DNA of 57,976 bases from Candidatus Altarchaeales archaeon WOR_SM1_SCG (GTDB lineage: Archaea > Altiarchaeota > Altiarchaeia > IMC4 > WOR-SM1-SCG). The notes below the pieces were generated by a model. That model did no database searches and was not told where the DNA came from. It was given only the letters and a program-made list of their open reading frames with translations. The stretch is taken from assembly GCA_001723845.1 (NCBI GenBank), contig MCBE01000234.1, positions 1 through 57,976 of the forward strand, given 5' to 3'. Positions within the stretch are counted from its first letter, which is position 1. Every line of letters begins with the position of its first letter. Positions 1 through 57,976 of this stretch are shown here, piece by piece. The translations under genes were made by a program, and so were the position numbers.

Positions 1-127
1 AACATAATTTACTGGTCTCGCTATTCGAATGCGTAAGAAAGAAGGTCATCGGAAAGCCGTGTAGGGGAAAACCCTACGCACGGTTTGATGAGGGGGCGGT
101 GGGCGGAAGCCCACTGCCCTACTCTAC
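1..127 (+). mobile_element. Group II intron, 3' end (domains V and VI)
   Basis: Positions 53-86 fold as a canonical 34-base domain V. The lower stem is 53-60 with 80-86 and includes the AGC catalytic triad at 55-57. There is a two-base bulge at 78-79, a six-base-pair upper stem (61-66 with 72-77) and a GAAAA loop. A domain VI-like hairpin follows at about 92-126, with an 11-bp stem closed by GGAA, an unpaired A on its 3' side and a TAC end near 127, which is the likely 3' splice site. Bases 1-52 would be the end of domain IV. The reverse transcriptase/maturase would lie to the left of the window. The fold was drawn by eye. Confidence 0.8.
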
Positions 128-286
128 TGCCCTCCGTTATACTCCCCTTCTTTGAATTTATTTAAAATTTCATCTGCTTTTTCTGGCTCATTCCCGCTTT
201 ATCTTCCCTTTTATGTACGACATACTGTTTATGTTTAATGTTTAATAGGTTTGCTCTTTTTATAATTTTAAATTTAATTTGTAATA

Positions 287-320
287 TTCAATTGTAAATA
301 AATTTCAATTGTAAATAAAT
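287..320. repeat. Two tandem copies of a 17-bp AT-rich unit
   Basis: The unit TTCAATTGTAAATAAAT occurs at 287-303 and again at 304-320, directly before the first lipoprotein gene. The rest of 128-335 is AT-rich spacer with a possible TATA element (TTTATAAT, about 259-266) and no credible gene. The repeat may be simple promoter-region slippage. Confidence 0.7.
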
Positions 321-335
321 TTGATAAAAACAAAA

Positions 336-1685
336 ATGAAGAATATGAAAAATTCAAGAGAAAAAAATTTAAATTTAATTCTTGTAGCAATTATTGCTGT
401 TGTTGCAGTAAGTTTAATTATGCTTTCAATGAGCGGGTGCATCGGTCCTAAAACGGAGACGCCTCCTGAAAACGAAACCACCGGACAGGAACAGGAACCT
501 GAAGAGCCGGCTGCAAACGAAACCCCTGAAGAACAGCCCATACCTTCGGATGAGGCGGTGAAAGCCGGGGACACTGTCATGGTAGATTATGTCGGTAAAC
601 TTGAAAACGGCAGTATTTTTGACGAATCGGAGCCGGGAAGCCCGTTGAAATTTACGGTAGGTACAGGTCAGATGATTTTGGGCTTTGATGAAGCGGTTGT
701 CGGGATGAAGATAGGGGATAAAAAAACCGTTACCCTCCCGCCTGAAAAAGCTTACGGCATGCCTAAAACCGCACCTTTAATCCAGACCCTTACAGTTGAG
801 CAATTCATCCGGGCAATGGGTAAAGAGCCGGTTCTTGATATGGAGTTTAATGTTTCGGGAGTTTTCTGGCAGATTAAAGTTGTGGCAATAGAGAATGAAA
901 CCGTGACAATCAAACACCAGCCGGAACCCGATACCGAATACGACCCGCAGTTAAAGGTCTTTGAAGTCACGGAAGATGAGATGACATACGGGCATTCGCT
1001 TACGGGAAAAACCCTCGTTTTTGAAATCACGCTTGCAAACATTGCAGATGAATGCGAAGCGATGGGAATTGTAAAGAGTGATAAGCCAAAGGTTAATATA
1101 TTTGTTATGTCATACTGTCCTTACGGAACGCAAATTGAAAAGGGAATAATTCCCGTCCGGGAATTGCTTGGAAGTAAGGCGGACATAAATATAAATTTTG
1201 TGCATTATTTAATGCACGGTACAAAGGAGGGCGATGAAAATACAGTGCAGTACTGCATACAAAAAGAGCAGGAAGATAAGTTCTGGGCATATCTTGCATG
1301 TTTCCTTGAAAAAGGAGATTCCATAGACTGCCTGGACAGGGCAAAAATTGATAAGGATAAACTCGCGGGCTGCCTTGATGATGCGGATAAAACATATAAT
1401 ATCTCGGCTTATGTCAATGATAAAAGTACATGGCTTAACGGGCAGTTCCCTGTTTACAAGGTTCACGAGGACATTGCAAAAAAATACGGGATAGGAGGGT
1501 CTCCCGGTGTTGTAATAAATGACAATATGATACAAACAAACAGGGACCCCGAATCGCTGAAAAAAGCAATTTGCTGTGCCTTCAATAAAAAACCGGCAGA
1601 GTGCAATCAGGCATTAAGCACAACGCCGCCGTCACCGGGTTTTGGTTTCACAGGCACCGGCGGGAGCGAAGGTTCATGCGGATAA
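336..1685 (+). CDS. Lipoprotein: FKBP-type PPIase fused to DsbA/thioredoxin-like domain
   Basis: A 449-aa exported protein. Residues 13-34 are a hydrophobic signal ending in a lipobox-like SMSGC, with Cys35 as the likely lipid anchor. An acidic Pro/Glu/Thr linker follows, then an FKBP domain at about 75-235 with the GDTVMVDYVGKL and GFDEAVVGM motifs. A thioredoxin-fold domain fills about 250-420. Its CPYG motif (Cys261) has only one cysteine at the redox site, with further cysteines downstream and a cis-Pro-like GGSPGV. The tail ends in a Gly-rich stretch and SCG. The ATG at 336 was chosen over an upstream TTG at 321 because it aligns with the start of the tandem paralogue. The protein probably folds or isomerises secreted disulfide proteins on the outer face of the membrane. 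The domains are recognisable; the substrates are unknown. Confidence 0.8.
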   Translation: MKNMKNSREKNLNLILVAIIAVVAVSLIMLSMSGCIGPKTETPPENETTGQEQEPEEPAANETPEEQPIPSDEAVKAGDTVMVDYVGKLENGSIFDESEPGSPLKFTVGTGQMILGFDEAVVGMKIGDKKTVTLPPEKAYGMPKTAPLIQTLTVEQFIRAMGKEPVLDMEFNVSGVFWQIKVVAIENETVTIKHQPEPDTEYDPQLKVFEVTEDEMTYGHSLTGKTLVFEITLANIADECEAMGIVKSDKPKVNIFVMSYCPYGTQIEKGIIPVRELLGSKADININFVHYLMHGTKEGDENTVQYCIQKEQEDKFWAYLACFLEKGDSIDCLDRAKIDKDKLAGCLDDADKTYNISAYVNDKSTWLNGQFPVYKVHEDIAKKYGIGGSPGVVINDNMIQTNRDPESLKKAICCAFNKKPAECNQALSTTPPSPGFGFTGTGGSEGSCG

Positions 1686-1717
1686 TAAATTTTATAAAAA
1701 TTTTAATTTAATTAAAA
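1611..1717 (+). repeat. 107-bp direct repeat, copy 1 (gene 3' end plus spacer)
   Basis: It is about 94% identical by eye to 3500-3606. It covers the last codons of the first lipoprotein gene, its stop codon and the spacer carrying a TATA element. The repeat shows that the two lipoprotein genes arose by tandem duplication. Confidence 0.9.
1690..1698 (+). promoter_or_regulatory. TATA-like box of the second lipoprotein gene
   Basis: TTTTATAAA lies about 24 bases before the ATG at 1718. Archaeal transcription starts roughly 25 bases after the TATA centre, so the transcript would begin at or near the start codon and be leaderless. The identical element precedes pdxS. Confidence 0.5.
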
Positions 1718-3559
1718 ATGAAAAATACAAAAAATTCCACGGAAAAAAATTTAAGTTTAATTTTTGCGGCAATTATTGCAATTATTGCAGTAAGTGTAAT
1801 TATGCTTTCAATGAGCGGGTGTATCGGTCCGGAGACTCCGCCTGTAAATGAAACCGTAAATGAAACGACAGGCGAAAAGGTCACGGGTGAAAATGTTGCG
1901 AAAATAAAACTTGTGACAGGTGACGGCAAGACATCAGAGGAATATGTGTCGGCAGGCAGCGGAAAATATTCCTATGAAAATGAAATAATCGGGATGATTG
2001 TGGGTGATAAAAAAACAGTAACCGATAGTAAACCGATTGCCGTAAGATTGACGCATGAGCCGGAGGAAAACACCGTTTATGTGACTTCCGGAGGAGAAAT
2101 CAAGGTATTCAATGTTACCGACACGGAAATCCTTATAGGACCTAAACTCGCAGGGGAAACATTAAATTTCAGCATAAAGATTAAAAATGCAGAAGATGTT
2201 GTAACTTCAAGAAAAACATGCCTTGAAAAATATAATATAAGTATGGATACGGTCGGGTTTCTTTATAGAGACGGCTGCGGGTTCTGCACAAAAATGAAAC
2301 CCTTTATAACGGAACTGGAAAATAACACCGTTAACTCCTATAACTTTTTGTGGATTAATACTGCGGACAGTGAAAAAATGAAGATTGGACGGGAATGTTT
2401 AGCAGATATTTTTGATTTTGGTCAGGGAGTCCCGCAGTTTGCATGCCCGTCAAACGGTCAATGGAAATTGGGGGCGGTGTTTCAAACCGTTGATGAGATG
2501 AAAAATTTTGCAGAAGAATGCAAAAAAGCAGCAGAAGCCATAACCGAAACTCCCGTGCCCGGAGCAAGTGCCGTAAAAACCGGGGATAAGGTAGAAGTTG
2601 AATATGTCGGAAAATTAATGAATGGTGAGACATTTGACGAAGGGACGATAAGTTTTGTTGTCGGTTCCGGGCAGATGATAACGGGCTTTGACGAGGCGGT
2701 TGTCGGAATGAAAATCAATGAAAGCAAAGAAGTAATTATCCCGCCGGAAAAGGGTTACGGGTATCCTGAAGAAACTACACCGAGAGAGATGCTGCAGGAT
2801 GTTCCCATTGACCAGTTTAAAGGAGCGTTTAACGAGGAGCCGGTTTTAAATAAAAAATATTCAAATCCGCAGGTGGTACCGTGGCAGGTAAAGGTTGTTG
2901 AAATCAAAACCGAAGATAATGAGTACACAATAGAAATCCTGGATGTCCTGACAAAAGAAGAATTTTCAGATGTTATGGCAAAGAAGAAGCCGGAAGTTGA
3001 GGTATTTGTTATGTCGCATTGTCCTTACGGAACTCAAGTTGAAAAAGGAATAATCCCGGTCCAGGAATTATTGAGTGATAAAGCAAACATACACATAAGG
3101 TTTGTACATTACATAATGCACGGGCAAAAAGAAGCGGATGAACAAACAAGGCAGTACTGCATAGATAAGGAACAGGGAGACAAGTTCTGGTCTTATCTTG
3201 CGTGTTTCCTTGATAAAAGCGATTCTGCGGGCTGTCTTGATAAGGAAGGTATTGACAAAAATAAACTCCGGAGTTGCATGGATGCCGCGGATAAAGAGTT
3301 CAATATTTCAGGAGACCTGGCAGCAGGTCAGCAATACCCGAGATTCAGGATACATGAAGATCTTTCAAAGCAGTACGGTGTACAGGGTTCACCCACTCTC
3401 GTTATAGACGGTAAAATGACACAGGCAAACCGCGACCCTGAATCATTAAAGAATGCAATTTGCGATGCATTCACAATAAAGCCGGAGGAATGCGAGCAGG
3501 CATTAAGCACAACACCGCCGTCCCCGGGGTTCGGTTTCACAGGCACCGGCGGGAGTTAA
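1718..3559 (+). CDS. Lipoprotein: thioredoxin, FKBP and DsbA-like domains in one chain
   Basis: A 613-aa paralogue of the preceding gene with the same signal and lipobox (Cys35). It has an extra module at about 165-275 with a complete redox motif, CGFC (Cys187/Cys190). An FKBP domain follows at about 285-410 (VEYVGKL, GFDEAVVGM), then a DsbA-like domain at about 425-600 with CPYG (Cys435) and a cis-Pro-like GSPTL. The reading frame stops at TAA (3557-3559) where the paralogue has GAA. The next bases still read GSCG and a second stop, so this copy has lost its C-terminal cysteine by one nonsense change. Inference: a surface disulfide and proline isomerase for secreted proteins. Confidence 0.8.
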   Translation: MKNTKNSTEKNLSLIFAAIIAIIAVSVIMLSMSGCIGPETPPVNETVNETTGEKVTGENVAKIKLVTGDGKTSEEYVSAGSGKYSYENEIIGMIVGDKKTVTDSKPIAVRLTHEPEENTVYVTSGGEIKVFNVTDTEILIGPKLAGETLNFSIKIKNAEDVVTSRKTCLEKYNISMDTVGFLYRDGCGFCTKMKPFITELENNTVNSYNFLWINTADSEKMKIGRECLADIFDFGQGVPQFACPSNGQWKLGAVFQTVDEMKNFAEECKKAAEAITETPVPGASAVKTGDKVEVEYVGKLMNGETFDEGTISFVVGSGQMITGFDEAVVGMKINESKEVIIPPEKGYGYPEETTPREMLQDVPIDQFKGAFNEEPVLNKKYSNPQVVPWQVKVVEIKTEDNEYTIEILDVLTKEEFSDVMAKKKPEVEVFVMSHCPYGTQVEKGIIPVQELLSDKANIHIRFVHYIMHGQKEADEQTRQYCIDKEQGDKFWSYLACFLDKSDSAGCLDKEGIDKNKLRSCMDAADKEFNISGDLAAGQQYPRFRIHEDLSKQYGVQGSPTLVIDGKMTQANRDPESLKNAICDAFTIKPEECEQALSTTPPSPGFGFTGTGGS

Positions 3560-3606
3560 GGTTCATGCGGATAATAAATTTTATAAAAATTTTAATTTAA
3601 TTAAAA
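3500..3606 (+). repeat. 107-bp direct repeat, copy 2
   Basis: This is the counterpart of 1611-1717, with about six mismatches. Two of them turn AGC GAA into AGT TAA and shorten the second lipoprotein. The copied spacer now serves as the pdxS promoter. Confidence 0.9.
3580..3588 (+). promoter_or_regulatory. TATA-like box of pdxS
   Basis: TTTATAAAA is centred about 26 bases before the ATG at 3610. This predicts a leaderless or near-leaderless pdxS mRNA. No Shine-Dalgarno sequence precedes the start. Confidence 0.5.
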
Positions 3607-3609
3607 TTC

Positions 3610-4500
3610 ATGATGACAATAATAACGGGAACTGAAAAATTAAAGAAGGGCTTTGCAAGCATGGTGAAAGGCGGCGTTGTGATGGATGTGACAAACGCTG
3701 GGCAGGCAAAAATTGCAGAGGATGCAGGAGCCGTTGCTGTTATGGCACTTGAAAGAGTCCCCGCGGATATACGGGTTGCAGGCGGTGTTGCGAGAATGGC
3801 AGACCCCCTGAAAATTAGAGAAATCATGGATACCGTGACAATTCCCGTGATGGCTAAGGTGCGAATCGGGCATTTTGTTGAGGCGCAGATGCTTGAAGCA
3901 ATGGGCGTTGACATGATTGACGAGTCAGAAGTTTTAACGCCTGCTGATGAGGAAAATCATGTGGATAAATTAAAATTTAAAATTCCGTTTGTTTGCGGTG
4001 CAAGAAATTTGGGAGAGGCACTGAGAAGGATAAGCGAGGGTGCTGCAATGATAAGAACAAAGGGTGAAGCAGGAACAGGCAATATTGTTGAAGCAGTGAG
4101 GCACATGCGATTGATTACGGGTGAAATTAAGAAGATAGGGAGCATGGATGAAGATGAGTTGTACCGGGAAGCAAAGAATTTACAGGCACCAATTGAACTT
4201 GTAAGGGAAGTCAGGAAACTTGGCAGGTTGCCGGTTGTGAATTTTGCAGCAGGCGGCATTGCAACACCTGCTGATGCCGCACTTATGATACAGATGGGTG
4301 CTGACGGGAATTTTGTGGGATCAGGAATCTTTAAGTCATCAAATCCTGTGGATGTGGCAAAAGCAATTGTTGAAGCAACCCTGCATTACAATGACCCTGA
4401 AAAACTTGTTGAAATTTCCAAAGGTCTTGGCGAGCCGATGAAGGGCATTGACATAAGAGACCTGGAAGATAAGGAAATGCTGCAGGTGAGGGGCGTTTAA
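3610..4500 (+). CDS. pdxS: Pyridoxal 5'-phosphate synthase, synthase subunit
   Basis: A 296-aa cytoplasmic enzyme of the DXP-independent vitamin B6 pathway. It condenses ribose 5-phosphate, glyceraldehyde 3-phosphate and ammonia into PLP. The family signature is near the N-terminus ([10 protein letters not shown], then [10 protein letters not shown]). The catalytic-lysine segment MAKVRIGHF, the [14 protein letters not shown] stretch and the phosphate-binding [13 protein letters not shown] and GSGIFKS loops are all present. Length is normal for the family. Two ATGs lie in tandem (3610, 3613) and either may be used. The glutaminase partner PdxT is not adjacent. Confidence 0.97.
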
Positions 4501-4501
4501 C

Positions 4502-4559
4502 TTCTTAATTCTAATTAATTCTAATTAAATTTATGCACGATTTAAATAAAGTTCTTATT
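4502..4559 (+). repeat. Left direct repeat of the CHAT island (copy of carB 5' end)
   Basis: The first 35 bases match 8634-8668 with one mismatch, including the spacer and the ATGC of a start. After a short indel the next codons (DLNKVLI) also match the start of carB. It lies immediately after the pdxS stop codon and runs in frame into a broken protease gene. Confidence 0.85.
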
Positions 4560-4892
4560 AACACAGGCGCCGCATATTCAGTATTCAAGTCTATGGTCGG
4601 GGAAAAATCAGGAATAAATATTTACGCCGGAAAACCAGGACCATTAACTGTCGGAAATCCGCTTTAGATAATCATCTAAAGGGCTTGTGAGCAAGCTCGC
4701 AACGGTGAAAAGATTCCTGTTTATGTTCACAAACCGGATGTTAACATCTGCAGGAAAACAATAAAAAACGCCGGAATCGGCTTTTCAGATGAACTCAACA
4801 CCGGCTTCAATATCCTGAACAGGAAATCAATCTTCAACCGGTTTGAAATCCGTTTCAATGATAAAGATAAAATTCTCAGGTTTCACTCCTGA
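4533..4892 (+). pseudogene. Broken retropepsin-like protease with a carB-derived 5' end
   Basis: The remnant is colinear with the intact protease at 8223-8615. Its first nine codons are the carB start instead of the protease N-terminus. The junction is in frame at KVLI, and the catalytic Asp position reads NTG rather than DNG. A 45-base insert (4659-4703) then brings an in-frame TAG. Homology resumes after the insert (KIPVYVHKPDV...) and continues to the same HS-stop end. The last 10 bases overlap the 3' end of the convergent CHAT gene. It is not expected to give an active protease. Confidence 0.85.
4659..4703. repeat. 45-bp double-hairpin insert inside the protease pseudogene
   Basis: The insert is absent from the intact copy at the matching codon (after GGAAA, about 8426). 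It holds a perfect 8-bp stem with a 4-base loop (4662-4669 with 4674-4681) and a 5-bp stem (4683-4687 with 4692-4696). It could be a small palindromic mobile element or a terminator-like insertion. No second copy was noticed in the window. Confidence 0.6.
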
Positions 4893-7879
4893 ATTTTTAG
4901 TGATTTAATCATATTTTCTGCTTCAGCAGCATCTTTCTCCAGACCAATCTTTTTGTAGAGATCACGGCTTTTTGTGAAATAATCGGCAGCAGTTTTCCTG
5001 TCGTTCATTTCACGATAAATATACCCGATATTATTGTAAGTTACTGCAATGCCAGCGGCATCGCCGATCTTTTTCGTAATTTCCAGACTTTTTTGGTAAT
5101 ATTTCAATGCTCCGGGATAATCGCCCTGAGCATAATGAATTGAACCAATATTATTGTAAGTTGTTGCAAGACCTGCGGCATCGCCGATCTTTTCCGTAAT
5201 TTCTAAATCTTTTTGATAATATTTCAATGCTTCAGGATAATCGCCCTGAGCATAATGAATTGAAGCAATATTATTGTAAGTTGCTGCAAGACCTGCGGCA
5301 TCGCCGATCTTTTTCCTAATTTCTTTACTTTTTTGATAATATTTCAACGCTCCGGGATAATCGCCCTGAGCATCATGAATTAAACCAATATTATTGTAAG
5401 TTACTGCAAGACCGGCGGTATCGCCAATCTTTTTCTTAATTTCTTTACTTTTTTGATAATATTTCAACGCTCCGGGATAATCGCCTTGAGCACGATGAAT
5501 TAAACCAATATTAGTGTAAGTTGTTGCAAGACCGGCGGCATCGCCGATCTTTTCCATAATTTCTTTACTTTTTTGATAATATTTCAATGCTTCAGGATAA
5601 TTGCCTTGAGCATTATGAATTAAACCAATATTATTGTAAGTTGTTGCAAGACCCGCGGCGTCGCCGATATTTTTCGTAATTTCTAAATCTTTTTGATAAT
5701 ATTTCAACGCTCCGGGATAATCGCCTTGAGCATAATGAATTGAAGCAATATTATTGTAAGTTACTGCAAGACCGGCGGTATCGCCGATCTTTTTCGTAAT
5801 TTCTTTACTTTTTTGATAATATTTCAACGCTCTGGGATAATCGCCCCTGCTTTTATAGAAAAGACCAAGATTATTACACATAAAACTTTCACCTTTATCA
5901 TCATCCAATTCTTTACACGCTTCTGCGCCTATTTTAAACCATCTTTCCGCTTCATTAAGTTTTCTATAATATAACATCCACTGCAGTGCTTTCACATATT
6001 CTGAAATCAACTCATTTTTTGAATTTTCAATCGCCCACTCAAGCCCTGCTTTTATATTATCCAGGTCAGGATCAACTTCTTTCCAGTTGAGGATGTTATC
6101 TTTATTGTAATCCCCTGCTTTTTTTAAATAATAATTGCTGTGCCTTCCTTTCAGTTTTTCAACATCAACACCGGAATCCTTTAATTTCCCCGATGCAAAA
6201 GTCCTGATTATCGGCAGCTGCTTCCATCTTGTTTTTTCACCATCACCTGTGCAGTAAAACAGATCATGCCTTTCTATTTCCTCCATTGCATCCTGCCAGT
6301 TTTCCATCCCGATAATTTTATTTATCGCATTCCTGTTTGCACCGCCGAAATCCCCTCCTGCAAATACGGACATCATAGCAAAAAGTTTTTGTGCATTTTT
6401 GCCAAGCAAACGGTAGGAGAGACCAAGTGAGGTGTAGTAATTTTTAAGCCGGTCGGGAACATTCAGCCGCTCGCTTTTCAGTAGTTTGATCTCCTCCCGG
6501 AGTTTCCTGTAAAGTTCAGGCAAACTGAGATGTTTGACTTTCAGGAGAGGTGCTGAAAGTTCAATTGCAAGAGGAATGCCGCCTAAGAATGTGCAGATTT
6601 CATCAATCAATTCATCTGTTTTGGGTTTCTTATCATATTTCCAGCCCTTTCTTTCTGCTATTTCAATAAACAATTCTCGTGCATCCCGTGGATAAAGTCC
6701 TTCCAGCAGCAGGTTTGTTTCTCCCCGGAAACCTAATTCGTTTCTCCTGCTTGTGATTAAAATATTGGTTTTACCAGGGATGTTTGATAAAAAACCGATA
6801 AGTTGTTTTGCACTTTCATCTTTCGTTTCATATCTCTCCATAACGGTTTCAAAGTTGTCAACGATAAGCAGGCACCGATTCTGCTTCAGGTGATTGTGAA
6901 TTTTATTAAAATTAATTTGCTCTTCGCTAAACAAAACTTTTGCAAGCATTCTCAAAAGCCCGTCAGGACTAACATCCTCCTCAGTCATGTGCCAGATAAT
7001 TCCACCCCTGAAATATCCTTTCTCGTGCTGCCAGTTTGCAACTTCTCTTGCAAGAGAAGTCTTTCCGACTCCCGGGGGACCGTTAAGATTAATTATGTGG
7101 TAATTTTCTAAATTATCATTCAGAGAAACCATCTTTTCTTCCCTCCCGATGAATAGTTCTCCTTTAACTCTCTCCGGGATGTTTTCAGGGGTTTCCAGGG
7201 GATCAATTTCAGCATAAGTACCTTCTGTGCCATCTGAAATAAGTGTTTTATTTTCCTTCAGTTTCAATAAAAACCGTTTGGAGAAATAAGGTTCTTCCAT
7301 GATTCTGCATCGTATCCTATTTTTACATGATTCATCACCAACTTTCTTATCAGAAGCAACAGCAATCTTCCCCTGATTAAAAGCATAATCTATGTCGTTT
7401 CCGCAGGCAATTGCATTGTAGAACTGTTTATTAAATTGAAGTGCTGCACGAGCATTTATACTGTGTTTGTGAGAAACAGCAACAACCGCATTTACTTCAT
7501 CTTTAAGTTTTTCAGCAACAACATCCGAGTAAGAATGGCAGGCAATAAAAGAGATTAATTCTATTTTACTTCCATTGAGCATATCAACAAAATGCCTGCT
7601 GGAAACTCCATGAGCCTGCCCGTCTTTCTCTTCAAAAATTAAATCTCCTTTCACGGTTCCGTGACCTATAAAATGCAGGATATTATAACCCTTGTGCACT
7701 TCAGACATGAAAGCATCAACTGTGGCATGCGGGAGATAATGAACTTCTATAGCACCTTTGCTGTTTGAAAATGCTTTTTGTAGATTCTCCCTGTCCTTTT
7801 TTATATTAACCTGCCTGACACCAAAAAGCGGCATGGAGGAAACAACCAGTACTTTTAATATATTTTCTGTTTTATCCAT
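4883..7879 (-). CDS. CHAT protease - STAND NTPase - TPR protein
   Basis: A 998-aa cytoplasmic protein with three parts. Residues 1-180 are a CHAT (caspase-like) peptidase: the catalytic His73 lies in LHFIGHG and Cys114 in ISFIACHS. Residues 240-560 are a STAND/NB-ARC-type ATPase with P-loop GPPGVGKT (267-274), Walker B LLIVDN (337-342) and sensor ILITSRR. Residues 679-998 are eight 40-residue tetratricopeptide repeats, seven of them nearly identical. In the family, TPRs sense a trigger, the NTPase oligomerises and the caspase-like domain cleaves targets, often in anti-phage or death responses. No operon partner on this strand is visible. The divergent neighbours (DUF5678 protein and aspartyl protease) may act with it. 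The function is inferred. Confidence 0.9.
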   Translation of the reverse strand: MDKTENILKVLVVSSMPLFGVRQVNIKKDRENLQKAFSNSKGAIEVHYLPHATVDAFMSEVHKGYNILHFIGHGTVKGDLIFEEKDGQAHGVSSRHFVDMLNGSKIELISFIACHSYSDVVAEKLKDEVNAVVAVSHKHSINARAALQFNKQFYNAIACGNDIDYAFNQGKIAVASDKKVGDESCKNRIRCRIMEEPYFSKRFLLKLKENKTLISDGTEGTYAEIDPLETPENIPERVKGELFIGREEKMVSLNDNLENYHIINLNGPPGVGKTSLAREVANWQHEKGYFRGGIIWHMTEEDVSPDGLLRMLAKVLFSEEQINFNKIHNHLKQNRCLLIVDNFETVMERYETKDESAKQLIGFLSNIPGKTNILITSRRNELGFRGETNLLLEGLYPRDARELFIEIAERKGWKYDKKPKTDELIDEICTFLGGIPLAIELSAPLLKVKHLSLPELYRKLREEIKLLKSERLNVPDRLKNYYTSLGLSYRLLGKNAQKLFAMMSVFAGGDFGGANRNAINKIIGMENWQDAMEEIERHDLFYCTGDGEKTRWKQLPIIRTFASGKLKDSGVDVEKLKGRHSNYYLKKAGDYNKDNILNWKEVDPDLDNIKAGLEWAIENSKNELISEYVKALQWMLYYRKLNEAERWFKIGAEACKELDDDKGESFMCNNLGLFYKSRGDYPRALKYYQKSKEITKKIGDTAGLAVTYNNIASIHYAQGDYPGALKYYQKDLEITKNIGDAAGLATTYNNIGLIHNAQGNYPEALKYYQKSKEIMEKIGDAAGLATTYTNIGLIHRAQGDYPGALKYYQKSKEIKKKIGDTAGLAVTYNNIGLIHDAQGDYPGALKYYQKSKEIRKKIGDAAGLAATYNNIASIHYAQGDYPEALKYYQKDLEITEKIGDAAGLATTYNNIGSIHYAQGDYPGALKYYQKSLEITKKIGDAAGIAVTYNNIGYIYREMNDRKTAADYFTKSRDLYKKIGLEKDAAEAENMIKSLKIQE
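5006..5845 (-). repeat. Seven tandem 120-bp repeats encoding TPRs
   Basis: Each unit encodes a 40-residue TPR of the form GDYPxALKYYQKxxEI, then IGDxAGLAxTYNNI. Identity is kept at the DNA level, which points to recent expansion or gene conversion. Unit differences cluster at a few codons (SKEI/DLEI; HYAQ/HNAQ/HDAQ/HRAQ). Confidence 0.9.
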
Positions 7880-7920
7880 CTCAATAATTTATTAATTTTA
7901 AATGAATTTTAATAATAATC

Positions 7921-8178
7921 ATGGAAAAGGAAATATCCGAAAAGGAACTTGAAGAACTGGATAAAGAAACGGAATTGGATGAGGAATGGCTTTCCGAGCA
8001 TTTCGACGAACTGGCAAGAGAGCATCCCGGAGAACATGCAGCAGTCATTGACCGGAAACCTGTTGCTTTTGGCAGGGACTTTAGTGAAGCATACAACAAA
8101 GCAAAAAGGAAATTCCCTGATAGGGCACCTCTTATGACATATATTCCGAAAAAGGGAGATGAACTGCTTTTAGTATAA
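7921..8178 (+). CDS. DUF5678-like small protein
   Basis: An 85-aa acidic protein. Its first 30 residues are a Glu-rich helix (KELEELDKETELDEEW). The conserved part follows: LAREHPGEHAAVIDRKPVAFGRDFSEAYNKAKRKFPDRAPLM, which matches the pattern of DUF5678 proteins. From memory, this family often sits just upstream of a retropepsin-like gene, as it does here (44-base gap). Its role is unknown; a regulator or substrate-adaptor of the protease is one possibility. It is divergent from the CHAT-STAND gene, with a 41-base shared promoter space, which suggests co-regulation. Confidence 0.75.
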   Translation: MEKEISEKELEELDKETELDEEWLSEHFDELAREHPGEHAAVIDRKPVAFGRDFSEAYNKAKRKFPDRAPLMTYIPKKGDELLLV

Positions 8179-8222
8179 GATAACCTCACTATAGTTCGGA
8201 TATTTACTCGTATAACTCGTAA

Positions 8223-8615
8223 ATGGCAACAAAAACAATAAAATATTCAAGGACAATTAATGGAGATTTTGCTGTAGTTCCTGTATTCTTTATAAAACCA
8301 AAACTTGTTCGTGTACGATGTCTTGTTGATAATGGTGCCTCATACTCGGTATTTAAGTCAAATGTTGCAGACGATCTGGGCATCAATATTTATAAAGGAG
8401 AACCAAACCCGATCATGGTTGGAAACGGGCAAAAGATAATTATTTATATCCACAAACTTGACATACGACTCTGCGGAAAGACAATAAGAAATGCTGAAAT
8501 TGGCTTTTCCAATGAACTTAACACCGGCTTTAACATCCTCGGCAGAAAATCAATTTTTGATAAATTTGAAATCTGCTTCAATGATAAAGATAAAATTGTT
8601 AAGTTTCACTCCTGA
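8223..8615 (+). CDS. Retropepsin-like (clan AA) aspartyl protease
   Basis: A 130-aa single-domain protein. It carries the catalytic signature CLVDNGASYSVF (Asp36-Asn-Gly) in place of the usual DTG/DSG, and a second hydrophobic-hydrophobic-Gly element near the C-terminus (NILGRKSIF). This is the layout of homodimeric retropepsin-like proteases. It is the intact sister of the pseudogene at 4533-4892. It follows the DUF5678 gene and precedes carB. No signal peptide is present, so it acts in the cytoplasm. The substrate is unknown. A physical or regulatory link to the divergent CHAT-STAND protein is inferred. Confidence 0.75.
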   Translation: MATKTIKYSRTINGDFAVVPVFFIKPKLVRVRCLVDNGASYSVFKSNVADDLGINIYKGEPNPIMVGNGQKIIIYIHKLDIRLCGKTIRNAEIGFSNELNTGFNILGRKSIFDKFEICFNDKDKIVKFHS

Positions 8616-8633
8616 TTTTTATTGAAATTATTA

Positions 8634-8698
8634 TTCTTAATTCTGATTAATTCTAATTAAATTTATGCGTAATCCAGATTTAAATAAAGTTCTCATCA
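8634..8698 (+). repeat. Right direct repeat of the CHAT island (native carB 5' end)
   Basis: This is the resident carB spacer and first codons, matched by 4502-4559. The repeat pair brackets the pseudogene, CHAT-STAND, DUF5678 and protease block, as expected if the block was inserted between pdxS and carB. Confidence 0.85.
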
Positions 8699-10083
8699 TA
8701 GGTTCCGGTCCGATACAGATAGGACAGGCAGCGGAATTTGACTACAGCGGCAGCCAGGCATGCCTTTCGCTCAGGGAAGAAGGAATAACAACCGTTCTTG
8801 TAAATTCAAATCCCGCGACAATCATGACAGACACTGATATTGCAGATATTGTCTATATTGAACCATTAACGCCTGAAATTATATCTAAAATTATTGAAAA
8901 GGAAAAACCCGACGGGGTTCTCCCGACGATGGGCGGGCAGACGGGACTGAACTTGGCAGCAGAAGTTGCTGACTTAGGCACATACCAAAAAAATAATGTT
9001 AAAATTTTAGGCACGGGAATTGAAACCATAAAAACCGCAGAAGACAGGGATTTGTTTGCAAAATTAATGAATAATTTAGGGGAGCCGATTCCGGCAAGCT
9101 GCGCGGTTAATACGGTTTCCGGTGCAGTTGAATTTGCAGAAAAAATTAATTATCCTGTAATAGTTCGTCCCGCATATACGCTCGGCGGGAGCGGCGGCGG
9201 GATTGCCCGTGATGTTTCCGAGTTAAAGGTGATTGCTTCTCACGGTCTCCAGCTGAGCAGGATTCACCAGGTTTTAGTTGAGCAGTGCGTTCTCGGCTGG
9301 TACGAGTTTGAATACGAGGTTATGCGCGATAGTGCGGATAATTGCATCACTGTTTGTAATATGGAAAATATTGACCCGATGGGAATTCACACGGGAGAAA
9401 GCATTGTTGTTGCACCTGCACAGACATTAAGCGACTGCGACCACCAGAAACTCAGGAGTGCGTCACTTAAAATCATCAGGGCATTAGGAATTTGCGGTGG
9501 GTGCAATGTTCAATTTGCAGTGCATCCCGAAACAGCAGAATACATTGTAATTGAAGTAAATCCCAGGGTTTCAAGGTCTTCTGCACTTGCATCAAAAGCA
9601 ACAGGTTACCCGATTGCAAGGGTCGCTGCAAAAATTGCCATCGGGAGAACACTTGACGAGATCCCAAACGCGATAACCGGAAACACCGTAGCATCCTATG
9701 AGCCGGCGCTTGATTATGTTGTTGTTAAAATCCCGAGATGGCCGTTTGACAAATTCAGGGATGCCGATTCAACAATCGGTGTCCAGATGAAATCAACGGG
9801 TGAAGTAATGGCAATAGGAAGAACAATTGAAGAAGCACTGCAAAAAGCTGTTCGCTCCCTTGATATTGGGAAACCGTGGCTCTCGGGAACCGGCTGTAAT
9901 GATATTGAAAAAATTAAAAATAAATTAAAAATTCCGACAGATGAGCGGCTTTATTATATGGTTGATGCTCTGAATGCGGGAATTGCGGTTGATGAAATTT
10001 CCGGAATTACCGGGATCAATAAATTTTTTATTTATAAGATTAAGAATGTTGTTGATGTTACGCCTCAACTTCCTCAATCGTAA
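8665..10083 (+). CDS. carB: Carbamoyl-phosphate synthase large subunit, N-terminal half
   Basis: A 472-aa protein equivalent to the first (carboxyphosphate) half of CarB. It starts with the ATP-grasp pre-domain ([14 protein letters not shown]...FDYSG) and has GGQTGLN, the Gly-rich loop [10 protein letters not shown], and the metal/ATP-binding stretch [20 protein letters not shown]. It ends just after the oligomerisation region (INKFFIYKI). Full-length CarB is about 1070 aa. Split CarB proteins are known in some archaea such as Methanocaldococcus, so this is probably a natural split with the C-terminal half elsewhere. The last 26 bases overlap the convergent DsbA-cyclophilin gene. The role is pyrimidine and arginine synthesis. 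Confidence 0.93.
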
Positions 10084-12634
10084 CATTATTTATTATAACA
10101 TCTTCTACAGGCCAGTTTCCATATTGTTGGTGCCTGGTTGTTGTTTCAACAGAAGCGATTGACCTTACAATATCCATTCCTTCAATAACCTGACCGAAAA
10201 CCGCATACTGCCCGTCAAGAAAATGCTGCGGACCGTCACATATATAAAATTGACTTGTAGCACTATTCGGATCACTTGTTCTTGCCATAGCAACAGCACC
10301 GTCATCGTGAATTAAATCAGGGTGGATTTCAAGATTTATTGCCCCGTAGGGGCTTTGCTTTTGTGTTCCGTCAGGATAGAAACCGCCACCCTGAATAACA
10401 CTCGTCTCGGGCGCGGAAGCATCTAAATTAGCAACCCTGTGAAAAACCAGCCCCGGGTAAAAACCGTCATTTGCAAGTTTGATAAAGTTTTCGGTAGTTT
10501 TCGGAACTTCAGCGGTATATAATTTAAATTTAATTATTCCTTTATTTGTTTTCAGAATTGCTATTTTCATTTTTTCTTCCTGTTTCGGGGTTTCTTCTTT
10601 TTCCTGCTCTTTTTCCTGCTCTTTCATTTTTGCCCCCTCTTCTAACTTTTTAATTGCTTCTTCGTCCATTTCAACGGCTGAGCCGAAACCTAAAATTGTT
10701 TGCTGCGTGCTTCCGTCAGGCATTCCCATTGTTTGTATTGTTGCCCCGATTTCAACTTTTATTTTGTCCCCGATCTTTGTTCCCGGCTTTAAGATTGCAG
10801 TATAATTTTCATTTATATAATTTCCGGGTCTGTCCTGCAGCGGAGTCACCATCCCGCTTATCAGTATAAGTTTGGGAAGAGAAACAAATCCCGGCTTTTC
10901 TATTTTAATATCTTTGATTTCTGCATCTTCAAGCACGCCTTTTACAAGTTCCATATCCGAATCTCTTGCAATCTTAAAGGATAATTCACCTTCAATGAGT
11001 TCATAAATTTCATCATCCCCGATGATTGACTTTATCTCTTCAAGGGAATTATTAAAAATTATTTCCGTTTTCCCGGTTTCAATTTCTATACTTTTTATGC
11101 CTTCTGCTGCTTCATATAATTTATTTTCCATTTCAGTAGTTATTGCATAATCAATTATAATTTTATTATCAATTAATTTTAATCCCTCTTCTTTTTCCAT
11201 GATTCTTTCTTTAATTGCCTCAGGCAGCACTGACCAGGGAGATATCTGCTTTCCGTCAACGAAAATTGCAGGTGTCCCGCCGGCACCCCTGCTTGATGCT
11301 TCATCCATATCTCTTTTAACAATCGCTTCTTTCTCCCCGGAATCCATGCATTCGTTGAATTTCTCCATATCCAATGCAAGTTCTTCGGCATATTTTGTTA
11401 AATTGTCTTCTGCAAGTGCTTCCTGGTTTTCAAATAATTTATCATGATATTCCCGGAACTTTCCCTGGTCGCGGGCGCATTCACTTGCTTCAGCCGGCTT
11501 TTGGGCACCCTCGTGGAATGCAAAGTGTTTGAAATTAACAACGACTTTATCAGGGTAATCCTCTTCCACTTTATGTACCACAGGTACCGCCATTGCACAG
11601 GCAGGGCAGTCAAACTGCGAATATTCATCTATTATTATTTTTTCATCCGTCATTTTCCCGGGAATATTCAAAATATTTTTAATAATTGTTTTCCCGGAAT
11701 TTATATAAGATTCGGTTTCATTTTCCGTTATATTTGTCATGTTTAATGTGATTGTCGTGTTTCCTTTACCGGTAATTTCAGCCCTTACCCCGTCAAGGTT
11801 ATTCAATTCATCAATAATTGAATCTGCGGCAGAATCAATTGAAATTTTCGGCGGCGTATAACTTATTCCTGACGCATTGACTTTATCTTTAAATGATTTT
11901 AAATTAAAAGACGAATTAATTTTTCCTGAAAAATCCGCACCCGCGATATTTACAACAATTGCATCTATTCCGGTGTCTCCCGACTGTATTTTGTAACCGT
12001 CAACCGCGACAACCCCTGCAACCTGGTCGTCCTTTTTCTTTATAAGTACATTTCCTGCATTCGCAATAAAAATATCACCCACATTAAGTTCCTGTTCCGA
12101 TAAAATATAAATTTCATTCATGTTACCGGGTGCAACATCTGTTGTGAATTTACCGAAATACCCGTTATAAAATTTATATTTCCCGAGGTAATAGCCAACC
12201 GAATCATTGATATTTTCAGTTGCATTCTGTTTTGTCGTGACCCTGAATTTAAATACAAGATTATTTCCCCAGAGTTCACCGCTTATTTCTTCCACCCCTT
12301 CAATTGTAGCGTTCATAATGTCATCAATCGTTGCACTGCCAAAAACCATTGCAACAACCTCTGATGTATCCCTTGTGATATTCAATGCGACAGCTTCTGT
12401 GGTGTTTCCGAATGCGGGAACTCCTTCATAAGTGTTATTCCGGATTTCTTTTATAAATTCACTTTCATCATCCTGAAGATTTACGGGAGTGTTTGTATAT
12501 GTAAAGAAAACAAAAGAACCTCCCCCGAATGCGATAATTACGGCAAGTATCAGGACCTTTCTCGGGATTCCCATAATTTTATCTTCATCTTTTTCCTCTT
12601 CTGCTTGAGATAGTTTTTTGCTTCGTTTTCCCAT
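10058..12634 (-). CDS. Membrane-anchored DsbA-cyclophilin fusion
   Basis: An 858-aa protein. A basic N-terminus is followed by one membrane segment (about 26-46), which puts the rest outside the cell. Residues about 50-330 are an unassigned region rich in NxT/NxS sequons. Residues 332-480 are a DsbA-like thioredoxin fold with CPAC (Cys343/Cys346) and cis-Pro GGTPAIF. After a spacer and a Glu/Lys-rich linker, residues 689-858 form a complete cyclophilin PPIase (FHRV, QGGGF, SQFYI). It likely oxidises or isomerises cysteines and prolines in exported proteins, matching the FKBP-DsbA lipoproteins at 336-3559. It lies 27 bases after the baseplate genes on the same strand and may share their transcript. 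Confidence 0.88.
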
Positions 12635-12661
12635 GTAACAAATTAGATTTTATAGTAAAAA

Positions 12662-13480
12662 TTAATTTATATTAACCTTTGCACCTTTAATGTCCATTGT
12701 TGCGGATGCCTCTATTTTTGCAGTTCCCCCTGATTTGATTTCAAGTGAGGATTGCGCGTCTAAAACTATTTTTTTACCCTGGAGATAAACGGTTCCCCCG
12801 CGGACGCCGACCGTTCCTTTATCCGAATTTATCTCAATGTCTCCTACTTCCGATTTAACCCACAGCGTGTCCTCCTGGAGCCACACACTCACCTTGTTTT
12901 CCTCAGGTTTTTCTTTACCGCCGATTGAAATAGAAGCCATGCTTTTCCCGGTTACATGTGCCTCGTTTTCTGCATGCACCGAAATTATTTTATCTTTTGA
13001 TTCAATCTCTATATTTCCGTCACCGTTCATTATCATCTTTGACTTCCCGGCATACACCTGCACCCCGTTTTCATTGATTTCCACACTCACGCCGCCGGGG
13101 AATTTAATATGAATTTTCCCGGGGTTATCGGAATCCGGGGGAACATAAATCACTTCTTTATCATTGTTCAGCGGCGGGCGGTCTTCGTCGTTGTATAATT
13201 TCCCGATAATAATGGGCTGGTTGATGTCGCCGTTTATGTATGTCACAAGAACAAGGTCGCCTACATTCGGAATAAAGGTTAAGCCGATCTGCTGGGTTGA
13301 AACAGGAACCTTCCTGAGTTCAAGGTCTTTGTTTTTCAACTTCACATTACACTCGTAATTGTCCCTGTCGCTGTCCCCGGAATGCGGAAATATTGAAGTC
13401 ACAACGCCAAGGTCCATCGTGTGGATTTTCTTTATTTCATCTCTTATTATTTTTTGTATTTCAGAAACCATTGAAGGCAT
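12662..13480 (-). CDS. Baseplate assembly protein V / VgrG-type spike
   Basis: A 272-aa protein. The N-terminal part (about 20-115) is the OB-fold typical of gpV/gp5 proteins (LGVVTSIFPH, VPVSTQQIGLTFIPNVGDLVLVTYINGD, PIIIGKLYN). The remainder is a repetitive beta-helix (VSVEINENGVQVYAGKSK, IEIESKDK, LEIKSGGTAKIEASA, MDIKGAKVNIN), as in the trimeric membrane-piercing needle of contractile tails. It follows the hub gene in the usual hub-then-spike order. No PAAR tip gene is visible next to it. Gene identity is clear from the pattern; whether it belongs to a provirus or a cellular injection system is not. Confidence 0.85.
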   Translation of the reverse strand: MPSMVSEIQKIIRDEIKKIHTMDLGVVTSIFPHSGDSDRDNYECNVKLKNKDLELRKVPVSTQQIGLTFIPNVGDLVLVTYINGDINQPIIIGKLYNDEDRPPLNNDKEVIYVPPDSDNPGKIHIKFPGGVSVEINENGVQVYAGKSKMIMNGDGNIEIESKDKIISVHAENEAHVTGKSMASISIGGKEKPEENKVSVWLQEDTLWVKSEVGDIEINSDKGTVGVRGGTVYLQGKKIVLDAQSSLEIKSGGTAKIEASATMDIKGAKVNIN

Positions 13481-13539
13481 TTTAAGTGTTTATAAGTGTT
13501 TATTTTTTTATTGCATTAAAATTTTAAAACAATTAAATA

Positions 13540-14496
13540 TCAAATATATTCAATTTCCGTTACGAACCCCGAATTTTTACTTAATTTATGATGGATGCTT
13601 TTAACCCGGAATTCCCCGTTCATACCGCTGTTTGGCATATCCTCTATTTTGACTGCGTCGCCGGGGTTTATATCAGGGTTTCCCGGAACCTTAACTGTGC
13701 CTGAAATTGTTTTTTTTATTTTTTCAAGTTTCGCCTTTGCGACATTTTTTGCCGAATCCGTATCCCTTATACTTAAATCATGAACAAACATTCCCTCGCC
13801 CGTCCCGTCTTTACCTGAAACATTCTTTTTTGTAAGCCAGTGCGCGGTATCAGAACCCTTGAAACTTGAGGAACTTTCGCCGTAGACCTCCGCTGCATTA
13901 TACTGCTGTTCTCTCTTGATAATTTCATGATTAATTATGTTTTTCCCGTAATTGTAGGTGTGGGTTGTCTTTTTCTCGTATTTTTTGAATACCAATTTAT
14001 TTTCAATTGTAAGATAGAAATCAAAGCCGCACATTTCCCCTAATTTAAGGATTTGCTCATAAGCGGTTTTTGTGTTATCAACAGCATACAGCGGGAATGT
14101 GATGCCCTCTTCTGTTTTCTCTGTTGAAACGCCTGATTTTGAGGCAACATCTTCCGCGATTTTACCTGCCGATTGCTTTTCATATAACTGGTTTATCCGT
14201 TTGTTTAATAATTTTGAAATATTATTTAAACCGGAAATCCTTGTTGTTGAAATACCCGGCTCAATTACATCAATTTTTCCTTTAAAAATTTCCTTTAAAT
14301 TATTTTCATAGCCGAGTGAAACGGAAACATCATCGCATTGCCTGAAAATTCCTGTGTTTTTGGTATTTGCAAGAACAATATCAAAACTGCACAGGGAATT
14401 GATAACGAAATAAGTATCAATACTTACCACTTCACTTGAGGTTCCCGACTCATAGATTGTTTCGCCTATTTTTACCCTGTATGCTGACTTGAACAT
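13540..14496 (-). CDS. Baseplate hub protein (gpD / late control D-like)
   Basis: A 318-aa protein with the pattern of phage P2 gpD, Mu gp44 and the gp27-like half of VgrG. The N-terminal beta-barrel region (SFDIVLANTK...DDVSVSLGYEN..EIFKGKI) is followed by a central region with AGKIAEDVASKSGV and the ILKLGEMCGFDFYLTIENKLVFKK signature. A second barrel ends in PGDAVKIEDMPNSGMNGEFRVKSIHHKLS. It is 7 bases from the adaptor gene and 60 from the spike gene, which implies a co-transcribed triad forming the hub of a contractile tail baseplate. Confidence 0.82.
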   Translation of the reverse strand: MFKSAYRVKIGETIYESGTSSEVVSIDTYFVINSLCSFDIVLANTKNTGIFRQCDDVSVSLGYENNLKEIFKGKIDVIEPGISTTRISGLNNISKLLNKRINQLYEKQSAGKIAEDVASKSGVSTEKTEEGITFPLYAVDNTKTAYEQILKLGEMCGFDFYLTIENKLVFKKYEKKTTHTYNYGKNIINHEIIKREQQYNAAEVYGESSSSFKGSDTAHWLTKKNVSGKDGTGEGMFVHDLSIRDTDSAKNVAKAKLEKIKKTISGTVKVPGNPDINPGDAVKIEDMPNSGMNGEFRVKSIHHKLSKNSGFVTEIEYI

Positions 14497-14502
14497 TGTT
14501 TT

Positions 14503-15087
14503 TCAAAATATTTTTTTAATTTTATTGCTAACTTCTTTTTTGGTTTTCCCTGCCTTTTTTTGTACTTCCTTTAATTGTTTTTTTGCTTCCTTAACCTGGT
14601 TGATTACCTTACTTATGCTGTCTTCTGCCTGTTTTTCCTGTGAATGCACAGGAGTTTCCTGCCTTCCTGTTCCTGACGACGCCTTCGCTTCCAGGTACTC
14701 TATCAAACTGATTGAATATGTAAACCTTGCTGAATCACCGAGAGTGTCGCCGATAATTAAATCATTAATAAGCACCTTTGTAATGTCTGTTGTGCCTGTT
14801 ATGTCGGATGCGAACTGGACCGGCTTTCCTGCCTTGAATTTTTTCCGGAGTTCCTCAAGATTTTTCTTTGCAAGAGGTCCCTGGAATATGCCGTCAAATG
14901 AAATTCTTATCGGCTCTCTTCCCATGTCCTGGAAAATATTTCCTTCAAGCCCGGGGATTTTGTGTTCAACGAGTGTTCTTTTCTCGGTTGTTTTTATGTT
15001 ATAGACACTTCTTGTTTCCCTGCTTGCGCCTGATTGTATGTTTACCGACCTTGATGTTAATTTAATATTTTCTAATTCAATTTTCAT
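14503..15087 (-). CDS. Baseplate/tail adaptor-like protein upstream of the hub
   Basis: A 194-aa protein. Residues 1-125 form a beta-rich domain with an ISFDGIFQG..AKKNLEELRKKFKAGKPVQF pattern, like the N-terminal domain of phage DNA-circularisation (gpN)-type or tail-adaptor proteins. Residues 140-194 are a basic coiled coil (QVKEAKKQLKEVQKKAGKTK). It is the first gene of the triad. In contractile systems this position usually holds the protein that links tube to hub. The assignment rests on position and weak pattern. Confidence 0.55.
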   Translation of the reverse strand: MKIELENIKLTSRSVNIQSGASRETRSVYNIKTTEKRTLVEHKIPGLEGNIFQDMGREPIRISFDGIFQGPLAKKNLEELRKKFKAGKPVQFASDITGTTDITKVLINDLIIGDTLGDSARFTYSISLIEYLEAKASSGTGRQETPVHSQEKQAEDSISKVINQVKEAKKQLKEVQKKAGKTKKEVSNKIKKIF

Positions 15088-15369
15088 ATTTTTTATGTTA
15101 TTAACTTAAACTTTTGCAAATTTTAAAATTTTGATAACCTTCCAATCAAAAATTAGATTTTTCTTTAAAAATTCCTTTTTATTGATTTATTGATTAGATG
15201 AGAAAGGAGCGTTATTTCAGGGGAAGCGGGCACCAAAAAAATTAAAAATTAAATTTCAATAAATCGCAGGGGATTAAATTTACTTCAAAAAACCAGAAAC
15301 CAAATCCGAAAAAGGTTAATAAAATGATATTTTAAATTCAAAATTTAATAAGGAATATAATTAAAATTC

Positions 15370-16389
15370 GTGAAATTGAAAACCGTAAAATTAATTGTAG
15401 TCGGCTTCGGAATAATCGGTAGGGGCTTTTGTAAGGTCTTTTCGGAAAAGAAAAAATTCATTGAAGAAAAATTTAAAATCAATCTTGAAATTGCCGCAAT
15501 CTGTGAAATCAGCGGGTGTCTTGTTAATGAAAATGGAATTGCTGTTGAGGATATTGAAAAATTAGCAGCGAATAAAATTAAGTTAGAAGAGCATCAAAAC
15601 TGGACGCGAAAAGATACAGCGGATGTCTTAAAAGAAGTTGAGGCGGAAATTGCAGTTGAGTTAACGCCGGGAAACATTAAAACGGGTGAGCCGGGGCTGA
15701 CACACATTATAACCGCCCTTGAAAATGGGAAGCATGTTGCGACCTCAAACAAGGCACCGGTTGCAATCCGTTTTAATGAATTACAGGAACTTGCACAAAA
15801 AAATAATTTAAAATTAAATTATGAAGCCGCCGTAGGAGGTGCAATTCCTGTTATAAATCTTTACAGGGAAAATCTGCAAATAAATAATATAAATTCAATT
15901 TACGGCGTATTGAACGGCACGACAAATTACATTTTAACAAAGATGAGAAGGGACGGTATAACACTTGAGGCGGCGTTAAAGGAAGCCCAGGAATTAGGGA
16001 TAGCAGAAACCGACCCCACTTATGATATAGAGGGAATAGATACTGCCGTTAAAGTTGTGATTCTTGCAAATGCACTGATGAATAAAAATGTAAAATTCCG
16101 GGATGTAAAGGTCGTTGGAATTTCCGGCATAACTCCCGAAGCAATTGACCTTGCAAAGAAAAACGGCTTTGTTATTAAACTAATCGGGGATGTGAAAAAA
16201 CTTGAGGTTTCCCCGAGAATCGTTCCGAAAAACCACCCGCTGAATGTTGACGGGACATTGAATGCCATTATGCTTGAAACGGATGTTGCATCCGATATTA
16301 CAATTATCGGGAGGGGTGCCGGTGCAAGAGAGACGGCAAGTGCATTGTTTTCCGATGTCCTGGGAATTGCAATGGAATTAAACAATTAA
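15370..16389 (+). CDS. hom: Homoserine dehydrogenase
   Basis: A 339-aa NAD(P)-dependent enzyme that reduces aspartate semialdehyde to homoserine for threonine and methionine synthesis. The Rossmann motif VGFGIIGRG is at about 11-19. The cofactor segment VELTPGN and substrate segment ATSNKAPVA are followed by the family signature of the catalytic domain: YEAAVGGAIPVI, LNGTTNYILT and DPTYDIEGIDTAVKV. There is no ACT domain, as is usual for the short archaeal form. The start is GTG at 15370, preceded by an AT-rich leader. The gene is divergent from the baseplate triad across a 282-base spacer in which I see no other gene. Confidence 0.95.
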   Translation: MKLKTVKLIVVGFGIIGRGFCKVFSEKKKFIEEKFKINLEIAAICEISGCLVNENGIAVEDIEKLAANKIKLEEHQNWTRKDTADVLKEVEAEIAVELTPGNIKTGEPGLTHIITALENGKHVATSNKAPVAIRFNELQELAQKNNLKLNYEAAVGGAIPVINLYRENLQINNINSIYGVLNGTTNYILTKMRRDGITLEAALKEAQELGIAETDPTYDIEGIDTAVKVVILANALMNKNVKFRDVKVVGISGITPEAIDLAKKNGFVIKLIGDVKKLEVSPRIVPKNHPLNVDGTLNAIMLETDVASDITIIGRGAGARETASALFSDVLGIAMELNN

Positions 16390-16443
16390 CTTTTTTGAGG
16401 GTGCCTTTTATTTTCCCGCCTTTCCCGTATTCTTTAATTTAAC

Positions 16444-17178
16444 ATGAAAATCCTTAAGCAAAAAAAACAGAAACTTTATGTATGGAAAAATGTTCACCTT
16501 AATTTGAGCAGGTTAATTATATTTTTAATTTTGTTTATATTTTGTATTATTCTTTTTGCAACGGGAGAATATCTTTTCAATACGATTGGTCTGCTTTTAA
16601 TTCCCGTGCTGTATCTTTTAGGGCTTTTTTCATACAAGAAATACGAGACATGGTTCAAGGGCGGTGAGGGTGAAAAGATTGTAATTCGCGAGTTAGAGCC
16701 GCTTGAAGATAATTATTATTTAATTAACGGGATCGTGCTTCCGGGAAGCCGGGGCGATATAGACCACATAGTTATCGGTCCTAACGGTATTTTTGTAATA
16801 GAGGCGAAAAATTACTCCGGCGAGATTTTTTGCATCGGCGATAAGTGGGAAAGGCAGAAAACAGGAAGGAAGGGAACTGTCTATGACATAAAAATAGGAA
16901 GTCCCAGTAACCAGGTAAAAAGAAATGCGAAAATGTTAAAAGACCTCCTGATAAAAAATAAAAGGGAAATTTTTAAAAGATATTCCCCGCATCTCTGGGT
17001 GCACGGAATCGTTGTCTTTACAAACCCTTCCTGTGAATTAAAGATAAGGAACAAAACAGTATTAGTTTTGAGGTTGAATGAATTGTATAAGTTCATTAAA
17101 AATACGAAGTCGGATGCTCTTTTTCCCGATGATGAATTGAAACGGATGGGTAAGGTTATCTTGAAATACGGGAGATAA
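16444..17178 (+). CDS. Membrane-anchored NERD-domain protein
   Basis: A 244-aa protein. Two adjacent membrane segments (about 22-42 and 45-65) are followed by a NERD (nuclease-related) domain with GGEGEKIVIRELEPL, GDIDHIVIGPNGIFVIEAKN and SNQVKRNAKML. The D..E-x-K pattern of the PD-(D/E)XK fold is complete, so nuclease chemistry is possible at the cytoplasmic membrane face. The family role is unclear; NERD proteins are linked to DNA processing and defence. A TTAGGGG-type hairpin repeat follows its stop codon. Confidence 0.88.
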   Translation: MKILKQKKQKLYVWKNVHLNLSRLIIFLILFIFCIILFATGEYLFNTIGLLLIPVLYLLGLFSYKKYETWFKGGEGEKIVIRELEPLEDNYYLINGIVLPGSRGDIDHIVIGPNGIFVIEAKNYSGEIFCIGDKWERQKTGRKGTVYDIKIGSPSNQVKRNAKMLKDLLIKNKREIFKRYSPHLWVHGIVVFTNPSCELKIRNKTVLVLRLNELYKFIKNTKSDALFPDDELKRMGKVILKYGR

Positions 17179-17181
17179 AAA

Positions 17182-17536
17182 GTTGTTAGGGGTTAGGGGT
17201 TAGTTGTTGGGGGTTAGGGGTTAGTTGTTGGGGGTTAGTGGTTAGTCGGAAGGGGTGATCGCATCGTTTATGCTTTTTTTCATAGCAATAATTCAGGATA
17301 ACGAATTTGCAGGAAAGAGGTGTTTGTTTGGGGTGATGCTCACCGCATTCCGTTTGATTCCGTTGCGCCGCATAGAATGATTGCCCTGTATAACCCGGCA
17401 AAGGTGCGGAGACCGCAGAGTTAAAATACTTAAGATTTCAATTTAATTCTCTATCGCACTCTCTTCCACCAAACCCTCTTCACCAATCCCTGACCCCCAA
17501 TCCCTATTCCCTGACCCCCAATCCCTAACCCCTAAT
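17182..17536. repeat. Inverted TTAGGGG minisatellite (hairpin repeat A)
   Basis: The G-rich block (17182-17246) is made of GGGGTTA and GTTGTT units. After a 237-base spacer comes a degenerate C-rich block (about 17484-17536; CCCTAACCCCTAA). It fills the whole gap between the convergent NERD and tfb genes. The spacer has small hairpins (GCATCGTTTATGC near 17261) but no gene that I can support. It could act as a two-way terminator hairpin. Confidence 0.85.
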
Positions 17537-17538
17537 CT

Positions 17539-18432
17539 TCACAACTCCTCGTTTAATTCAAGCCCTAACTCGCAAGCCATATCCTTACATCTCTTTCTTA
17601 ATGTTGTTTCTCCGACTTCGGGAATTTTTTTTGAAATTTCTTTTAAAGGCATTCCCGATGCAAAATAAATTACAGATGCTGCAATGCTTATGGGGCTTCT
17701 TCCCGATGTTTCGCCTATTTTTTGAGCGCGCTCAAGTAATACATGCGCCTTTGTTTCAACTTCGCCCGAAAGCCCGATATTGCACGCAAACCTGTGAACA
17801 TAATCTCGCGTATCCGACGGAAGTGTTCTGATTTTCATGTTTTTACAGAAAAAATTATATGTTCTCCCGATATCTCTTTTTTCCATACCGGATGCGCCTG
17901 CCAGTTCTTTAAGTGTTTTTGGTATATGATGTTTTCTTGATACAAGATATATTACGGCGGCAATTGAACTTTCAATGCTTCTTCCTTTAATCAAGCCCAT
18001 TCCTACTGCATCGCGGTAAAGTTTTGCACACTCCTCTTTAATGTTTTTCGGAATATTTAAACAGGAGCACATCCTGTCAAGTTCGCTTAGCGCAATAGAT
18101 AAATTTCTTCCCCCGGGTTCTGAAAGTCGTGTTCTTTTATGCCATTTTCTTAAGCGGCTCATCTGTGCAATTCTCTCCGTAGGCAGCATCTTTCCGCTTA
18201 TATCTCTGTTATACCTGTCAATTTCCGTTGTTAAGCCCTTAAATTGCTTGGAAAATTTCAAAGGGGCTCCGGTTCTTTCTTTTTTTGCTCTCTGCTCGGT
18301 ATCATAAGCCGAATGCTCCGCCCCGAAATTATATAATTTATCTTCAATAACCAGACCGCATTTTTCGCATATTAACTCGCCGTGATGCTCATCCTTAATG
18401 ATGTGGCTTGTTTTGCAGTCAGGACATATCAT
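17539..18432 (-). CDS. tfb: Transcription initiation factor IIB
   Basis: The frame is open up to an ATG at 18519 (326 aa), but that start would overlap gar1 by 65 bases. The internal ATG at 18432 gives 297 aa. It has an AT-rich leader like other genes here and begins directly at the zinc ribbon, so it is preferred. The zinc ribbon (CPDC and CEKC pairs) is followed by the B-reader/linker (RTGAPLKFSKQFKGLTTEID) and two cyclin folds (about 95-190 and 195-295), each with a core such as GRSIESSIAAVIYL and GRSPISIAASVIYFA. It recruits RNA polymerase to TBP-bound promoters. It is downstream of gar1, an arrangement known in other archaea. Confidence 0.95.
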   Translation of the reverse strand: MICPDCKTSHIIKDEHHGELICEKCGLVIEDKLYNFGAEHSAYDTEQRAKKERTGAPLKFSKQFKGLTTEIDRYNRDISGKMLPTERIAQMSRLRKWHKRTRLSEPGGRNLSIALSELDRMCSCLNIPKNIKEECAKLYRDAVGMGLIKGRSIESSIAAVIYLVSRKHHIPKTLKELAGASGMEKRDIGRTYNFFCKNMKIRTLPSDTRDYVHRFACNIGLSGEVETKAHVLLERAQKIGETSGRSPISIAASVIYFASGMPLKEISKKIPEVGETTLRKRCKDMACELGLELNEEL

Positions 18433-18454
18433 TTTAATTTTTTTATTAATTTTA

Positions 18455-18769
18455 TTAATTTTTCTGCCTTCTTTTTCCTTTCCAGTTAGGTTTTCCGTTT
18501 CTCCGGATTTTTTTGACATTCTTATTTTCGGCTTGCAAATACACTGTTTTATTTATTAATTCCTCGTAGGACTTTATATATCTTTTATTTTGTTTGAAAA
18601 TTTTTGCAACTGCATAGGGTGACTCAACATTCCCGATTATGTCATAAACTCTTGCAATTTTTACCCTCCCCCTGTTTGAATCCATGAAAATATTTCGCCC
18701 CAGTACATACATATCATTACATTCAATAATAATATCGTCTCCGACATAAGATTTGATTTTGCTTTCCAT
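18455..18769 (-). CDS. gar1: H/ACA RNP protein Gar1
   Basis: A 104-aa protein. The six-stranded Gar1 core covers residues 15-80 (YVLGRNIFMDSNRGRVKIARVYDIIGNVESPYAVAKIF), with the conserved IGNVxSPYxxVK-like segment that binds the Cbf5 pseudouridine synthase. The C-terminus is very basic (KKIRRNGKPNWKGKRRQKN), as expected for RNA contact. It guides pseudouridylation of rRNA with Cbf5, Nop10 and L7Ae. It is the first gene of a gar1-tfb unit. A TATA-like AAATATATAATG at about 18800-18811 lies upstream and may serve it. Confidence 0.88.
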   Translation of the reverse strand: MESKIKSYVGDDIIIECNDMYVLGRNIFMDSNRGRVKIARVYDIIGNVESPYAVAKIFKQNKRYIKSYEELINKTVYLQAENKNVKKIRRNGKPNWKGKRRQKN

Positions 18770-18890
18770 GTTTGCTTTTTATTTAATTAAAATTTATTGA
18801 AAAATATATAATGAAACATAACACAAAACTTTTATTCCTTAATTTTAATGAAAATTAATTAATAATATCTAAACAGTAAATTTAAGTAAA

Positions 18891-18941
18891 TACATTATAA
18901 ACAATTTAAACAATTAAATTTTAGTGAACAAGGTGATGACA
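18891..18941 (+). promoter_or_regulatory. alba promoter and ribosome binding site
   Basis: A TATA-like CATTATAAAC at about 18893-18902 sits roughly 40-50 bases before the ATG. AAGGTGATG at 18930-18938 is a good Shine-Dalgarno match just before the ATG at 18942. Because the site fits this ATG, it was preferred over the upstream in-frame GTG at 18924. Confidence 0.6.
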
Positions 18942-19238
18942 ATGGCTGAAAAAATAAATGAAACAGGTAAAAAAAAGGACGACAATGTTATATTTGTCGG
19001 TAAGAAGGGTGTGATGGCTTATGTTTTGGCGACGGTTACGCAATTTAATGAATCTGACGAGGTTGTGATAAAAGCAAGAGGCAGGTCCATAAACCGGGCA
19101 GTTGATGTAGCAGAGATTGTGCGAAACCGGTTTGTTGTAGGGGCTGTCCCGTCCGTTGAAATAGGAACCGAGGAGATTAAGGGAGATGACGGGACGGTAA
19201 ATGTATCCACGATTGAAATAACCCTTACGAAGATATAA
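18942..19238 (+). CDS. alba: DNA/RNA-binding protein Alba
   Basis: A 98-aa chromatin protein. The Alba fold is clear: [22 protein letters not shown], then [25 protein letters not shown] and the terminal [11 protein letters not shown] strand. The GKKGVM lysine pair corresponds to the acetylatable Lys region in Sso10b. It compacts DNA and binds RNA as a dimer. Start choice is based on the Shine-Dalgarno site. It lies 50 bases before the KH-domain gene, and the two may be co-transcribed. Confidence 0.95.
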
Positions 19239-19288
19239 GCAGTATAAAATAAATAAATAAATAAACATAAACAACTAAATTAAAAATA

Positions 19289-19774
19289 ATGTTACCAATT
19301 TGTGATATCTGCGCAAAAACAGGCGTTTTATGCGGGGCATGCGAAACAAAATTAGATAAAGGAGAACTGACCCCCCTTGATGTTGAACTATCGGGAATCC
19401 TGTATAATCTTGGCAGCGGCGAGATAGGGTTTGAAAAAGCAATTGACACCGGGGATAATGTCATCATCATAACGCAAAAAGAAGCGGTCGGTAAAGTTAT
19501 CGGGAAAGGCGGGAAAAACCTTAAAACGCTTTCAAAAAAATTAGGAAAGAAAGTCCAGGTTATAGGTACGGGAAAGCTTGCGGAGTTGATAGATGATTTT
19601 ATGGCACCCACGAGAATTATCGGGGTAAACACGGTTTATAAGCCCGACGGAAGCACGATACAAAAGGTAAGGATTTCTAAAATGGAGAAGGATAAATTAA
19701 ACATTGAAGTAGGAACAATGCAAAATTTAATTCATTCTTTAACCGGCGATAATGTTGAGATAATGTTTGAGTGA
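19289..19774 (+). CDS. NusA-like KH-domain protein with zinc-finger N-terminus
   Basis: A 161-aa protein. Two CxxC pairs at the N-terminus (CDIC and CGAC) form a likely zinc knuckle. A KH domain with the GxxG loop follows at about 65-110 (VIITQKEAVGKVIGKGGKNLKTLSKKLGKKVQVI). The last 55 residues are beta-rich, ending in a TGDNVEIMFE strand. It fits the archaeal single-KH NusA-like family, with a probable role in RNA binding during transcription or ribosome assembly. It is downstream of alba. A TTAGGGG hairpin repeat follows. Confidence 0.8.
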   Translation: MLPICDICAKTGVLCGACETKLDKGELTPLDVELSGILYNLGSGEIGFEKAIDTGDNVIIITQKEAVGKVIGKGGKNLKTLSKKLGKKVQVIGTGKLAELIDDFMAPTRIIGVNTVYKPDGSTIQKVRISKMEKDKLNIEVGTMQNLIHSLTGDNVEIMFE

Positions 19775-19782
19775 AAATAGGG

Positions 19783-19964
19783 GCCAGGGATTATGAGTTA
19801 GGGATTAGTAAATTCCTACCTTAAACTTCCCTACAAATTCGCGAGTTGCAACCTATTTCCGTAAATTCAAATTTTCACCAACCACCAATCCCTAACAACC
19901 AACCCCTAATCCCCAACCCCTAACCCCTAATCCCCAACCCCTAACCCCTAACCCCCAACCCCTA
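19783..19964. repeat. Inverted TTAGGGG minisatellite (hairpin repeat B)
   Basis: A short G-rich block (19783-19812) is paired with a long C-rich block (19885-19964) of CCCCTAA and CCCCAA units, with about 70 bases between. It occupies the gap between two convergent genes. The last CTA of the C-rich block is the TAG stop codon of nrdJ read from the other strand. Confidence 0.85.
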
Positions 19965-21722
19965 ATTTATACCGCAGCATTCACCCGGATACAGAACCTG
20001 GCAATCCTTGCTTTTGTTCCTGTAAATTGTAATCCCCTTGCACTTCAACTTCCAGGCAAGTTTAAAGGCACTTTTGATTTCAAAAACTCCTGCTTTTCCG
20101 GGGAAATTTATTGTCTTACTTACCGCATTGTCAACATATTCCTGGAACGCCGCCTGGATTTTTATATGCTGCTTCGCGGGAATTTCAAGCGATGTTTCAA
20201 AGAGTTCCTTTATGTCTTTCGGGAGTTTTGTGTTTTTCAGGGTGCCTTCTTTTAAAACCCGATCCATCAGTTCCCTATCGTATAAATCCCTTTCAATGAT
20301 TTCTTTTAAAAATAATTTATTTATTTCAATGAATTTTTTTTCATTTAAGATTTCTCTTCTGTATGCAATTGCAAACAACGGCTCTATCCCGCTGCTCGTG
20401 TTTGCTATTATGCTTATGCTTCCTGTCGGTGCAACGGAAAGTACAGTTGCGTTTCTCATTGCACTGAATTTATTTTTATATTTAAAAAATTTGAAATTCG
20501 GGAAACTCCCCTTTTCAATCCCGATATTCTTTGATTCGTCTCTTGCAGTGTCAAGTAAAAATTTTGAAATTTCACCTGCGATTTTCACCGCTCTCCTGCT
20601 TTTATATGGAATTTTCATTTTTATAAGCATCTCGGAAAAACCCATGACACCGAGACCTATTTTCCTGTTTTTACCGACAAACTTTTCAATTTCAGGCAGG
20701 GGAAATTTATTTATATCAATTACATTGTCAAGGAACCGCACTGCGTTTCTTATTGTTTTTTCAAATTTTTCCCGATCAATAACATATCCTGCATCCTGCT
20801 CTTTTAGCATTTTTTTAAGGTTTATGCTGCCGAGATTGCACGCCTCATAAGGCAGCAGAGGCACTTCACCGCAGGGGTTTAATGCTTCAATCCTGCCCAA
20901 TTCCAGCGGATGCTTTTTGTTTACCTCGTCAATGAAAATCAATCCCGGATCTCCTGTAAGCCAGGCGCTTTTGCAAATTTCATTGAAAATTTTTCCTGCA
21001 TTAACCTTTCTTACCTTTTCCCTGTTCCCCGGATTTAGCAGCCAGTAATCTTTTCCTTCTTCGGCATCACTCATGAATTTATCCGTTACGGAAACACTGG
21101 TATTGAAATTTTTTAATATATTTTTGCCGCCCGGTTGTTTCGCTCTTATAAATTCCAATATATCCGGGTGATTAAAATTTAAAATTCCCATGTTCGCTCC
21201 CCTCCTTTTCCCGCCCTGCTTTATTATCTCGGTTGCAGCATCATAGATTTTCATAAAACTCACAGGACCTGACGCAACGCCTCTTGTGCTTTTGACAATG
21301 TCGCCTTTCATTCTCAGCCGCGAAAAATTAAAGCCCGTTCCTCCGCCGCTCTGCTGGATTTTTGCAGTATTTGCAAGTGTTTTAAATATGCCATCAAGGG
21401 AGTCATTCACAGGCAGGACAAAACATGCAGAGAGTTGTCCTGAATTTGTGCCTGCATTCATGAGCGTCGGGCTGTTCGGCAGGAATTCAAGACCTGACAT
21501 CATCCCGTAAAATTCATCCGCGAGTTTTTTGATTTCACTTTTGCTTTTGTATTTTTCCCCTGCTCCGGCAACCGCTCCCGCAACTCTTTCAAACATATCA
21601 CCGGGCGACTCAATTATATTTCCTTCTTTATCTCTCAAGAGGTAGCGCTCTTTTAAAACTTCAACTCCCGTGCTGCTGAATTTCTCATTTAAAATTTTTA
21701 AAAAATTATCAGGAATTTCCAT
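19962..21722 (-). CDS. nrdJ: Adenosylcobalamin-dependent ribonucleotide reductase (class II)
   Basis: A 586-aa enzyme that makes deoxyribonucleotides from ribonucleotides. It shows the 10-stranded barrel signatures PNSPTLMNAGT, GQLSACFVLPV, QQSGGGTGFNFSRLR, the catalytic-loop NPCGEVPLLPYEACNLGSINL, and the nucleotide-binding VAPTGSISIIANTSSGIEP. It ends in CQVLYPGECCG, whose cysteines fit the redox tail that re-reduces the active site. No ATP-cone is present. The frame is open to 21770, but the ATG at 21722 avoids an odd hydrophobic extension. A TATA element at 21790-21798 would allow either start. Confidence 0.93.
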   Translation of the reverse strand: MEIPDNFLKILNEKFSSTGVEVLKERYLLRDKEGNIIESPGDMFERVAGAVAGAGEKYKSKSEIKKLADEFYGMMSGLEFLPNSPTLMNAGTNSGQLSACFVLPVNDSLDGIFKTLANTAKIQQSGGGTGFNFSRLRMKGDIVKSTRGVASGPVSFMKIYDAATEIIKQGGKRRGANMGILNFNHPDILEFIRAKQPGGKNILKNFNTSVSVTDKFMSDAEEGKDYWLLNPGNREKVRKVNAGKIFNEICKSAWLTGDPGLIFIDEVNKKHPLELGRIEALNPCGEVPLLPYEACNLGSINLKKMLKEQDAGYVIDREKFEKTIRNAVRFLDNVIDINKFPLPEIEKFVGKNRKIGLGVMGFSEMLIKMKIPYKSRRAVKIAGEISKFLLDTARDESKNIGIEKGSFPNFKFFKYKNKFSAMRNATVLSVAPTGSISIIANTSSGIEPLFAIAYRREILNEKKFIEINKLFLKEIIERDLYDRELMDRVLKEGTLKNTKLPKDIKELFETSLEIPAKQHIKIQAAFQEYVDNAVSKTINFPGKAGVFEIKSAFKLAWKLKCKGITIYRNKSKDCQVLYPGECCGIN

Positions 21723-21789
21723 ATTTCTGTGTTCGTATAAATAAATAAAATTCGTTTTTATTATAACCATTGAATAACTTTACAAAAAT

Positions 21790-21798
21790 CCGGGCAGG
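21790..21798. promoter_or_regulatory. Shared palindromic TATA element between nrdJ and amrS
   Basis: TATATAAAG lies in the 106-base divergent gap. On the plus strand it is about 31 bases before the amrS ATG. On the minus strand TTTATATA lies about 25 bases before 21770. One TATA core could serve both genes. Confidence 0.45.
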
Positions 21799-21828
21799 TA
21801 TATAAAGAATAAACTACCAATAATTAAT

Positions 21829-22854
21829 ATGACTAATACGGAAAAAGAAGCGCTCCTCTATGAAAAATCAGGCGGTGATGTGAAGTGCAATTTATGCGCC
21901 CACGAGTGCAGAATTAAAGACGGAAGAAGAGGAATTTGCGGCGTTCGGGAAAACAAGAACGGGAAACTTTACACGCTTGTTTATTCAAAGGCAATTGCCT
22001 CGCATGTGGACCCGATAGAAAAGAAGCCCTTTTTTCATTTTCATCCCGGGACAGAGTCACTTTCAATAGCGACTGCCGGGTGCAACTTCAGGTGCAGGCA
22101 CTGCCAGAACGCGGACATAAGCCAGGTGAATAATAATAATAATAATAATAAAATTTTCGGTGAATTTTTGCCTCCCGAAAAAGTTATCCTGGCTGCAAAA
22201 AAAGAGGGCGTCCGGGGAATTTCCTACACTTACACAGAACCCACGATCTTTTTTGAATATGCTTACGACACTGCAAAACTTGCAAAGAAAGAAAATTTAT
22301 ATAATAATTTTGTCACCAACGGGTACATGACAAAAGAAGCCCTTGACATGATAGCACCTTATCTTGATGCCGCAAATGTTGACCTTAAGGCATGGACGGA
22401 TAAATTTTACAGGGAAATCTGCGGTGCAAGAGTTGAGCCGGTGCTGAAAACAATCGGGAGAATGAAAGAAAGAGGCATCTGGGTTGAGGTCACGACCTTG
22501 ATAATTCCTGCATTAAATGATTCGGAAGACGAGTTAAGGCAAATTGCAAAATTTATAAAAAATTTAGACGCGGGAATACCGTGGCATGTCACGAAATTTC
22601 ACCCGCAGTACAGGATGAATAACATTCCCCCGACACCGGTTGATACACTTGCCCGTGCAAGAAAAATCGGGCTGGAAGCGGGCTTGAGGTATGTCTATAC
22701 CGGAAACATACCAGGGGATACCGGAGAGAACACCTGCTGCTACAACTGCGGGAAACTGCTGATTAAAAGGTTCGGCTTTAAAATCCTTGAAAATAAAATA
22801 AAAAATTCACGATGCTTTAACTGCGGGGCGAAGATTGACGGCGTTGGGCTTTGA
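21829..22854 (+). CDS. amrS: AmmeMemoRadiSam-type radical SAM enzyme
   Basis: A 341-aa protein. An N-terminal cysteine segment (CNLCAHECRIKDGRRGICGVREN) is followed by the radical SAM cluster motif CNFRCRHC (CxxxCxxC, about 86-93), an SPASM-free barrel (SYTYTEPTIFFEY, FVTNGYMTKEAL, DAANVDLKA) and a C-terminal zinc-like tail with two CxxC pairs (CYNC and CFNC). This is the pyruvate-formate-lyase-activase-like radical SAM partner of the AMMECR1/Memo pair. Those partners are not adjacent here. A run of seven Asn codons interrupts the region after the cluster. Confidence 0.9.
   Translation: MTNTEKEALLYEKSGGDVKCNLCAHECRIKDGRRGICGVRENKNGKLYTLVYSKAIASHVDPIEKKPFFHFHPGTESLSIATAGCNFRCRHCQNADISQVNNNNNNNKIFGEFLPPEKVILAAKKEGVRGISYTYTEPTIFFEYAYDTAKLAKKENLYNNFVTNGYMTKEALDMIAPYLDAANVDLKAWTDKFYREICGARVEPVLKTIGRMKERGIWVEVTTLIIPALNDSEDELRQIAKFIKNLDAGIPWHVTKFHPQYRMNNIPPTPVDTLARARKIGLEAGLRYVYTGNIPGDTGENTCCYNCGKLLIKRFGFKILENKIKNSRCFNCGAKIDGVGL
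22129..22149 (+). repeat. (AAT)7 microsatellite inside amrS
   Basis: Seven AAT codons encode a seven-residue Asn loop just after the radical SAM cysteines. The repeat is in frame, so copy-number change would alter loop length without breaking the gene. Confidence 0.9.
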
Positions 22855-22974
22855 ATTTCAATAAATTTCAATAAATTTTAATCATTAATTAATTCTTAAT
22901 TTAAGTAAACTAAATTTTAATAAATTTTAATCAAATAATACAATCAAATCAAATTAATATCAAAAACAAAAAAA

Positions 22975-24237
22975 ATGTACAAAATAGGAGAAGCACTTTT
23001 AGGAAAGGATAATGAAATAGCGCATATTGACCTCATAATAGGAACAAAGGAAGGTTATGTGGGGCAGGCATTTGCAAACGGAATGGTGAATTTATCACAG
23101 GGTCACACCCCCCTTCTTGGAGTGATAAGACCGAATCTTCCGCCGAAACCGCATGTTTTAATTGTCCCGAAGGTCACGGTAAAGGATATGGCTGATGCGG
23201 GAAAAATTTTCGGACCAGCCCAGTCAGCCGTTTCAAAGGGCATTGCAGATGCGGTTGAAGAAGGAATACTAAAGGAATACAATCTTGACGATATCGTGAT
23301 TATTGCAAGTGTCTTTATACACCCGGGAGCAAAGGATTACAGGAAAATTTATCAATACAATTACGGTGCGACAAAACTTGCCCTTCAAAGAGCAATTTCC
23401 GATTACCCGAATCTTGATAAAATTATGTACGAGAAAGACAGGGCAACGCATGCAATCATGGGCTTTAAAGTGCCACGCCTTCCGAAATGGAATGCTCCTT
23501 ATTTGCAGATTGCACTTGATGTCGCCAGTTCAAAAAACGCGGAAAGAATCGTTAAAGAACTTCCGCCGAGCGATAAAATTATCATTGAAATCGGAACGCC
23601 TTTAATTAAAGCGGAGGGAGTAAAAGCTGTAAGTAAACTGAGGGAAGCTGCACCAAACGCTTTTATAATTGCCGATTTAAAAACACTTGATGTCGGGCAG
23701 GTTGAAGTTGACATTGCGTTTGACGAAACAGCAGATGCCGTTGTAGCATCAGGTCTTGCATGCCCCGAAATGCTGAGGGAATTTATATACGAGGCGCACC
23801 GTCTCGGGATATATGCAATGGTTGATACGATGAATGTCCCTGACCCTGTTAAACTACTTAAGGATATTTCCGAAGACGGCAAAGAAAAATGCAACGCATC
23901 AATGCCAAAATCTCCAAAGCCGCCGCAAATGCCTGATATTGTGCTTTTGCACAGGGGAATCTCCGGGGAAACAACAAAGGAAGTAGGTGCCGAGTGGAAC
24001 AAAATAAAGGAGATAAAGGACTTTGCAAAGAAGAAAGGAAAGGATTTACTGGTTGCGGTTGCAGGAGGCATTGAAGCACATAATGCGGAAGAAGCCCTCC
24101 GGAAAGGAGCGGATATAATCGTTGTCGGAAGATACATTACGCAGTCAAAGGATATTGAACGCGCAGTGAGAGCATTCCTTTACGCGATGGGTGCAAAAGC
24201 CGCGGATATTGATTTGAAAAGGGAGCATGTTGAATAA
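22975..24237 (+). CDS. fae-hps: Bifunctional formaldehyde-activating enzyme / 3-hexulose-6-phosphate synthase
   Basis: A 420-aa fusion. Residues 1-165 are Fae, which condenses formaldehyde with tetrahydromethanopterin ([19 protein letters not shown], the active-site region [38 protein letters not shown]). Residues 170-410 are Hps, an orotidine-decarboxylase-like barrel that joins or releases formaldehyde and ribulose 5-phosphate ([46 protein letters not shown]). In archaea this fusion usually runs in the ribose-forming direction and feeds C1 units to methanopterin. Together with mch (33432) it supports an H4MPT-linked C1 pathway. A TTAGGGG hairpin repeat follows the stop codon. Confidence 0.96.
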
Positions 24238-24238
24238 G

Positions 24239-24335
24239 GATTTAGGGATTAGGGGATAGGGGTTAGGGATTAGGGGATAGGGATTAGAATACCGAAACTA
24301 ACCACTAACCCCTAACAACTAACCCCTAACAAATA
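24239..24335. repeat. Inverted TTAGGGG minisatellite (hairpin repeat C)
   Basis: A G-rich block (24239-24287: TTAGGGATTAGGGGATAGGGG pattern) is followed by a 9-base gap and a C-rich block (24297-24331; CTAACCCCTAACAA). It sits between two same-strand genes, fae-hps and the RadC-N protein, so transcript ending of fae-hps is the likely use. Confidence 0.85.
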
Positions 24336-24358
24336 TAGTACAATAAAATAATAATGAA

Positions 24359-24679
24359 ATGAAAAAGAGGATAAAGGATTTATCTCCATTGGAAAGACCG
24401 AGAGAGAAGTTGTTAGAATATGGTGCAGATGAACTTTCTGATAAAGAACTTTTAGCGATATTACTTGGATCTGGAACAAAAGATAAGTCGGCTCTGGATT
24501 TAGCCGATGAACTTCTAACAAAGTTTGGAGGTTTCAGAGGAATCAGCGGAAGGGACTTTGATGATCTCAAAAAAATAAAGGGAGTGAGCGATGCAAAGTT
24601 AGCGACAATTGCTGCGACACTTGAGATTTCTACAAGGATTGTAAGGCAAGTATTAAAAGATCATAATTTAATAAAGTAA
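24359..24679 (+). CDS. RadC N-terminal (HhH) domain protein
   Basis: A 106-aa protein matching only the N-terminal part of RadC/UPF0758 (IKDLSPLERPREKLLEYGADELSDKELLAILLGSGTK) and its helix-hairpin-helix segment (LKKIKGVSDAKLATIAATLEI). The JAB/MPN metalloprotease-like domain that normally follows (about 120 aa) is absent, but the protein ends cleanly at the domain edge. It is one base from the start of the restriction-methylase gene, so the two are translated from one message. It may be a DNA-binding accessory of that system. Confidence 0.8.
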   Translation: MKKRIKDLSPLERPREKLLEYGADELSDKELLAILLGSGTKDKSALDLADELLTKFGGFRGISGRDFDDLKKIKGVSDAKLATIAATLEISTRIVRQVLKDHNLIK

Positions 24680-24680
24680 C

Positions 24681-27600
24681 ATGCCAAAGAAAATATCTCT
24701 ACCTTATGAACCACCGGAAATAAAACATAATGAATGGTGGGCATCCGGCAAGTTAAATGAATGGATTAATGAAGTTTGCAAAAGTAAAGGACTCAGGTAC
24801 AAATCCGATATAGAAAGAGGTATCGCCAGAAAAAGAGCAGATATTTTAATATTCCATAAACCAAAAAAACCTGTTTGCGAGATTGAAGTTAAACCCCCGT
24901 CATGGGATATATTAACAATCAGTTTAGTTAAAGATGCGTTTTTTAAGGCAGACAGGATAAATGCACCATATTTTGCTACATGGAATGTCAATAAACTGGC
25001 TCTTTTTGATACCAAAAAGTTTGGTGAAAAGGAGTCATTGATTGATGCCCTTGTTCATCTGCCGTATGATGTAACAAAAATATCTGAACTAAGTGACATA
25101 GAGAAAACAGAACATAAAATAAAGATAAAATCTTTCACAGAAAATTTTTTAGATGAATTACTACTTTTATACGAAGGAAAAAAAGTCGCTCCTAAATTAG
25201 ACATTGACAAAGACATTGATAAGTATTTTATTGCCCATATACATTCAACAGTTGAAGCACTTGCAAATTCTTACAGGGAAAAAATATCCGATGAAGCAAA
25301 CAGTAATCCCGAATTCAAGAAAAAAATATCAAATTGGTTTGCAGAGCAGGTCTGGAGTTTTACCGAATCTCGCGATGATTATGATAAAATCGCAAGACAA
25401 TCCGCTTACTTATTAATAAATAAAATTTTATTTTATACTGCATTACAGGAAAAATTTGGTTTTGAAACCCTCTCTGTGCCAGAAGATTTAAGAATGGGCT
25501 CAAGATTGGAAAATGATTTAAAATGGTTTTTTGGTCAGGTATTAAAGATTGATTATGAACCAATATTTGAAACAGAATTTATTGACGAGATTGCATTCCC
25601 TGAAGATATAATATCTGTTGAGTCCATAAGAGATTTGATAAACGAGATGAACAGATATAAAATCTCTTCTATTGGTTACGATTTTCTTGGAAACATATTT
25701 GAGAATTTAATTCCCGATGATGAGAGGCATAAATTAGGGCAGTACTTCACAAATTCTTATGTTGTTGACCTTATATTAAAATTTTGCATGCATTCTGAAG
25801 ATGACTTTGTTCTTGACCCGGGGTGTGGTGCGGGAACTTTCCTTGTCAGGGCATACACTCATAAAAAACTGGAAAATCCGCATATTCAACATGATGATAT
25901 TTTATCAAAGATATGGGGTATTGACATATCAAAATTTGCCTCGCATCTATCAATAATAAATCTTGCGATAAAGGATTTAAGTGTTCTGGAAAATTATCCT
26001 CGTATAGTTCACTCTGACTTCTTTGATATTCCCCCCGAAGATTTATACTTTGAAAAACCGGTAAAAGATAAGGTTGAAAAAATTAGCGGATATATTGAAG
26101 AGAAAGTTGAAAGAGAAAAAGAAAGTGTTTTTGGATTTGACTGTATAATAGGGAATCCGCCATATACGCGACAGGAAGAGATGGAGGATTTAGCGGTTAA
26201 AGGATATAAAAATCAATTAATTGCCAAGGCAAACACTTATGGATTAATTAAAGAAATAGTTAAAATAAAGCGTGAATTAAAGGAAAATTTAAAAAATTTA
26301 GAGATAGAACATAAGAATGAAATAAACAGGGTTTTAAGAACCCATTATGGGACTACGGTTGCAATAGAAATAAAGGAAAGGGAATTTGAAAGATTAAGAT
26401 TGGAATACCTTAAAAAAGAAAATGATCTCGTGGAAAAATACAATAAAAAAATTAATAAACTCGTGGAAAAGAAACTCAAATCCGAAAATAAACTTGCCAA
26501 GATATCAAAAAGAGCGGGGATACATGCTTATTTCTTTATTCACGGTTACAAGTTTCTAAAAGAAGGCGGGAGATTCGGGTTTATTGTTTCTAATTCATGG
26601 CTTGATGTTGACTACGGTAAGGGATTGCAGGAGTTCTTTTTAAAGCACTATAAAATTGCGGCAATTATAGAATCAAAAGTAGAGCGGTGGTTTGAGGATG
26701 CTGATGTCAATACCAGTATTGTAATTTTGGAGAAATGCAGTGATAAAGAAGAAAGGAATGAAAATTTAGTGAAATTCGTTCAATTAAAAAAACCATTAAG
26801 GCATTTCATTCCGCCTGCTGAAAAAGATAAAGAAAAAGAAATAAAACGACTCCAGGAGGTTGAAAAATTGGTTGACCAGATAAAATATCACATAAAACAC
26901 TACGAAAATGATGAAATAATAATCAATCCAAAACTCCAGAAGGAGTTATGGGATGAAGGTTACGATAAAAAGGAAAAGAAATATGCCGGCTCAAAATGGG
27001 GCAAATACATAAGGGCGCCGGAAATTTTCTTTAAAATTTTAGAAAAGGGAAAGGATTTGTTTGTTCCGTTGAAAGAGGTTGCCGAGGTCAAATTTGGAAT
27101 TAAGACAGGTGCAAATGAGTTCTTCTATCTCACGGAAGAGGAGATAAAAGCATGGAGAATTGGAAAAGAATTCTGGTGCCATAAGGAAGGTGGAAAGTGG
27201 GTTCCGAATTATGTTATCAAATCGCCGAGAGAATGTAAAGGGGTAATTGTGAAACCTGGGGACTTAAAATACAGGGTTCTTATGATTCATAAAGATAAAG
27301 AGGATTTGAAAGGAACGAAAGTTTTGAAGTATATTGAAATCGGGGAAAGTAAGGGATTCCATGAGAGACCTACCTGTGCGAGTAGAAAAAGATGGTATGA
27401 TTTGGGCGAATGGAAAAAACCACCAATTATCTGGTCAGATGCTTACAATGTTAGATTTTTAACTTTTGATACTCAAAACAATTGGGCGGATAAAAGATTT
27501 TTTTACATATATCCCGAAAAAGAAGAAAATAAAATTCCGATTTTATTTTATTTGAATAGTTCAATAATTCCTCTTTTAATTGAAATTGAAGGAATAACAA

Positions 27601-28367
27601 ATTTAGGAGAAGGTGCTGTTTATACCAATGTTTATTGGGTTGAAAAACTTCCAATAATAAACCCGGAAAAATTAACAAAATCCCATCTCAAAAAACTCTC
27701 CGCAGCATTCAACAAACTTTCATCCCGCGAAATCGGCTCCGTCTTTTCCGAAATCGGCGCCGATTCCCCCGAAGAGGTCTCTCTTGAAAAAGTCAAACCT
27801 GACAGAAGGGAATTAGACGAAATTATCTTTGAAATCCTGGATTTAAGTGAAGAGGAACAATTAGAAGTTTACCGTGCGGTTGTTGATCTGGTTAAGTCAA
27901 GGATTGAGAAGGCAAAAAGCGTTTCAAGAAACAACAACAAAAAGAGGGTTTCAGAGGTTGACCTGGTGGTTAAGAGAACCATTGACTCAATTGGCGGGGA
28001 AGAAATTTTAAAAAAATTCTTTTCAGGTCTCGGTGAGACGGAAACATTGATTTTGCCGAGATTCAGAAAACAAGCGCAAATTGGAAAAACGCTTCACGGA
28101 TGGCAGTTGACCGATGGAAGGGAAAGGGTTTTCTTTGACGATAAAAAAACAGCGGAGTACTGTAAAATTTTAACTTTAATCGGGGTTGAAAAAGTGAAAG
28201 TTCCCGAAAAATTAAATAATGCTCAAATTAATGCCCTCGGAGATGTTGTTGATTCAATAACCGGGGGGATAAATTCCGCAACTGAAACGATAACAGACAG
28301 CAAGATGAGAAATAAAATAAGAGCGCTTGTCCTGGGAAAAATTATAGCCCGTGCGAATGGATTGTAA
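24681..28367 (+). CDS. Type IIG-like restriction enzyme / DNA adenine methyltransferase
   Basis: A 1228-aa single-chain protein. Residues 1-110 hold a PD-(D/E)XK nuclease pattern (KRADILIF with Asp54, then CEIEVKPP with Glu69 and Lys71). An alpha-helical region leads to a gamma-class methyltransferase with SAM-binding DPGCGAGTF (about 379-387) and catalytic NPPY (492-495). A TaqI/Eco57I-like target recognition region follows (FVPLKEVAEVKFGIKTGANEFFYLT, about 790-1000). A C-terminal extension (about 1090-1228) is unassigned. It likely methylates and cuts an unknown DNA site. A PglX of BREX was considered, but no BREX partners are present. It ends 6 bases from the truncated convergent gyrB. Confidence 0.88.
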   Translation: MPKKISLPYEPPEIKHNEWWASGKLNEWINEVCKSKGLRYKSDIERGIARKRADILIFHKPKKPVCEIEVKPPSWDILTISLVKDAFFKADRINAPYFATWNVNKLALFDTKKFGEKESLIDALVHLPYDVTKISELSDIEKTEHKIKIKSFTENFLDELLLLYEGKKVAPKLDIDKDIDKYFIAHIHSTVEALANSYREKISDEANSNPEFKKKISNWFAEQVWSFTESRDDYDKIARQSAYLLINKILFYTALQEKFGFETLSVPEDLRMGSRLENDLKWFFGQVLKIDYEPIFETEFIDEIAFPEDIISVESIRDLINEMNRYKISSIGYDFLGNIFENLIPDDERHKLGQYFTNSYVVDLILKFCMHSEDDFVLDPGCGAGTFLVRAYTHKKLENPHIQHDDILSKIWGIDISKFASHLSIINLAIKDLSVLENYPRIVHSDFFDIPPEDLYFEKPVKDKVEKISGYIEEKVEREKESVFGFDCIIGNPPYTRQEEMEDLAVKGYKNQLIAKANTYGLIKEIVKIKRELKENLKNLEIEHKNEINRVLRTHYGTTVAIEIKEREFERLRLEYLKKENDLVEKYNKKINKLVEKKLKSENKLAKISKRAGIHAYFFIHGYKFLKEGGRFGFIVSNSWLDVDYGKGLQEFFLKHYKIAAIIESKVERWFEDADVNTSIVILEKCSDKEERNENLVKFVQLKKPLRHFIPPAEKDKEKEIKRLQEVEKLVDQIKYHIKHYENDEIIINPKLQKELWDEGYDKKEKKYAGSKWGKYIRAPEIFFKILEKGKDLFVPLKEVAEVKFGIKTGANEFFYLTEEEIKAWRIGKEFWCHKEGGKWVPNYVIKSPRECKGVIVKPGDLKYRVLMIHKDKEDLKGTKVLKYIEIGESKGFHERPTCASRKRWYDLGEWKKPPIIWSDAYNVRFLTFDTQNNWADKRFFYIYPEKEENKIPILFYLNSSIIPLLIEIEGITNLGEGAVYTNVYWVEKLPIINPEKLTKSHLKKLSAAFNKLSSREIGSVFSEIGADSPEEVSLEKVKPDRRELDEIIFEILDLSEEEQLEVYRAVVDLVKSRIEKAKSVSRNNNKKRVSEVDLVVKRTIDSIGGEEILKKFFSGLGETETLILPRFRKQAQIGKTLHGWQLTDGRERVFFDDKKTAEYCKILTLIGVEKVKVPEKLNNAQINALGDVVDSITGGINSATETITDSKMRNKIRALVLGKIIARANGL

Positions 28368-28373
28368 ATTTTT

Positions 28374-29021
28374 TCACACATCCCGAAAATCCTTAATTGT
28401 GATTTTAATTCCCTTATTTAAAAAAGCAAGTTCGCGGATTCTTTTAAATAAACTATCGTAACTGAAGGTTGTCGTCTCAAAAATCTCGGGATCAGGCATA
28501 AAAGTGACTTCGGTTCCGGTGCCAATTTCATCCGTTTCGTCAATGACATTTAAATCTTCTTCAGGGCTGCCCCGGTTATACCTCTGGAAATAAACTTTAC
28601 CGCCGCGCTTTACCTTCACTTCAAGCCACTCGGAAAGTGCATTAACCACCGAGACCCCGACGCCGTGAAGCCCTCCCGAAACCTTATAGGAATCTTTATC
28701 AAATTTCCCGCCCGCATGAAGCTTTGTCATCACAATCTCAACACCTGATTTTTTGTACTTCGGGTGAATATCAACAGGAATTCCCCTCCCGTCATCTTTT
28801 ACCGTTACGGTGCCGCTATAATTCAACGAAACGATTATATTTTTACAAAAGCCAGCCATCGCCTCGTCAATGCTGTTGTCAATCACTTCATAAACAAGGT
28901 GATGAAGACCGCGTTTATCGGTACTGCCTATGTACATGCTCGGTCTCTTCCTGACAGGCGAAAGCCCCTCAAGAACCTGTATATGTCCCGCGTCATAATT
29001 ATTGGTTTTTTCTTCAGGCAT
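28374..29021 (-). pseudogene. gyrB: DNA gyrase subunit B, N-terminal fragment
   Basis: 215 aa covering only the GHKL ATPase domain of GyrB. The ATP site is intact ([40 protein letters not shown]). The frame stops after KDFRDV, where intact GyrB continues into the transducer domain (DKRDGK... in E. coli). Full GyrB is 630-800 aa. The break lies 6 bases from the end of the restriction-methylase gene, and no further gyrB sequence appears in the window. Either the 3' part was deleted when that cassette arrived, or the piece is a leftover duplicate. It cannot act as a gyrase on its own. Confidence 0.85.
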
Positions 29022-29158
29022 TTTTTATTGTGTATTATTGTGTATAAATATATAAATAAATAATTAGAATCCGGAGATTATAAGTTACTTCTCAAAAATA
29101 ATTTAATTTAATGTAATATCTAAATTTATATAATTAAACTTTAATTTACGAGGTGAAA

Positions 29159-29695
29159 ATGAAATACAATAATTTTTTGTTTGCAATTGGTGCAGTAATC
29201 TGTTTTATTATTTTAACTGCCGCGAATGCGAATGAAATTAAGGTTGGCGTAACAGACCACAAATTGATAATAAATCCGGAAGAAACAAAAATAATTTCCG
29301 GTGATTCAGGCATAATTGATATTAAAATTCAAAATTACGATAAAAATAAAATTTTCATTAAATTAGAGGCAGACGGTCTCCCTGAGCCGCTTTTTACTGC
29401 GCCGTGGTTTTCCTTTGAAAAACAATTGTTTTATATTGAGCCCGGTGAAACTAAAGAGACAAAACTAACAATACACATCCCTGAGGGCAGGATTGAGGAC
29501 TATAATGTCAAGATAATTGCAAGAAATCCCGATACGGGAGTTGAAGTTATAAAAACACTTAAAATTGAAACGCTGCCCCCGAAGGATAAAGGCATGTCGG
29601 GAATCCCGATATTCCCGCCTGCTGAGCAGCCGGTACTTTTGCTTCTTGATATGGTTCACCTGGTGGTTAACGGGATCGCAAATATCATATCTTAA
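29159..29695 (+). CDS. Secreted or membrane-attached Ig-like protein
   Basis: A 178-aa protein. Residues 1-24 are a signal peptide (FLFAIGAVICFIILTAANA). An Ig-like/NEW3-type beta domain follows at about 25-140 (SGDSGIIDIKIQNYDKNKIFIKLEADG, WFSFEKQLFYIEPGETKETKLTIHIPEG). A C-terminal hydrophobic stretch (QPVLLLLDMVHLVVNGIANII) could anchor it. A TATA-like TTTATATAAT (about 29126-29135) and the sequence GAGGTG before the ATG at 29159 support the start. The specific role is unknown. Confidence 0.65.
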   Translation: MKYNNFLFAIGAVICFIILTAANANEIKVGVTDHKLIINPEETKIISGDSGIIDIKIQNYDKNKIFIKLEADGLPEPLFTAPWFSFEKQLFYIEPGETKETKLTIHIPEGRIEDYNVKIIARNPDTGVEVIKTLKIETLPPKDKGMSGIPIFPPAEQPVLLLLDMVHLVVNGIANIIS

Positions 29696-29697
29696 TT

Positions 29698-29730
29698 CTA
29701 TGTCTTTTCTATGTCTTTTCTATGTCTTTT
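29698..29730. terminator. Three tandem 11-bp CTATGTCTTTT units, T-rich terminator
   Basis: Three perfect copies of CTATGTCTTTT are followed by a pyrimidine tract to about 29760. They start three bases after the stop codon of the secreted protein gene. Archaeal RNA polymerase terminates on T-rich runs without a hairpin, so this repeat likely ends that transcript. Confidence 0.55.
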
Positions 29731-29744
29731 TTCTTTTTCTTCTT

Positions 29745-31274
29745 CTATCTTGAATTTTTTTTATAATGAGATAATTCAGCCATTCTCTGCTCTTCCAGTT
29801 TTTCATAATACCTTTCAACTTCCGACATAACATCCCCGGGAGTTTGTTTATACCTCCATATCATTCTTAAGACCTCGTAAATTTCCATTATATCGTTGTC
29901 CAGCATATACTTCAATAATTTTTCCCTGTTTTTTAATTCGGCATCAAGTTCCTGTTTTGTAATGCCTGCGCTTCTTGCAAGTTTATCCTTTAACATTATC
30001 GGGTATTGAGTCCTTACAAGCTCATTTTTCACAGGATTCCATTCGTAAATATCTCCTAATTCAACAATGCCGTGTGTCACATTTCCAAGTTCCGATACCT
30101 GGGTTATATATCTTTTAATGCCCCCGTCCTTTGTATATACCCTGTTTTGAACAATAATCAAATCAAGAAGCGGCATCATAGCCATCGGGACATTCATGGG
30201 TGCCTGCATCAGTCTCGTGGTTGTCTCTCTTGCCGAGTTTGCATGCAGTGTTCCCATTGAGCCGTTAAGACCGATGTCCATTGCAACAAGCAATTGTATG
30301 GCTTCAGGACCTCTCACTTCCCCGACAACCACCCTGTCGGGACGCATTCTTAATGTGTTTCGCACCAGCATATCCATCGTGATCGGCGAATCTTTTCCAA
30401 GTATAGCCGGCACTGCTTCCAGGGGTATCCAGTCCTCTAAAAATTTAAAATTTAATTCAAGAGTATCTTCAACCGTTACAACTCTTTCATACTGCGGGAC
30501 AAATGCGGAAATTGCGTTTAAAGTTGTTGTCTTTCCGCTTCCCGCACCTCCTGCAAGAATCAGGTTAATCGGTCTTATACCAAGACCTTCAACGCAAACC
30601 CATAAGAATGCGGCAAGCCCCTCGCTCATTGTCCCTGTTTTTATCAATTCTACTATGGAAAACGGTCTCTGCCTGAATTTCCTGATTGTAATGGAACTTC
30701 CTCTTGGCGATGCGGGAGGCACGGTAACATTTACCCTGCTCCCGTCCGGGAGCCGGGCATCAAGAAGAGGTTGTTTTTCATTGATAACCCTGCCGACATT
30801 TTTCGCGATTTTTTGTATGACGCTCTCCAGTGATTCATCATCCTCAAAACCTATATTTGAAATGCACATCCCGTGTTTCCTGTGAACAATAAACGCAGGG
30901 ATATTTACGCCGTTAACCATAACCTCTTCAAGATTGTCATCATCAAGGAGAACCCCAAGAATGTCATAACCGTAGAACTGGCTCATTGCAAGCGATAAAA
31001 CAATATCAAGATTACCCGGCAGCTCATTTTTTTCCTCCAGGTTCTCAATGAGTTTTTTCCTTAAATAATCTTTTAAAAATTTATTTCTTTCTTCATAACT
31101 TACAAATTTTTTTGACTCGCGGATAAGTTCTATACTCATAAATTGCTGTGCATCTTTTAAAATCGCCTTTTCAACATCCGAAAATTCGGGTACATTTACC
31201 CTGTAAAGCGGAAGAGGTTTGCCCTCAAGTTTTATTACATTTACCCTGCCGTAGGAATCAATTATCTCTGACAT
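29745..31274 (-). CDS. Type II/IV secretion system ATPase (CpaF/GspE family)
   Basis: A 509-aa hexameric motor ATPase. The N-terminal domain (about 60-220) is of archaeal type. The motor domain has Walker A GGAGSGKTT, an Asp box around VTVEDTLELNF, Walker B VVVGEVRGPEA, and the His box GTLHANSARETTTR. It would power a pilus, archaellum-like or secretion machine at the membrane. The TadC-like platform protein normally encoded next to it is not seen here, so the machine type is open. Confidence 0.93.
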   Translation of the reverse strand: MSEIIDSYGRVNVIKLEGKPLPLYRVNVPEFSDVEKAILKDAQQFMSIELIRESKKFVSYEERNKFLKDYLRKKLIENLEEKNELPGNLDIVLSLAMSQFYGYDILGVLLDDDNLEEVMVNGVNIPAFIVHRKHGMCISNIGFEDDESLESVIQKIAKNVGRVINEKQPLLDARLPDGSRVNVTVPPASPRGSSITIRKFRQRPFSIVELIKTGTMSEGLAAFLWVCVEGLGIRPINLILAGGAGSGKTTTLNAISAFVPQYERVVTVEDTLELNFKFLEDWIPLEAVPAILGKDSPITMDMLVRNTLRMRPDRVVVGEVRGPEAIQLLVAMDIGLNGSMGTLHANSARETTTRLMQAPMNVPMAMMPLLDLIIVQNRVYTKDGGIKRYITQVSELGNVTHGIVELGDIYEWNPVKNELVRTQYPIMLKDKLARSAGITKQELDAELKNREKLLKYMLDNDIMEIYEVLRMIWRYKQTPGDVMSEVERYYEKLEEQRMAELSHYKKNSR

Positions 31275-31329
31275 TTTTTACCGTGTATTTTAGAATTTTA
31301 GAGTTTAATAATTTATATTAATATTATTT

Positions 31330-31905
31330 TTAATTAACTGAACCGGAATTTTGAATTTTATTTTCAACAACCTCCTTAATATCTTCAAAGACCCCTTTAA
31401 CATCCTGCTTCCCGTTGATCCTGATTAAATTAAAATTCAGGTAATTTTTATATATTTTTTTTGAAAACTCGCATGTCTCAAAAATCTCCCCTGTTACTGT
31501 TCTTTTAACCGCGATTTCCGGGAGGACATCAATAAACAGTGCAATGTCCGGTTTTAATGCAAATTTATTTAAATTCACGAGCCATTCCCGCTCCAGCCCT
31601 TGAGCCATCTGGTATGCGATTGTTGAAAAGTAATATCGCTCGCATACGACAATTTTTTTGCTGTTGAGTGCGGGAATAACTTCGTTCTCAAGATGCTCGT
31701 AACGATCAGCCGTGAAAAGCAAAGACAGCGTCTTGGGGTCAACAGAAATGCTTCCCGATAAAATTTCTCTTATAAATTTCCCGATTTTACTTTCCGTCGG
31801 CTCCTTTGTTAAAATCACATCATGCTTTTTCTTCAGCCAGTTATATAACAATTTCGCCTGCGTGCTTTTCCCGCAGCCGTCTATGCCTTCAAGGACTATG
31901 AACAT
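31330..31905 (-). CDS. tmk: Thymidylate kinase
   Basis: A 191-aa enzyme that phosphorylates dTMP to dTDP. The P-loop is EGIDGCGKST at about 6-15. The DR(Y/H) motif appears as FTADRYEH, the thymidine-binding region as CERYYFSTIAYQMAQG, and the LID-proximal segment as FIDVLPEIAVKR. The length is slightly short but complete. It lies upstream of the secretion ATPase on the same strand with a 55-base gap. Confidence 0.93.
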   Translation of the reverse strand: MFIVLEGIDGCGKSTQAKLLYNWLKKKHDVILTKEPTESKIGKFIREILSGSISVDPKTLSLLFTADRYEHLENEVIPALNSKKIVVCERYYFSTIAYQMAQGLEREWLVNLNKFALKPDIALFIDVLPEIAVKRTVTGEIFETCEFSKKIYKNYLNFNLIRINGKQDVKGVFEDIKEVVENKIQNSGSVN

Positions 31906-32006
31906 TTTTATTTTAAATTTTACCTTAATTTTAATTGATTAAATTCAAATTTTTATAAATTCAAATCATGTAATTTATTGTTTGAATTCTTATAATTAAA
32001 TGGAAT

Positions 32007-32759
32007 ATGACAAAAATAAATTTTGCAGGAATAATTGACCATTCAACACTGGATTATGCAAAAAAGAGCGCGGCAGTTATCTACCTTTGCGGGTGTCCCT
32101 ACAGGTGCCCGTGGTGCCAGAACCCCGAACTTGTTTTTGGAAAGGGATGTGAAATGGTTGAAATAGATGAGATAATTAAGAATTTAAATAAAAATTTTTT
32201 GATTGACGCGGTATGTGTTACGGGCGGCGAACCCTTGATGCAGGAAAATACCTGCGAACTTCTCAAAAAAATAAAACAGGAGACCGACCTTTTATTGAAG
32301 ATGGACCACAACTGCTATTTTCCCGGGAGATTAAAAAAAGCCCTTCTCTATCTTGACTTTTTCACAACGGACATAAAAGCCCCTCTTGATGAAAGATACG
32401 GGAAAGCGGTTGGTCTGCCGGGCAGATGGGAAAAAATCGTTTTCAATGTCAAAAAAAGCCATGAAATTTTAAAACAATGGAGCGGCAGGAAGGAAACGAG
32501 GACAACCGTCGTTCCGACTCTTGTTGACACGAAAGAAGATATAAAAGAAATTGCAAAAGTTGTACAGGATATCGGATTTGAAATTTACACTTTACAGCAG
32601 TTCCGCCCGGGAAAAACACTGGACCCGGGATTTAAATTTATCAGGAGTCCGGAGCTTGCAAAAATGAAAGAACTCGGTAAAACCGCAAAGAAATACCTGC
32701 CCGGAACAAAGGTTCAGATAGTGACGCAGGAAAACGGTTTTGAGGAAATTAAAATTTAA
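32007..32759 (+). CDS. Radical SAM enzyme, NrdG/PflA-like activase
   Basis: A 250-aa protein. The radical SAM motif CPYRCPWC (CxxxCxxC) is near residue 30. GGEP follows in VCVTGGEPLMQ, with the barrel segments FFTTDIKAP and YTLQQFRPG. It matches the anaerobic ribonucleoside-triphosphate reductase activating family. The reductase in this window is class II (no glycyl radical), so the substrate protein is either elsewhere or different. Confidence 0.88.
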   Translation: MTKINFAGIIDHSTLDYAKKSAAVIYLCGCPYRCPWCQNPELVFGKGCEMVEIDEIIKNLNKNFLIDAVCVTGGEPLMQENTCELLKKIKQETDLLLKMDHNCYFPGRLKKALLYLDFFTTDIKAPLDERYGKAVGLPGRWEKIVFNVKKSHEILKQWSGRKETRTTVVPTLVDTKEDIKEIAKVVQDIGFEIYTLQQFRPGKTLDPGFKFIRSPELAKMKELGKTAKKYLPGTKVQIVTQENGFEEIKI

Positions 32760-32806
32760 TTATTTAATTACTGATCATTTCAAAAATTATAAAGTAAATT
32801 TAAAAA

Positions 32807-33256
32807 ATGAAAATAGAAATTAAAAGAATCGGTATAATACATTCCCCCTGCAAAAAACCGGAAGACATGACCCGTAATTTCAAACCGGAATTTGCCGAGG
32901 GAGAAATTGAAATTTTTAAAGAATACGAAGACGGGCTAAAAGACATAGAGGGATTTTCACATCTCAAAGTTTTATGTTATTTTCACAAATCCGAGAGGTA
33001 CTCGCTCCATGTAAAACCGTTTTTTGATAATATTGCGCGAGGAGTTTTTTCAACCGATCACCCGGACAGACCGAATCATATTGCACTCACGGTTGTTGAA
33101 CTTCTTAAGCGAGAGGGAAATATTCTTAAAGTCAGGGGTGTTGATATGCTTGACGAAACGCCTGTAATTGATATTAAGCCCTACACTTCAATTGATCGTA
33201 TAGAAAACATCAGGACGGGGTGGCTTGCAAAATATATGCAGGGATCTCAAAAATAA
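32807..33256 (+). CDS. trmO: tRNA (N6-threonylcarbamoyladenosine37-N6)-methyltransferase
   Basis: A 149-aa TrmO/TsaA (YaeB-like) protein, the short archaeal form with only the SAM-binding beta-barrel. Diagnostic segments are GIIHSPCKKPEDMTRN, EIEIFKEYEDGLKDIEGFSHLKVLCYFHKS, GVFSTDHPDRPNHIALTVVEL and VRGVDMLDETPVIDIKPY. It methylates t6A37 of tRNA-Thr to m6t6A. It lies 47 bases after the radical SAM gene. A TTAGGGG hairpin repeat follows. Confidence 0.92.
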   Translation: MKIEIKRIGIIHSPCKKPEDMTRNFKPEFAEGEIEIFKEYEDGLKDIEGFSHLKVLCYFHKSERYSLHVKPFFDNIARGVFSTDHPDRPNHIALTVVELLKREGNILKVRGVDMLDETPVIDIKPYTSIDRIENIRTGWLAKYMQGSQK

Positions 33257-33263
33257 AAATTAA

Positions 33264-33353
33264 ATTAGGGGTTAGGGATTAGGGGCTTGGGGTTAGTCCG
33301 GCAACCAACAACTAACCCCTAACAACTAACCCCTAACAACTAACCCCTAACAA
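33264..33353. repeat. Inverted TTAGGGG minisatellite (hairpin repeat D)
   Basis: A G-rich block (33264-33296: TTAGGGGTTAGGGATTAGGGG) and a C-rich block (33303-33353) made of three exact 15-bp units (AACTAACCCCTAACA) form a compact hairpin with a short loop. It lies between trmO and mch on the same strand, just after the trmO stop codon. Confidence 0.88.
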
Positions 33354-33431
33354 AACAATAAACTTATTTAAAATTTTTATCATAATTAATAATATTAAAT
33401 TAATTTATCGTTAAAAATTTTTAAATTAAAA

Positions 33432-34331
33432 ATGAATACAAACAAAAACGCATACGAAATTTTAGACGCGATTGAGTGTGAAAGAAAAACCTTTGAACTT
33501 GCCGGAGGAAAAGTTACTGTTCTTGACCTGGGAGTGACAAATGATGCCGGGAAAAGTAAGGAAATCGGCTTGAAGGTTGCGGAAGCGACAATGGGGGGGC
33601 TTTCCAATGTCTCACTTTCAGAGGAAGACGGAAGGGAAATGATCGTGGTTGAAATAAAAGAAAACCCGGCAATTTCAACTCTTGCCTGCCAGATGGCTGG
33701 ATGGAGAATTAAAATTGACGGCAAAACCGCACTCGGATCGGGTCCTGCAAGAATCCCTGCAAAACAGCCAAAGGAAATATATGAATTTTTAAATTATTCG
33801 GAAGAAACGGATGTAGCAGCACTTGCACTTGAAACAAATGTCCTTCCTACAGAAGAAACGGCAAAGATCATTCTTGAAAAAACAGGAGCAAAGAAAGTGA
33901 TTGTCGCAGCGTTCAGGGGGGATTCCGAAATCGGGCTTATGAATGTTATTGCAAGGGTTGTTGAAATGGGATTCTTTGCACTGGAACAGTTAAAGTTTGA
34001 AGTTAAAAAAATTACATACGGCTGGGGAACTGCGCCGCTTCCGAAAATTACAAAGGATGTAATGTTCACATCAAACGATGCCTTAATTTACGGCGGTGTT
34101 GTGAAACTTAAAACAGAAAAATGGGAGGAAGGGCTTGTTGAGAAAGTTACATCGCATGCCTCGCCGACTTTTGGTAAGCCGTTCAAGGAATTATTCAAGG
34201 AAGCCGGTGACTTCTACAAAATGGACCCGAAGATATTTGCCCCGGCAGAAATTACCGTTGAAGACACGACAACCGGGAAAACATATCATGCGGGCGGCAT
34301 AAAAAAGGAAATCGTTGATACATTGTGTTAA
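33432..34331 (+). CDS. mch: Methenyltetrahydromethanopterin cyclohydrolase
   Basis: A 299-aa enzyme that interconverts methenyl-H4MPT and formyl-H4MPT. It shows the family pattern: the ACQMAGW segment, GSGPAR, LETN..PTEETA, YGWGTAPLPKIT and TSNDALIYGG, then ASPTFGKPFKELF and the closing DPKIFAPAEITV. Family members are usually 310-325 aa, so the protein is a little short but has both ends. It acts in the cytoplasm in a methanogenesis-like or reverse C1 branch together with fae-hps. It precedes ftsY. Confidence 0.95.
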   Translation: MNTNKNAYEILDAIECERKTFELAGGKVTVLDLGVTNDAGKSKEIGLKVAEATMGGLSNVSLSEEDGREMIVVEIKENPAISTLACQMAGWRIKIDGKTALGSGPARIPAKQPKEIYEFLNYSEETDVAALALETNVLPTEETAKIILEKTGAKKVIVAAFRGDSEIGLMNVIARVVEMGFFALEQLKFEVKKITYGWGTAPLPKITKDVMFTSNDALIYGGVVKLKTEKWEEGLVEKVTSHASPTFGKPFKELFKEAGDFYKMDPKIFAPAEITVEDTTTGKTYHAGGIKKEIVDTLC

Positions 34332-34405
34332 AAAAGGCAATCGGAAAGCCAGGAATATTAATTCTCAATTAATTTATTGAAAATTTAATTAAATATTAAA
34401 TTAAG

Positions 34406-35563
34406 ATGTTTGGTTCACTTAAAAAAAGAATTAATAAATTTATAGGAAGAGTTGAGGAAGAAGAGAAAAAGAAAGAGGAAGTTGAAGAGCCGGGAGATGT
34501 ACAGGTTGAAGAGCCGCAAGAGATAAAGATTGAAGAGCGAAAAGAAGAGCGAAAAACAGAAAAAGAAACCCGGAAAGAAGAGACAGTAGAAAAAGAAGAG
34601 ATAGAAGTTAAAGCAAAAATAAAAGAACAAAAACCGTTAAAGAAACCAGGCGAATCAAAAAAGCAGGAGAAAAAGCGGGAAGTGAAATTAACCAAGAAAT
34701 CAAAAATTTTCGGTTTATTCAGCAGGAAAATTAAATTCTCTGAAAACGATTTACAGGAGACATTTGACGACCTGCAGATGGATTTGCTTCAAAGCGATGT
34801 TGCTTATGAAACGACGGATGCGATAATTCAGGAACTGCGGGATAAGTTAATTAACCGTGAAATCAATAAAAGCGAGATGCATGATTTTATTACAAATTCA
34901 ATACAGGAAGCCCTTCTTGATGTTCTCGGGACAGAGAAAATTGAATTTCTAAAATTTATTGAAAATTCAGAAAAGCCGGTAAAAATCGTGTTCTTCGGGA
35001 TCAACGGTACGGGAAAGACAACAACAATAGCAAAAGTCGCAAAACATTTGATAAACAACGGTTATTCGGTTGTCCTTGCAGCCGGCGACACATTCAGAGC
35101 CGGTGCGATTGAGCAGATTGAACTCCACGGGAAAATGCTTGGAACCAGGGTGATAAAGCATAAAAAAGGGGCTGATGCCGCCGCAACAATCTATGATGCA
35201 GTTGAACATGCCAAGGCAAAAAAAATTGATGTTGTTCTTGCAGACAGCGCAGGAAGAATGCAGACAAATGTAAACCTGATGTCCGAGATGGAAAAAATCA
35301 TAAGGGTAAATAAGCCGGATTTAAAGCTTTTTGTCGGTGATTCGCTTGCAGGCAATGATGCGGTTGAGCAGGCAAAAACATTCAACGAAAACATCGGGAT
35401 TGACGCCGTAATTCTTACGAAGATGGATGCGGATGCAAAAGGCGGCAGTGCAATTTCAATCTGCTACGAAATTAAAAAACCGATTCTCTTTGTCGGCGTG
35501 GGACAGGAATACGACGATTTGATTGAGTTTGATGAAAGGTGGTTTGTGGGGGAGATTGTTTAA
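34406..35563 (+). CDS. ftsY: Signal recognition particle receptor FtsY
   Basis: A 385-aa SRP receptor GTPase. Residues 1-105 are a highly charged Glu/Lys-rich arm that contacts the membrane. The helical N domain (about 110-180) precedes the G domain with G1 GINGTGKTTT, DTFRAGAIEQ, G3 DSAGRM, G4 TKMDADAKGG and the terminal GVGQEYDDLIEFD. It docks SRP-ribosome complexes at the membrane and supports the many exported proteins of this window. Confidence 0.96.
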   Translation: MFGSLKKRINKFIGRVEEEEKKKEEVEEPGDVQVEEPQEIKIEERKEERKTEKETRKEETVEKEEIEVKAKIKEQKPLKKPGESKKQEKKREVKLTKKSKIFGLFSRKIKFSENDLQETFDDLQMDLLQSDVAYETTDAIIQELRDKLINREINKSEMHDFITNSIQEALLDVLGTEKIEFLKFIENSEKPVKIVFFGINGTGKTTTIAKVAKHLINNGYSVVLAAGDTFRAGAIEQIELHGKMLGTRVIKHKKGADAAATIYDAVEHAKAKKIDVVLADSAGRMQTNVNLMSEMEKIIRVNKPDLKLFVGDSLAGNDAVEQAKTFNENIGIDAVILTKMDADAKGGSAISICYEIKKPILFVGVGQEYDDLIEFDERWFVGEIV

Positions 35564-35642
35564 ATGAAAATTAAATTAAAATTTTAATTTTATCTGTGAA
35601 TTTTAATCATAAGAATAATCGGATAAATTAGAAAAGTTTGCT

Positions 35643-35716
35643 TTAACTCCAAAATTAAGGAGTTAAACGAACTAAAGGTTCGGTTAATGGAAGTTAGGCG
35701 ACATTCCACCCGCCTT
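35643..35716. other. Triple-hairpin segment in the ftsY-methylase gap
   Basis: There are three consecutive stems. TTAACTCC (35643-35650) pairs perfectly with 35659-35666. CGAAC (35668-35672) pairs with 35678-35682. AGGCG (35696-35700) pairs with 35711-35715. The segment is more GC-structured than the AT-rich surroundings. It may be a small RNA, a 5' leader element of the methylase operon or a terminator. It is not a tRNA. Folding was done by eye. Confidence 0.35.
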
Positions 35717-35807
35717 AAAATTTACCGGATTATTTTTGAGATAGTTTTTCTTGACAGATGAAAAGTTTATATTATCTAAACAATTTAAATAATTTATAAA
35801 GAGAATT

Positions 35808-36575
35808 ATGAAAGAGATTTTAGATAAATACGTAATAAAAGACATGAGTAGTTGGGAAAATGTTAATGCCGATTTGGTTATCACAGACCCTCCATTTGGA
35901 ATAGAATTTAGTGGGAAAAATGGGAATTATCACAGAAACGCTGATAATGTGGTGAGTGGTTATGTTGAATGGAGTGTGCCTGAATATGGAGAAAAAATAC
36001 AACAACTATTAGAATGTATAAAAAAGAATTTGAAAGAAAACGGGCAGGCACTTATATTTTCCGGCTGGAACAACAGCAATGTAATCCACGAAAAAATTAT
36101 AGGATTTAATGGGCTGACGCTAAGGGGAAAGTTATACTGGACTTATAATTTTGCCCCGGCATGTAAGATGAGACCCGCTCATAATGTGTATGAAATTTAT
36201 TGGATTACTAATGGTGACAGGTGGCATTTTCATAATAGATGTTCAACCCACCACTGCCAGATAGGGGAACCAAATTTAACGACACTTAATTTTAAAAGAG
36301 ATTACAAAGTTAATATGCCTAAGTATCCGACACGGCTTCCATTCAAACTTTTACAATGCGTCATAGAGCATTTTTCTAATAAAAACGATTTAATTTTTGA
36401 TCCCCTCTGCGGTAGCGGGATGGTCGGAGTGGTTTCACATAAACTTGAAAGAAATTTTATAATGGGGGACTTAAATAAAAATGGAAAAATTGTGTTTCAA
36501 CATCTATTGGATTATTATTTAAATAAAAATGGTCTGATACAAGACCAGAAATTAATGACCTGGTGGAAAAAATGA
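35808..36575 (+). CDS. DNA methyltransferase (N4/N6, beta-like order)
   Basis: A 255-aa protein. The catalytic motif TDPPFGIEF is at about 26-34. The SAM-binding motif FDPLCGSGMVG lies near the C-terminus (about 201-211), the motif order of beta-class or small type II methylases. A target-recognition stretch lies between (NRCSTHHCQIGEPNL). It modifies adenine or N4-cytosine at an unknown site. Its stop codon overlaps the start of the next gene (ATGA), the layout of a restriction-modification pair. Confidence 0.88.
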   Translation: MKEILDKYVIKDMSSWENVNADLVITDPPFGIEFSGKNGNYHRNADNVVSGYVEWSVPEYGEKIQQLLECIKKNLKENGQALIFSGWNNSNVIHEKIIGFNGLTLRGKLYWTYNFAPACKMRPAHNVYEIYWITNGDRWHFHNRCSTHHCQIGEPNLTTLNFKRDYKVNMPKYPTRLPFKLLQCVIEHFSNKNDLIFDPLCGSGMVGVVSHKLERNFIMGDLNKNGKIVFQHLLDYYLNKNGLIQDQKLMTWWKK

Positions 36576-37795
36576 ACGACTTAAATTTTGTTAAGGAATT
36601 GGTGTTTAAAATTGCCGAAATTGGTAATGGAAGACAGGTTATTGATGCTCCTAATTTAAAGGATATTGAGGTATTTAAACATTTCTTTGATAGGGATGGC
36701 AATTTGAAACTCGGTGACTTAAACTCAATAGATGGGGCATGGACAAGAAGAGAGGTATTGACGAGATATCTTTTATTAAATGTTGTTCTGGATCAAGGTC
36801 CAGATATACCGGGGGTCAGGGAACTTTTGAAAAATGTTACAAATGCGCTTTACAGAAAGGAGATTAGAATATTTCATAAACCTTTGGATTTCTTTAGAGA
36901 ATTGAATATCTCAGTAGATGAGATATTGAACAAACATAAATCCGTAAAAAGAATAAGATCTGAAGAATGGGCAAAACTAAACAATGCTACACCTAATAGA
37001 TACAATCTATTTTTTGCCCAATCGCCAAGAGGTATTGTCTCAATCAATCAAGTATTGGATTACGGACTTCACAGGTGGGGCGTTCCGTTATGTGTTCCTT
37101 TGCTTTTAGAAAAAGATTTAGGCGAGGATAGAGAATCTACTCAACCGCTTATAGAATATTTAGAAATCTTTGAATCTTCTGAAATAATGAGTAAACGATT
37201 AAAGGATAATGAGAGATATGGACTCGGTAGTGCTATCGGTGATAAAGCATGCCATCTGTTTGTAAAATGGTATATTCATACCTTTAATTTATCCTCCCAG
37301 AAGGGAGATGGGTGGAGTAAGTGGTCTTATGAAGTTCCATTTGACAGTAACGCAGGGAGGGTATTGTTCAGGACAGGGTTTTTGCTAAATCTTGCAGGTT
37401 TGAAAGATTATGAAGATTGGGAAGTTATACAAAAAGAGAAAGGTAAAGGCAATACCCATTATATTCGGGTCACTAATATCAGAAAGAAAAAAGTAAATGG
37501 CGACATAGACGATATAGAAATTAAGGAAAACTATAACGATGTTGTTTTAAATCACTTTAGGGGCTGTCCGACATTTCAAACCCTCTCCGATAAGAAATTA
37601 GAAACCAAAAAAAATAAAATAAGAATATCTCAGATTCATGCACTTGCACACAACAATCCTTTGATTACATCCAAACTAAACTTTCCATCCCTAACAAAAC
37701 TCCATATTCTCTTTAAATTATGGGCCAAACATACCAAATCAGACTCAGTTTTCACTTTATCCACGCCCCTTGTCAAGAATGTCCTCATTCCTTGA
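36572..37795 (+). pseudogene. Methylase partner (probable restriction enzyme), 3' end replaced by IS
   Basis: The ATG at 36572 overlaps the methylase stop by four bases. Genuine sequence runs to about residue 330 (VVLNHF, near 37559). From RGCPTFQT onward the frame reads through the left inverted repeat and antisense of the transposase gene, adding about 78 foreign residues. I do not recognise the family. Visible features are a helical N-terminus and a GDKACHLFVKWYI segment reminiscent of helix-hairpin-helix glycosylase-fold enzymes. Its place beside the methylase suggests an endonuclease. Loss of the native C-terminus probably inactivates it. Confidence 0.7.
37562..37573 (+). repeat. IS left inverted repeat
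   Basis: GGCTGTCCGACA, the inverted match of 39636-39647. It lies inside the reading frame of the methylase partner gene and marks where native coding sequence ends. Confidence 0.9.
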
Positions 37796-39303
37796 TTTTC
37801 TTTTATGTCTCCAAACGGCTTTTCAGCGATCATCCCTCGGATTTTATACTTTTCTTTCGCTTCTTCAGTGTACATTTTTTCCTTCATTTTCAGCCGATCC
37901 TTCCAGTACTCATCGATAGTGACGGTTCTGAATTTCCCTGTTGTACATTCATTTTTATGTGGGCAGTTATCACATGCAGTACCTTTGTAAACTCGTTTTG
38001 TTCTGCCCTTTTTATCAGTATATTCATGCGAAAACACTAATTTTTCGCCTTCCGGGCAACTAAATTCATCCTCCGCTTCATCATATTTGAAATTACCTCT
38101 ATCATAAGGTTTTTCTTCTAATTTTTTACCCTTCATTTCCTGTGCTTGTCCCTTGTCGGGAACAAACAGATCCAATCCTTTTTCGTTGGCATGTCTTATA
38201 TTTCCGCCACTGTAATAGCCGTTATCGATGCTTACTTCCGTGCCTTCTTCAAGTTTACCGATGTTCTTTTCAGCATCTTCAATCATTGGTTCAAATTGGT
38301 AAGCATCATTATAATCTTGAGTAACCTCATTTGCCACAATTATCCCCGCACCACTTTCTACAACTATTTGCAGATTGTATGAAAATTCAATCTTACCTTT
38401 CTTGTTTTTCATGAACCTGCTTTCAGGATCAGTCCAGCCAACAACATCTTTTCCACTCTTTTCCATTTCTTCTTTTGCTTTTTCCACCTTTTCCTTGATT
38501 TTTTCCATTTCTTCCTCATCACCTTTTTTAAATCTCTCTTTTATTTTTTCTGCGAGAGATTTGCGTTTTTTCTCTTTTTCATCTGGATTTTCTTGTTTCT
38601 CATCAGACGTGTTTTGATAATTTTCTTGTGATTCTTTCTTTTGAGAATTTTCATCTTCCCCCTTTTCTTTCTCGCTCAATTCCTTAATCTTTGCTTTCAT
38701 TTTTTCAGGTGTGTTAACATCATCAGGTAAATCCTCTCCGGTTTTGCCCATCCCATATGCTGCATCTTCCTCTTTATCAAGTGCAATTCCTTCCTCAATA
38801 AAATTTTTGATGTAATTATCAATATCTTCCAATGCATCTCTTTTCAATGTTTTTGAGTTAGATGCATTTGCTTTTTGTATTGTGCCATCTATTGAAAGAT
38901 GCCCCAGATTTGTAATCTCCATGTTGTTCGCAAGTTCCACTGTCGTTTTGAACGCAGTCTCTATCATTTTTGGGTTATCTTTTCTGAAATCACTTATCGT
39001 TCTGAAGTCAGGCGTTGCCTGTCCTGCGTGATACATGAATACTATATTTACTCGTGCATTCTTTGCAATCTTTCGAGATGATCGCTGACCATCAATGGCA
39101 CTCTGGACATGTAATTTTACCATTATCCGTGGATCGTACGCAGGATGACCCGGCCCATCATATTTTTTATCAAGTTCGCTGAAGTCCATTGAATCAACAA
39201 CGCCTTCCACAAGGAAAGCAATGCCATCTTCATTTTGAATCAAGTTACCTATTGCTGGAGGGAACAACCAATTTTGTCCTGTTAATGTGGGAATATATGC
39301 CAT
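37636..39303 (-). CDS. IS1182-family transposase
   Basis: A 555-aa DDE transposase. The N-terminal DUF772-like region has DPRIMVKLHVQSAIDGQRSSRKIAKN, with the TPDFRTISDFRK pattern after it. The catalytic positions appear as LSIDGT, VSIDNGYYSG and IAEKPFGDIKEN. A long Lys/Glu-rich insertion (about 205-300) sits between the first and second acidic residues. A CxxCPHKNEC-type zinc segment precedes the last catalytic Glu. It appears intact. The gene is antisense to the tail of the methylase partner. Confidence 0.93.
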   Translation of the reverse strand: MAYIPTLTGQNWLFPPAIGNLIQNEDGIAFLVEGVVDSMDFSELDKKYDGPGHPAYDPRIMVKLHVQSAIDGQRSSRKIAKNARVNIVFMYHAGQATPDFRTISDFRKDNPKMIETAFKTTVELANNMEITNLGHLSIDGTIQKANASNSKTLKRDALEDIDNYIKNFIEEGIALDKEEDAAYGMGKTGEDLPDDVNTPEKMKAKIKELSEKEKGEDENSQKKESQENYQNTSDEKQENPDEKEKKRKSLAEKIKERFKKGDEEEMEKIKEKVEKAKEEMEKSGKDVVGWTDPESRFMKNKKGKIEFSYNLQIVVESGAGIIVANEVTQDYNDAYQFEPMIEDAEKNIGKLEEGTEVSIDNGYYSGGNIRHANEKGLDLFVPDKGQAQEMKGKKLEEKPYDRGNFKYDEAEDEFSCPEGEKLVFSHEYTDKKGRTKRVYKGTACDNCPHKNECTTGKFRTVTIDEYWKDRLKMKEKMYTEEAKEKYKIRGMIAEKPFGDIKENQGMRTFLTRGVDKVKTESDLVCLAHNLKRIWSFVRDGKFSLDVIKGLLCASA

Positions 39304-39318
39304 TTTTACATTTGTATT

Positions 39319-39477
39319 TTATTTTTTATTTTTTTCATACTCTCTGAAAACAGAAAGTATTTTTTCAACACTTCCAAGATATTTCACTACTCGCTGTTTC
39401 ATCTTTCCATTTTCTACCACCGTCTCCACAACATAGTAGTACTTATATCCAGAGATTCTTTTGTGTCTTATGAACAT
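39319..39477 (-). CDS. Small ORF upstream of the transposase inside the IS
   Basis: A 52-aa basic protein (starts MFIRHKRISGYKYYY, then ENGKMKQRVVKYLG) ending 15 bases before the transposase start. The sequence resembles the N-terminal pattern of other archaeal IS transposases (a KxxxGxYYYVVE..R..GKxKQRVVKYLG type found in IS1634/IS4-like enzymes). It may be a DNA-binding accessory or the remnant of one. The ORF is intact, and its position makes translational coupling to the transposase plausible. Confidence 0.6.
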   Translation of the reverse strand: MFIRHKRISGYKYYYVVETVVENGKMKQRVVKYLGSVEKILSVFREYEKNKK

Positions 39478-39635
39478 TATATTATATATTAGGCATTAAT
39501 CTTTAAAAGTTGTTTGATTTACTAAAAGCATATTCTTGTTAGACATTATATTTGAAAAATGGTGGTTTATCATTGCACAGAAAAAAATATCGAGAAAATA
39601 TCAAAAATAGCGATAATCTAAACGGTGTTCATAAT

Positions 39636-39647
39636 TGTCGGACAGCC
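39636..39647 (-). repeat. IS right inverted repeat
   Basis: TGTCGGACAGCC, the inverse complement of the left repeat at 37562-37573. Confidence 0.9.
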
Positions 39648-39650
39648 TCA

Positions 39651-39828
39651 GTAAGGTACATAAAAATATAAACTATCCTTTTTATCATCCGGGAATTTTT
39701 TTATTAATGTGGTTTTGCCTGTTCTCCGTCTCCCGATAATGGATATAAATTCAAATTCATTGGAAGCATATCTCTCTTCCGGTATTTTAAGTTCCCCTTC
39801 ACTGTTAATGAATATTTTATAATAATTA
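39651..39828 (-). pseudogene. N-terminal fragment of an archaeal AAA ATPase
   Basis: The minus-strand frame reads FINSEGELKIPEERYAS, then FISIIGRRRTGKTTLIKKF and DSLYFYVPY before hitting the IS end. This is the start of the archaeal ATPase family that normally begins FINREKEL and has a GRRRVGKT P-loop. No ATG is left, and the C-terminal 400 or so residues are missing. The rest was probably lost in a deletion adjacent to the IS. Confidence 0.7.
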
Positions 39829-39970
39829 CAATAATAGATTATTAAATAATAGATTATTGTTTTATGATCCCGGTTACTAAATTATTTATTTAATTTTTCA
39901 ATATGTTTATTCATATCATACTGATTTACTGGCATTCGGATTTCTACAAATAAATTATTCGTTTAACTTG

Positions 39971-41425
39971 TTAGATTAAACTCAATATATCGGATAAATC
40001 AAACAATACAACATCCTCTTCCCTTAGTTCTTCTTTTCCCTCTATCTTCTTTGCAATTACTCCGAAGTATTCATATCTGTCATTATTATGCCAGTTAACA
40101 TATCTTGATTTTTCTTTCAATTCATCCAGGATTTTTTTAGTATCGTTTATATTTAGTGTTTTCCATTTAACCTCTACAAAAAGTATCTCCTTTTTTTGTT
40201 TGTTTTGTTTATTAAGGGCAACTATATCAATCTCATCACTTTTTCTTTTCCCGGTCTTCTCATCCCTGTAAGAACCCCACCACTTTCCTATTTCATCAAA
40301 ATAAAACGGTAGTTTTTTATTTTTATTTATGCCGGTTAAAAATTCTTTACAAATTTCCTCAAATGACAAACCAACATAAGAGTTAAAATTCTGTTGTATC
40401 TCATTTAAAATAGGGTCATAGTTTCCAACTTCATAATAGCTTCTATTCCTATAAATAAAGCGAAACCAGAACCTGAAAAAATTATCCTTCAGATAGTATC
40501 TGCTCCTCTTACTTTTCAGGCTTTCGGTTACGGGAATCTCTCTTTTGATGACCTCCAGCACATCAATAAGATCATTAAGATACGGGGACAGTGATGTTTC
40601 CTTTATACCGATATGATTTGCTATCTCATTTGATTTTGTTTTACCAAGAGCAATTGCCGTTAATATACCGTAATACGCCTGAACTTCTTTTCCGAATTCC
40701 TCGGTTATAACTGTCCTGACTTCTTTTCTTAGAGGTGCAAGGTCATTTAAAAGAAGATCATTTATACTTTCCATTGGTTCTTTAATTTTAAAATCGCAAA
40801 TAAGGATGTAGTAGCGCGGCATTCCGCCGTATATCGAATAAAATTTTACAATATCCTCAAAGTCCGCTATACCAAAGTCATTTAAAATTTTAGATATTAT
40901 CTTAAATGAAAATGGTTTTAAATAGATTGTATTATGAGACCTGCCGAATAACGGTGCTTTTTTATCCTCAAATATTTTTTTCATCATTCCTATTGCTGAT
41001 CCGGATATTATAAGAAAGAGGTTTGAGGTATTTACATTAAGGTCAAAATACTTTTGAAGTTGTGTTATGAACGAGGGATACTGGTTCATAAATCTCTGGA
41101 ATTCATCTATTGCTATGATAATCTTTTTGTTTTTTGATTCCCCGAACATTATTTTTATTATATCTTCAAAGGACTCTGCTTTTACATAAGAAGGTAGTGA
41201 AAGCTCCGATACCAGTGTTTTATTAAATTCCAGGAGAAGTTCATTTTGCGTTTTCTCGTTATCAACATACAAATAGATTCCTTCTTTATCCATAAAAAAC
41301 TGTTTTATTAATTCCGTTTTTCCAACCCGCCTCATACCTACGATTATTGCGATTACGCTTTTATCCGGAATTTCAAGGAGTTTTTCAAGCACCATAAGCT
41401 CATTTTTCCTGTTGTAGAATCTCAT
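39971..41425 (-). CDS. Archaeal AAA ATPase with C-terminal nuclease-like (DUF234) domain
   Basis: A 484-aa protein. It starts FYNRKNELMVLEK and has P-loop GMRRVGKTEL and Walker B IIIAIDEFQRF, then an ISGSAIGMM sensor and the GGMPRYY winged-helix region. The C-terminal part (about 345-480) has a PD-(D/E)XK pattern (DEIDIVAL, then ILFVEVKWK). The family is common in archaeal accessory regions with no settled function; mobile or defence roles are suspected. The ATG at 41425 was chosen over an upstream TTG. The 39829-39970 gap holds only AT-rich sequence and a short orphan frame. Confidence 0.85.
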   Translation of the reverse strand: MRFYNRKNELMVLEKLLEIPDKSVIAIIVGMRRVGKTELIKQFFMDKEGIYLYVDNEKTQNELLLEFNKTLVSELSLPSYVKAESFEDIIKIMFGESKNKKIIIAIDEFQRFMNQYPSFITQLQKYFDLNVNTSNLFLIISGSAIGMMKKIFEDKKAPLFGRSHNTIYLKPFSFKIISKILNDFGIADFEDIVKFYSIYGGMPRYYILICDFKIKEPMESINDLLLNDLAPLRKEVRTVITEEFGKEVQAYYGILTAIALGKTKSNEIANHIGIKETSLSPYLNDLIDVLEVIKREIPVTESLKSKRSRYYLKDNFFRFWFRFIYRNRSYYEVGNYDPILNEIQQNFNSYVGLSFEEICKEFLTGINKNKKLPFYFDEIGKWWGSYRDEKTGKRKSDEIDIVALNKQNKQKKEILFVEVKWKTLNINDTKKILDELKEKSRYVNWHNNDRYEYFGVIAKKIEGKEELREEDVVLFDLSDILSLI

Positions 41426-41567
41426 TTCCAAAGATTATTATGATTATAATAATTATAGATATAATAATAATTATTTATTTCAAATTTATTATAAATATTA
41501 AACTTCTATCAAATTATTTATTCGATTCAATCGCTTCTTTATAAATATTAATTAATTTTTTTTTCAT

Positions 41568-42303
41568 TTAAAAGTTATGCTGTGCTTTCTTTTCTTTGGC
41601 AAGATCAACATCGGGATTTATAACTTCAATTCCTGCTTTATTGCAGTACTCAAGTGCGCTCTCGTCAATTAAAAAACCGATCATAACAGGTCGGACTTTC
41701 CCGAGTTTTTGCTCTACAAGTTTTATATCCCTTATGAAATAGGAAACATCCCTTCTCTGTACCCTTGATTTTATTTCAAAGAGTATTTTTTCGCCGTTGT
41801 TTCCATAAGCATCTCGTTCAATTTCCTCGCCGTCAATTTCCTCTGTGAAATGTTCAATTTTACCGTCCTTGATTTTCAAAGCCATTTCAATTACACCTTT
41901 TACGGTATCTTCAAAATGATAGCCGCCGCGGCGCATGAAAGGAAGTAAACTGACACTTATCTCTTTCTGGCTTTTCTTTATTTCTCCCAGATCATTATCC
42001 ATTCTTGTAACCCTGTCATCTATTCTTGTAACCCTGTCATCTATTCTTGATACATCACTTTTTATACTCATAATCTCCTCATGCATCGCATCAAATCGCC
42101 TGTCCACTGCCTCAAACCGTTTATTTGATTCCTCCCGCATACTTTTTAATTCTTCTAAAATTCTGTTCATCTCCTCTCTTGCAGGGAATTTTTTTTCAAT
42201 TATTTCATAAAATTTATATTTTATTTCAGGTCTTTCTTCTAAAATCCAGGGCAGTGCTTCTATTACGCTCTCTGCTCTCTGCTGTGATTGCTGATGAAGC
42301 CAT
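41568..42303 (-). pseudogene. Coiled-coil PD-(D/E)XK (DUF3782-like) gene with a frameshift near its start
   Basis: The main frame (41568-42170, 200 aa) has a coiled coil with repeated SRIDDRVTR units (about 35-60). A nuclease-like domain follows (GEEIERDAYGNNGEKILFEIKSRVQRRDVSYFIRDI). In-frame coding sense continues upstream of its first ATG (VIEALPWILEERPEIKYKFYEII), as is typical of this family. The natural ATG at 42303 is in another frame. A 7-bp tandem duplication at 42267-42280 separates them, and removing one unit joins the two frames. A shorter product from the ATG at 42170 remains possible, since GAGGAG precedes it. Confidence 0.75.
42267..42280. repeat. Frame-breaking 7-bp tandem duplication (GCTCTCT x2)
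   Basis: Two exact copies of GCTCTCT lie in codons 9-13 of the DUF3782-like gene. With one copy, the ATG at 42303 would read MASSAITAESVIEALPW and onward into the main frame. Confidence 0.85.
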
Positions 42304-42476
42304 TTTTACTGTATTATGATTTAAATAAATTATATTACCTTTTCCAATCCCTATAAATCTGATTTTTGATAACCACCCTGTGTAAATGCTCTCATGATAT
42401 TGTACCTGGCAAAATTTTCCCGTTTAATCCCTTATCGATAACAAAATGATTCTTTAAATATTTACTTAAAATTTAA

Positions 42477-42680
42477 TTACCTCTTTGCATTCATCCACTC
42501 TAAAACATTTCTCATCCCCTCTCTCAAATCATATCCCGGCTTAAAGCCAAAATTTTTAATCTTTGAAACATCAAGTGCTATTCTTTGCACTTCTCCCTTT
42601 CTTTCTTCCGCGTATTCTGCCTTTACATCTTTATTTAATAATTCAGAAATTATCTCAATTAACCGGTTTACGGATGTCAA
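42477..42680 (-). pseudogene. Duplicated 3' end of the epimerase gene
   Basis: It encodes the last 58 or so residues of the epimerase at 43407-44327 (LIEIISELLNKDVKAEY onward). A 147-bp run (42517-42663) is identical to 43447-43593. The N-terminal three-quarters is absent, so it is a fragment. The exact identity dates the duplication as recent, or maintained by gene conversion. Together with the full gene it flanks the HepT-MntA module. Confidence 0.9.
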
Positions 42681-42707
42681 ATTTTAAAACATAATATAAA
42701 TTATCAT

Positions 42708-43065
42708 TCACGGAACGCTTTTCTCTTCTTCAAGAATTCTCATTATTCCCGGTCTGTCTTCGGGTATGTTTGTTGTTGCAACCTTCCAGATGACATCCAG
42801 GTCCACACCTGAATATTCATGTATCATCTTATCTCTCATTCCGGACATCGCTCTCCAGGGAATCTCCGGGTGTTTTTCCCGGACAGATGCGGGTATTCTC
42901 TTTGATGCTTCGCCCAAAACCTCAATCTGTCTTATCACCCCATCCTGTATTAAGCGGTTGTTTATAAAATCCTCGTATTCTATTTCATGAGTATATTCTA
43001 AAATACGCGACATCGCCTCAACCATGTCTTTCCGGATAGTCCAGAAATTCCCTGTTTTCCTTCAT
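42708..43065 (-). pseudogene. hepT: HepT-like HEPN toxin with a one-base frameshift
   Basis: The main frame (42708-43025) carries the HEPN RNase/AMPylation-target motif RDKMIHEY (R-x4-H-x-Y) and the IRQIEVLGEASKRI segment. The true start is probably the ATG at 43065, which overlaps the mntA stop codon (ATGA). Its first ten codons (MKENREFLDY) fit the family, but an extra C at 43034-43035 shifts the frame. Removing it gives DYRKDMVEAMSRILEY. As written, only a truncated product from an internal ATG can be made. It could be decay, slippage or a sequencing error. Confidence 0.8.
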
Positions 43066-43352
43066 ATATACTGCACCTCCCTTAATATATGTTTCCCTAT
43101 CCTCGGTTTTAATGCAGTTTTCATAACCAGGTCAACTTTAACTCCTATCAGGTTACTGAGATAATCCTCAAGGTCAATGAACTCCCATCCCGGGGGACCG
43201 TAAAATTCCACGAGCATATCAACATCACTTTTCTCTGTTTCCTTACCCCTTATGTAAGAGCCAAACACTCCAATCTCCTTTACCCTGAATTTATCCTTCA
43301 ACTCCTGTTTGTGTTCCGCCAGCATTTGCTTTATTTCATTGAATTTCATCAT
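43062..43352 (-). CDS. mntA: MntA-like nucleotidyltransferase antitoxin
   Basis: A 96-aa minimal nucleotidyltransferase. It has the GS-x10-D-x-D signature in GVFGSYIRGKETEKSDVDMLVEF and a closing VKVDLVMKTALKP strand with the third Asp. In the HepT-MntA toxin-antitoxin family this enzyme adds AMP to the HEPN toxin and silences it. It is the first gene of the module and overlaps hepT by four bases. It is intact, unlike its toxin partner. Confidence 0.9.
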   Translation of the reverse strand: MMKFNEIKQMLAEHKQELKDKFRVKEIGVFGSYIRGKETEKSDVDMLVEFYGPPGWEFIDLEDYLSNLIGVKVDLVMKTALKPRIGKHILREVQYI

Positions 43353-43406
43353 TTATTTTTTAATTTTCTCTAATATTATTAAATTTATTAAATATTTAAA
43401 TTCCAA

Positions 43407-44327
43407 TTACGCTTTCCCATTCATCCACTCCAGGACATTTCTCATTCCCTCTCTCAAATCATATCCCGGCTTAAAGCCAAAATTTTTAATCTTTGAAACA
43501 TCAAGTGCTATTCTTTGCACTTCTCCCTTTCTTTCTTCCGCGTATTCTGCCTTTACATCTTTATTTAATAATTCAGAAATTATCTCAATTAACTCCTTTA
43601 CGGATGTCTCAATTCCCGTGCCGACATTAAAATTATCATTATTTAATTTATTTATTGCAAGTAAATTCGCTTCCACAACATCATAAACATGCACATAGTC
43701 CCTCGTCTGCTTTCCGTTACCGAAAATAACCGGTTTTTTATTATCCAGAACCCGGTTTAAAAATATCGCGATAACGCCTGCCTCGCCGAGAGGGTCTTGC
43801 CTGGGACCATAAACATTTGCATACCTTAAATTCACATAATCAATGCCGTAAGTTTCGTGATATATCCGGATGTATTTTTCCGCTGCAAGTTTTGACGCAC
43901 CGTAAGGGCTTATGGGGTCTGTCGGGTGTTTTTCGTTGCAGGGAAGGTACCCGGGATTCCCGTAAATAGCGCCTCCCGATGAGGCATAGATTATCTTTTT
44001 TACATCTGATTTTCGCATGTTTTCAAGAATATTTATGGTTCCCGCTACATTCACATCAAGGTCATATCCCGGGTCGGAAACGGATTTTCTCACATCTATC
44101 TGCGCAGCTTCATGAAAAATCACTTCAACATCTTCCAGATCATGAGCGTTGAAGTTCCTGATATCTCCTTTAATAAATTTAAAATTTTTATTATTTATCG
44201 CGTTATCCAGGTTTTCAATCCTGCCTGTAGAAAGATTATCAATTACCTTTACTTCATAATCCGCTTTAAGCAGGGCATCTGTGATGCTGCTTCCTATGAA
44301 TCCTGAGCCGCCTGTTATTAGAATCAT
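43407..44327 (-). CDS. NAD-dependent nucleotide-sugar epimerase/dehydratase
   Basis: A 306-aa extended short-chain dehydrogenase. The Rossmann motif GGSGFIGS is at residues 6-13, the SSG/A element in YASSGGAIYG, and the catalytic YGASK (YxxxK) follows. The sugar-binding segment reads NVYGPRQDPLGEAGVIAIF and RDYVHVYDVVEANL. The pattern fits UDP-glucose 4-epimerases (GalE-like), which supply galactose-type sugars for surface glycans. The adjacent exosortase and GT-C genes support that use. Its last 60 codons are duplicated at 42477-42680. Confidence 0.92.
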   Translation of the reverse strand: MILITGGSGFIGSSITDALLKADYEVKVIDNLSTGRIENLDNAINNKNFKFIKGDIRNFNAHDLEDVEVIFHEAAQIDVRKSVSDPGYDLDVNVAGTINILENMRKSDVKKIIYASSGGAIYGNPGYLPCNEKHPTDPISPYGASKLAAEKYIRIYHETYGIDYVNLRYANVYGPRQDPLGEAGVIAIFLNRVLDNKKPVIFGNGKQTRDYVHVYDVVEANLLAINKLNNDNFNVGTGIETSVKELIEIISELLNKDVKAEYAEERKGEVQRIALDVSKIKNFGFKPGYDLREGMRNVLEWMNGKA

Positions 44328-44414
44328 TGTTAAAATTTTTTATATTGAAATTTATATTGAAATTAAAACTTAGATTAAGATTTAAATTAATTATTGAGAT
44401 TACAACATCTAAAT

Positions 44415-45233
44415 CTAAACAATTTTTGTCTCTTCAACCCTGCCGTCGGGATAGTTTATTACTCTGTAAACCTCCTCATCGTTTTTTGTAGAGTACCAAT
44501 CATAAGTTTTTGTTCCGTCAACACTTACCAGAAGATACCTGATATGGCACATATCTTTTCCTTTAAATTCAACAACACCCTGGGCCCCGTATTTATTTGG
44601 CGCATTCGTGCTGCACCAATCAACATCTTCTTCCGGTTCTTTTGTTTCATTTTCAATTAACTCTTCTCCATCATCCCAGAATGTTTCATTTTCAATTAAC
44701 TCTCCGGAAGTATCCTCATCGGATGTCTCCTCTTCTTCATACATGTCTTTAACCATGCACCACAAAAATATATCATAAATTTTGCCGCCGCATATCACAT
44801 AGACAACTATTCTTTTTGATCCATCGCCGGAGTGTTTTTTTTCAGGAATGAATGTGTATTGGACGGTTTTATTCTCTTTTAAGTTTAACATGAAATCCCC
44901 GCTTAAAAGAAAATAATTTTTTTCATTTTCAACCGGGTGAAACAAAAGTTCCGGAGTTTTTGGATATTCTTCAAGATATATGCGATATGTGCAGTTTACC
45001 TGCTTTCTCTCGTGCGAGGCAGAAACCGTGAATGAAATGTTATATGTATTGCCGATGAGCATCTCTTCCGGGAGGTTCGCATGATTGGCAAAATAAACCT
45101 CAGAAAAGGAATCATCCTTTGCAGGCGTTGTCATAATCAGGTAGACCGCAAAAACAACTGCAAAAATTGAGGCACACGCAAACAAAATCACTGCAATATT
45201 CCATAATTTATTATTTGAATGTTCTTCACTCAT
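44415..45233 (-). CDS. DUF1616-like membrane-anchored protein
   Basis: A 272-aa protein. A membrane segment near the N-terminus (about 15-37: AVILFACASIFAVVFAVYLIM) is followed by an extracytoplasmic beta domain (FANHANLPEEMLIGNTYNISFTVSASHE), which fits the DUF1616 pattern found near archaeal exosortases. A Glu-rich linker and a C-terminal beta domain with WCSTNAPNKYGAQGVVEF come after. The ATG at 45233 was chosen over 45254 because the latter adds no recognisable sequence. It is probably an accessory of the surface-protein sorting locus. Confidence 0.65.
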   Translation of the reverse strand: MSEEHSNNKLWNIAVILFACASIFAVVFAVYLIMTTPAKDDSFSEVYFANHANLPEEMLIGNTYNISFTVSASHERKQVNCTYRIYLEEYPKTPELLFHPVENEKNYFLLSGDFMLNLKENKTVQYTFIPEKKHSGDGSKRIVVYVICGGKIYDIFLWCMVKDMYEEEETSDEDTSGELIENETFWDDGEELIENETKEPEEDVDWCSTNAPNKYGAQGVVEFKGKDMCHIRYLLVSVDGTKTYDWYSTKNDEEVYRVINYPDGRVEETKIV

Positions 45234-45311
45234 ATTAGATATTAAATATAACACAATTTAACAATAATTTTTAAATTATCCCGCATCATTATTTTTTTAA
45301 AATTTTTTCAT

Positions 45312-46103
45312 TTATTTTTTCCATAATTTATTGTAAAATATTAAAACAAGCGACAGACCAATGATTAAGACCTCAATAATAACACCGAAAATCCCGAATT
45401 TATCTATTAACTGCTTTCCTATGATTCCTGATTTTTCCTTTTGCTTATACATCACGGGAACTATTTCCGAGGCAAAATCATTGAGCGTGTTTACTGCATT
45501 CGTTTCGTCGGGGTCATTGTAATAAACGGGTGCGGAAATCATGACAACAACCGAATTTTTAACATTTCTTTGAAGCCCCGAACCCCACATATACCAGTAC
45601 ATAACAACTTCTTTTGCATTTCCTTTTTGAACATAAATTTTATTGACATACATTTCCCCGCTCCAGTTTACCGGCGTTATATTTTCAGTTCCCTTTCCCG
45701 TAACATTCCATTTATTTGCGCGATAGCAAACTTCCGGTCTGTGCAGGACGGTCTCATTTTCGCTTTTTATAAGCACAAACTGGACACTCCGGCTTCCGTT
45801 GTAGTATTTTCTCAGAAGCACGGTATCTGTTTTAAATGCTTCCGTTGCTCTTTTTTCATCGGAACCGTACTGCACCCCGTTCCAGCTGCATAAATTTTCC
45901 GGGAATTCATTTAATATTGTCCTGTCATAAAAATTGAACGCGGAATACACATGAACTTCATTCGGAGTTTTATGATGCAAATTGGTGTCTATGATACCGA
46001 CATTTAAAAATATATCCTCAGGTGATGAAAGAAGGATAATTACTGCGTTTACCAGTAAAAGTAATCCGATTACCGTGCCGTATTCCTCTAAAATATGCTG
46101 CAT
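45312..46103 (-). CDS. EpsI-like exosortase-associated protein
   Basis: A 263-aa protein with an N-terminal membrane segment (VIGLLLLVNAVIILL) and a C-terminal one (IIEVLIIGLSLVLIFY). Its extracytoplasmic domain contains HRPEVCYRANKW, the conserved EpsI/DUF3485 signature, and VVMYWYMWGSGLQRN. It overlaps the exosortase gene by 16 bases, so the two are translationally coupled. In bacteria EpsI domains accompany exosortases in exopolysaccharide and sorting loci. Confidence 0.82.
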   Translation of the reverse strand: MQHILEEYGTVIGLLLLVNAVIILLSSPEDIFLNVGIIDTNLHHKTPNEVHVYSAFNFYDRTILNEFPENLCSWNGVQYGSDEKRATEAFKTDTVLLRKYYNGSRSVQFVLIKSENETVLHRPEVCYRANKWNVTGKGTENITPVNWSGEMYVNKIYVQKGNAKEVVMYWYMWGSGLQRNVKNSVVVMISAPVYYNDPDETNAVNTLNDFASEIVPVMYKQKEKSGIIGKQLIDKFGIFGVIIEVLIIGLSLVLIFYNKLWKK

Positions 46104-46897
46104 TTTAAAATTTTTGCAAAAATTATCAATATAATAATTGAAATAATAAATAAAAATATGCTTGAAAAATCATGAAAAAATGTTGTTGCTGCCTCGCATC
46201 CAAAATAATTTGCGATAAGTATTGCTGATGTTACCCGCAGGGTGTTTGAAATTATTGCAACGGGCAGCGACATAAATAATACAGCCGCTTTTCTTTGTAC
46301 AGAACCTTTGATAATGTAAACAAAAATACAGGCAACCATCAAAAGCGAGATTATGCTTCTTAAACCGCTGCAAGGTATCCCTATACTTATTGCACATTCG
46401 TTAACATAAATTTCCAGCCCGTTCGCATGTAAGTTTGCGCCCAATGCCTGCGATATGAAAGCAGCACTGCTTGCTGTGAAGTGCTGTAGATAAAAACTCG
46501 CGGTGTAAAGCCCCGGAAGCGGGACCATGAATATAAGGAAGCATACGGGAAAAAGTATTTTATTCATGAATTCTCTGCCGTAAAAATGAAGGCAAAATCC
46601 AATCAGCAGGGGAATGAGAGAAATTCCTGATAAAAATAATGCTTTCCATAAAAAACCCGCCGCGTAAAGTATTAGACCGAATGCAAAAACATATATGCCC
46701 ACAGGGTCTCTCTCATGCTTTATAATCTTCAGTTCATCTCGCCTGCTCAGGATAATTAATAATGAAATTACCGGAACTAAAAAGCCGTGTGAATAGAACG
46801 GGTCGTTCCGCCATGAATCAAGAAGCCAGGTGAATGTTTGAAAATAGAGTAACAATAAAATAATTGATAAACCCGGGATTTTGTATCTGAAATTCAT
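46088..46897 (-). CDS. Exosortase/archaeosortase family transpeptidase
   Basis: A 269-aa polytopic membrane protein with about eight segments. The catalytic cysteine lies in IGIPCSGLRSI, the conserved Arg in ISNTLRVTSA, and the His in FFHDFSSIFLF. This is the Cys-Arg-His set of exosortases. It would cleave the C-terminal sorting signal of surface proteins and attach them, probably to lipid. The neighbouring beta-helix protein ends in a fitting signal. Confidence 0.92.
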   Translation of the reverse strand: MNFRYKIPGLSIILLLLYFQTFTWLLDSWRNDPFYSHGFLVPVISLLIILSRRDELKIIKHERDPVGIYVFAFGLILYAAGFLWKALFLSGISLIPLLIGFCLHFYGREFMNKILFPVCFLIFMVPLPGLYTASFYLQHFTASSAAFISQALGANLHANGLEIYVNECAISIGIPCSGLRSIISLLMVACIFVYIIKGSVQRKAAVLFMSLPVAIISNTLRVTSAILIANYFGCEAATTFFHDFSSIFLFIISIIILIIFAKILKCSIF

Positions 46898-46922
46898 TGT
46901 ACAATTATTTTTTAATTATTTT

Positions 46923-48134
46923 TTAGAGTTTACTCTTTCGCCCAAACCTTATAAAACCGTACAAAACAAACAACCCAAAAGAGAAAAGAACCAGTGTTTC
47001 TGCCTCGGGGTAAATGTAAAATCCAAAAGTCCCAACATTCAGCGAATCAACATCATCCCTGTAGGCATCATACCTGCCGTCGCAGTCAATATCTAAAACC
47101 ATATCGTAATTTCCCGCATCTCCTGCAATCGGCTTCCAGATTGATGCGTTCAGGTTTCCGGAACCATTCGTGGTTTTTGAATAACACTTTCCTATATTAA
47201 AATCATCGCCGTCACTCCAATTCGTGTCGCTAACAATACAAACACAAACACTTACATTCTTTCTTGCCAATTTATCGCTGTATGCATAAACCCAAACCCC
47301 TGTATCAAATTCATCATCCAAGCCGGAAGAATTTGAAGAGTTAATTTCCGGGTTGCAGTGGAAGGTGCAGTTACCGGTACCGGGATCTGCCCAGTTTTTT
47401 GTGTTATCGCAGGTGTTGTTGTCATCCGCTAAATCTCCATCATTATTATCTGTCTTGCTGTCAATATCCCTGTCAGTATTGAAACAGATAACATTCCCGG
47501 TTAAATTGCTTGAATTACTATTTTCTGTGAAGTAAATTCCATCATAACTACCAGAATGACCATTATTTATAATCCTATTGCCCAAAACCTTATTGGAATC
47601 CGAATTGCTGATATATATTCCATGCATTGAATTATTATTTATTGAATTATTTATTAAATTATTGGAATCAGAACTAAGAAGATATATCCCATACTCCAAG
47701 TTATTTTTTACTGTATTATTTTCTAAATTATTAAAATCAGCATTATTATGAAGATAAATCCCTCTACTAAAGTCTGCAATTAAACAGTTTTTGACCGTGT
47801 TGTTTTCTTTATCATTTAGATTAATTCCATAAGTGCTGCTTGTCTTGTTTCCATCTATCATGTAATCCTGGCAGTCAAATGTTATATTGTTGTTATCCCA
47901 GTCAATGCACGTCCCTGTTGTTGAAATATCCTGTGTCAAATAAACAATATCTTCAGGATTTGCAGAATTTATCGTATCCGTGCAATTAGTGCAATTAGTG
48001 CAATTATAATCTGCCGCATCCACACCCCCGACCAAAAACACAAAAACAAAAACCAGAGATGCCACTGCTGCAATCAACCGCTGCCGGTTTTTTATCCTCC
48101 TTTGCACAAATTTATTTATCCCGTCCATTTTCAT
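46923..48134 (-). CDS. Secreted right-handed beta-helix protein with PEP-CTERM-like sorting tail
   Basis: A 403-aa protein. It has a signal peptide (about 18-40), then a Cys-rich NCTNCTNCTD start and parallel beta-helix repeats (about 60-215) of the form NNLENNTVKNNLEYGIYLLSS. There are many NxT/NxS sequons. The C-terminal part (about 280-370) is a separate domain with acidic metal-like loops (DIDCDGRYDAYRDD). The tail reads YPEAET, then a hydrophobic stretch and RFGRKSKL, the Pro-Glu + transmembrane + basic layout of exosortase substrates. It lies 25 bases upstream of the exosortase gene. A surface carbohydrate-binding or structural role is inferred. Confidence 0.82.
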   Translation of the reverse strand: MKMDGINKFVQRRIKNRQRLIAAVASLVFVFVFLVGGVDAADYNCTNCTNCTDTINSANPEDIVYLTQDISTTGTCIDWDNNNITFDCQDYMIDGNKTSSTYGINLNDKENNTVKNCLIADFSRGIYLHNNADFNNLENNTVKNNLEYGIYLLSSDSNNLINNSINNNSMHGIYISNSDSNKVLGNRIINNGHSGSYDGIYFTENSNSSNLTGNVICFNTDRDIDSKTDNNDGDLADDNNTCDNTKNWADPGTGNCTFHCNPEINSSNSSGLDDEFDTGVWVYAYSDKLARKNVSVCVCIVSDTNWSDGDDFNIGKCYSKTTNGSGNLNASIWKPIAGDAGNYDMVLDIDCDGRYDAYRDDVDSLNVGTFGFYIYPEAETLVLFSFGLFVLYGFIRFGRKSKL

Positions 48135-48207
48135 TTAAAATTTTATTTATTATTTCTTATTAAATTTACAAAAACTTTAATAATTTAAATTAGATTTATT
48201 ATTTAAA

Positions 48208-48516
48208 TCATGAATAAAATATTAATTTTATCCCGATGGTTACGAGTACTGCAAATATTGCCCCCAATGTTATGCGAAGTTCTGTGCGAACTGCCCTGAA
48301 TTCATTGTGCATTTCTCTCTGGAGCGAATCAAATTTAAAATCTATTTTTTCATCCAATGAATCAAATTTTGTGTCTGTTACTGCAACATCTTTTTCAATC
48401 TTATAATATTTCTCTGCCAATTCATTGATAGGTATCTCCTTATGTTCGGATTCTAATTTCTTAATCCTATTCAACAATTCCTCATATTGATTTATGGTGA
48501 TGTGCGTGTTTGCCAT
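48208..48516 (-). CDS. Small coiled-coil protein with C-terminal membrane anchor
   Basis: A 102-aa protein. Residues 1-75 are charged and helical (QYEELLNRIKKLESEHKEI, then DTKFDSLDEKIDFKFDSLQREM). Residues about 80-100 form one membrane segment (LRITLGAIFAVLVTIGIKLIFYS). The ATG at 48516 was chosen over 48576 because it follows an AT-rich leader. It resembles the heptad-repeat-plus-anchor proteins often found in archaeal genomes. The function is unknown. Confidence 0.65.
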   Translation of the reverse strand: MANTHITINQYEELLNRIKKLESEHKEIPINELAEKYYKIEKDVAVTDTKFDSLDEKIDFKFDSLQREMHNEFRAVRTELRITLGAIFAVLVTIGIKLIFYS

Positions 48517-48623
48517 TAAAATAATTAATGATTTAAAGTTAATAAAGTATTTCAAATCCGAATAAATACGGTTCATTAAACCTTAATTCAATTAAAAATT
48601 AAATTTTATAAACAAACAGGAAA

Positions 48624-50663
48624 ATGACAAATAAAATAAAAATTGCGGCAATTCTCTGCGCACTTCTTTTACTCATCGTCTTGCTGAAATTCACATGGCT
48701 CTGCGGGTTTCTCCTAATTTTTTTTATCCCGGGTTTTGCCCTTACGCTTGTGCTTTTCAGGGACATTGCAGTAGACGAGAGAATTGGCGTGGCTGTAATT
48801 TTGAGTATCTCAATTAATATATTAACAATTTTTGCGGCAAATTACTTTCTTGACATTGAAATTACGAAACATAACATAACGGCTTTAATGTTACTGGTCT
48901 CTCTTTTATTTTTAGTTTTATTTTTAGTTTTTCTATATTTCAGGACTCAAGAATCTTTCAAAATTAAAAATTTAATAAATAATTTCAAGGTAAACAGAAA
49001 TGATGTGCTAAAGTCCCTGCTTTTGATTTCAACACTTGTACTGGTCTTTAATCTTATTTACGCTGCACACTGGGATTATTTGTACCCGTACCATACCGAC
49101 GAATGGGAGAACCTGGCTGAGGCGGTTGCCATAATGGAGAATCATGCCCTGCTAAATAAAGCCCCGAACTGCAAGGATATAAAGAAGAAAATTGATCTGG
49201 AAATCGGCTCTCATATATTTTTAGCGGAATTGTTTTTACTTACGGGCGCAGACCCCGTGACAACTTACAAATATCTTCCCGCTCTTTTTGCTGCAATTTC
49301 CGCATTTATGCTTTTTCTTGTTGTAAAGAGGTATAACTTTTATGCGGCAATTCTCTCCATGATTTTTTTTGCATCCCTCAAAACCAATATCTCAATTATG
49401 GGTATCTGGCTCTTTGCACCATTAACGATGAGCATTGCATTTATTTACGCAATCACATTCATGTTTCTTTATGCAATTGAAAATAAATTCGCATCTTTTT
49501 TGGGAGCATCCGCATCACTTCTTGCCCTCGCGCTGATCCATCCGATTTCAGCGGTTTTTGTTTATATGATTCTCTCATTGTACATAATCCTTAAATTTAT
49601 TTATTATTTATTTGAGCTTTTAAAAAAGTTATTGCTCGGGGGAGATAAAAAGGAAATGTTCTTTACATGGAAAAACACCACCGGATTTATAATATTATTT
49701 TTAATCCCGTTTATCTCTTTTATCTATTTTATGGCAATTCTTTCAAAAGGGACAACGGCAGATACAATAAACTGGTTTATCACGAAATTCATCATATTTC
49801 CAAAATCAACCGGCGTAAGCAGTTTGGTTTACGAGCCGGCATACCTCCCGGATATTTACGGGATTCTTGGTATCGGGCTTGCTGTGATTGGAATTTTATA
49901 TATTATTTACATGAGAAAGAAATGGAAGCATTCCGGTTTTCTTATTGCCGCCGCTTTAACGGGAATAATTAATTTAATTCTTTTTCATTTCCCGGGCATC
50001 GGCTCATCCTTGCTTAATCTCGCAGCATTCCCGTTCCGGGTATTTGCCTTAAATTTGACATTCAACCTCCCTGGGAATTTCGCGATACTTATATTCTATG
50101 AGCGATTCATATATTACACCATGGTATTTATTGTGCCGCTGTCAGCACTCGGATTATACGCATCGGCTTCTGCCGTTATTAATGCTTGCACTTTCGCAAT
50201 TAATATTGCCAAAATCAAAATTTTAAATAAAATTCACCGGCATATTTGTATTTTATTGTGCATCGCCTTTACGATTCTTGTATTCACAACAGTATTTTCC
50301 GGCTATTATGATGAAAAGGAAAAATTATATAAAATGATTACCGACGAGGACTATGAAGCGATAAAATGGATTGAAGAAAACAAGGGGCGAGGGCATGTAA
50401 TACTTGCAAGAACAGAGGTTTCCATGGCAGTATACTCAATAAGCAGGAATTATGTTGTTGCAGGGACATCACACGAGGATAACTGCCCCGGAGAAAATGT
50501 TAAGGATATTCACCGGTTTTTCATGGGAAACTGCAATGAGCGGACGGCAATTCTGAAAAAGCACGATGTTGATTATGTAATAACTGATTTTGAAATACCC
50601 TGCAATTTAAAAGAAATATACCGAAATGAAAAAAATTACATTTATGAGGTTAATATGTCATAA
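48624..50663 (+). CDS. Polytopic GT-C-type glycosyltransferase-like membrane protein
   Basis: A 679-aa protein with about a dozen membrane segments and a short soluble C-terminus (about 560-679). The first large extracytoplasmic loop has YPYHTDEWENLAEA, in which the Asp-Glu pair fits the catalytic acidic motif of GT-C glycosyltransferases (ArnT/PMT/GT39-like). The soluble tail contains DYEAIKWIEENKGRGHVILAR and NYVVAGTSHED, a pattern seen in such enzymes. It would use a lipid-linked sugar to glycosylate surface proteins or lipids, in line with the nearby epimerase and sequon-rich exosortase substrate. Confidence 0.7.
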   Translation: MTNKIKIAAILCALLLLIVLLKFTWLCGFLLIFFIPGFALTLVLFRDIAVDERIGVAVILSISINILTIFAANYFLDIEITKHNITALMLLVSLLFLVLFLVFLYFRTQESFKIKNLINNFKVNRNDVLKSLLLISTLVLVFNLIYAAHWDYLYPYHTDEWENLAEAVAIMENHALLNKAPNCKDIKKKIDLEIGSHIFLAELFLLTGADPVTTYKYLPALFAAISAFMLFLVVKRYNFYAAILSMIFFASLKTNISIMGIWLFAPLTMSIAFIYAITFMFLYAIENKFASFLGASASLLALALIHPISAVFVYMILSLYIILKFIYYLFELLKKLLLGGDKKEMFFTWKNTTGFIILFLIPFISFIYFMAILSKGTTADTINWFITKFIIFPKSTGVSSLVYEPAYLPDIYGILGIGLAVIGILYIIYMRKKWKHSGFLIAAALTGIINLILFHFPGIGSSLLNLAAFPFRVFALNLTFNLPGNFAILIFYERFIYYTMVFIVPLSALGLYASASAVINACTFAINIAKIKILNKIHRHICILLCIAFTILVFTTVFSGYYDEKEKLYKMITDEDYEAIKWIEENKGRGHVILARTEVSMAVYSISRNYVVAGTSHEDNCPGENVKDIHRFFMGNCNERTAILKKHDVDYVITDFEIPCNLKEIYRNEKNYIYEVNMS

Positions 50664-50847
50664 ATGCCGCAATCTGCAAGAAAATATAATAATTCTTTAA
50701 AAATCCTTTTTTAAGTTTTAATACTATTATATTATATAACAAAATTATTGAAAAATTATTCCCGGAAATTATTCGGAAATAAATCATTTTTTTAATTTTA
50801 AATGTAATATAATAAATCCAATAAAATAAAATAAAAATTTTAAGGGG

Positions 50848-51084
50848 ATGATAACCACAACAACCACAACCACAACAACAGTAACTCTCGCAACAAACGC
50901 AGGAGTTGGAGAGGGTATTTTTTTAGTCGCGCTTCTTATAGTTTTGCTTTCGCTTAAAGAGATTTTTGATGCAGATAAAAACAAGTCCTCAGGTTCATTT
51001 GTAGCAACCGTGACTTATACGATTATCCCCTTGATATCGGTATTTTTCATTATTGTTGCTCAAAAAGTAATTGAAATATGGTAA
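50848..51084 (+). CDS. Small membrane protein with a Thr run
   Basis: A 78-aa protein. Residues 3-11 are nine Thr encoded by ACA/ACC repeats. Two hydrophobic segments (GIFLVALLIVLLSLKEIF and VTYTIIPLISVFFIIVAQKVIEI) are joined by a hydrophilic loop. The last codons overlap the start of the receptor gene by seven bases, which suggests that the two are made together. No family was recognised. Confidence 0.6.
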   Translation: MITTTTTTTTTVTLATNAGVGEGIFLVALLIVLLSLKEIFDADKNKSSGSFVATVTYTIIPLISVFFIIVAQKVIEIW

Positions 51085-53708
51085 AAATGTACAAACTAAC
51101 AGGTAAATTTAAGGCAGGTATGCCGGTTTTTCTTTTGTTCGGGTTAATTTTAATTGGGCTAATCAATCCTGTTTCGGGCGCGGTTGTAGTTTCAATAGAT
51201 TCTGATAAAAATAATTACTACCTGGGAGATACCGTGCAGTTCACAATCACCGTGGACATAGCAAATGAAGATACATGCGCCATAACACAGGCACAATTGG
51301 AAATTCACGACGGCAGTTCAATTACCTGCAATTTACCCGTAATTTACGGGAATTACGGGAATTACGGGAATTGCAATCTCCTGATATATATGACCGAGAC
51401 CCATCACGATGATTGCCTGGCTTACGGGGGGAATAATTTATTAACATATACGGTTGAATGGAAAATCCCTCTAAACTGGAGTGCAAGCCAGGAGCATGCC
51501 AATGTAACCGTGACCTTTGAAGGCAGCGAATACAGCAGCGAGACAACATTTTTTATATTCGGTATCCTTGCAGGAGACCCGATTGAATTGATAAAAGCAG
51601 CAGATACACAAACTGCAAAAAAAGGCGAAATTATTAAATACACCGTAAGTGTTGAAAACAATGATAATCAGCCGCTGAATGTATTTCTCAACGATACGGC
51701 GGACGATGACCTTAAATTCGTGGGTAATGTTACTGTAAACTGCAATTGCTCGGGATATATTTACAATGAAACCCCCTGGTTTTTCACAACCGACCCGCAA
51801 GAGCGTGCAACTGACTGGTGGGTTAATTTAACGAATCTTCCGCCCGGCTGTAAATGCACTGTGATAACAACGGCGGAAGTGATGAATATGACCGGCTCCT
51901 CAATTTTAAATAAGGTTACTGCAAAATCAAACAACCAAACACACGGTGCAATTGATGAATCAAAAATTACCGTAAGTTTTCCTGAAGTAGAGAAAGAAGA
52001 GCCTGAAAAGAAAGGCAAAGGCGTCACATACGGTCCCGTATCAACAATAGAGCCGGTAACTATTGTAACGGAGAAAAAAATTTTAACAAATATTACCGAT
52101 ACAATAACTCCGGGAACGCAATGCTTTAATATAAAATCCTTGATCCAGAGGTTTGAAGACGGGAAATTGGAATATGAATTGGAAAAGAATTTGACAAACA
52201 CTTCCTTCAATTTAATGCTTCCCAACGGGACATATACCGAATCAAAAACCGGGAAAAACGGTGAATTTTGCTTTGATTTTGAATGCGGGGATTATGAAAT
52301 TAACATAAGTTATGAAGATTTTGAAAAATATATAAAATCATTCAGGGCGACTTACGGGAATCTTTACATAACTCCTGATGATTTTGAGGCAAACACAGGC
52401 GATGCGTTGACCTACATTGTAACGGATAAAGATAAAAATCCTGTCGGTGATGTGCTTGTAAATGTCACGCTTCCCGGAGAAATGTTGCAATTCACAACAC
52501 TTGATGACGGGAAAGTTGAATTCAACACAGGGGAAGAAGAGGGCGGTTATAAAATATCTGCAGGGAAACACTGCTACGATGAAGGCACGCTCCAGGGAGT
52601 AATTAAAAGAGAAATTACCTGCGGGGACGGAACATGCGAAGGCAATGAAAACTGCGAAAACTGCCCCGGCGACTGCGGCTCCTGCCCTGTGCCGGAATTA
52701 ATGATTGATTGTACGAAAGAAGTCAAAGCCGGCGGGAAAATAACCTGCAAAGTTACGGACGAACAGGGTAATCCGGTTCCGGGCGCGACTGTCAAATTAA
52801 CCGATGGAAGTATCTACTCAACGGACACCGGGGGTAGCGTTGAATTCACTGCCGGGCAGGCAGGCGAAATTGATGCCTATGCAGATAAAGAAGGTTATGC
52901 GCAAAGTAAAAAGGAAAAGATTATTGTAACCATGAAAGGATGCCTGCTGATTAATGTAAAAATTCTCTCAATATGCGGGTATTGGTGGCTTATTTTAATT
53001 TTATTAATAATTGTTTTAATTTTATTTATATTACTTATGAAAAAGAAAAAGACCGCTTCCGACCTGGAGTTTTTATTAAACGCGGAATCGGAAGAACAAT
53101 TAGATAAGGTTCTTGATAAATTTAAGAAGATTTATGTGACTCCCAAAACTTACGAAGAGTATATGAAAGTTACGGGTAAAACGGTTGACGAGCGCATAGA
53201 AGAAATTGAACTCAATGATAAAGGAAAGGAATATATGGAAAGCGTAAATGATGAAACCGTTGCCATTGCAATGCAGCTTTCTGCAAATATAGTTTTAACT
53301 GAGAGCGAAGAAAGAAAAAAGATTGCAGAGGATAATAAATTAAATGTGTTTAATCTTGAAGAAGTAGTTATCATCAAAAAGAAAAAGACAGTTGCTGATC
53401 TTGAATTTTTACTGACCGCGGTTTCAGAGGATAAACTTGGTGAAATTCTTGATAAATTCAAGAAAATTTATGTAACGCCGTTTACTTATGATGAGATTGC
53501 AAAAATTGGAGGTGAAGTTGACGAGCGCATAGAAGAGACAAAACTCAATGATAAAGGAAAGGAATATATGGAAAGCGTAAAGGATGAGACCGTTTCTCTT
53601 GCAATGCAGATCAGTGCGGAAATCTTTTTAACGGAAAATGATGCGCGAAGAAAGATTGCCGGGGAGAAGGAATTTAAGGTGCTGGATTTTGAGGAGGCGA
53701 AAGGATAA
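51078..53708 (+). CDS. Surface Ig-like receptor with tandem cytoplasmic PIN-like domains
   Basis: An 876-aa protein with a signal peptide (about 12-34). It carries a string of extracellular beta domains: a DUF11-like repeat (about 165-290: AKKGEIIKYTVSVENNDNQPLN), carboxypeptidase-regulatory-like folds (about 430-515, 545-620), and a Cys-rich CGDGTCEGNENCENCPGDC segment (about 515-533). One membrane segment follows (about 636-658). The cytoplasmic tail holds two similar units of about 105 residues. Each has a DLEFLL start, an IYVTPxTYxE segment, and the closing ETVxxAMQxSAxIxLTExxxRxKIA, which is the pattern of PIN ribonuclease domains. Acidic positions are largely kept. PIN identity is inferred by eye. 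Confidence 0.7.
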   Translation: MVKMYKLTGKFKAGMPVFLLFGLILIGLINPVSGAVVVSIDSDKNNYYLGDTVQFTITVDIANEDTCAITQAQLEIHDGSSITCNLPVIYGNYGNYGNCNLLIYMTETHHDDCLAYGGNNLLTYTVEWKIPLNWSASQEHANVTVTFEGSEYSSETTFFIFGILAGDPIELIKAADTQTAKKGEIIKYTVSVENNDNQPLNVFLNDTADDDLKFVGNVTVNCNCSGYIYNETPWFFTTDPQERATDWWVNLTNLPPGCKCTVITTAEVMNMTGSSILNKVTAKSNNQTHGAIDESKITVSFPEVEKEEPEKKGKGVTYGPVSTIEPVTIVTEKKILTNITDTITPGTQCFNIKSLIQRFEDGKLEYELEKNLTNTSFNLMLPNGTYTESKTGKNGEFCFDFECGDYEINISYEDFEKYIKSFRATYGNLYITPDDFEANTGDALTYIVTDKDKNPVGDVLVNVTLPGEMLQFTTLDDGKVEFNTGEEEGGYKISAGKHCYDEGTLQGVIKREITCGDGTCEGNENCENCPGDCGSCPVPELMIDCTKEVKAGGKITCKVTDEQGNPVPGATVKLTDGSIYSTDTGGSVEFTAGQAGEIDAYADKEGYAQSKKEKIIVTMKGCLLINVKILSICGYWWLILILLIIVLILFILLMKKKKTASDLEFLLNAESEEQLDKVLDKFKKIYVTPKTYEEYMKVTGKTVDERIEEIELNDKGKEYMESVNDETVAIAMQLSANIVLTESEERKKIAEDNKLNVFNLEEVVIIKKKKTVADLEFLLTAVSEDKLGEILDKFKKIYVTPFTYDEIAKIGGEVDERIEETKLNDKGKEYMESVKDETVSLAMQISAEIFLTENDARRKIAGEKEFKVLDFEEAKG

Positions 53709-53719
53709 AATTCTAATGC

Positions 53720-54484
53720 TCAAATTGCTGCGGGAATTACCAGGAATAATACAACATTTGCCAGACCGTGAGACATTGAGATGCCAAGCAAGCTTTTTGT
53801 TTTAAGGAATACATAACCGTAAAACAGGGCAACGAAAAAAACAAATAAAATATCCAGCGGGTTCTTCCATATTATGTGCATCGCCGTAAATACAAGAGAG
53901 ACAAAAACAAGTGCGTAATTCCTGCCGAGAACATTTTTCAGGTTTGTTAAAATAATTCCTCTGAATACCAGTTCCTCTGAAAATCCCGAGAAAAACATTA
54001 AAGCGAGTGCGTATGCAATCAATGTGGGAATCACTGCTTCGCTTATTACTGCCTGGTCTCCTAATATCAAATATTCTATATATCCGAATAAAATTCCCGT
54101 TGCTCCGACGCATAACTGCCATTTAATATTCCCCATGCAAAAGCCAAAATCTCGCGGATGTATATCATTACTTTTTATAAACAGGTAAGCAGTTATGATA
54201 AGAAGTGAATTTGTAACAATTATTGCATATATAAATTGAAAATCAGTTAATGATGTGCTTAGAATCCTTATCAGGGGAGGAAATACCAGTACCTGCATAA
54301 ATACAAAATATTTTTTAGCAGACAAAAACGAATATGATAAAATAATAAGAATGAGGACTGCATGGATTGCTATTCCCAAATGAGGCGAGTCAAGACCAAG
54401 TTCCGCATAATATGCAATTATGATTTCTGCAATTACCAAAAGCGTTAAATACGATACAAATGCAATCTTTATATCTCTGTTCAT
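53720..54484 (-). CDS. CPBP family intramembrane metalloprotease (copy 1)
   Basis: A 254-aa membrane protein with about eight segments. Motif 1 is EELVFRG, motif 2 is FTAMHIIW and motif 3 is SMSHGLANVVLF, giving the Glu-Glu/Arg, His and His residues of CAAX-protease and bacteriocin-processing (CPBP/Abi) enzymes. It is convergent with the receptor gene. It is a tandem duplicate of the next gene, and the last 80 codons are nearly identical to it. Confidence 0.9.
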   Translation of the reverse strand: MNRDIKIAFVSYLTLLVIAEIIIAYYAELGLDSPHLGIAIHAVLILIILSYSFLSAKKYFVFMQVLVFPPLIRILSTSLTDFQFIYAIIVTNSLLIITAYLFIKSNDIHPRDFGFCMGNIKWQLCVGATGILFGYIEYLILGDQAVISEAVIPTLIAYALALMFFSGFSEELVFRGIILTNLKNVLGRNYALVFVSLVFTAMHIIWKNPLDILFVFFVALFYGYVFLKTKSLLGISMSHGLANVVLFLVIPAAI

Positions 54485-54507
54485 ATTATCTTTAATATTT
54501 TTGTGAA

Positions 54508-54534
54508 ATTATTATTATTATTATTATTATTATT
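54508..54534. repeat. (ATT)9 microsatellite between the CPBP genes
   Basis: Nine ATT units lie in the 55-base gap upstream of copy 1 and after the stop of copy 2. Length variation here could change spacing in the copy 1 promoter region. Confidence 0.85.
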
Positions 54535-54539
54535 TCAAT

Positions 54540-55310
54540 TCAATGTAAATACAGGGGAATCACCAGGAAAAGCATAATATTTGCCAGACCGTGAGACATT
54601 GAGATGCCAAGTAAGCTTTTTGTTTTAAGGAATACATAACCGTAAAACAGGGCAACGAAAAAAACAAATAGAATATCCAGCGGGTTCTTCCATATTATGT
54701 GCATCACCGTAAACACAAGAGAGACAAAAACAAGCGCATAATTCCTGCCGATAACACTTTTCAGGTTTGTTAAAATAATTCCCCTGAAGACCAGTTCCTC
54801 TGAAAATCCGGTGAAAAGAAATAGAGCAAAGGAATATGCTATGAATGTCGGGAAGATTACTTCACCGATAATTTGTTCCCCAAGTATTATATACTCCGTA
54901 TAACCTAATAAAATTCCGGTTGCTCCGATGAATAACTGCAGTTTAACATTCCCGGTTGAAATACCTATATCTTTTAAAGGTATTTTGTTATTTTTTATAA
55001 ACAAATACGCCGTTAAGATTAGAAGAGAATTTATGATTATTATCGTATGTATAAATTGAAAACCAATTAATGATGTGCTTAAAATTCTCATCAGGGGGGG
55101 GATTAAAAGTATGGGCATATACACGGAACATTCCCTGCCGGGAAAAAACGAATACGAGAGAAGTATAAGAATAAGTATTACATGGATTGCTATTCCCAGA
55201 TAAGGTGAATCAAGACCGAGTTCCGCATAATATGCAATTATGATTTCCGCAATTACCAAAAGCATTAAATATGATGCTAATGCAACATTTATACTTCTAT
55301 TACTCTTCAT
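54540..55310 (-). CDS. CPBP family intramembrane metalloprotease (copy 2)
   Basis: A 256-aa paralogue of the preceding protein with the same motifs (EELVFRG, FTVMHIIW, SMSHGLANIMLF). The ATG at 55310 aligns with the start of copy 1; another ATG at 55316 adds two residues. The N-terminal half has diverged more than the C-terminal half, which suggests gene conversion over the 3' part. It lies just after the TPR gene on the same strand. Confidence 0.9.
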   Translation of the reverse strand: MKSNRSINVALASYLMLLVIAEIIIAYYAELGLDSPYLGIAIHVILILILLSYSFFPGRECSVYMPILLIPPLMRILSTSLIGFQFIHTIIIINSLLILTAYLFIKNNKIPLKDIGISTGNVKLQLFIGATGILLGYTEYIILGEQIIGEVIFPTFIAYSFALFLFTGFSEELVFRGIILTNLKSVIGRNYALVFVSLVFTVMHIIWKNPLDILFVFFVALFYGYVFLKTKSLLGISMSHGLANIMLFLVIPLYLH

Positions 55311-55322
55311 TCTCATAAAAAA

Positions 55323-56957
55323 TTAATTTTTCTTTTTCAAATCCTCGGAAACCCTGTAACTGATAGCTTTTCTTTTTTCCCTGTCAAATTTTACAAGATT
55401 CGGGTCAAGAACAATTGCAATATTAATTGCTTTTCTTGCTTCTACTTTTTTCTGTAAACTAAAAAGTACAAGCCCCAGATTATTGTATGCTCGCGCATCC
55501 CTCCTGTTAAGATTAATTGCTCTTTTAAATGCCCTCTCCGCAGAAGAATATTTTTTTAATTCATAAAATAACATTCCAAGATTGTTGTATCCTTCTGCAA
55601 ATTCAGGATTTAATTTAATTGCCTTATTGTAAAATTTCATTGCCTCAAGCAGGATTTTATTTTCTTTTTGCTCCCTTCCTTTTTCATAAAGCACAAGCCC
55701 TAAATTGTTGTATGCGAATGCGTTTTTATCATTAAGAACAATTGCCTTTCTTATGTATTTTTCCGCTTCATCAAGCTTTTTCCAGGCATAAAGGCACTCC
55801 CCTAAATTGTTGTATGCACTTGAAAAATTCTTTTTTAATTTTATTGCCTTTTTGTAGGATTCTTCTGCTTCTTCAAATTTATTTAACCTGTACAAAACAA
55901 GCCCTAAATCATTGTATATTCCAGGATTGTTCGGGTCTGCCTTTATTGCTTTTTTGTATGCAATTTCAGCGTCCTTGAAATTTTTTATTTTATTTAGAAC
56001 AAGCCCCAGGTTTCTTTTTGCCTGCACGAGGTTGGCGTCAAGTTCAATTGCTTTTTCAAATGATTCCTTGCTTTCCGAATATTTTTTTAAATTTAATAAT
56101 ATTATTCCCAAATTATTGTAAGCAAGAGCATTCATGGAATCAAGTTCAATTGCCTTTCGGTATTTCTCTTCTGCCTCTTCAAACCTTTTCAGGTGATAAA
56201 GCACAAGCCCGAGGTCCGAATACGCTACCATGAATCCCGGGTCAATGGAAAGCACCTTTGAATATGACTCCTCTGCTTCTTCGTATCTTTTCTGGTGATA
56301 GAAAATAAGCCCCTGGTTAATGTATGCCGAAACATTTGATGAATCAACATCTATTGCCTTCTTAAAAAATTCATCCGCTTCATCGTATCTTTCCTGGCTA
56401 AAAAGAGTAACGCCTAAATTATCATACGCCGCTGAAAACTTCGGGTCAAGAGATATTGCAATGTGGTAATGTTCTTCTGCCCTTTTAAATCTTTTCAGGT
56501 CCTTGTAAAGAAATCCCAGGTTGTTATGGGCAATCGCATCTGTCGGGTTTAAGTCAATTGCCTTCCTGTACGATTCTTCCGCCGCGTCATATTTTTTCAG
56601 TGCATGAAGCACAAGTCCCCTGTCGTTATATGCCGCTCCTAATCCCGGGTTTAAGTCAATTGCCTTTTTGAATGATTCTTCCGCCTGCTTTAATTTTTTC
56701 ATGTCCTTTTGAACAAAACCAAGGTCTGCATACGACTTTACATATCCGGGATATATTTCTATTGATGCTTTAAGAAGTTTTTCGGCAACAGAAAGCGCGT
56801 TTTTTTCTTTAAATTTACGGGCAATATTATTTAAAATTTCCGCCGTGTCTTTATGATACCCGTAAACCGCGGCATTTTTCTTGCAGGTCAAAATTGCATC
56901 ATCCGGCTGCCCGCGATTTATCATCTCAACGAGTTTTTCTTCAAATTCTGATGGCAT
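55323..56957 (-). CDS. TPR-repeat protein
   Basis: A 544-aa soluble protein made almost wholly of 34-residue tetratricopeptide repeats (about 14 units, about 50-530) of the AYNNLGLVLYxLKKYEEAEESYKKAIxLxP type. There is no signal peptide or catalytic domain. It is a protein-protein scaffold. It sits between the CPBP proteases and a KaiC-like ATPase on the same strand (28-base gap to the latter), so a shared complex or pathway is possible but not shown. Confidence 0.92.
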   Translation of the reverse strand: MPSEFEEKLVEMINRGQPDDAILTCKKNAAVYGYHKDTAEILNNIARKFKEKNALSVAEKLLKASIEIYPGYVKSYADLGFVQKDMKKLKQAEESFKKAIDLNPGLGAAYNDRGLVLHALKKYDAAEESYRKAIDLNPTDAIAHNNLGFLYKDLKRFKRAEEHYHIAISLDPKFSAAYDNLGVTLFSQERYDEADEFFKKAIDVDSSNVSAYINQGLIFYHQKRYEEAEESYSKVLSIDPGFMVAYSDLGLVLYHLKRFEEAEEKYRKAIELDSMNALAYNNLGIILLNLKKYSESKESFEKAIELDANLVQAKRNLGLVLNKIKNFKDAEIAYKKAIKADPNNPGIYNDLGLVLYRLNKFEEAEESYKKAIKLKKNFSSAYNNLGECLYAWKKLDEAEKYIRKAIVLNDKNAFAYNNLGLVLYEKGREQKENKILLEAMKFYNKAIKLNPEFAEGYNNLGMLFYELKKYSSAERAFKRAINLNRRDARAYNNLGLVLFSLQKKVEARKAINIAIVLDPNLVKFDREKRKAISYRVSEDLKKKN

Positions 56958-56985
56958 TTTTAAAGAATTCTACAATTCTAATTTT

Positions 56986-57711
56986 TTAAACAGGAATATT
57001 TTTATCAAGCAGGGGCATCAGTTTAATACCGCCCTTTGTGATTTGCATAACTTGCTTGTTCATTGAGTGTTCAATGCCGCGCATCTTTACAACCTGGAGC
57101 GTCCTTATGATGTTGCCCTTTCGCTCAAAATCGCTGAGGTGGACTATCCCGTCGGAAATAAATTCTTCAACCCCGAAAACAGAAAAAACATATTCTCTCG
57201 GGGGAATTTCGGAAATTAACAGGGCTGTGCAGTCAAGAGGTGATAATTCTATACCGAGCCGGAATATAAAATCCCTTATCTCCGCTTTATCATCCAAACT
57301 GTTGCAGACCGCTGTCACAGAATCAATTACCACTCTTTTTGCACCCCTGTCTTTAACAACATCAACGATAGTTCTTACCAGTGTGCTGGGATTTAAAAGT
57401 AACATTTCCCGCAATTTTTCCGCAACCTCCATGTCAAGAAAATATACATCGCCGTCATCAACTGCTTTCTGGTCATAGAAGCCAAAATTTTTTAAGTTTT
57501 TTATCATCTTGGCTTTCGGCTCCGTGAGGCAGATATAGACTCCTTTCTCATCATGCTCGCTCGCGCCTCTAAATATAAACTCGGAACATAAAATTGTTTT
57601 TCCGGAACCCGAACTCCCGGCAAGCAGTACAGAAGACCCTTGCGGAATCCCGCCGCCCAGTATTTTATCCATTTCATTAATTCCCGTTTTGCATAGTTCG
57701 TCACCAGTCAT
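56986..57711 (-). CDS. KaiC-like RecA-superfamily ATPase
   Basis: A 241-aa single KaiC-type domain. The N-terminal CKTGINEMDKILGGGIPQGSSVLLAGSSGSGKT includes the P-loop (about 32-40). Walker B is RVVIDSVTAV, and the region LLISEIPPREYVFSVFGVEEFISDGIVHL is typical of archaeal KaiC-like ATPases of the GvpD/FlaH kind. Catalytic Glu residues follow the P-loop strand (CLTEPK). It is likely an ATP-driven regulator, and its partner may be the adjacent TPR protein. The clock function of cyanobacterial KaiC should not be assumed. Confidence 0.9.
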   Translation of the reverse strand: MTGDELCKTGINEMDKILGGGIPQGSSVLLAGSSGSGKTILCSEFIFRGASEHDEKGVYICLTEPKAKMIKNLKNFGFYDQKAVDDGDVYFLDMEVAEKLREMLLLNPSTLVRTIVDVVKDRGAKRVVIDSVTAVCNSLDDKAEIRDFIFRLGIELSPLDCTALLISEIPPREYVFSVFGVEEFISDGIVHLSDFERKGNIIRTLQVVKMRGIEHSMNKQVMQITKGGIKLMPLLDKNIPV

Positions 57712-57749
57712 TTTAAATGTTTATTAAATTTAGTAAATTTATGTTATAA

Positions 57750-57801
57750 AATTTATATTATAAATTAGATAAAGAATTATAAGTAATTTATATTATAAAT
57801 T
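57750..57801. promoter_or_regulatory. Two identical 17-bp palindromes in the KaiC-like gene promoter region
   Basis: AATTTATATTATAAATT occurs at 57750-57766 and 57785-57801, each a perfect palindrome about a central T, 35 bp apart. They lie 39-90 bases before the minus-strand start. They contain TATA-like cores, so they could be promoters, operator sites for a dimeric regulator, or both. Confidence 0.5.
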
Positions 57802-57886
57802 TAGTTTATATATAAATATAGGAATTCAAACTTAAATAATTAAATAAAACCCAAATTTCCCATCCAAAAATTAAAAGAGGTATACT

Positions 57887-57967
57887 ATGAAAATGTCCAT
57901 CTCAATTTTTGTTCATTTTCTGTTCTTAATCTCTTTTGTATTAATTGTGAATGTTAATGGATTCTAA
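57887..57967 (+). CDS. Signal-peptide-like short ORF at the window edge
   Basis: A 26-codon frame that reads as a signal peptide (MKMSISIFVHFLFLISFVLIV), preceded by a good Shine-Dalgarno site (AGAGGT, six bases before the ATG). It ends at TAA just where a mature protein would begin, nine bases before the window ends. It is either the start of a secreted-protein gene broken by a frameshift or nonsense change, or a leader peptide. Confidence 0.4.
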   Translation: MKMSISIFVHFLFLISFVLIVNVNGF

Positions 57968-57976
57968 ATGTTTCTT

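Follow-up and report, generated by a model that had tools for sequence, protein, structure and literature searches.

The locus described here raises the question of why a surface protein of an altiarchaeal cell should carry, behind its membrane anchor, a tail with the fold of a nuclease. The window that we analysed is a stretch of 57,976 nucleotides from Candidatus Altarchaeales archaeon WOR_SM1_SCG (draft genome G000; 2.55 Mb in 300 contigs, 74% complete), and the protein in question, P0001, is encoded on its forward strand by an unbroken reading frame of 876 aa (51078–53708). Hydropathy indicates a signal segment at residues ~14–35 and one transmembrane (TM) helix at residues 634–654 (Kyte-Doolittle window up to 3.39), which together with a KKKK stop-transfer at residues 655–658 occupies positions 52977–53051 (+). 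Since these lysines directly follow the sole C-terminal TM, the positive-inside rule places the tail in the cytoplasm, and P0001 is by its hydropathy topology a predicted secreted, type I membrane protein. Its ectodomain, all encoded on the forward strand, comprises an N-terminal Cys-containing region (residues 34–165, 51177–51572) that has orthologues at seven further Altiarchaeota loci, some tail-bearing and some tail-less; a DUF11 domain (residues 170–286, 51585–51935; PF01345 at 25.4 bits against a cut-off of 24.6, and also TIGR01451); a mid region (residues 341–505, 52098–52592) common to the tail-bearing proteins of Ca. Altarchaeum; a Cys-rich segment (residues 514–536, 52617–52685; CGDGTCEGNENCENCPGDCGSC / CGDGTCEGNENCENCPGDCGSCP) that recurs in paralogues; and three CarboxypepD_reg/Ig-like stretches, the strongest at residues 555–620 (52740–52937; PF13620, E 4e-15). 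Pfam and hydropathy thus agree with the initial annotation, which had read 51078–53708 as extracellular Ig-like and Cys-rich domains with a single membrane segment. The last 222 residues consist of two repeats of ~110 aa each that are 63% identical to one another, namely unit 1 (residues 655–766, 53040–53375, +) and unit 2 (residues 767–876, 53376–53705, +).

Searches of the tail against Pfam, NCBIfam and PDB sequences returned no significant match and no curated model above its own cut-off, with one unit grazing PF20698 at E 0.09, below the cut-off. The fold was recognizable at the level of predicted structure. AlphaFold2 (AF2), given an alignment of both window units and four Altarchaeum tails, modelled unit 2 with a pLDDT of 94.7 and a pTM of 0.87, in the alternating alpha/beta order of the PIN topology, while the model of the tandem tail reached a pLDDT of 42.7, probably because its input alignment spanned unit 1 alone. 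When the unit 2 model was compared with the PDB using Foldseek, the top TM-scores belonged to PIN/VapC structures (VapC4 of Pyrococcus horikoshii, 5h4g, 0.72; 1ye5, 0.69; 3h87, 0.68), and the main non-PIN folds, methylglyoxal synthase and carboxyspermidine dehydrogenase, scored 0.45–0.54; the E-values were modest (about 1e-3 to 1e-2, best 2.6e-3), and a fold search of BFVD gave nothing strong. Profile–profile comparison with hhalign matched the tail to seven standalone PIN-like ORFs at Prob 97.5, and against eleven standalone PINs the support was graded: 97.2 for the tails of the window genome, 97.0 for the tail on its contig C31, 95.3 for those of G001/G020/G017, 92.8 for the Altarchaeum tails and 66 for the korarchaeal tails (P 5.6e-5, such P-values being optimistic because the standalone PINs were originally retrieved with the tail profile). 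By this comparison, the PIN assignment has weak support in the tails of G022/G007 (49.5) and of G004 (1.2). Reversed controls gave 0.2–0.3 beside the matches of 97.2–97.5 and at most 3.4 across all groups. The standalone PINs themselves are anchored in known families, as three of the four that were checked are DUF3368 proteins, and their profile matches the solved PIN structures 2mdt, 2lcq and 1o4w. Matches of the tail to MarR/TcaR and WRN were rejected as chance (E of 0.01 or above, partial coverage, contradicted by the predicted fold), with one TcaR exception at E 0.001 when the whole of P0001 was the query. On the combined AF2, Foldseek and hhalign results we accept the tail as a predicted member of the PIN domain-like fold. 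The proposal of two tandem PIN-like units inside the cell therefore holds, and structure prediction and profile comparison did not return the outcome that had been named as fatal to it, namely a non-PIN fold.

Whether this fold could still cut RNA depends on its acidic site, which we mapped by aligning 27 tails with 11 standalone PINs. The first aspartate (D1) remains D in 23 of the 27 tails, whereas the second acid (E2) is acidic in 4/27 tails versus 11/11 standalone PINs (and is Lys in 9/9 korarchaeal tails), the GE glutamate (E3) in 4/27 versus 11/11, and the fourth position (D4a) in 5/27 versus 11/11. Each window unit has three of the four acids: unit 1 carries D662 at D1, E694 at E2 and E742 at D4, with N724 at the GE position, and unit 2 carries D774, E806 and E853, with K835 at the GE position. 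By eye, the conserved E of a 'DET' motif had been a candidate for the GE glutamate; the profile alignment places that E two residues later. The tails of G001/G020/G017 have none of the four acids, while the relatives G022_C44 and G007_C28 hold three or four, G022_C44 having four. As a family, then, the tails lack the D1/E2/E3/D4 quartet by which a catalytically active PIN nuclease is recognized, and the acidic site that the initial annotation asked to be mapped has been lost across most of the family and kept in some members. In the AF2 model, D1 caps the N-terminal end of a helix (strand at 5–7, helix from 9), so its retention can be explained without catalysis.

The tails are nevertheless constrained. 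Their dN/dS is 0.16–0.34 for the pairs where it could be computed, indicating purifying selection, and within Altiarchaeota the tails are 65–84% identical versus 51–71% for the ectodomains (e.g., 83.6% vs 51.7%), the acid-less group included. Purifying selection implies that the tails have some function, and loss of the acids under constraint is, at the level of sequence, the pattern expected of a pseudoenzyme; residual nuclease activity of P0001 itself, with three acids per unit, is possible. The net charge of the tails ranges from −12 to +6, and hence there is no shared nucleic-acid-binding signature. Compared with standalone PINs of the DUF3368 type (neighbours of PF11848; archaeal VapC-like), the tails share the succession of strands and helices in the PIN core, a D1 that follows strand 1, a D/N near the fourth-acid position and a profile match across the whole unit; they differ in having no C-terminal extension of ~45 aa, in the predominant absence of E2, E3 and D4, and in being fused behind the TM of a surface protein. 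VapC toxins are soluble, are partnered by a VapB antitoxin and have the full acid quartet. The best structural match to the tail unit is a VapC, but the tail of P0001 is tethered to the membrane and its gene has no antitoxin gene beside it.

The tail is not a chance feature of one gene, as its paralogues within G000 and its homologues in other genomes confirm by sequence comparison. Proteins on contigs C76 and C255 of G000 have one tail unit each, whereas paralogues on C52, C233 and C270 have the Cys-rich/Ig/TM part, end ~12 aa past the TM and have no tail, which identifies the tail as a module. A third contig, C31 (L078 15–5390), encodes a 1,791-aa surface protein with fn3, pentapeptide and Cys-rich regions, a long cytoplasmic linker and a more divergent single unit; this tail is the nearest of all to ordinary PIN domains and keeps an MDDWDAR motif. 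The tail profile matched 13 of 29 Altiarchaeota genomes and was found on ORFs of the surface-protein type in 10 of the 29, a count that leaves out G003, G013 and G015, where standalone PIN ORFs are the sole matches. In G022, six surface proteins combine many DGxxxxxExDVDCGGxCxPC repeats with a divergent PIN-like tail, one of these ORFs being 3,357 aa long, and the divergent tails at L068–L073 (G022 C31, C44, C37, C84 and C79; G007 C28) retain D1 and are acidic at the GE position. The module also occurs, in divergent form, in a second phylum, where 13 of the 16 species of a Korarchaeum-like genus (g35, a name to be read as a lead) encode a tail protein of ~1,260–1,320 aa in the order beta-helix, DUF11 repeats, TM and PIN-like tail, with one copy per genome and an additional partial copy in G229. 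Scans of genome contigs found four named loci with the Altarchaeum tail (A3), and none there or in viral contigs with the window tail (A1).

The genes around P0001 bear on what the protein is for. Upstream lies a membrane glycosyltransferase-like protein (DUF1616-like; 48624–50663, +), with homologues at equivalent loci in G013, G007, G021, G023 and G026, and then a small membrane protein of 78 aa with two predicted TM and an MITTTTTTTT start (50848–51084, +), which belongs to a conserved family for which there is no Pfam or NCBIfam model. This Thr-run ORF overlaps the start of P0001 by 7 bases, and the initial annotation had described the two as translationally coupled; the ORF, its two predicted TM and the conservation of its family stand, and coupling as a conserved trait does not, given a 41 bp gap in G027 and the opposite strand in G017. 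Downstream are a CPBP/Rce1-like intramembrane protease (53720–54484, −) with the EExxxR, H and HxxxN motifs, and a second, paralogous one (54540–55316, −). The window CPBP passes PF02517 (63.6 bits; cut-off 22.4; motifs SEELVFRG, MHIIWK and SHGLAN), and the nearest NCBIfam models for the CPBPs (53720–55316) are myxosortases, below their cut-offs (34.3 vs 130 bits for MrtS and 32.7 vs 100 for Mrt_core). There is no antitoxin gene next to P0001, the small upstream ORF being the CPBP-linked, two-TM Thr-run protein and not VapB-like, and the VapBC arrangement of a small toxin ORF beside an antitoxin gene is absent from the locus. Judged from these neighbours, the context is one of surface-protein glycosylation and maturation rather than of toxin–antitoxin. 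P0001 is probably glycosylated.

Strong matches to the Thr-run family occur in at least 10 Altiarchaeota genomes and in other archaeal families; in several of these families, the genes for its members (~80 aa, two TM, MITTxTTTT start) are linked in the genome with those for CPBP/Rce1-like proteases. Besides the window, sites include L063 9372–9614, L065 10833–11153 and L184 6800–7045 and, approximately, L183 ~6452–6685, L185 ~6356–6544 and L186 ~6544–6795 and 7023–7274. A Thr-run gene adjoins a CPBP gene in 9 of the 11 Altiarchaeota genomes that have both, against 0.1 expected (the genomes not being independent), and also lies near one in genomes of f9, f40 and f33. A CPBP gene is the neighbour of the tail-bearing gene in 4 of 10 genomes against 0.2 expected, these being the window, G017, G026 and G027; the korarchaeal tail loci have no CPBP or Thr-run neighbours. 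In G027, the interval between the tail-bearing gene and CPBP (L065 7063–7876) contains a 161-aa ORF that looks PLD-like on inspection and a membrane ORF of 108 aa, neither of which matches Pfam, and the CPBP copy at L065 6128–6913 has EELIFG in place of the usual EExxFR and may be impaired, to judge from this motif.

Myxosortase cleaves proteins whose sorting tags consist of a Cys motif, a C-terminal TM and a basic cluster (PMC11980579). The window resembles these myxosortase/MrtX systems in its CPBP glutamic protease and in placing a C-terminal TM and a basic cluster behind the ectodomain; it differs in that its CPBPs fall below the NCBIfam cut-offs, in the 220-aa tail past the basic cluster and in the Thr-run partner, which is not described in that study. 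C633, the TM and KKKK of P0001 look like such a tag, but ~220 aa follow, and known substrates stop right after the basic cluster, so P0001 falls outside the definition. One possibility is that an archaeal myxosortase-like system has the Thr-run protein as its partner or substrate. Elsewhere, genes for proteins with PEF/PEP-CTERM-like ends (LPEFGT/LPEAGT-TM-basic) adjoin the Thr-run and CPBP genes in G022 (L117 3006–8057), G020 (L119 1–4556) and G001 (L118 3795–8900), joined in G022 and G020 by an exosortase (TIGR02602 above cut-off), so that two kinds of C-terminal sorting enzyme share one archaeal locus.

Several explanations of the tail have to be weighed against these data. The main rival, although improbable in our estimate, is regulated intramembrane proteolysis, in which the adjacent CPBP would cut the TM and free the PIN-like tail into the cytoplasm as a signal of surface status. 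The adjacency in four genomes, the intact active-site motifs and the nearness to myxosortases, which cleave at a C-terminal TM, are all in its favour; however, CPBP and Thr-run are linked without a tail-bearing protein in G013, G021, G023 and other archaea, meaning that the tail is not the reason for that pair's existence, and the korarchaeal tail genes manage without a CPBP neighbour. Less likely again is a live ribonuclease receptor as the initial annotation envisaged, with contact at the ectodomain clustering the tails so that RNA is cut at the membrane. The PIN fold, the widespread D1, the window's acids at D1, E2 and D4 with a further acidic D adjoining the GE position, and tandem units that could form an intramolecular VapC-like pair would suit such a receptor. 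Coupling of surface contact to RNA cleavage is not supported, the RNase reading being contradicted by a quartet that is incomplete in both window units and mostly lost in the family: the GE acid is replaced by N/K in the window and gone from 23/27 tails, E2 is Lys in every korarchaeal tail, and three relatives without any quartet acid are equally constrained, while D1 has its non-catalytic explanation at the helix N-cap. The missing antitoxin gene, together with same-locus orthologues in G013, G007 and G023 that have the N-terminal ectodomain and no tail, speaks against contact-triggered cleavage as well.

Those tail-less orthologues imply that the tail is dispensable for a basic surface role, and with the paralogues that stop shortly after the TM they lend something to the view that a captured toxin domain is kept just to stop transfer or to plug the cytoplasmic side and has no specific partner. 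Such a passive relic is unlikely, given purifying selection, the slower change of tail than ectodomain in Altiarchaeota and the retention of a single protein in 13/16 species of g35. That the tail has some other fold with a superficial PIN likeness, e.g., a MarR-like wing, would find a foothold in the weak HMM matches to TcaR/MarR and in Foldseek E-values that do not fall under 1e-3, and is very improbable in the face of the AF2 topology, the PIN-dominated fold search, the full-length profile–profile match and the clean reversed controls.

The reading that we prefer, with a probability of about 0.5, is that P0001 is a surface anchor whose degenerate PIN tail is a module for binding or anchoring in the cytoplasm, a role made most likely by the loss of most metal-binding acids in a tail that is still under purifying selection. 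Exported and held by its one C-terminal helix, the modular surface protein would be kept in place or clustered from the cytoplasmic side by the PIN units, which may bind through the ancestral RNA- or partner-binding surface of the fold or through VapC-like pairing of PIN domains, and the CPBP protease of the locus, together with the Thr-run protein as its partner in the membrane, would probably mature such C-terminally anchored surface proteins. The three acids of each window unit, and the three or four of G022_C44 and G007_C28, count against this reading, as do the spread in tail charge, the tail-less orthologues, the departure of P0001 from known myxosortase substrates and the modest Foldseek E-values. 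A bolder proposal, which we regard as doubtful, is an undescribed TM signalling module of Altiarchaeota and Korarchaeota in which PIN-fold tails, some of them (e.g., those with three or four acids) still catalytic, would be clustered or released by CPBP/Thr-run and would couple the state of the surface to cytoplasmic RNA metabolism.

Neither the PIN fold nor the types of ectodomain are new in themselves. Archaeal surface stalk proteins of the DUF11/CARDB/NosD type, which P0001 resembles in ectodomain composition, usually terminate shortly past the TM, unlike P0001 with its folded cytoplasmic domain; to our knowledge, archaeal proteins of the surface or S-layer type have hardly been described with such domains. 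The novelty claimed for a PIN-ended surface protein holds, in that the architecture is absent from the domain libraries searched, no report of PIN-tailed surface proteins or of a PIN-fold cytoplasmic tail on them was found in the open-access literature searched, and neither a survey of archaeal membrane proteins nor the hami paper speaks of PIN domains. A nuclease fold has here been repurposed as the tail of a membrane protein. Since the tail proteins are long, occur in small numbers per genome and include one from a Korarchaeum-like genome, they are directly testable. The conserved Thr-run/CPBP pair points to a widespread, uncharacterized system for maturing archaeal surface proteins, and the retention of a PIN-fold tail by two distantly related phyla of archaea implies that cell envelope and cytoplasm are connected by an unrecognized link.
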